Shown piece by piece: positions 1-25,011 of a stretch of DNA of 25,011 nt. The DNA is taken from positions 1 to 25,011 of IMG/VR virus record IMGVR_UViG_3300046535_000471; one strand, written 5' to 3'. Position 1 is the stretch's first letter, and every line of letters begins with the position of its first letter. The translations under genes were made by a program, and so were the position numbers. Below the pieces are notes generated by a model that had not been told where the DNA came from, did no database searches, and saw only the letters and a program-made list of their open reading frames with translations. Source of the stretch: a virus.

Positions 1-152
1 CGCTGGGCGCGGCGAGCACGGGGTGGGTTCCCGGCTACAACATCACGTTCCGCTCGCAGAGCCGCAAGGAAGTGATCATTCCGGCCAAGACGTTCCGCGT
101 CCTGCGGGTGCGCGCCGCCGCCGAGGAGGAGGGAGCCGATGCCGACATCTGA
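1..152 (+). CDS. C-terminal fragment, probable YqaJ-type phage recombination nuclease
   Basis: An open frame enters the window from the left and stops with TGA at 150-152; about 49 C-terminal residues are visible. The readable end includes the stretch [21 protein letters not shown] followed by an acidic tail. A basic 'QSRK' segment followed by a short strand and 'FRVLRV' is what I associate with the C-terminus of YqaJ-like viral recombinase nucleases, which resect double-strand ends for an annealing protein. The next gene, a Bet/RecT recombinase, overlaps this one by 14 bases, and nuclease-annealase pairs are the usual arrangement in phages. The catalytic residues lie outside the window, so the assignment rests mainly on context. 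Confidence 0.5.
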
Positions 153-1332
153 AGTGGCCACTGTTATCCAACGGCCTAATCCTCTGCCTCTTCAACACAT
201 CACCCAGTTCACCCCTGAACAGGTCGAGCTGATTAAGCGCACGATCTGCAAAGGTGCCACCGACGACGAGCTGCAACTATTCCTGCAGCAATGCAGACGC
301 ACCGGGCTCGACCCGTTTGCCCGGCAGATCCATGCCGTAAAACGCTACGATCGCGAACGTGGCGGCGAGGTCATGGCGATGCAGACCTCGATCGACGGGT
401 TGCGGTTGATTGCCGAGCGCACCGGTAATTATGCAGGACAGCTCGGCCCGCTATGGTGCGGCGCGGATGGCGAATGGCATGACGTGTGGCTTCGGAGCGA
501 GCCACCGAAGGCGGCAAAGGTTGCCGTACTGGCCCGGCATTTTACCGAACCCTGCTGGGCGCCGGCGCGGTTCGATTCCTATGCGCAACGCCGCAAAGAC
601 GGCGGCCTGGTTCGCATGTGGGCAACCATGCCTGATGTGATGATCGCCAAGTGCGCCGAGGCCCTGGCGCTGCGCAAAGCGTTCCCGCAGGAATTGAGCG
701 GACTTTATACCGATGACGAGATGGGGCAGGCCGACGAGCCGCGCGATATAACGCCGCCGGCCGCGCCGGTCGACACCGCCGCCGACCTCGACGCTTTTGC
801 CGCCGAGCCGATGGTCGACGAGGAGCGGCTGCACCAGCGGGCCGAGGATGTTGCCAAGGAAGGCACAGAGGCGCTGCGCGGCTTCTGGGAGCGGCTGGCG
901 GGCTCGGAGCGCAAGGCGCTGCAGGCGCTCATGCCGGCGTACAAAGAGGTCGCTGCGGAGGCTGACGAGCTGGCGCGCGACGCAGCCCCGTTTGGCCTGC
1001 CGCCGCTGGCCGAGGCGCAGGCCGCACCGATCCGGTATGCGCTTGGCGCCGCCCCCGAAGATCAAGCGACCGGCCCGCTGAGCGAAGCGCCTGCGGTGCC
1101 GTTCGCCGCGGCGGTGCGGGCGCTGGTGCCGGTTGCCGGCGACGACGGTGAGCCGAACTGGCGCGGTTGGTCCGAGGCATTTGTGGCGCTGGTCCAGCAC
1201 GCGAGCAAAGAAGACTGCGAAAAGCTGCGGATCTCCAGCCTGCCGCAATACAACACCTGCCGCACCTTCCACGGCGACGGCGCGCGCGCGATCGTCGAGG
1301 CGCTGGCGGCGAAAGCTAAAGAGCCGGCATAG
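139..1332 (+). CDS. bet: Bet/RecT-family single-strand annealing recombinase with extended C-terminus
   Basis: The 397-aa product should coat and anneal single-stranded DNA during phage recombination. Residues about 21-195 form the Bet/RecT core: a helical start, '[18 protein letters not shown]', '[16 protein letters not shown]', '[23 protein letters not shown]' in pieces, and '[10 protein letters not shown]' at the end. This is the typical order in lambda Bet-like proteins. The start at 139 is preceded by a GGAGGGA ribosome binding site and overlaps the upstream nuclease-like gene by 14 bases. Lambda Bet is about 261 aa; here some 200 extra residues follow the core. They contain a charged helical segment (about 215-285) and a final helical module (about 335-395) beginning near 'NWRGWSEAF'. 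Such additions may mediate partner contacts, but that is inference. Confidence 0.93.
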
Positions 1333-1334
1333 CC

Positions 1335-1544
1335 ATGTCGCGCGCGCCCCGCCTGATCAAGCAGACGGACCTCACGGCGATTGTCAAAGCCGTTGAGAAC
1401 GCGGGAAAGCAAGTGGCGCGGGTGGAAGTGGACAAAGACGGCAAGATCAGCATTTTCGTGGTGGGGCGAGACGCCAACGCACCCGCCGCCAACCCTTGGG
1501 AAGCACTTGCGGATGAAGAAATTGCGCTACGTTCAAAGCTATAA
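1335..1544 (+). CDS. Small conserved-type hypothetical protein upstream of integrase
   Basis: This 69-aa protein starts two bases after the recombinase stop codon. It has a short basic N-terminus, a predicted helix ('LTAIVKAVENAGKQ') and a short strand-turn-strand ('VARVEVDKDGKISIFVVG'), then an acidic tail. I recall small proteins of this layout directly before integrases in rhizobial prophages, but I cannot assign a function. Its 3' end overlaps the proposed integrase start by 32 bases, which suggests co-expression. No DNA-binding helix-turn-helix is clear, so calling it an excisionase would be speculation. Confidence 0.65.
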   Translation: MSRAPRLIKQTDLTAIVKAVENAGKQVARVEVDKDGKISIFVVGRDANAPAANPWEALADEEIALRSKL

Positions 1545-2589
1545 GAGCTACAACTATTTTCGGTTTCCGGGGCAGCCGAAGGTCACTTTGCCTCGCGGCG
1601 ATGTCGGGTCAGGCGAGTTTCAAGCCGCGTATCGGGCAGCTCTCGCGGCGGCGCAATCGAAGGCAAAGGATCGGTCGCCGCCAGCGGCAAAAACATCTGC
1701 CGCAGTCGGCACCTTGCGCGCCAACGTCATGCGCTATCTTTCGAGTGCATTGTTCTGCGCGTTGCGGCCGAGCACGCAGACCATGCGTCGCCGCATCCTG
1801 ATGGGGTGGTGTGACGGCACCAAGCGGACGCCGGCCTATGGCGAGCTACCGCTCGTCGAAATCACATCGGTCGCCTTTGCTAAAATGATGTATGCGCGCG
1901 AGCGCACGCCCGGCGCGCAGCGCACATTTCTTTGTGCGGTTCGCCATCTGCTGAAGGATTGCAAAAAGGCGCAGACGATAGACGCCGTGTTCGACCCGAC
2001 CCGCGACCAGCATTGCGGCCGCGGGCAAAATCCCGAAGGTCTGAAGTGCTGGCCCGAGGAAATGGTCGCGCAGTATCGCGCCTATTGGCCGAGCGGCACC
2101 ATGCAACGCCTCGCGCTTGAGGTGCTCTACGAGTCGGGGGCGGCGTGTTGCGACGCCATCAAGCTCGGGCGGGATAACATCGTCGACGGGTTGATCGTAT
2201 TCGACCGACAGAAGACCGGCGCCAGTTCGTTTCGGCCGTTCACGGCGGCGCTAGAGCGTGAACTCGCGGCCTCTCCAGTGGTCGCGATTACGGGCCCGTG
2301 GTTGCGCACCCCGTCGCAGGGCAGGCCGTTCAAGAGCGCGCACGATTTCGGCCTGCGGTTCGCGGTGTGGGCAAAGCAGGCCGGCGTCCCGGCCGGCTAC
2401 TCGGCGCACGGTATCCGCAAGCGGGCCGCCACCGATCTCGCCGACGCGGGCGAAAGCATCCACACATTGATGGCCGAGTTCGGCTGGAACGATCCCGACC
2501 AGGCGATCCATTACACCCGCAAGTCGGAGCGCAAACGGCTCGCGATGGCACGCGCGGAACGGATCAGAACCGCGGCTAAATCATTTTGA
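1513..2589 (+). CDS. int: Tyrosine site-specific recombinase (phage integrase), atypical Arg I
   Basis: The 358-aa product is a phage integrase for site-specific insertion and excision. I chose the ATG at 1513 because translation from there gives the usual rhizobial integrase N-terminus ('RYVQSYKSYNYFRFPG') and a GGGAAG-like site lies about 10 bases upstream; the frame is open further 5' but overlaps the 69-aa gene. Visible catalytic elements: a beta-hairpin lysine (K234 in 'RQKTG'), the H299-x-x-R302 box ('AHGIRKRA'), W325 at the His/Trp position and the nucleophile Y334 ('AIHYTR'). The box that should carry the first catalytic arginine reads S-G209-A-A-C-C-D214, so no Arg is present at that site or its direct neighbours. 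It is either a diverged family member or impaired. Confidence 0.9.
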   Translation: MKKLRYVQSYKSYNYFRFPGQPKVTLPRGDVGSGEFQAAYRAALAAAQSKAKDRSPPAAKTSAAVGTLRANVMRYLSSALFCALRPSTQTMRRRILMGWCDGTKRTPAYGELPLVEITSVAFAKMMYARERTPGAQRTFLCAVRHLLKDCKKAQTIDAVFDPTRDQHCGRGQNPEGLKCWPEEMVAQYRAYWPSGTMQRLALEVLYESGAACCDAIKLGRDNIVDGLIVFDRQKTGASSFRPFTAALERELAASPVVAITGPWLRTPSQGRPFKSAHDFGLRFAVWAKQAGVPAGYSAHGIRKRAATDLADAGESIHTLMAEFGWNDPDQAIHYTRKSERKRLAMARAERIRTAAKSF

Positions 2590-2609
2590 CAAAATCGGGC
2601 CAAACCCAC

Positions 2610-2688
2610 TGTCTAACCCTTTGATTTATTGAGCGCGCGACAGTTCACCTGGAACTAGCGGTATCGCGCGAAATCAAAGGCTTAGACA
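2610..2688. repeat. Long imperfect inverted repeat just downstream of integrase (attP candidate)
   Basis: The 18-base arms 2610-2627 (TGTCTAACCCTTTGATTT) and 2671-2688 are reverse complements with one mismatch. Between them lies a smaller palindrome, AGTTC-acctg-GAACT (2642-2656), giving a nested symmetric structure of 79 bases that begins 21 bases after the integrase stop. The position 3' of an integrase gene, between integration and tail modules, is where a phage attachment site is expected. There is no run of T, so an intrinsic terminator is unlikely. The symmetry is seen directly; a role as recombination core or protein-binding arms is inference. Confidence 0.6.
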
Positions 2689-2695
2689 ACAGGTT

Positions 2696-2724
2696 TTGAC
2701 AATCGGGAACGGGAGGCTTGCTTA
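2696..2724 (+). promoter_or_regulatory. Possible sigma-70-type promoter before the hairpin repeats
   Basis: A perfect TTGACA box lies at 2696-2701, and 17 bases later there is a weak TGCTTA (2719-2724) at the -10 position. Transcription would run rightward through the hairpin repeats toward the secreted-protein gene at 3103. Two further TTGACA boxes at 2586-2591 and 2747-2752 lack a convincing -10 partner. The -10 match is poor, so this is only a suggestion. Confidence 0.25.
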
Positions 2725-2752
2725 GGTCCGTTCGGGGCGCCATAGTTTGACA

Positions 2753-2788
2753 GGCGCATTCCCGGCTCCGGCCGGCCCTCATTGAAGC
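2753..2788 (+). repeat. Hairpin repeat unit 1 (CRISPR-repeat-like)
   Basis: This unit reads GGCGC-ATT-CCCGGCT, a short loop, GCCGG, then CCCTC-ATTGAAGC. CCGGC and GCCGG can pair as a 5-bp stem around a TCCG loop. The block order GGCGC / CCCGGCT / GCCGG / CCYC / ATTGAAGC is shared with unit 2, whose first base is 68 bases downstream, leaving 32 bases between the units. The hairpin followed by an ATTGAA-type 3' handle resembles a CRISPR direct repeat, but the copies are diverged and no cas gene is present. Confidence 0.55.
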
Positions 2789-2820
2789 AGCGGCAAGTCG
2801 CGAGGCGAGCTAAACCACTA

Positions 2821-2860
2821 GGCGCTATCTTCCCGGCTAGTCGCCGGGCCCCATTGAAGC
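2821..2860 (+). repeat. Hairpin repeat unit 2 (CRISPR-repeat-like)
   Basis: This is the best-formed copy: GGCGC-TATCTT, then CCCGGC and GCCGGG paired as a perfect 6-bp stem around a TAGTC loop, then CCCC-ATTGAAGC. It is 40 bases long against 36 for unit 1; the differences are small insertions around the loop and before the stem. The 66 bases to unit 3 are roughly twice the unit 1-2 spacer and contain no further clear copy. Confidence 0.55.
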
Positions 2861-2926
2861 CACGATTGGCTGATTGAACACGATCGACACTGGCCGATTT
2901 CGTATTGCCGTGCGGCCTCGTGTTGC

Positions 2927-2965
2927 AGCGCATTTCCCCGGCTTCGGTCGGGGCCCCATTTCCGG
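2927..2965 (+). repeat. Hairpin repeat unit 3 with UUCG tetraloop and degenerate 3' end
   Basis: Unit 3 begins AGCGCATTT like unit 1, and its CCCCGGC and GTCGGGG arms form a 7-bp stem (one G-T pair) closed by a TTCG tetraloop, a very stable RNA hairpin. It keeps GGGGCCCC-ATT but then reads TCCGG in place of GAAGC. Loss of the 3' end in the last copy would fit the terminal repeat of a CRISPR array, though simple decay explains it equally well. A still weaker fourth copy may start at 2992, where CGCTATC and later TTGAAG recur. Confidence 0.5.
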
Positions 2966-2980
2966 TGGCCGCTCAAATCA

Positions 2981-3065
2981 ATCTTTTGGCCGGCGCTATC
3001 AAGCCGGCGCGCCGCTCGGGCATCTATCTTTGAAGGCGGCGCCGAGCGGGGGTGAACAACCCGCC
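2981..3065 (+). other. Structured non-coding leader upstream of the secreted-protein gene
   Basis: Three inverted repeats follow each other: GCCGGC-gctatcaa-GCCGGC, then CCGCTCGG (3012-3019) with CCGAGCGG (3042-3049), then GGGT-gaaca-ACCC. No reading frame here looks like a gene. The segment could be the folded 5' leader of the gene at 3103 or part of a non-coding RNA. The symmetries are seen directly; any function is unknown. Confidence 0.35.
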
Positions 3066-3102
3066 CGACGCCTCACCGCAACCGAACGTATGAGGTTCGA
3101 TC

Positions 3103-3438
3103 ATGGCTTACCGGATTTTATCAGCAGCTATCGTTGCGTGTCTTGCCACCGCAGGCGCATCCGCCCAGACCACCACGGCAACGTCGGAAACCCGGTGCTC
3201 TCGGGACGCGTGGACCCACGTCTATCATTGCCGCTCCGAGTACGACAGCCCGTACTCGAACACCACCACCTACTGCGCGTCAGGTCGTGGCGGCGCCAGT
3301 TGCGATACCGAGACGGTACGCAAACCACAGCCGAAAGTTCGGCTTCCCGACCCGCCGTATGTCCCTCCGCCCCAGCCGACCGCAGAGCGCGATCCGAGGT
3401 ACGGCGTTCAGGTCATGCGAGGCATGCCCGAGCGCTAG
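3103..3438 (+). CDS. Small secreted cysteine-containing protein, possible lysogenic-conversion gene
   Basis: The 111-aa product begins with a clear Sec signal peptide: a basic start (MAYR), a hydrophobic core to about residue 17, and an ASA-Q cleavage site after residue 21. The mature part has four cysteines (C32, C43, C58, C67), which could form two disulfides, and a proline-rich C-terminal third ('PDPPYVPPPQP'). No lipobox is present, so it should be periplasmic or secreted. A GAGG-type ribosome binding site precedes the ATG. It is the only + strand gene beyond the integrase and lies between a possible attachment region and the 3' end of the late operon, a common location for morons expressed from prophages. 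I recognise no family. Confidence 0.7.
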   Translation: MAYRILSAAIVACLATAGASAQTTTATSETRCSRDAWTHVYHCRSEYDSPYSNTTTYCASGRGGASCDTETVRKPQPKVRLPDPPYVPPPQPTAERDPRYGVQVMRGMPER

Positions 3439-3448
3439 GCAAACGGTC

Positions 3449-3733
3449 TCACCGCAGCGCCGCGGTGCCGCCCAGGATGTAGCCGGCAATCGCGCTAAGC
3501 GCCGCCAGGGCCGCCTCTCCGGTGATCTTATCCAAGGCGCACAGCCCGGCAATAATCGGAATCACCAGGAACAGCACGATCGCGCGGGCGATGATTCGCC
3601 CCTCGATCATTTCCTTAACCGTCGAATCGCTGCCCGGCGCGAAAAAGATCGATCCAAACACCGCCAGCGCGCTCACTAGGATGAGCAGGGCCAACATCCC
3701 CAACGCCGCCCACATGAGGCGGTCGTGGTTCAT
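3449..3733 (-). CDS. Small membrane protein, holin-like by size and position
   Basis: This 94-aa protein is the last gene of the late operon. Hydrophobic segments lie at about residues 7-31, 47-66 and 73-92, separated by a short acidic/basic linker ('SDSTVKEMIEGR') and 'LDKITGEA', so two to three membrane passes are likely. The ATG overlaps the stop of the preceding gene (ATGA). Size, membrane segments and the end-of-tail-operon position suit a holin, but there is no endolysin beside it and I do not recognise a named holin family. It converges with the gene ending at 3438, only 10 bases away. Confidence 0.7.
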   Translation of the reverse strand: MNHDRLMWAALGMLALLILVSALAVFGSIFFAPGSDSTVKEMIEGRIIARAIVLFLVIPIIAGLCALDKITGEAALAALSAIAGYILGGTAALR

Positions 3734-3981
3734 CCGGTGTTGACCGTGACCGCATATTGGCGAGCGCTAGTCGGCGGCGCCGGGGTCACCGTCGTGGTGC
3801 CGTCGACCACGCCGACGCCGACGATCTGGTGCGCCAGCCGCGCCACGCCGACCGTTGCCGTCAGCACCACCGAGCCGGCGCCCGGCCGCGATGCGGTGAG
3901 CATGTAGGCGACCGGCGCGACATCCCAGACACTGCCGCCGCTGTCCCAGGTGCTGGCGCCGCTGTCCCAGGTCGAGGTCAA
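3730..3981 (-). CDS. Small WDSG-repeat tail-operon protein
   Basis: The 83-aa product starts with three short repeats built around W-D ('STWDSGASTWDSGGSVWD') and continues as a Ala/Val/Thr-rich, probably beta-structured domain. The start is a TTG (3981-3979) that overlaps the stop codon of the preceding S74 fibre gene, and the gene ends overlapping the next ATG, so it sits in a coupled chain. Its place after the fibre genes suggests a virion tip component or fibre accessory, but I recognise no family. Confidence 0.6.
   Translation of the reverse strand: MTSTWDSGASTWDSGGSVWDVAPVAYMLTASRPGAGSVVLTATVGVARLAHQIVGVGVVDGTTTVTPAPPTSARQYAVTVNTG
3937..3972. repeat. 15-bp direct repeat encoding the WDSG motif
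   Basis: GCCGCTGTCCCAGGT occurs at 3937-3951 and again at 3958-3972, a period of 21 bases or seven codons. It encodes the first two Trp-Asp-Ser-Gly units of the small protein on the - strand. The near-perfect DNA identity suggests recent unit duplication or copy-number change by slippage. Confidence 0.75.
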
Positions 3982-4472
3982 TGACGTGGCGCCGGTTCGC
4001 CTTCAAGCTCGGCCACCCGGGCGCTCAGTTCGCGCACGGCTTGCCACAGAATCGCAACCATACCGCCAAGGTCCACCCCGTCCTCGGCCTTGCCGCCGAG
4101 CGCCTCGATCACGTCCTGCGCCAGGAAACCGCGATTTGTCTTTTCGGTGAAGTCCTCCGGGCCGGTTTGTGGCGTCACCATCTCGCCGTCCGGCCCCTCG
4201 ACCGGGTCCGGTTCCGGCAAGGGAAGCCATTTGAATTTCGGCTCGATCGCCGCAACTAACGGCAGAGCCTGCGTCAGCGGTTCGATGTCGGTCTTGAGGT
4301 CTTGATCGCTGGTCAGCACCACGTTGTTGCCGTAGACGGTGACAGCGTTGATGGTGCCACCACCCTTGGCACTGCCTGTCGGTGAACCCACCACCAGCCC
4401 GCCGCTGGTGTTCGACGGCGCTGCCCCAACCCCGACACTGCCGCCGTCAGGATTGAGCGTGATCTTCGCCAT
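3978..4472 (-). CDS. Short tail fibre/tip protein with S74 intramolecular chaperone domain
   Basis: The 164-aa protein has a Gly/Ser/Thr-rich N-terminal shaft of about 50 residues followed by a Peptidase_S74 domain. The domain shows the hallmark S55-D56...K60 ('TSDQDLKTDIEPL'), a central 'GFLAQDVIEAL' and a C-terminal helix 'AVRELSARVAELEG'. In the S74 family this domain helps trimerise beta-helical fibres and then cuts itself off with a Ser/Lys pair. It starts with ATG overlapping the stop of the larger S74 fibre by one base (TAATG). The shaft is very short, so the mature part may be a small tip or collar. The domain call is strong; the role of a second S74 protein is unknown. Confidence 0.88.
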   Translation of the reverse strand: MAKITLNPDGGSVGVGAAPSNTSGGLVVGSPTGSAKGGGTINAVTVYGNNVVLTSDQDLKTDIEPLTQALPLVAAIEPKFKWLPLPEPDPVEGPDGEMVTPQTGPEDFTEKTNRGFLAQDVIEALGGKAEDGVDLGGMVAILWQAVRELSARVAELEGEPAPRH

Positions 4473-6145
4473 TAGTGCCGACGAGCCTGCTTCAAAGTTT
4501 GTATCTCTGCTTCTTGCGTTTGTAGCTTTGCCGCAAGCTCTTTTATGCTGTTGATAAGGGCATAAATCAAATTACCCGGCTCGAGAGTGTCGAGGTGGAT
4601 ACTCTTACCGGAAACCGTCGCCTCAGTACTGCCTACAATCTCAGGCACATGCGGCCGAACCTCGTCCGCAATCAGCCCGTACAATACGCGCGACGGCTCG
4701 TCCTCCAGCGCAAACGGCGTCCCGGGCTTGTAGCGGAACTCTACCGGATTGAGAGCTGTAATCGCCGCCAGACCCCGGCGATACGGCGCGACATCCTGCT
4801 TAACACCGGCATCCGAGATGGCAGTCCACGTCCCCGTCTGATTTTGACACGCCCCGGCGGCACTGATTTGCATGACGTTAAGCATCGACGCGGCACTGTT
4901 CGCGCCGCTGTTGCCGGCGGATGGCGCCGCCGAGAACACAATCGCCGGATCGGTATTGTTGAACTTGATAAGACCGGCGCAAAAAGTCGGGCCATTTTTG
5001 TACTTGAAGCCGCTACTGAAATAACAATTTCCGTAATACGAAGAGTTATTGGGGATACTTATTTCTCCGTTTACGTCAAGCTTCGTCGACGGTGCCGTCG
5101 TGCCGATGCCGACGTTGCCGCCAGTAACGAACAGCGCCGTCGCCCCGCTGTTCTGGACCGCCACCGTACTGCCCCCGATGTTCAGCGGCTGATAACTGGC
5201 ACTGCCGGTCTGATCCACCCCCTCGACAATCGCCGCCGTGGCGTTCGCCCCCAGCCGCACCGCCCTCGTCGCGCCCGCCACCGTCGCGAGCGTGTTGCTG
5301 TCGGCGCCCGCCACCAGGATACGCCCGTTCACACCGTCAACTGTCACCGCACCGGCAATATGCGCCGGCCCGTTGACATCCAGCTTCGCGCCCGGCGCCG
5401 TCGTGCCGATCCCGACATTGCCGGCAAGACTGAGGCTGCCGCTTGGCGCAGTAATGCCGTTGACGCTGCCGTTGATGTAATATCCGGTGGCGGCGTTAAC
5501 CGTGCCGGCACCCATATCGCCGCCAGTGATATTGCCCGAAGCGTCGTGAACCGTAACCCCTTGCCACACCGAGACACGATCCACCAACGCAGCAGTGCCG
5601 ACAGCGCAGGTCTGGATACGCAGACGTGCGCCGCGCGCCGTCTCGGTGAAGCTCTCCAGGGCAAGCGCGTTTAGCTGGATGGAAGCCGCGTAGGTGGATG
5701 CACCAAACCCCTGGTAAGTAACATTGGCGATAGATTGCCCGTTGGTGATCTGCGACGGGCTTACGGCACTGGTGCCTGCCCGACGCAGGGCAAGTCCGGG
5801 GATGCCGCCATAAGCATCGACAAGAACGTTATTGGCGCTGCCGTCAACGCTGCCGAAATGTCCCAGCGTGCCGGCAGGCGGCGCCTGGAGAGTCGCCGTG
5901 TTGGCGGATACCGTCAGCTTCGATGCGGGGGCCGTCGTGCCGATGCCGACATTGCCGCCCGTCTGATAGATCCCCGAATTGCCGATCGTCGTGCCGGTGT
6001 TGAAATAAGCGATATAGCCCACCGTGCCGGACACGGTTGCTTGTAGCGCGGTGATCTCGCTCTTCGCCGCCGCGAAATTGTCGCGCACGCTCTGCGTCGT
6101 CGGCGTGCCGGCGATGGGCTTGGTGTCGTCGATTGCCGATGCCAT
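4472..6145 (-). CDS. Tail fibre protein with GNVGIGTTAP repeats and C-terminal S74 chaperone domain
   Basis: The 557-aa product is a fibre: a short coiled-coil-like start, then a beta-rich shaft with three copies of GNVGIGTTAP (64-73, 242-251, 343-352), two of them followed by KLDVNG. The C-terminal domain (about 440-557) is Peptidase_S74 with S444-D445...K449, 'LYGLIADEVRPHVPEIV' and a terminal coiled coil. It should fold as a homotrimer and self-cleave. A GAGG ribosome binding site lies upstream of the ATG. The segment at about residues 363-400 is rich in Asn, Tyr, Ser and Phe, and its DNA (about 4945-5060) is visibly AT-richer than the flanks, suggesting an exchanged module that could affect receptor choice. 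Confidence 0.9.
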   Translation of the reverse strand: MASAIDDTKPIAGTPTTQSVRDNFAAAKSEITALQATVSGTVGYIAYFNTGTTIGNSGIYQTGGNVGIGTTAPASKLTVSANTATLQAPPAGTLGHFGSVDGSANNVLVDAYGGIPGLALRRAGTSAVSPSQITNGQSIANVTYQGFGASTYAASIQLNALALESFTETARGARLRIQTCAVGTAALVDRVSVWQGVTVHDASGNITGGDMGAGTVNAATGYYINGSVNGITAPSGSLSLAGNVGIGTTAPGAKLDVNGPAHIAGAVTVDGVNGRILVAGADSNTLATVAGATRAVRLGANATAAIVEGVDQTGSASYQPLNIGGSTVAVQNSGATALFVTGGNVGIGTTAPSTKLDVNGEISIPNNSSYYGNCYFSSGFKYKNGPTFCAGLIKFNNTDPAIVFSAAPSAGNSGANSAASMLNVMQISAAGACQNQTGTWTAISDAGVKQDVAPYRRGLAAITALNPVEFRYKPGTPFALEDEPSRVLYGLIADEVRPHVPEIVGSTEATVSGKSIHLDTLEPGNLIYALINSIKELAAKLQTQEAEIQTLKQARRH

Positions 6146-6155
6146 GACGCCGCCT

Positions 6156-6248
6156 CTAGCTGATCGTGATCACGGGATTGCGGCGCGGCGGTTTAGGCTG
6201 CCGCATTTTAATGCGTGTTCCGCATTTGCCGTGGGATCGCGCCGGCAT
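6156..6248 (-). CDS. Unannotated 30-aa ORF between two tail genes
   Basis: In the 113-base gap between two tail genes there is a 30-codon frame starting with ATG at 6248. A GAGGT ribosome binding site lies eight bases before it and overlaps the stop region of the upstream gene, so coupled translation is plausible. The peptide is basic ('RIKMRQPKPPRR') and ends NPVITIS. The upstream 508-aa tail protein ends NPVITIT: the six residues NPVITI are identical, while the third base differs in five of the six codons. It could be a small real gene or the remnant C-terminus of a second tail-protein gene. Length alone cannot prove coding. Confidence 0.45.
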   Translation of the reverse strand: MPARSHGKCGTRIKMRQPKPPRRNPVITIS

Positions 6249-6258
6249 GTGTCTTACC

Positions 6259-7785
6259 TCAAGTAATTGTAATAACCGGATTAATATATACTGTTGTTGA
6301 GCTTTTCCCGAGCCGCACCTGGCCGCGCACCCGGCCCGCGAGCTGCGGCGTGAAGGTCACCGAGAGCTGCTGCTTTACCGGCGTGCTCGGCGAGCTGTTC
6401 CATGTCGCGGTGCTGGTCGGCAGAGCGCTCGGCGTGCCCAGCACCGAGCCCGGCCCGGTGCTTGCGAAGCTGGCAACCGGCGAGCCGCTGCTACCCTGAT
6501 ATTCGAGGAACAGCGATATCTCGTCGTTGTTCAGCGATGCCGACGATATGATTTCGACCGTCGCGGTCTTGCTGCTGCCGATGGTCTGATATTCAACATC
6601 CATCCAGAAACCATCGATCGGGTTCACGAATTTATCTATGTTCGTGCCGCTAACCAATTTGTGGCTGAACGTGCCGACATCGTCCATCGCGCCGCCCGAG
6701 AGCGTGATCGTGCGCTCGGTCGTCACCGCCCCTCCTGGGCGGTAACTCTCCGAGAGGATGTTGGTGCCGTCGTAGCAATTGATCAGCTCCACCAGATCGC
6801 GGGTGTTGGCAACGCTGGCATTGCCATACCTGGTAACGCCCGACGCAATGCGGCAACTGTCGAACAAATACTTCGAGCCGCCGGCACCGGCACCGCCGTT
6901 CTGCACCAGAGTGCCCGTGATGGCGCTCAAATCAACGCCGCGCAGGGTGGCTATCGTGACAATGTTTGTGGTCGGCAAGAATAACGACGCCGGTATCGTT
7001 GCGCCCGCAATTCCGCTCGCTGTGTTCAGCCAAACAAACTCGAAAGCGGACCCCGCCGAAATGCCCTGCGAGGCGTTGCCGAACCGCAACGTTGAATTGT
7101 ACAGGAACAGCGTCCCCGGATTGGCGGTGGTGATCCTGGCCGTTGTTACCGCAGAGTTCAAATAAAGCTGGCAGCCGTCGAGAAGCGCGGACTTGGTGCC
7201 GGCGCTGCTGATGGCGATATTGCTCGCCGTGTCGATGTAATTTATCCCGTAATGATAGACTGGGAAAATCGTCTCTAAAGTAAGGATGCCCGAGGATACC
7301 GTGATCGTCGCCCCGGTTGTCATATCGGCAGCAACCGGCGGCACACTCCCGGCTCGGTTGACGGACAGCACCTGACCGGACGCATAGCTCGCGGTCGCGC
7401 CGATCCCGGTGCCGTAACTCGATGCGGCCGCCTGCGTCTCGCTGTGATCGCTGGAGACAAACAGGCGGTCCCCGCCTTGAAACCGTGGAGCCCCAACCGC
7501 ACCCAGCAACGTCGGCAGATCGCCTGCCGGTGCGCTCCAGGCATAGGCGCTCTGCCCGGTGACGTTCTGGAAGGTGGCGCCGCCGCTGGCTACCGTGCCG
7601 TTATTGCCGGTCGGCCATGTCGGCTCGGTCGCGGCACTGGTGCCGGCAATCGTGCATCTCATCACCCACTGCGCTTTTGGGGTGGAAGTGATCCGGCGAA
7701 CGAATTGCCCGATGCTGTAAGCGGTGCTGATCGCAAACACCGGTATACCGGCGTGCGCGGCGCTGCTCACATACCAGTCGGTCAA
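6259..7785 (-). CDS. Tail-tip/fibre-region structural protein
   Basis: This 508-aa protein is rich in Gly, Ser, Thr and Ala, with aromatic-spaced beta strands and almost no Cys, as in phage beta-helical or jelly-roll tail proteins. The middle ('ALLDGCQLYLNSAVTT', 'LFLYNSTLRFGN', 'LFDSCRIASG') looks like beta-helix rungs in which each turn describes a strand-turn-strand, so a parallel beta-helix is a reasonable guess. The C-terminal 120 residues resemble a beta-sandwich. The assigned start is a TTG (7785-7783) within the stop of the preceding fibre gene; a GTG six codons in is the alternative. No enzymatic motif is evident. A structural role follows from context. Confidence 0.75.
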   Translation of the reverse strand: MTDWYVSSAAHAGIPVFAISTAYSIGQFVRRITSTPKAQWVMRCTIAGTSAATEPTWPTGNNGTVASGGATFQNVTGQSAYAWSAPAGDLPTLLGAVGAPRFQGGDRLFVSSDHSETQAAASSYGTGIGATASYASGQVLSVNRAGSVPPVAADMTTGATITVSSGILTLETIFPVYHYGINYIDTASNIAISSAGTKSALLDGCQLYLNSAVTTARITTANPGTLFLYNSTLRFGNASQGISAGSAFEFVWLNTASGIAGATIPASLFLPTTNIVTIATLRGVDLSAITGTLVQNGGAGAGGSKYLFDSCRIASGVTRYGNASVANTRDLVELINCYDGTNILSESYRPGGAVTTERTITLSGGAMDDVGTFSHKLVSGTNIDKFVNPIDGFWMDVEYQTIGSSKTATVEIISSASLNNDEISLFLEYQGSSGSPVASFASTGPGSVLGTPSALPTSTATWNSSPSTPVKQQLSVTFTPQLAGRVRGQVRLGKSSTTVYINPVITIT

Positions 7786-9932
7786 GTTTCAAACCCCACA
7801 AGCGTCGCGGCGAAGTTCGCGAACGTCGCATCCGGCGTGGCCGGCGCCACCAACGCGAGGCTGTCCCCCTGCGCGAAGGTCACCGCAGTTCCGCCGCTCG
7901 TTGCGAACGTGGCGACCATTGCGCCGAGCGCGATCGTGATCGTGCCGACGCTGGTGAAGGTGCCGGGCGCCGCGCTCGTCGCCTTCTGCACGTCGATCGC
8001 GATCGACGCCGTTGCGTTCACCGTCCCGCGCGCCTGCGAGGCGTGCCCGAGATAGGCGCCGAAATTAGCCGGGAATGTAATGCCCTTGCTGAGCCGCTGG
8101 AGCAGCAGAAGCTGCGAGGCGGCCGCCACACCGGGAACGAAGGTCGAGGCTATCCAGCGCGGCCGCTGCGCCGTCCAGGCGCCGCCGACATAGACGAGCT
8201 GGTCGTTGGCTGTGCCCGATGGCAGCACCGAGCCGCCGGCCGCCGCCCATGACGGGTCGGCGCCCGCGCCGCCGGTCGTGAACACCTGGCCGGCTGTGCC
8301 GGTCCCGAGCGCCGCCCAGCCGCCGGCGCCGCGATAGAGGACGCTGCCGCGCGTCGCGCTGAACACCGCGTCCATGATCGCAGACAGAGTGTTGGGTGTC
8401 GGCGCCGCGGCGCTGCCGCTGATGTTCGCCAGCAGCGCCAGATTGGCGACAGTGGCGAACGCAATCGTGCCGGTGCCGGTGATCGGCCCGCCGATCAGCC
8501 CGGTGCCGGTGGCGATGTTGGTCACGGTGCCGCTGCCGGCCCCCGCAACCCAGGTCGGGTCGGTCCCGGCGCCATGTGCGGTCAGCACTGTGCCGGCCGC
8601 CCCGGTCGCCAAGGCCGCCCATGCGGAAGCGCCGCGATAGAGAACCATCCCCTGCGTCGCGCCGAGCGCGTGGTCCAGCAGGAGCGTGAAAGTCGTGCCG
8701 GTCGGTGCCGCCGTCGTGCCGCTGATATTCGCCAGCACCTGACTGTCGCCGACCGTCGCCAGCGACAGCGTGCCGCTGGTCGTGATCGGCCCGCCGGTCA
8801 AGCCGGTCCCGGAACCGACCGAGGTCACCGTGCCGGCGCCGGACGGCGTGCTCCAGGTCACGTCGCCGCCGGTGCCGCCGGTTTGCAGAAATTGCCCGGC
8901 AGTCCCGGCCGTCAATGCCACCCAGCCCGCCGCGCTGCGCCACAGCACCGAACCGCGCGCCGTGCCGAGCACCGCGTCGAGCAACGTCGACAGCGACACA
9001 CCGGCCGGCGCTGCGCTGCTGCCGGTCACATTCGCCAGCAACGCCTTGTCGGCAACCGACGCCAGCGCGATTGTCCCGACCCCGGTGATCGGGCCGCCAA
9101 CCAACCCGGCGCCCGTGTCGATGTGGGTGACCGTGCCGGCACCCAAGCTCGCGATCGTCTGGTTATGCCATTTGCCGTCGACGGACGAATATTGCAGCAG
9201 GCTGAGATGGACCGGCGAGACAATCGCTACGTCGGCCAATCCGGCGAGACTGCCGGTGCCGGGGCCGCCCGGCGGCACGACCCACACCCCGCCCGCGCCC
9301 AGCACCTTGCCAGCCGTTACGTCGCCGGCTGCCGGTGCCGGGACTAGCCCCTTCAAGCCCGCAGCGCTGCCCGTAGAGCCGCCGAATGCCGGCAGGATGA
9401 TATTGACTGCGGCCGGTGTCTTGTTGCGCCACACGGCGCCCGCAGCGTCCCAGACCAGCATGTCGGCGTCGGCCTGGCCCGCCAGCGACACATCGACCAG
9501 ATCGGCGACGCCGCTGGTGGTGCCGCTGCCGCCGACGATCTGCTGGTAGATCGGCAAGCCGCCGTCGAGCGCGCCCCAATCGAAGGTCGCGGCGCTGGTG
9601 TGCGCCCGGATCACCGCGCCAAAGCCGCCGCCGTCCGGGGCGGTGAAAAAGTCCATCTCCGCGTATGGCGTGATGGCCGACCACTCGCCGCGCCACTGCG
9701 GCACCGGCATAGTGATGACGATGGGTCCGAGACTGCTGCCGTCCGACAGATCCATCGTGAATAGGCTGCCTTCGATGCCGATCGCGATCGGCACCACCGC
9801 ATCCGGCGGGTTATCCTCGACGTAGGTAACGCGACCATCGAGATCGGCAAAATTGCCGTCCACCTCCACAGGTGTCAGGTTGGTGCCCTTGCCGGTCCCC
9901 CAACTGCCATCGGTTCGATAGATGATCGTCAT
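7782..9932 (-). CDS. Long tail fibre protein with three tandem 101-aa repeats
   Basis: The 716-aa product begins with a common fibre-attachment-like N-terminus ('WGTGKGTNLTPVEVDGNFADL', residues 11-31), contains a middle linker rich in Gly/Ala, then three tandem repeats of exactly 101 residues starting at G266, G367 and G468. Each repeat begins GTVT-x-I/V-x-x-G-x-GL-x-GGPIT, continues with 'LLAN-x-x-G' and 'RGSVL-Y/W-R', and ends near a 'W' before the next. A distinct C-terminal domain follows (about 570-716). The start ATG overlaps the stop of the upstream gene (ATGA). The fold is probably a trimeric beta-structured shaft; no S74 or enzyme motif is present. It likely forms part of the fibre machinery with the downstream S74 proteins. 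Confidence 0.85.
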   Translation of the reverse strand: MTIIYRTDGSWGTGKGTNLTPVEVDGNFADLDGRVTYVEDNPPDAVVPIAIGIEGSLFTMDLSDGSSLGPIVITMPVPQWRGEWSAITPYAEMDFFTAPDGGGFGAVIRAHTSAATFDWGALDGGLPIYQQIVGGSGTTSGVADLVDVSLAGQADADMLVWDAAGAVWRNKTPAAVNIILPAFGGSTGSAAGLKGLVPAPAAGDVTAGKVLGAGGVWVVPPGGPGTGSLAGLADVAIVSPVHLSLLQYSSVDGKWHNQTIASLGAGTVTHIDTGAGLVGGPITGVGTIALASVADKALLANVTGSSAAPAGVSLSTLLDAVLGTARGSVLWRSAAGWVALTAGTAGQFLQTGGTGGDVTWSTPSGAGTVTSVGSGTGLTGGPITTSGTLSLATVGDSQVLANISGTTAAPTGTTFTLLLDHALGATQGMVLYRGASAWAALATGAAGTVLTAHGAGTDPTWVAGAGSGTVTNIATGTGLIGGPITGTGTIAFATVANLALLANISGSAAAPTPNTLSAIMDAVFSATRGSVLYRGAGGWAALGTGTAGQVFTTGGAGADPSWAAAGGSVLPSGTANDQLVYVGGAWTAQRPRWIASTFVPGVAAASQLLLLQRLSKGITFPANFGAYLGHASQARGTVNATASIAIDVQKATSAAPGTFTSVGTITIALGAMVATFATSGGTAVTFAQGDSLALVAPATPDATFANFAATLVGFET
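8229..9137. repeat. Three in-frame tandem 303-bp repeats in the fibre gene
   Basis: The repeats correspond to residues 266-366, 367-467 and 468-568 of the 716-aa fibre; period 303 bases. Length is conserved exactly while the sequence has diverged, so they are old duplications kept in register, consistent with each unit being one structural layer of the shaft. Fibre length could change by gain or loss of a unit. Confidence 0.85.
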
Positions 9933-10876
9933 CGCGTCACCCCGAGGCCCACCCGCGCTTGGCTCCCGGATGGGCCGGCGGAATAGGTGGTCGCCCAGGT
10001 TTCTCCGTCATCCATCGATGTCGCGATCAGCGCCGTGTCCCCGGCTCCCGCCGCCACCCAAACACCGCCGGAATAGGCCACTGAAAAGACCCGGTCCATG
10101 CCTGGGATGTCGATATAGCTGGTGCCGAGCGCTTTTCTGATTTGTACCTGCGACCCGCCGAACCGCGCTTCGTAAGCAAAAGTCTCGATGTCCGGATACG
10201 GAGCCATCACAATGTTTTTTGCCTTGTCGTAGCCGTAGACGCCGCCAGGGCAGTTGTTGCCGGCCGCGTCCTGGTAGATCGGGTCGGCTGCGGCTGTCAT
10301 GATCGGAGAGGCGTAGCGATTGTTCGCCGGCCCGCCATCTGCGGTATCGACGACCGACCACGCCGCGCCATCCACCGATCTCAGCACTTGCCAAACGTAA
10401 TCGCCGGTGCCGGCTCGTAGGACGGGGCCGGCATCCGCCGTGACCTGCGCGAAGAACACCTTGTTCGCCTTGTCGTAGACGATTGCAACCACGAACCCCC
10501 CGGCAGCGGCATAGCTTCTCGCCCAGGTTTTCCCGCCGTCTTTAGATGTCTCGATCCAGGCATCGTAACGCACCCCCGCAGGCCCGACCCCGAACACGGT
10601 CGCCTGCCCGCCAAGCACGAACGTCTGGGTACCGGGATTGCCGAAGGCGCCGGCCCGATTGTCGTAAAGCGTTAGCGGCCCGGAGATGGTTTTCGTCTCG
10701 GTCCAACTTTTGGAGCCTTGCACAAAGACGGCATTCGTGGTGTTGCCGTCCGGTGACGTAACAAACAAGTTCACTCCGACGTTGAACCCGCCGCCGCCCC
10801 AGTGAACTTCCTTTAAGTGCTCGTTCGGGTTCTCGCGATACGGCCGCTCGCGCGAGCCTTCGGGCAGCGACGGCAT
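9929..10876 (-). CDS. Tail protein with BNR/Asp-box beta-propeller motifs
   Basis: The 315-aa product carries Asp-box motifs (S-x-D-x-G-x-x-W) at residues 111-118 (SKDGGKTW) and 287-294 (SMDDGETW), with a degenerate one at 167-173 (SVDGAAW). Such motifs mark blades of six-bladed beta-propellers seen in sialidases and in many carbohydrate-binding phage tail proteins. I see no sialidase catalytic Arg triad or RIP motif, so glycan binding is likelier than cleavage. The ATG follows directly on the TGA of the upstream gene with no spacer, and the stop overlaps the fibre start. Its place between hub-like and fibre genes suggests a tail-tip adhesin. Confidence 0.75.
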   Translation of the reverse strand: MPSLPEGSRERPYRENPNEHLKEVHWGGGGFNVGVNLFVTSPDGNTTNAVFVQGSKSWTETKTISGPLTLYDNRAGAFGNPGTQTFVLGGQATVFGVGPAGVRYDAWIETSKDGGKTWARSYAAAGGFVVAIVYDKANKVFFAQVTADAGPVLRAGTGDYVWQVLRSVDGAAWSVVDTADGGPANNRYASPIMTAAADPIYQDAAGNNCPGGVYGYDKAKNIVMAPYPDIETFAYEARFGGSQVQIRKALGTSYIDIPGMDRVFSVAYSGGVWVAAGAGDTALIATSMDDGETWATTYSAGPSGSQARVGLGVTR

Positions 10877-11362
10877 TCACTCCATCTCCGGATCTTTGGC
10901 ATACTCGAACGTCACGGTACCGCCCTGCGCGCTGGCGCCGCCGCCGGCCGGTTTCATTTGCGCCGGGTTGCCGACCTCACTAACGCCGCTGGGTTTAGCA
11001 CTAGACGTGTTGGGCGCCGAAGGCGCCACGTTGATCATCTTCGAGAACACGATCTCGGTCGGCCGGTTGGCGATGACGTATTGGGTCGGATCGTCCGGGT
11101 TCTCGATCCGAACTTCTTCCGTCTTCCTCGATTTCTCCTTGTTCTTCTCGACATTGAACCCGGCGGTCGGCAATGGCTCGGCGCTCGGCATCGATCCGGT
11201 TGCGCCCCAGCACAGCATCCCCGGCATCGAGCCAGCGTCATCTTGGCCCGGCGGCCGCGGGATGCGGAATTGTTGATAATACTTGCTTGCCAGGTCATAG
11301 GTCGGCAGCACCACAAGGTGCCGCTTGTATGCCATCCATGTCGGGATGCTGGCGCCTTGCAT
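10877..11362 (-). CDS. Hypothetical tail-operon protein
   Basis: The 161-aa protein begins MQGASIPTWMAYKRHLVVLP and has a structured N-terminal half followed by a charged middle ('EKNKEKSRKTEEVRIENPDDP') and a low-complexity Ala/Gly/Pro/Ser C-terminal third. It starts with ATG overlapping the stop of the large hub-like gene (ATGA), so it is coupled to it. I recognise no family. Its position suggests a small connector or accessory between the tail hub and the receptor-binding proteins. Confidence 0.6.
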   Translation of the reverse strand: MQGASIPTWMAYKRHLVVLPTYDLASKYYQQFRIPRPPGQDDAGSMPGMLCWGATGSMPSAEPLPTAGFNVEKNKEKSRKTEEVRIENPDDPTQYVIANRPTEIVFSKMINVAPSAPNTSSAKPSGVSEVGNPAQMKPAGGGASAQGGTVTFEYAKDPEME

Positions 11363-13215
11363 CAGGCTTCCAGATCAATCATTTGCGGGATCGGCAGCGG
11401 CTGCACCGCCGGCAGGAAGAACGTCTCGAAATTCATTCCGGCAACCGGCCGCATGTAAAAGCAGAACCGGGTCGGCAGGTGCCCGAGCGCCTCGATCGGG
11501 TCTTGCACATGGTCGACCAGCTCGATCTGGTCGTTGAGCCCGCCCGACAGCGTCACCGCCTGCACCGCCTGCCGGTGATCGAAGTGCAGCAGGTCGATGC
11601 CGTCGTCGCTGATCGCGAACTCGTCGAGCGACTGATAGACCAAATCATCGGTCGGCAGCATGACCTCGCCGCCGGTCATCGCCTGATAGCCGGCGGCCAC
11701 ATAACCGGCCTCGACATAGGTGGGCGATCCGGCCGCGGCGGTGACGCTACCGCCATGTCCGACCGCACAACCCACGGTGAGGTCGACGAAAAATTCCCCG
11801 GTCCCGCTGGCGCTCATGCTGTAGCCGGTGATCTTGCCGATGGCCTCGCCACCCGGCAGCCGGCGGTCGACGACGTGGCAATTCATCCGCAGCGTCACGG
11901 CGATCCCGGTCGCCCACGGCACCCGCACTTGCAGGTCGATCGCACGAGCCCGCCGCCGCAACTCGGCGCGGCCCAGCAACAACAGGTATTGCAGGCTGAG
12001 GTTGCCGCGGTCGGTGTTGAGATAGGACGCCCGGCGGCCGTCGCCGATCGCCATGTTGCCGGCGCTGTCGGGTTCGGTGATGGTGTCCTGCGCGCTGATC
12101 TGGACTTTGGCGATGTTGTCCGCGGCGTCGGGCTCGGCGAGCAATGCCTGGATGTCGGCAACCAGCGAGCAGCGCACGATCTCGGTGCGTGGACGCTCGG
12201 CCGCCCAGTCGAGCCAGGTGACCTGCTGGATTGCCGAGATCGGGAAGTCGACCTGATAGTCGGTGTAGCCGTTGAGCCAGGTCGAGGCATTGGTAAGGTT
12301 TCCGGCGAGCTGCGCCTCAAGGTCGGGGTCGCCCGCCGCCATCGCGTGCATCGCGGTCTGCGCCTCGGCCGAGAGCTGCCGGAACTTCACGTTGTAGGCG
12401 TACCGCCGGAAGCCCTTTGACGCCTCGTAGGCGACGGTGCCGGCATTGACCGACCAGCCGCCGCCAAAGTCGGCGCCCGGCTTCGGCCAATCCGACATGA
12501 GCCCGTCGCCGGTGAGCGACGAGATCACCCCGCTCTGCGGGTGGACGTAGATCGATTTCTGTACCCGTGCGGCGTTGTAGACATCGCTCGTGACATCGAC
12601 GTAGCCCTTGCCGCCCTGAGTCCACGCCAGCGTGCCCTCGATGTCGATACGCGACAGCGGCGCCTGGGCGTAGGAGGCGGTGAAACTATCATACAGGTGG
12701 TCGGCCTCGCCGATGGTGAGGGTTCCGTCCTCGCCTTCCAGCTCGTCGGAATGCGTCAGTTCCAGCGTGGTACGGTCGATGTGCCACTGCGCGCCGTAGC
12801 CGTTCAGCACCGCATCCGGGTCGCTGGTGTCGCCGGTAATCCAGACCGGGTCGTAATACGGCAGCACCCGCAGCGTCTCGGCATAGGCGACCTTGACGTC
12901 GTCGTAGCCCGGCGGCCGGGCCGCGAACAGCAGCCGCACCGCTTCGCCGTCGATCGACTCCGGGACCGCAACCAGCCGGCCGCAGAACAGCGGCACGATT
13001 GCGGCGCCGTCGTCCCAGCTCAGCCAGCACCACAGCAATCGGCCGGGTGCGAGCAAGCCCTGGTGCGGGTTGACAACCGTCATATTCAAGCTGGCGAAAT
13101 CGCCCTCGCTCTGCGTGATCTGAAGCTCGGTGATCGCTTCATCTTCGACCGCGTGCGCCACCGGGTCGAAGGGTACCGGGCCGCCGATCCAGGCGAAATA
13201 GACCGGTCCAGGCAC
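11362..13215 (-). CDS. Tail hub/baseplate-like protein
   Basis: This 617-aa protein lies two genes after the tape measure, where siphophage hub (tail-tip) proteins are encoded. The N-terminal 200 residues are beta-rich ('ELQITQSEGDFASLNMTVVNP'), and a central-to-C-terminal block ('LRRRARAIDLQVRVPWATG', 'RRLPGGEAIGKITGYSMS', 'VDLTVGCAVGHGG') matches the pattern I associate with large tail-hub proteins of rhizobial phages, including the 'LPGG-x-A-x-GK' turn. The start is GTG overlapping the preceding TAG by one base, with an AGAGG ribosome binding site just upstream. No peptidoglycan hydrolase motif is visible. The structural role is fairly secure; the exact part in the tip is inferred. Confidence 0.75.
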   Translation of the reverse strand: MPGPVYFAWIGGPVPFDPVAHAVEDEAITELQITQSEGDFASLNMTVVNPHQGLLAPGRLLWCWLSWDDGAAIVPLFCGRLVAVPESIDGEAVRLLFAARPPGYDDVKVAYAETLRVLPYYDPVWITGDTSDPDAVLNGYGAQWHIDRTTLELTHSDELEGEDGTLTIGEADHLYDSFTASYAQAPLSRIDIEGTLAWTQGGKGYVDVTSDVYNAARVQKSIYVHPQSGVISSLTGDGLMSDWPKPGADFGGGWSVNAGTVAYEASKGFRRYAYNVKFRQLSAEAQTAMHAMAAGDPDLEAQLAGNLTNASTWLNGYTDYQVDFPISAIQQVTWLDWAAERPRTEIVRCSLVADIQALLAEPDAADNIAKVQISAQDTITEPDSAGNMAIGDGRRASYLNTDRGNLSLQYLLLLGRAELRRRARAIDLQVRVPWATGIAVTLRMNCHVVDRRLPGGEAIGKITGYSMSASGTGEFFVDLTVGCAVGHGGSVTAAAGSPTYVEAGYVAAGYQAMTGGEVMLPTDDLVYQSLDEFAISDDGIDLLHFDHRQAVQAVTLSGGLNDQIELVDHVQDPIEALGHLPTRFCFYMRPVAGMNFETFFLPAVQPLPIPQMIDLEA

Positions 13216-13655
13216 TAGACCTCTTCCAGATCCAGCGACCAGCTTGTCGCGGCGCCATACTCGTTGGTGCTGACGTTGTAATTAACGACGCGCATCGAGA
13301 GGCGCGGGCGGTAATAGGTCCACAATCCCGACACGCGCGACGACCCCGTCACCACTGTGCGGTGCGGTGTGCCGCCGGATGTGAGGTAGCCCAGTTCCGG
13401 CACGCAATCGACGGTCAGTGTCATGCCCGGCCACACCCCGTCCAGTGCCGGGTTCTCCTGGTCCTCGCACGAGATCGTGGATGCATATTTCTGCATCTGG
13501 CTCGGCGACAGGTTGATCAGCGCGCCATTCACCGTGCGGGCCAGCGAGCCGGCGGCGCCGATCGGGTCGAGCGTCTGCGACAGGCCGCGCGCCGCATAGG
13601 TCGGCATCCCCGGCCCGCTGATCACCAGCAACGTATTGCTGGTCGCGGTCAACAT
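13215..13655 (-). CDS. Distal tail protein-like small structural protein
   Basis: The 146-aa product follows the tape measure gene with a one-base overlap (TAATG) and precedes the hub-like gene. It is beta-rich, with 'RTVNGALINLSPSQMQKY' near the middle and 'WTYYRPRLSMRVVNYNVSTNEYGAATSWSLDLEE' in pieces at the end. The length, fold type and place between tape measure and hub suggest a distal tail (Dit-like) or minor tail protein linking the tube to the tip. I do not recognise a named family. Confidence 0.65.
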   Translation of the reverse strand: MLTATSNTLLVISGPGMPTYAARGLSQTLDPIGAAGSLARTVNGALINLSPSQMQKYASTISCEDQENPALDGVWPGMTLTVDCVPELGYLTSGGTPHRTVVTGSSRVSGLWTYYRPRLSMRVVNYNVSTNEYGAATSWSLDLEEV

Positions 13656-15520
13656 TACCCGAAGACCCCGGCGCGGCGCCCGGCCGCCAGCATGCCGGCG
13701 CGGCGAGCCTCTCGGGTCAGGGCACCGACCGTGGCGTTGTCGCCGCGCAATGCGTAGCTGCCGCCGGGAAACACAAGATTAACCGTCGAGCCGCCGGCGT
13801 GGACCATGCCGCCGCCGGCAAAGCTCGGGATGCCCCGCGACGGCATCGCCATGCCGCCATCGGCGAACCCGTTGAGACGGGAGAGAAAGCCCGCACCCAG
13901 TCGGTTTACGGCGGCGGCGCGCATCACGAACTCGCCCGCGCTCAACCGCGCCACGATGCTGTCGCTGGTTGCCGTGCCGGGACCACGCACCATGCCACCA
14001 CCGGCGTATGCGGTAGTGCCGGGATTGATCCAGGCGTTGACGGCGGTGGCACTGGCCTCCGCGGCGGTTCGGGCGGCGTAGGCAGCGTCGGCGCTGGCCT
14101 CGGCAGCGGATTGCACCGCGGGATGAGTGGACATCATCGAAGGACTAACCATCTTCGGCGGCGGCGCCTGGTAGTCGCTCGTCCCCGGCAGGATCGATTG
14201 TGTCGGAAAGCTGCCGGGGCCATATCCCGCCCCGCCCAAGCTCGAAGGACCGTAGCCGCCGGTCGGGCCAGTGCCCGAACCTCGGAACACCTGCGGGCCG
14301 GCCACACCGCCGCCGTCCATTGTTGCGGAGAATACATTCACCGTCTCGGGCGGGACTTGCCCGAGCGACTCAAGTGCCTTTTTTAGCGGGCCGAAAGGCT
14401 CCTTACCCTGATCAAACCAGAAGGATTTTTTAAAAATGTTCCCCAATTGAGCGACGGTATCATCGATGGATTTAAGCGTATTGCTTAAGAAGTTCGTTAT
14501 ATCTATCCGCGACGCGCGGGTAGCATTGCCAATTCTGGCGGCCAGCTCCTCCCATGCGGTGCCCAGCTTGTTCAGTGATGCATCCAATGCTTTTATTTCT
14601 TCAAGGCGTGGGTCGGTGACTCCCCGCTCCGACTTGCTCAACTCGTCTATCTGGGCCTGAAGCTCCTTCATCAGGCCGGGCAAAATCGCGATTGCCGCAT
14701 CGGCCGGCAATCCTTTGAACAGCGCCTTTGATAATTCGTTGAGTTGCGCCGGGTTCAGGCTGCGCTGCATCTGAAGAAACGCTTTCGCAATATCTAGCGT
14801 AGCTTGTTGCTGCCCCGCAGCGTTGCCCCGGTATCTTTCCATATGGATGCCGAGAGTTTCATAGGCGTGCGCCAGATCCAGCACTAGCGGCTGAGCACCG
14901 CGGAATACCTGCACCCCTTGTTGAAAACTCGCATTAACGTCTCGCGCGGCGTCCGCGGCGCCCTGCCCGGCTACCTGGGCCTTGGCGAACGCTTCCGAGA
15001 CACCCGCCAGAATCTTAGCGGCGTCTTCTGGCTTTTCCCCGGCTTTCCCGGCGATCTCCTGGGCTGCCTGTGTCACCAGCGGTTTCTGTCCAGTCTCACG
15101 CGACGCATCGCGGATGTCCCGCATGCGCTTGTCGACTTCGTCGAGCTGCGAGATCAGCTTTTCGACGCCGGTAACCGCGGCGAAGGCGATCAGTCCGGCT
15201 TTCGCGCCGCCTAGACTTCGGCCGATGCCAAGGACGGCGCCTTCAAACGACTTAAAGCTGCGTTGCGTCAGTGCGGTACTGCGGCCGAGGTTCGTCATCG
15301 CGCCGCTTGTGGCGTTTAGTTCCCGCTTCAGCCCGACGAGTCGGGTTTCCATCACACCAAAAGTGTCGGCGAGCCCCCGCGCGCCAGCGGCATCGCCAGC
15401 TTTAAGGGCAGCGCGCATTTGCTGCCCCACCAGTTTCATTTGTTCATTGAGCAGCTTTAGGTCGGCTCGCGCCTTGCTGGTGTCTGCGCTGACGCTGAAA
15501 TCCAGATTGGTGCTAGGCAC
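13655..15520 (-). CDS. Tape measure protein (short)
   Basis: The 621-aa protein determines tail length and is packed in the tail lumen. The N-terminal 130 residues are helical and coiled-coil-like (A/K/L/E-rich, no Pro). A Gly/Pro-rich linker lies in the second half. The C-terminal part carries the typical tape-measure segment 'GPGTATSDSIVARLSAGEFVMRAAAV' in two pieces, followed by 'FLSRLNGFADGG'. Start is GTG at 15520, preceded by a GGGAG ribosome binding site. At about 0.15 nm per residue the tail would be near 90 nm, which is short for a siphovirus. It follows the two assembly chaperones, the usual order. Confidence 0.88.
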   Translation of the reverse strand: MPSTNLDFSVSADTSKARADLKLLNEQMKLVGQQMRAALKAGDAAGARGLADTFGVMETRLVGLKRELNATSGAMTNLGRSTALTQRSFKSFEGAVLGIGRSLGGAKAGLIAFAAVTGVEKLISQLDEVDKRMRDIRDASRETGQKPLVTQAAQEIAGKAGEKPEDAAKILAGVSEAFAKAQVAGQGAADAARDVNASFQQGVQVFRGAQPLVLDLAHAYETLGIHMERYRGNAAGQQQATLDIAKAFLQMQRSLNPAQLNELSKALFKGLPADAAIAILPGLMKELQAQIDELSKSERGVTDPRLEEIKALDASLNKLGTAWEELAARIGNATRASRIDITNFLSNTLKSIDDTVAQLGNIFKKSFWFDQGKEPFGPLKKALESLGQVPPETVNVFSATMDGGGVAGPQVFRGSGTGPTGGYGPSSLGGAGYGPGSFPTQSILPGTSDYQAPPPKMVSPSMMSTHPAVQSAAEASADAAYAARTAAEASATAVNAWINPGTTAYAGGGMVRGPGTATSDSIVARLSAGEFVMRAAAVNRLGAGFLSRLNGFADGGMAMPSRGIPSFAGGGMVHAGGSTVNLVFPGGSYALRGDNATVGALTREARRAGMLAAGRRAGVFG

Positions 15521-15525
15521 GCGCG

Positions 15526-15714
15526 TTAACTCCCGGTCAGCTCGCGCACGGTGCGCTGGATGTCGCTGCCGTCGCCGCGGGCGGCGTTGGCGCCATCAAC
15601 CAGGCGCGTGGCTCGCTCGACCTTCTCGCGGTCGATGCCGAGCGTCGCCCATGCGAAAACCTGTCGCGGCGTCATCTCCCATACCGCTTCGGCGCGGTGG
15701 TTCCAGGCGATCAA
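15526..15714 (-). CDS. Second tail assembly chaperone (gpT-like small ORF)
   Basis: The 62-aa frame contains 'AVWEMTPRQVFAWATLG', close to the 'fW-x-mTP-x-E' pattern of short tail assembly chaperones such as the GTA and rhizobial versions encoded just before the tape measure. The only start giving this protein is TTG (15714-15712), embedded in the stop of the first chaperone. The frame is also -1 relative to the first chaperone and open upstream into 'KRPAAGSHLAVAVEQL', so production as a G-T fusion by -1 frameshifting is an alternative. No strong slippery heptamer is visible; GCAAAC in that region is the nearest candidate. Confidence 0.65.
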   Translation of the reverse strand: MIAWNHRAEAVWEMTPRQVFAWATLGIDREKVERATRLVDGANAARGDGSDIQRTVRELTGS

Positions 15715-16130
15715 CTGCTCAACTGCGACGGCAAGGTGGCTTCCGGCAGCAGGCCGTTTGCGCTGACCTCTGGCGCCGCCTCGGGCTCGGCCAGCGCGAG
15801 CGGAGGGCGCTGCGGGAATGTCAATTTCACGACCTCCCCGGCAATGGCGATCGCGATATCGGGCGGCAGTTGTTCCGCCTGTCGCTCGTATTGCGGGTCG
15901 CCGTGATGACCCAAGCCCGCGGCGATTAGCGCGGGCATAGCGTCACTGGCGCTCATGAGAGTGGCGTCGCCCTCGATGACGCGGGCAAAGGATGGGAACT
16001 TGCGGCTGATCTCGGCAAGGTGCGACAAGGACACGCCCGTCAGTTCGACCGCAGCGGGGCCGTCTTCGCTGTCGATCATGACCGTGGCGCGAGGCCGCTT
16101 CGGTACAATGTCGAGAAAGCTGATCGGCAT
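15711..16130 (-). CDS. Tail assembly chaperone (gpG-like)
   Basis: The 139-aa protein lies between tail tube and tape measure genes, where tail assembly chaperones are encoded. It has a beta-strand N-terminus ('FLDIVPKRPRATVMI'), a helical middle ('LSHLAEISRKFPSFARVI', 'MPALIAAGLG') and a low-complexity acidic C-terminus. ATG at 16130 overlaps the tail tube stop (ATGA); the frame is open further upstream but that part is antisense-like and overlaps the tail tube gene, so I reject the longer start. It would coat the tape measure during assembly, as known for gpG of lambda. Confidence 0.75.
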   Translation of the reverse strand: MPISFLDIVPKRPRATVMIDSEDGPAAVELTGVSLSHLAEISRKFPSFARVIEGDATLMSASDAMPALIAAGLGHHGDPQYERQAEQLPPDIAIAIAGEVVKLTFPQRPPLALAEPEAAPEVSANGLLPEATLPSQLSS

Positions 16131-16642
16131 CAGGCGGCCAGCAAGGCCAGCCGCAAATTCTCGGCGGTGAACTCGTCCATCACCATCCGCACCGTCGCGG
16201 TCTGCTGCACCACCGGCCGGAAGTCGCGCTTTCGAATGCCGCCGCGGTGGTTCCAGTGGTCGAGCATTTCGACGGCTTGCGTGAACTCGAACACGTTGAC
16301 GTTGCCGACGTCGCGCGCAACCGGGGTCGGCACTGCGGTAGTCGGTTCCGGCGTCCACGTCACCACGCCCGTCCCCACATAATAGTTATCCACATCGGGT
16401 GCGGTCTGCGAACCGTCCGGATGCAGCACCGTCCCGAAGCTGCCATCCGGTTGTGCCAGCACCTCGCCCGTGACTTCGAGCAACCCATACTCGTCGCCGA
16501 TGGCATTGATTGCGGCGTTCGGATTGATCTGGCACGAGGTCAACGTGATGGTCAATTTCGGGCCGATATTGTTAGCTCCGGTAAAGATCAGCTTCCCGCG
16601 TTTCTCTGGTTCGGTGCCGATATTCAGTGTTGATGCTGCCAT
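16130..16642 (-). CDS. Major tail tube protein
   Basis: The 170-aa protein is beta-rich with Gly/Thr turns and ends in 'VMDEFTAENLRLALLAA', the 'T-x-E-NL-x-LAL' C-terminal pattern of siphophage tail tube subunits. The N-terminal 'NIGTEPEKRGKLIFTGANNIGPKLTITL' (in parts) resembles the first tube strands. It would polymerise as hexameric rings around the tape measure. It follows the gp10-type protein after a 13-base gap and precedes the chaperones, the canonical order. Confidence 0.82.
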   Translation of the reverse strand: MAASTLNIGTEPEKRGKLIFTGANNIGPKLTITLTSCQINPNAAINAIGDEYGLLEVTGEVLAQPDGSFGTVLHPDGSQTAPDVDNYYVGTGVVTWTPEPTTAVPTPVARDVGNVNVFEFTQAVEMLDHWNHRGGIRKRDFRPVVQQTATVRMVMDEFTAENLRLALLAA

Positions 16643-16655
16643 TGCCTGCCGCTCC

Positions 16656-17150
16656 TCACTTCAGTGTAGCGAAGTCGAACTCGTTGATGGTCTGGCCGAT
16701 GGCGGCCTCTAGCTCGGCCTTGACCTGTGGCCGCATCGCCGCGGCCGGGCCGCGCAGGAATCGCCGCGCCCGGATATGCGGGCGGCGGCGTTCGTAGGCG
16801 GCGACCGCACCCCCGGATCTGCGATGGGCGCCGACGGCCACGGAGCCGCCCCGCCTTCCCGGTCCGCCATATTCGAGCGCACCAAAGGCAGCCCCTAAGT
16901 CGCCGCGACCGCGGCTTATGCGGACGCGCCCGCGGACGAAGTTTGGGCGCACATCGACATAGGCATGCGTCGCCCCGCGCAGCCGCCCGGTGCGAACCGG
17001 CTCGGCGGCTTTAACGCGCGCAAGCAATTGATGCGTGATGCGGCCTATCGCGACTTTCAGCTTGGCTTGCAGGGCCGGCGTGATCTCGTCGAAGTGTAGA
17101 GCTAACTTGGTGATGCTCGACGAGTCGATGGTGATCCCGAAATCAGCCAT
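16656..17150 (-). CDS. HK97 gp10-type neck/tail-completion protein
   Basis: The 164-aa product fits the HK97-gp10 family: a helical N-terminal region ('LQAKLKVAIGRITHQLLARVKAAEP'), the signature 'TGRLR' (54-58), strands, and 'ALEYGGPG' (91-98), with a final helix. Family members lie at the head-tail interface of long-tailed phages. The gene lies three bases after the tail terminator-like gene and before the tail tube. It is rich in Arg/Gly in the second half ('GRRGGSVAVGAHRRSGG'), likely surface or DNA-facing loops. Confidence 0.82.
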   Translation of the reverse strand: MADFGITIDSSSITKLALHFDEITPALQAKLKVAIGRITHQLLARVKAAEPVRTGRLRGATHAYVDVRPNFVRGRVRISRGRGDLGAAFGALEYGGPGRRGGSVAVGAHRRSGGAVAAYERRRPHIRARRFLRGPAAAMRPQVKAELEAAIGQTINEFDFATLK

Positions 17151-17153
17151 CAG

Positions 17154-17777
17154 TCAGCTCAACCCGGCGAGAATGCGCAGCGGTATGGTGACGCTGGCTA
17201 GGCCGCCGATGTGACCAGGGTCTTTCTGCACCTCGCCCTCGATCCGGCAATACAGCACGCCGTGCCCGCCCAGCTCCTGACGAAAGGTTTGCGGCGTCGG
17301 GTAGAGCGCCCGCTCGATGCCGTCGAGCAGCACGTTCAGCATGCTCGCCGGGACCGCGGCCTGGGCGGCGCCGACCTTGGTGTAGATCCACGCCTGGCAA
17401 TCGAATTGCACCAGCGGCTTCATACCCTCCCAGATGTGCATTTCACCAAGCTCGATGAGGTAGAGCGCTGGCATGTCCTGCTCGACGTTGGCGTCGGCGA
17501 GGCGGCGTGCCGCGGTCTGGAAACCCTGCGTCAATGGCGCGGCGGTGCGGTCGGCTATCGCCGGCAGCGATGTCGTGACGGTGGGTGTGGTGGTGGCGAT
17601 CGTCGCGTCGGCCGGCAAGCCGTCGCCGGCAATCGGCATCCCGACCATCAGCCCGGTCGCGTCGCTGACGTTGGCGAGCGTCACGTCGCCGGTCGTGGTG
17701 TCGGCGGTGAAATTGAACACCAGTGGCGGCCCGGTCAATTTGGCGAACAGCGCGGTCATGATCGCTTCGCGGTTCAT
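17154..17777 (-). CDS. Tail terminator-like protein with an inserted beta domain
   Basis: The 207-aa protein starts with ATG at 17777, overlapping the gp6-type stop (ATGA); an upstream-open frame is not needed. The N-terminal helix 'MNREAIMTALFAKL' and the C-terminal part (about 84-207; 'VQFDCQAWIYTKV', 'LNVLLDGIERALYP', 'RIEGEVQKDPGH', 'VTIPLRIL') look like a phage tail terminator/minor tail fold. Between them, about residues 18-80, lies a Gly/Thr-rich beta segment ('GDVTLANVSDATGLMVGMPIAGDGLP' in pieces) of the type 'xGL-x-VGM-x-V-x-G-x-GIP', common in phage decoration and fibre proteins. This appears to be a domain insertion into a loop after helix 1. Confidence 0.7.
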   Translation of the reverse strand: MNREAIMTALFAKLTGPPLVFNFTADTTTGDVTLANVSDATGLMVGMPIAGDGLPADATIATTTPTVTTSLPAIADRTAAPLTQGFQTAARRLADANVEQDMPALYLIELGEMHIWEGMKPLVQFDCQAWIYTKVGAAQAAVPASMLNVLLDGIERALYPTPQTFRQELGGHGVLYCRIEGEVQKDPGHIGGLASVTIPLRILAGLS

Positions 17778-18397
17778 CCGACCAGGCCGCGGCGATAGGG
17801 ATTGAGCAACGAGGCGATATCCTGCGGGATCATCGAGCCGCCCGGCACGCCGCCGACCCAAAATTCTTGCCGGCCGAGCCCCGGCGATTCTGTCGCGCGC
17901 AGCATCGGGTCGCGCCCGCGTGCCGCATTGTCCATAGTGCAGAGGTCGAGCACCGCTTGCTGCACGTCGAACGGCACCGGATCGAAGCCGGCGGCGTAGG
18001 ACACCGAGAGTGATGTCGTGCTCTGCCAGTGCATCGGCTCGGTGAGCCGGTAGAGCAACCCGGCGTATTGATCGAGGCCGAGGTCCGCGGCAGTCAGGGC
18101 GGCGCCGTCGAGGGTAACGACGATCGATGCCGGGTCGATCGGCGCTTGTGACAAGATCAGCGGCTCGCTGTTGGTGCCGCCGCTGCCGCCGCGGAAGGTG
18201 TCGAGATAGGTTTGGACGACAAAGATGCGGTTGCAGTAGCGCTCGGCCTGTCGCGAGGTGCGGTCGATTACCTTGGTCAGCCAGGCGTCGTTGGCGGTGT
18301 CGCCGGCCCGCACCCGCAATTGCTCGCGCAGATCGTCGAGGCTGACCAGCGTGCGGTCGGTGGCGGGCGTGGATATCTGGCTGAAGAGCGGCCTCAT
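17774..18397 (-). CDS. Head-tail connector protein, HK97 gp6 type
   Basis: The 207-aa protein begins with the connector pattern 'VSLDDLREQLRVRAGDTANDAWLTKVIDRT' (in parts) followed by 'RYCNRIFV', a helical bundle that packs against the portal in the gp6 family, then beta strands 'VTLDGAALTA' and 'SLSVSYAAGFDPVPFDVQQAVLDLC'. ATG overlaps the stop of the collagen-like gene and its own stop overlaps the tail terminator-like gene. It should form the ring below the portal. Assignment by motif order and context is firm. Confidence 0.83.
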   Translation of the reverse strand: MRPLFSQISTPATDRTLVSLDDLREQLRVRAGDTANDAWLTKVIDRTSRQAERYCNRIFVVQTYLDTFRGGSGGTNSEPLILSQAPIDPASIVVTLDGAALTAADLGLDQYAGLLYRLTEPMHWQSTTSLSVSYAAGFDPVPFDVQQAVLDLCTMDNAARGRDPMLRATESPGLGRQEFWVGGVPGGSMIPQDIASLLNPYRRGLVG

Positions 18398-19104
18398 CTG
18401 CGCCGGCCGTCGCTCTCGATGTAATACAGCTCAAAGAAATTGCGCACGTCCAACACCGCCCCGGTGCTGCCGTCGCTCATGATCGGGGCTGCGCGGTAGT
18501 CGCTGATCGCCCAGTCGACGATGGTGGCGCCGGATGGGCCGGGCGGGCCTCGCTCGCCACGCTCGCCAGTCTTGCCGCGGGAGCCGGCCTGCCCGGACAA
18601 GGCCCAGCCATCGCCGGGTAGCGGCCCAGGGTCGTCGTGGCGTGCGCGCCATTCCGAACCGTGCCAAGACACCAGATCGAATTGCCGATAGCTCCGCGCG
18701 GAGTCGTGCAGGCCGCAGACCTCGCCGACATAGGCCTCCGGCCCCGCCGGCCCCGGCTCCCCTGGCGGCCCCTGGATACCCTGATCGCCGGGTGGGCCTG
18801 TGATAGCCTCGCCTGGCTCTCCACGCTCTCCAGGGCTTCCCTGCGGCCCCGGTGGGCCGTCCTGCAACGCAGCAAGTTTTTCGGCGACCATCTCGTAGAG
18901 CTTGAGCTTCGCGCTGGACACCTCGGCTTGCAGCTCGGCGATGATGCGACGATGTTCCATAGTCGCGAGATCGCGCTCCCTTTGCCATTCGCGGCGCTCG
19001 ACCGCGAGCGCCTGGCCGAGGGCGTCCGTCCAGCCGTCAAGCAGCGCGTCGGGCATGTCGGTCGGCGGCGCGCCGAATGTTGAGGCTAGTGTCTTGGTTT
19101 GCAT
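18394..19104 (-). CDS. Collagen-like phage protein with coiled coil and carbohydrate-binding-like domain
   Basis: The 236-aa product has a helical coiled-coil segment (about 35-80), a first Gly-X-Y run (about 83-122, broken once near ITG), a domain with 'ARSYRQFDLVSWHGSEWRARHD' in pieces (about 130-170; reminiscent of CBM5/12 chitin-binding-like modules with exposed Trp), a second Gly-X-Y run (about 171-192), and a conserved-looking C-terminal patch. This layout suits a trimeric fibre projecting from the virion. The gene overlaps the 3' end of the portal gene by 68 bases and is coupled to the gp6 connector by ATGA. A head decoration or neck-whisker role is inferred. The start at 19104 lacks a strong ribosome binding site; M17 is possible. 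Confidence 0.75.
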   Translation of the reverse strand: MQTKTLASTFGAPPTDMPDALLDGWTDALGQALAVERREWQRERDLATMEHRRIIAELQAEVSSAKLKLYEMVAEKLAALQDGPPGPQGSPGERGEPGEAITGPPGDQGIQGPPGEPGPAGPEAYVGEVCGLHDSARSYRQFDLVSWHGSEWRARHDDPGPLPGDGWALSGQAGSRGKTGERGERGPPGPSGATIVDWAISDYRAAPIMSDGSTGAVLDVRNFFELYYIESDGRRR

Positions 19105-20560
19105 TCGGGAGATTCCCGGCGGGTGAGGAGGGCGACGCCTCGGCGGCATCGCTCGGCGGCGACGAGGGCGGCGCGCCCGGTGCCGGGGTGGACGGCGGCG
19201 GGCTAGACCATGCCGATAGCGGAACGACCTGCTGCTGGACCCGCGGCTCGTCGCCGTCCTCGGCTTCCGGCAGGTCTTCCAGCCGACGCGCTTCGTTCGG
19301 CGAGAAAATGCCGCCCTGGACACCTTGCGCCAGCGCCGCAATACGATCCTTCAGATTACTGCGCTCCAGCGCAGCGGTATCGAGTTCGAGGTATTCGTCG
19401 GGCCAGCCGGCGAGGCCGAAAAAGCCGCCGATCGCTTCCTCGATGTGGTTGAGGCAAAAGCCCAATCCCGACGCGATCCAGAACCGCATCAGGTTCTCGG
19501 TGCTGGCCGCCTTCGGTGCGCCCTGCTGCGTGTACAACGACAGCAATTCCAGCGGCATGCGGTAGACCGAGGCGATGCGGCCATCGGTGATTTGCAGCAT
19601 CTCGGCGAGCTGTGCGTCGCGGCTGCTGGTGGCGGTCTGCTCCCATTTGACGCCGCCGGTCAGGATTGGGGTGCGGCCGGCGCCGGCACCCCTCGTAACT
19701 TCCTCCCAGCGGGCGCGAGTAGCTACCATCTGCTCTTCGCTCCATTCCTGGTCGGTCATCAGCACGCCGCTCGGGCGCGACTGGTTCTGACTGTAGGACA
19801 GCGCTTGCTGCACCATGCTGTTGCTGGCGGCAATGTCCAGCAGTGCGCTGGTGAGCGGCGGCTCGCCAACGAGCGGGCGGGAGCGGTTATTGCGGGTATC
19901 GAGCCGGATGTGCAGCACGTCGCGCGCCGGCACTGCGGTGAGCGCGTCGTGCGGAATGCTGTTATCGATGATCGGGTTGCCGGCCAAGTTGTAGAAAATC
20001 TCGCCGTTGGTGGCGATCCGCGGCCCCGAGATCCGCGAATCCATCAAGTGCAGCTCGGCGACCTCGTAGCGGTTATTGCGCAATGCCAGCGCGTAGGCAT
20101 TGCCGGTGTCGTAGAGCGCGCCGGTCAGATTCAGCAAAAAGTCGGAGATCGACTGATAGCTATTCGGTTTCTTGAGTATGCGAGAAAGCGCCGATGTGGC
20201 GACGCGCTCGCGGCCGCCGTCGCCGGTGCTGCGCCAATGCGTGCCGGGACACATTGCGGTGGTCTGAGCGTAGGCGGCGACGCAGGCATAGACGACGGCA
20301 CCGCCGCCGGCTTGCAACGGGTTGTAGCCCATCTGCCAGAAATTGGTCGGCCAGTCGGTCGGGATGATGCCGCCGCCGAGCGGCAGCAGATAGCCGTTGC
20401 CGATCTGCTGCTTCGCCCGCGGCCGGAAGACGCTTGCCAGCGCGGTGGTGATCCGCGCCAGCCCGGTGGGTTCAGCCACGGCGGCGGGATGCCTGAGTGC
20501 CTGCCGCGCCATTGACCGCAACCGCATTCGAGGGCGGCGCGGCGGTGGAGCCGTTGGCAT
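19037..20560 (-). CDS. Portal protein, HK97 family
   Basis: The 507-aa protein forms the dodecameric DNA entry ring. Typical portal features are visible: 'ALYDTGNAYALALRN' (about 148-162), 'LHIRLDTRNNRSRPLVGEPPL' in pieces, 'LQITDGRIASVYRMPLELLS', and near the end of the core 'FSPNEARRLEDLPEAEDGDEP' in two parts (about 417-439). A Pro/Ser/Ala-rich tail follows (about 440-490). The start is uncertain: ATGs at 20560, 20527 and 20512 all lack a good ribosome binding site, and the first overlaps the Ig-like gene by 89 bases. It lies after the capsid gene rather than between TerL and protease, which is unusual. Confidence 0.9.
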   Translation of the reverse strand: MPTAPPPRRPRMRLRSMARQALRHPAAVAEPTGLARITTALASVFRPRAKQQIGNGYLLPLGGGIIPTDWPTNFWQMGYNPLQAGGGAVVYACVAAYAQTTAMCPGTHWRSTGDGGRERVATSALSRILKKPNSYQSISDFLLNLTGALYDTGNAYALALRNNRYEVAELHLMDSRISGPRIATNGEIFYNLAGNPIIDNSIPHDALTAVPARDVLHIRLDTRNNRSRPLVGEPPLTSALLDIAASNSMVQQALSYSQNQSRPSGVLMTDQEWSEEQMVATRARWEEVTRGAGAGRTPILTGGVKWEQTATSSRDAQLAEMLQITDGRIASVYRMPLELLSLYTQQGAPKAASTENLMRFWIASGLGFCLNHIEEAIGGFFGLAGWPDEYLELDTAALERSNLKDRIAALAQGVQGGIFSPNEARRLEDLPEAEDGDEPRVQQQVVPLSAWSSPPPSTPAPGAPPSSPPSDAAEASPSSPAGNLPNANQDTSLNIRRAADRHARRAA

Positions 20561-20969
20561 TGGTTGCCGTCACGACGCATCTGATCGAAGTGCCGGCATC
20601 GGCGGCCTGCACGACGTATGTGGCCGCGTCGGCAGCGCCGGCCGCGCTCCAGGCGTAGCTGTAGCTGGTCGGTTCGCCGGTCCAGTTGCCCATCGTGCAG
20701 GTCAGTGTTCCGCCCACGGTGGCGCTGCCATCGACAAACGGCACGTCTTTGTTCACCGGCGGCATCGATTCAGGCGGCGGCCCGGTGGCGATCAGCAGGG
20801 CGAGATCATTTTGTGCTTGGGTCAGTGCCGGGGTGAGGTCGTCGCCGTCGCGCGCGACGATCCTCGGCTCGCCCAGCGGCATTGCCCGGCCGGCTACCGC
20901 CAACACCATCTCGTTCGCCTGCTCCTGCGTCGGGTACGGCGTCAGATCGTCCTCTTTCGGTTCCGGCAT
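20472..20969 (-). CDS. Ig-like domain protein between capsid and portal genes
   Basis: The protein of about 165 aa has an acidic helical N-terminus ('EEANEMVLAV'-like, 'LTQAQNDLALLIATG') and a C-terminal Ig-like domain (about 70-155): 'GGTLTCTMGNWTG', 'SYSYAWSAAG', 'CVVTATNANGST', the classic strand/Trp/Cys/Thr-Asn-Ala pattern of bacterial and phage Ig-like modules. I use the second of two adjacent ATGs (20969) because AGGAGG at 20975-20980 is then five bases upstream; the first ATG leaves only two. Its location suggests a capsid decoration, which in many phages weakly binds glycans or surfaces. It is independent of the chain upstream, being separated from the capsid gene by a hairpin-containing gap. 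Confidence 0.75.
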   Translation of the reverse strand: MPEPKEDDLTPYPTQEQANEMVLAVAGRAMPLGEPRIVARDGDDLTPALTQAQNDLALLIATGPPPESMPPVNKDVPFVDGSATVGGTLTCTMGNWTGEPTSYSYAWSAAGAADAATYVVQAADAGTSIRCVVTATNANGSTAAPPSNAVAVNGAAGTQASRRRG

Positions 20970-20974
20970 CATCG

Positions 20975-20980
20975 CCTCCT
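20975..20980 (-). promoter_or_regulatory. Perfect AGGAGG ribosome binding site that decides the start of the Ig-like gene
   Basis: On the - strand AAAGGAGG precedes two adjacent ATG codons. The spacing is five bases to the second and two to the first, so the second is the better start. It is the strongest Shine-Dalgarno element noticed in the operon, where most genes rely on overlapping stop/start codons, and implies abundant independent translation of the Ig-like protein. Confidence 0.75.
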
Positions 20981-20988
20981 TTGGTGAC

Positions 20989-21019
20989 GATCCGGCGCAG
21001 CAACCACCGCGCCGGAATC
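20989..21019 (-). terminator. Strong intergenic hairpin after the capsid gene
   Basis: In the 66-base gap after the protease-capsid gene, GATTCCGGCGC (21019-21009) pairs with GCGCCGGATC (20998-20989), a 10-bp stem with one bulged T and a 10-base loop. There is no T-run after it, so full intrinsic termination is doubtful; partial termination or protection of the 3' end of abundant capsid mRNA is a better guess. The hairpin itself is seen directly. Confidence 0.45.
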
Positions 21020-21038
21020 CGCCATGTGTAACGCCGTG

Positions 21039-22997
21039 CTACCAAGTAACCCCCGTGATCCAGGCAATCACCCCGGTGCGGCGCATCGCCCAGTTCATCG
21101 GCAGAATCATTCGCAGCGCCAGCGAATCGGTCTGGAACATCGACCGTGACGGCGATGCGACGACGCCGCTGCCCTGTGCGCCCGTCACCAATTGCAGCGG
21201 GGTGGTATCCTCAAAGTGCAACGTCGCCTGATCCGACACCTCAAAGCGCGGGTCGTCACCGGCCACCGACATGAAATCGGCGGCATCCAGCAGGATCACC
21301 ATAGTGGCCGGACAGGTTGACGAGACGATGACCGGGTAGCCCTGGAGCATGTTCCCGTCGATTTCCTGCTTGAACGGAAAGACGCCGTTGGCAGTAGCCG
21401 TCAGCCCTATCGAGTTCGACTGCGCCGGGTTCATGATCCACACCGGGGTCCGCAGGCTGTTTGCCGTCGCCAGCACCGCGACCATCTGCTTGATGTCGCC
21501 AACCAGCGCGGTGAAACCACCGCCGGCGGTCGGGGTCAGGCCGCTGACGCCGCTGCGCAAACCCGCTGGCCGGATCGCGCTTGCCGCGGTGGCGTCGACC
21601 AGGATCGTGTCGATCGCAATCGATGTGTCCTCGGCAATCAAGGACCGAAGAATGCCTTCGATCTGCGGGTTCGAGTGCTCGGCAATTTCGCGCGTATAAC
21701 TCGAAATCACCGCCATCTTCTTCAAGCCGATGGTGATGGGCGCGAAAGAAGCCTGCCGCACCGGGATCGGCGCACCTTCCGCCACGAACGATCCCGCGAT
21801 GCTTGCCGTGGTGGTGCGCGTCGGCATGCTGAGCACGGCGAAACGGCCGAGCATGGCGCGGAAACCGCGCGCCGACAGCGGGCCATAGATCGAGCCCGGA
21901 TAAAGCAGATCGAGGAACTCGCCATAGGTCGTCGTCGCCAATGTGTCGGCCCAACCGACCCCGGTCATGGTCGCGGGCGCCGTGGCGGCGCGGGTAAAGT
22001 AATCGTGGACCGCCCGCGTCGGCTCAAAATCGGGATAATTGCCGTAGCGTTCGTGCAGCGCCTCTTGCAGCGAGATCTTTTTGCAATACGCCACCACCTT
22101 CGTGGTCATGTGGCGCAGCATCAGATAGCCGGGCTCTTCCTGCTTCCTGGGCACCGCCCAGGTCTTCGGTGCCGTGCTCGGCAGGCTGGCGCCGGGCGGG
22201 TACACCGAGGTGCGGGATGCCGGCCCCGCGACAGGGTCGGTGGCCGTGGCGCCCAGCGCCTTTTCGGCGCGCTGCCAGGTGCCGAGCTGATTCTCAACCT
22301 GCTCGATGCGCTCGGTGAGTTCGGCGGTTTTTGTCAAATCGTCGGGATCGAGCACGGCAAGCTGATCACGATAGGCGGTGATCTCGCCCTGGGCGTTTTG
22401 GATGCGTTCGGATAACTGGGTCATCGGTTTGTGCTTTCGGAAAAGGGTGTCTGTTCCGGCTGGCACGCCGATGGGTTTACGAGGCGGCGGCGATGGCTGA
22501 TCGGGTTCGGCTGACACGCTGAAGATCAGTTGCTGCCCTTCGCGAGAGATACCGAGCGACTTGGCGATCGCCAGTGCGTTCGGGTTGGCGGGAACCGAGA
22601 CCAGCGAGCACTCCACCAGCTCGGCCTCGACGAAACGGATGCCGCCCGATTTGCCGAGCGGCTCGACCTTGTCGGAATGAAACCCGACCGAGACGGCACG
22701 CAAAACGCCGCCGGCAACCGCAGCGTGGATCTCGCGCATGCGGTCGGAGACGGGATCGAGCAATTCGAGGCGGCCGGTGAGTTGGCCGCCGCGCACGCCG
22801 ACATCGTGCCACTTCCCGATCGGGAAGCTGGCGTTGTGGCCGAACAGCGCTACCGGGTTGCGCTGGAAATTATCCAGCCGCCAGCCATCGGGCTCGATCA
22901 CGTCGCCCATGCGGTCGACGCTGCCATCGCTCATCACGAACTCGAGCGGGTTCGCCGCGGGCGGTGGCGCCGCGGTTTGTTTAACACGCAGTTCCAT
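21039..22997 (-). CDS. Fused prohead protease - major capsid protein (HK97 fold)
   Basis: One uninterrupted 652-aa frame joins a U35-type prohead protease to an HK97-fold capsid protein. Protease part (about 1-165): 'LFGHN' with H53, 'GKWHDVGV', 'LRAVSVGF' with S103 and 'VECSLVSVPANPNA' (128-141), matching the His and Ser motifs of the family. A Pro-rich linker (165-190) leads to a helical delta/scaffold-like region (192-245, coiled-coil pattern) and then the capsid domain (about 290-652) with 'FVAEGAPIPVR', 'TIGLKKMAVISSYTREIAEHS' and 'GYPVIVSS'. A Met at residue 192 (ATG at 22424) could in principle start a separate capsid protein, but no good ribosome binding site precedes it. The precursor presumably cleaves itself during maturation. 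The gene starts four bases after TerL. Confidence 0.9.
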   Translation of the reverse strand: MELRVKQTAAPPPAANPLEFVMSDGSVDRMGDVIEPDGWRLDNFQRNPVALFGHNASFPIGKWHDVGVRGGQLTGRLELLDPVSDRMREIHAAVAGGVLRAVSVGFHSDKVEPLGKSGGIRFVEAELVECSLVSVPANPNALAIAKSLGISREGQQLIFSVSAEPDQPSPPPRKPIGVPAGTDTLFRKHKPMTQLSERIQNAQGEITAYRDQLAVLDPDDLTKTAELTERIEQVENQLGTWQRAEKALGATATDPVAGPASRTSVYPPGASLPSTAPKTWAVPRKQEEPGYLMLRHMTTKVVAYCKKISLQEALHERYGNYPDFEPTRAVHDYFTRAATAPATMTGVGWADTLATTTYGEFLDLLYPGSIYGPLSARGFRAMLGRFAVLSMPTRTTTASIAGSFVAEGAPIPVRQASFAPITIGLKKMAVISSYTREIAEHSNPQIEGILRSLIAEDTSIAIDTILVDATAASAIRPAGLRSGVSGLTPTAGGGFTALVGDIKQMVAVLATANSLRTPVWIMNPAQSNSIGLTATANGVFPFKQEIDGNMLQGYPVIVSSTCPATMVILLDAADFMSVAGDDPRFEVSDQATLHFEDTTPLQLVTGAQGSGVVASPSRSMFQTDSLALRMILPMNWAMRRTGVIAWITGVTW

Positions 22998-23001
22998 TGG
23001 A

Positions 23002-24540
23002 TTATCCGATCAGCGCGCGGACGTTAAACGGCCGGGTAGTATTCGCGGTGGCGGCCTTCATCGCCATTGCCAGCGCCTGCATCCCGTCGATCCGGCCGCT
23101 GCTCTTGGCTTTTTCCAGCTTCCGGTTGCCGGCCGGGTCGGTGACGACGGTGGCATTGGCCGCGCACATCGTCAGCACCGGGTGCATGCCGTGCCGCAGC
23201 CGGTGCTGTAACGCCACCGTCTCCAGCGCGTCGAGGGCCGGCGCCATGTCGCGGTAGCCCTGGCCGCATTCGTCGAGCGGAACGTTGACGCCCATGCCGA
23301 CCAACGCCGCCTTCAGCTCGCCGACACGCCACCGATCGAACTGGATCGAGCGGATCGTGCAATGTTGTTTGATCTCGGCCAGCCGCTGCGCCACGAAACC
23401 GTAATCGATCGTCACGCCTGGGACTGCCGTGATCAGTCCGTTCTTAACCCACAAATCATACGGCGCCCGGTCGCGCTGCGCCCGCTCGCGCAAGGTGTCG
23501 GCCGGTGTCCAGAAATGCGGCCACACATTCCAGGTGCCGCTCGGCCCCTCCGCCACCAGCACCAGCGCGGTGAGATCCTGCCGCGACGACAGATCGAGGC
23601 CGCCATACACTGGTGAAGTGCTAAATATGTCCAGATCAGGTTCGCCACCATTAAGCTGCCATACCGACTGACTGAACAGTTGCGACAGCGCCGAAACGCG
23701 CTGGTTCAGGTGCAGGTTGCGGAAGGTGCTCTCGAAGCTCGGCATCGCCATCGCCTTCTCGGCGAGCTTGGCGATCTCGGCCTTGTTCAGAAAATCATCC
23801 AGCGCCGGGTTAGCTAGACGCCACGTTGCCGGATCATCCATCGGCGCATCTTCCGGCGCGTCGAACAGCACCAGCTTCATCGTCGGGTCGGCCGCGGTCT
23901 GCGCGTAGTCGATCAGTTGCGACAGCAGATCGGCCGAGGTCGGCGCCTGCGTGCTGATGACGATGCTGAGCGGGTGCGGGTGCGCCCCCATAGCGGTTTC
24001 GAGGGCGTCGTATAACTCGCTGCGCGGGCCGCGCACCTGGCCCAGCTCGTCGTGGATGACCAGCGCCGGGCTGAACCCGTAAGTGGTGCTGGCCTCGGCC
24101 GCCAGCGCCTTGTAGCGAACGCCAGTCAGTGGCGAAAACAATTCCTTCGCACTCTCCCTCACGACCACCACGTTCGGGTCGTTAAGCTCGGGTGAATTGC
24201 GCACCATCTTAACTGCCAGATCGTGGACGATTCCAGCCTGGTGCCGGGATTGCGCCGCCGAGAATATCTGCGCGTTCTCCTCGTTCTCTGGCCCAATGAC
24301 ATGCACCAGCACCAGCATTGCAATCAACGCAGTCTTGCCGTTCTTCCTTCCCATGCTGACGATCGCCTGGCGCGTCGGCGTGTCGTAGATCTGCCGGATA
24401 ATCTGCCGCTGCCATTCGCGCAGCCGGATAGGCTCAGCAACATGAGATCCTTCGGGAACCACCAAGTATTTTTCGATGAACTCGATGATCCGATCAGATC
24501 GGCACTCAACGGATCGGCGGGCCGCGAGCGATCGGTTCAC
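23002..24540 (-). CDS. terL: Terminase large subunit
   Basis: The 512-aa protein is the packaging motor and genome-cutting nuclease. ATPase part: Walker A-like 'MGRKNGKTA' (63-71), Walker B 'ALVIHDE' (159-165, D164/E165), coupling motif 'SIVISTQ' (192-198). Nuclease part: 'GGLDLSSRQD' (D316), 'IQFDRW' (D402) and 'GRIDGMQALAMA' (D485), which give the three metal-binding acidic residues of the RNase H-like fold. Start is GTG overlapping the TerS stop (GTGA). Length and motif set fit the Terminase_1 group used by HK97-like siphophages. All key residues appear intact. Confidence 0.95.
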   Translation of the reverse strand: MNRSLAARRSVECRSDRIIEFIEKYLVVPEGSHVAEPIRLREWQRQIIRQIYDTPTRQAIVSMGRKNGKTALIAMLVLVHVIGPENEENAQIFSAAQSRHQAGIVHDLAVKMVRNSPELNDPNVVVVRESAKELFSPLTGVRYKALAAEASTTYGFSPALVIHDELGQVRGPRSELYDALETAMGAHPHPLSIVISTQAPTSADLLSQLIDYAQTAADPTMKLVLFDAPEDAPMDDPATWRLANPALDDFLNKAEIAKLAEKAMAMPSFESTFRNLHLNQRVSALSQLFSQSVWQLNGGEPDLDIFSTSPVYGGLDLSSRQDLTALVLVAEGPSGTWNVWPHFWTPADTLRERAQRDRAPYDLWVKNGLITAVPGVTIDYGFVAQRLAEIKQHCTIRSIQFDRWRVGELKAALVGMGVNVPLDECGQGYRDMAPALDALETVALQHRLRHGMHPVLTMCAANATVVTDPAGNRKLEKAKSSGRIDGMQALAMAMKAATANTTRPFNVRALIG

Positions 24541-24968
24541 TTAACCGCGCGAATGCGCCTCGCCGCAACGCCGACCAAGTCATCCCCCGACATCGCCGAA
24601 CCGCGCTCGGATAGCTTTGTTTTGCGGCTGTCCGTCGTGTTCTGCACCGTCAACCGTAACTGGCGCGCCGACGACGCGACGCTTGGGCCAATCATTTTCA
24701 TGTTTATGGCAATGTCACGGAACGCCTTTGACTCGACATCCTCCGCCGCCAACCGGCGCGCCAACTGGTTGAACGTCGCGCGCACCTCGCAATGACCCGC
24801 CAATGACTCAAGCTGATCCGCATCGAACCAGTCGATCGGCTTCGATGCGATGATTCTTCGCCATATAGCCCGCCCGGCCGGCGACATCCCGGACGGCGGC
24901 GCTACTGGTTCGCCGCCAACTCGATGAAACGAACTTGCTCGCGCTTCTGCGCTATGCCGCCGTGGCAT
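24537..24968 (-). CDS. terS: Terminase small subunit, P27-like
   Basis: The 143-aa protein lies immediately before TerL and overlaps it by four bases. It has a helical middle: 'MSPAGRAIWRRII', 'WFDADQLESLAGHCEVRATFNQLARRL' in pieces, 'KAFRDIAINMKMIGPS', and a basic C-terminus, the arrangement of P27-type small terminases that recognise the packaging site. The ATG at 24968 has only a weak AGG upstream. Only 43 bases remain to the window edge, so promoter and cos/pac sequences are not covered. Confidence 0.82.
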   Translation of the reverse strand: MPRRHSAEARASSFHRVGGEPVAPPSGMSPAGRAIWRRIIASKPIDWFDADQLESLAGHCEVRATFNQLARRLAAEDVESKAFRDIAINMKMIGPSVASSARQLRLTVQNTTDSRKTKLSERGSAMSGDDLVGVAARRIRAVK

Positions 24969-25011
24969 CTGCGAGCCTAATCGTTAATATGCCGAAGCGG
25001 GAAATTTTGAC

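Follow-up and report, generated by a model that had tools for sequence, protein, structure and literature searches.

The 25,011-nt window analysed here, which is the whole of IMG/VR record IMGVR_UViG_3300046535_000471, carries next to its integrase gene a cluster of three diverged repeats that, with a probability of about 0.9, is a cas-less, accessory locus of a phage derived from type I-G (formerly I-U) CRISPR. The locus could well work as a mini-array that supplies guides to the I-G effector of the host, and we put the odds of such a role at about even. A CRISPR array without cas genes, which an earlier note had proposed from the letters of the window, is thus favoured and can now be assigned to a subtype.

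Gene layout and phage relatives

The window is a temperate phage from soil, with recT and a tyrosine integrase gene at its left end on the + strand and the tail, portal, capsid and terminase genes on the - strand to the right of the integrase module; TerL, portal, capsid and integrase are all found within this record. The relatives of its terminase are HK022-like phages of Proteobacteria and those of its integrase are mostly alphaproteobacterial, while the best plasmid match of its RecT is from Gemmatirosa. With the integrase as query, IMG/VR and GTDB contigs gave no match, and the DNA of 2580-3110 has nothing similar among 50,697 phages and 72,556 plasmids. The repeat cassette follows the integrase stop (2589) and precedes the late region, and the features of this part of the window are as follows.

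1513-2589, + strand: tyrosine integrase (PF00589, 33.7 bits; phrog_1 integrase), upstream of the cassette
2602-2696, no strand assigned: 26-nt imperfect inverted repeat (TGTCTAACCCTTTGATTT ... AAATCAAAGGCTTAGACA), arms 85% complementary, fold z -6.7
2753-2964, + strand: whole cassette of three repeat units and two spacer-like segments, delimited by alignment with sibling phage L215
2757-2788, + strand: repeat unit 1, CATTCC-CGGCTCCGGCCG-GCCCTCATTGAAGC (I-G covariance model, Rfam CRISPR-DR16)
2789-2827, + strand: spacer-like segment 1, 39 nt (72-nt period between units 1 and 2)
2828-2860, + strand: repeat unit 2, TCTTCC-CGGCTAGTCGCCG-GGCCCCATTGAAGC (I-G covariance model, Rfam CRISPR-DR16)
2861-2931, + strand: segment 2, with 71 nt roughly double a normal spacer
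2932-2960, + strand: terminal repeat unit 3, ATTTCCCCGGCTTCGGTCGGGGCCCCATT (I-G covariance model; other phage arrays are likewise truncated)
2963 to about 3105-3110, no strand assigned: conserved non-array element, 88% mean column identity in four phages (window, L215, L224 and L233)

L215 is a sibling phage with a 67% identical integrase, in which both flanks of the cassette are conserved. The left flank GTTTGACAG and the right flank GTGGCCGCT are common to the two phages, and the ~212 nt between them in the window correspond to 8 nt in L215. Two further relatives, L224 and L233, have the block to the right of GTGGCCGCT in common with the window, their left modules being unrelated, and no I-G units were found in any of L215, L224 and L233. 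Because the cassette is absent from the syntenic place in L215 and the other two relatives are without units, the array is accessory cargo, carried where the integrase module meets the late region; it may have been gained in the window or lost in L215. The inverted repeat at 2602-2696 lies between integrase and cassette, outside the array, and is conserved in L215, and it is a candidate for the attP core or for a site bound by the integrase. In L233, the shared block comes after a different integrase and a segment resembling the 3' end of a tRNA (GGTGCCCAGGGGCGGAATTGAACCACCGACACACGGATTTTCAGG), which suggests that the integration module has been exchanged at the junction where the array of the window sits.

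The conserved element to the right of the cassette (2963-~3105) is noncoding, ~140 nt long, and covers the place of a weaker fourth repeat copy that had been suspected at 2992. This fourth copy has to be dropped, as there is no model hit at 2992 and the place is inside a block 86-91% identical in relatives without the array. The element (2963-~3110) precedes an ORF on the + strand (3103-3438) that codes for a small signal-peptide-like protein, the first ~14 residues of which are conserved while the remainder varies. Two antisense RNAs of Rfam match the element below threshold (Plasmid_R1162 on the + strand, 36.7 bits, E=1e-4; PtaRNA1 on the - strand, 21.5 bits), and there is a promoter-like site on the - strand at 3144-3115. 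The 2963-3438 region is possibly an antisense-RNA-controlled gene or a unit similar to type I toxin-antitoxin systems.

The repeats belong to the type I-G class

Genuine arrays of repeats that end in GGCCCCATTGAAGC and recur every 70-78 nt are present in at least 115 stretches of contigs from bacteria and archaea (GTDB), and among the matches listed these are mostly from Planctomycetota, Acidobacteriota and Myxococcota, with other phyla also represented. Consensus repeats from 99 arrays are 36-37 nt long and have a single layout, TTCC-stem(6-8 bp)-GGCCCCATTGAAGC, in which the stems vary freely and yet pair. The ORFs adjoining a sample of these 99 arrays match the PADLOC models of Cas1g (a Cas4-Cas1 fusion), Cas56g/Csb2, Cas7g/Csb1, Cas8g, Cas3g and Cas2g, and the repeat class is therefore type I-G. 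In this type, the repeat is 36 nt long, Csb2 cuts 4 nt 3' of the stem to leave an 8-nt handle, and the mature crRNA is 72 nt (PMC9638904). A TTN PAM has been reported for one I-G system. When 398 genomes were sampled from the phylum of one proteobacterial MAG, the exact-motif arrays occurred in just one, namely the seed itself, and an I-G host is therefore not to be taken for granted.

We used a covariance model of 65 cellular I-G repeats, none of them from the window, for an unfiltered scan of both strands of the whole window; its E-values are approximate, and because the training repeats were chosen by a 14-mer, the model is strict about that block. The best hit in the 25 kb was unit 2 (28.8 bits, E=8e-8), followed by unit 3 (13.6 bits, E=0.018; aligned part 2936-2960, model positions 5-31) and by unit 1 over its full length (12.6 bits, E=0.042), with the next hit at E=0.34. 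Taken singly, units 1 and 3 are weak hits (E 0.04 and 0.02), but they are adjacent to unit 2, and the top three positions are all on the + strand within 204 nt. In Rfam, there was no match in this region at gathering scores, and units 1 and 2 scored best with the family CRISPR-DR16 (RF01330), at 17.5 bits and at 21.1 bits (E=0.026), respectively, both below its gathering score of 35. Genuine I-G repeats of Singulisphaera sp. GP187 are also sub-threshold for this family (26.8 bits), and the phage array L164 reaches 22.0 and 17.0 bits. A simpler motif score, which overlooks unit 1 owing to an extra base, ranks units 2 and 3 as the top two in the window; in 60 dinucleotide shuffles it gave 0.03 hits per shuffle at the level of unit 3 and never two close together. 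A search of the literature for the repeat letters as text gave no match, and unit 2 had chance-level matches only among plasmids and phages.

The three units were confirmed at the places and in the block order that had been described for them, but, judged by the repeat class, the start of each repeat has to be moved inwards by about 4-7 nt, which leaves the initial GGCGC outside the canonical repeat. Unit 2 is the best preserved, with a 6-bp stem and an intact handle (2853-2860). Unit 1 has a 5-bp stem, one extra base ahead of the handle, and an intact handle ATTGAAGC at 2781-2788. Unit 3, with a 7-bp stem and TTCG loop as described, keeps the stem and CCCC/ATT but has lost the 8-nt handle after ATT. 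The window units are 32-33 nt long (unit 3 being truncated) as opposed to 36-37 nt for the I-G class. The handle ATTGAAGC has its last base at 2788 in unit 1 and at 2860 in unit 2, which gives a period of exactly 72 nt, whereas that between units 2 and 3 is 105 nt; a model scan to E=10 revealed no degenerate extra repeat inside segment 2. Each unit pairs, but as lone hairpins the units fold no better than dinucleotide shuffles (z 0.47, 0.04 and -0.28), and the hairpins by themselves therefore prove nothing. The non-random part of the units is the combined motif TTCC-stem-loop-GGCCCCATT(GAAGC). A single ancestral repeat of the form TTTCCCCGGCT-loop-AGCCGGGGCCCCATTGAAGC, of which L076 from Acidobacteria has an example, could have given rise to all three. 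The word 'decayed' in the earlier note is no more than partly apt: units 1 and 2 have retained their handles and their 72-nt period, the hairpins are also kept, and a last unit without its handle is what such arrays usually show.

A possible mini-array using host Cas proteins

As a mini-array, the locus would have the order repeat-spacer-repeat-spacer-truncated repeat and would use the Cas proteins of the host. Its transcript from the + strand would be cut by the host I-G Csb2 (Cas5-Cas6) just before each ATTGAAGC, at 2780/2781 and 2852/2853. The handle ends 72 nt apart lead to a predicted 72-nt crRNA with spacer 1 (2781-2852), and an over-long crRNA would carry segment 2 (2853-2957). These crRNAs would be loaded onto host Cas7/Cas8g/Cas3 and aimed at competing phages or other elements, with an efficiency that may be reduced because the repeats are diverged.

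Several results speak for such a mini-array. The period of units 1 and 2 equals the published mature I-G crRNA length, and the last unit keeps what Csb2 needs (the stem and CCCC/ATT) without the handle, which would not be needed there. The covariance ranking, the shuffles, the CRISPR-DR16 scores and the I-G cas genes beside repeats of the class also count in its favour, and so do other cas-less viral arrays with diverged units, the spacer difference between L166 and L175 described below, the loss of handles mainly from the terminal units of viral arrays, and the absence of the cassette from L215. The locus has two spacers (segment 2 being over-long) and no cas genes in a viral genome, and virus-borne mini-arrays are defined by one or two spacers, no cas genes and a viral genome. 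Neither Cas1 (PF01867) nor Csb2 (PF09609) was found in the window record, and neither was found in any of the 19 viral records with such arrays (0/19, window included), while the positive-control genomes gave matches in both cases.

Other results speak against it, namely the lack of a protospacer, the 71-nt segment 2, the weakness of units 1 and 3, and the lack of a leader or promoter match; no leader or sigma-70-like promoter was matched upstream of unit 1 on the + strand. Leaders are promoter-bearing in the SPV type, and bacteriophage mini-arrays are described as leaderless (PMC6858448). The window repeats also differ among themselves more than those of known mini-arrays, in which the repeats equal the host's (PMC11656645).

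The two inter-unit segments, which the earlier note had pointed to as queries, gave chance-level matches only in phages, IMG/VR and the other loci compared, with no convincing protospacer for either. Spacer 1 has no 17-mer match in IMG/VR, and segment 2 has an 18-mer in common with two near-identical contigs, which is at about the chance rate and does not extend. The first 14 nt of spacer 1 match the relative phage L185 (E 0.13, compatible with chance); this place sits just after the stop of the capsid gene in a stretch that is not conserved in other relatives, and we make no claim for it as a target.

Other viral I-G arrays and solitary repeats

In IMG/VR, a scan found 29 contigs that have CCATTGAAGC twice at a spacing like that of CRISPR arrays, and more than half of these have plain CRISPR-like arrays with a period of mostly 71-78 nt and the repeat (T)TTCC-stem-loop-GGC(C/T)CCATTGAAGC, the rest being mostly repetitive coding sequence. 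A scan of IMG/VR for single units of the form TTCC-N10-18-GGCCCCATTGAAGC gave 44 contigs. Two or three diverged units at 70-75 nt are present in L164, L154, L155/L162, L156, L166/L178, L175 and L150, and the last of the three units of L164 is truncated exactly like unit 3 of the window. Among the virus-derived arrays of at least two units (n=18, window included), the handle is intact in 49/54 non-terminal and 7/18 terminal units, by a regex count from which unit 1 of the window is missing and to which L025 and L175 each contribute a false unit. The records of the window, L003, L010, L019 and L162 have confirmed phage structural genes, and the viral status of some of the other records rests on the IMG/VR call.

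L166 and L175 are 72% identical over 516 nt, and both have a repeat-spacer-truncated repeat arrangement upstream of an SSB-like gene. At this same locus, the repeats of L166 (L166/L178) and L175 are near-identical and the spacers unrelated. In SPV1 and SPV2, differing spacers at one locus were taken as active spacer turnover (PMC6858448), and by comparison the L166/L175 pair gives the strongest functional hint, although L155 and L162 carry an identical spacer, which runs counter to spacer turnover.

Downstream of solitary viral I-G repeats, a terminator-like hairpin is present within 110 nt in 9/34 loci (L147, L149, L150, L152, L167/L169, L170, L172 and L180), where random stretches of these loci would lead one to expect about one. 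In L147, L149, L150, L152 and L170 the hairpin begins 29-40 nt past the handle, which is about one spacer length, as if these loci were one-repeat crRNA genes ending in a terminator. It is a speculative proposal, and one that we would not bet on, that type I-G guide loci with diverged repeats form a class of phage element so far overlooked, which would make functional crRNAs or decoys with the I-G effectors of their hosts. Such a class would include tandem units with varying but pairing stems (window, L164, L154 and L155) and one-unit versions in which a repeat and ~35 nt lead to a terminator-like hairpin (L149, L152 and L170); the divergence of the repeats would avoid recombination with host arrays, and current detectors would discard the clustered ones.

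Remnant, decoy or unrelated element

The mini-array has to be weighed against other readings of the same locus. It is somewhat doubtful that the cassette is a non-functional remnant, i.e., part of a host I-G array that was taken up at the junction of integrase and late region and is now undergoing decay through small indels. Stems of 5, 6 and 7 bp, the extra base of unit 1, the lost handle of unit 3, the irregular second period, the lack of a promoter match or leader, and the absence of the cassette from L215, L224 and L233 would all fit with decay. But every unit still pairs and units 1 and 2 keep exact handles at an exact period, and the loss of the terminal handle is normal even in longer arrays.

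An RNA anti-CRISPR (Racr) is in our assessment unlikely. Its transcript would mimic I-G repeats and sequester Csb2 and Cas7 in unproductive complexes, depriving the host of the use of its own guides, and the inter-repeat segments would have no targeting meaning. Diverged units without protospacers suit a decoy, many IMG/VR contigs carry a lone I-G repeat, and phage-encoded repeat mimics are known for several CRISPR types (PMC10651486), with activity tests for I-C, I-E, I-F and V-A, not I-G (PMC10651486). Furthermore, SRUFinder drops candidates with a second partial repeat at <100 bp, and a tandem decoy would therefore be missed. However, the exact 72-nt spacing, the kept handles, and handle loss in the last unit only are array features that a decoy need not have. 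Racrs are also defined as solitary repeats, whereas the window has three units within 204 nt, and no acr or aca gene was recognised beside the cassette in the general annotation.

Very improbable is an origin other than CRISPR, be it integrase arm-type sites, a mobile hairpin repeat family, chance GC-rich hairpins or the unrelated regulatory RNA that had also been considered, none of which found support: the cluster adjoins the integrase and its single hairpins do not outdo shuffles, but the motif is that of I-G repeats, where other viral contigs match it, the match is mostly to a CRISPR-like array or to a lone CRISPR-like repeat, the phage and plasmid sets contain no similar sequence, and L215 keeps a related integrase and the inverted repeat but lacks all three units, which argues against arm sites.

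Significance and comparison with known systems

Phage-borne CRISPR fragments can be weapons against rival phages or devices that jam host immunity. Type I-G is among the less studied type I subtypes, and our literature search found no phage element tested against it. The window locus and the sibling loci with exchanged spacers form a testable set for distinguishing a guide role from a jamming role. Our results also suggest that the search for solitary repeats on which the definition of RNA anti-CRISPRs was based overlooks diverged repeats when they are clustered.

Compared with the cellular I-G arrays (CRISPR-DR16), the window locus has the same TTCC-stem-GGCCCCATTGAAGC motif, 72-nt period and degenerate terminal repeat, but it is without cas genes, has three units only, and its repeats are non-identical with a second period of 105. 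With the Racrs or solitary repeat units (PMC10651486) it shares the intergenic position of a phage-encoded mimic of CRISPR repeats without cas genes; it differs in that its three units are clustered at array spacing and no acr neighbour was recognised. Like SPV1/SPV2 and the bacteriophage mini-arrays (PMC6858448, PMC11656645), it has one or two spacers and no cas genes and is intergenic in a viral genome, and the likeness to SPV1/SPV2 in sibling spacers at one place is seen for L166/L175 rather than for the window itself. In contrast to these virus-borne mini-arrays, its repeats are of type I-G and mutually different, with no spacer target and no leader seen. Mini-arrays and repeat mimics of phages are thus already known, and what sets the present locus apart is a less studied subtype with unusually diverged repeats.
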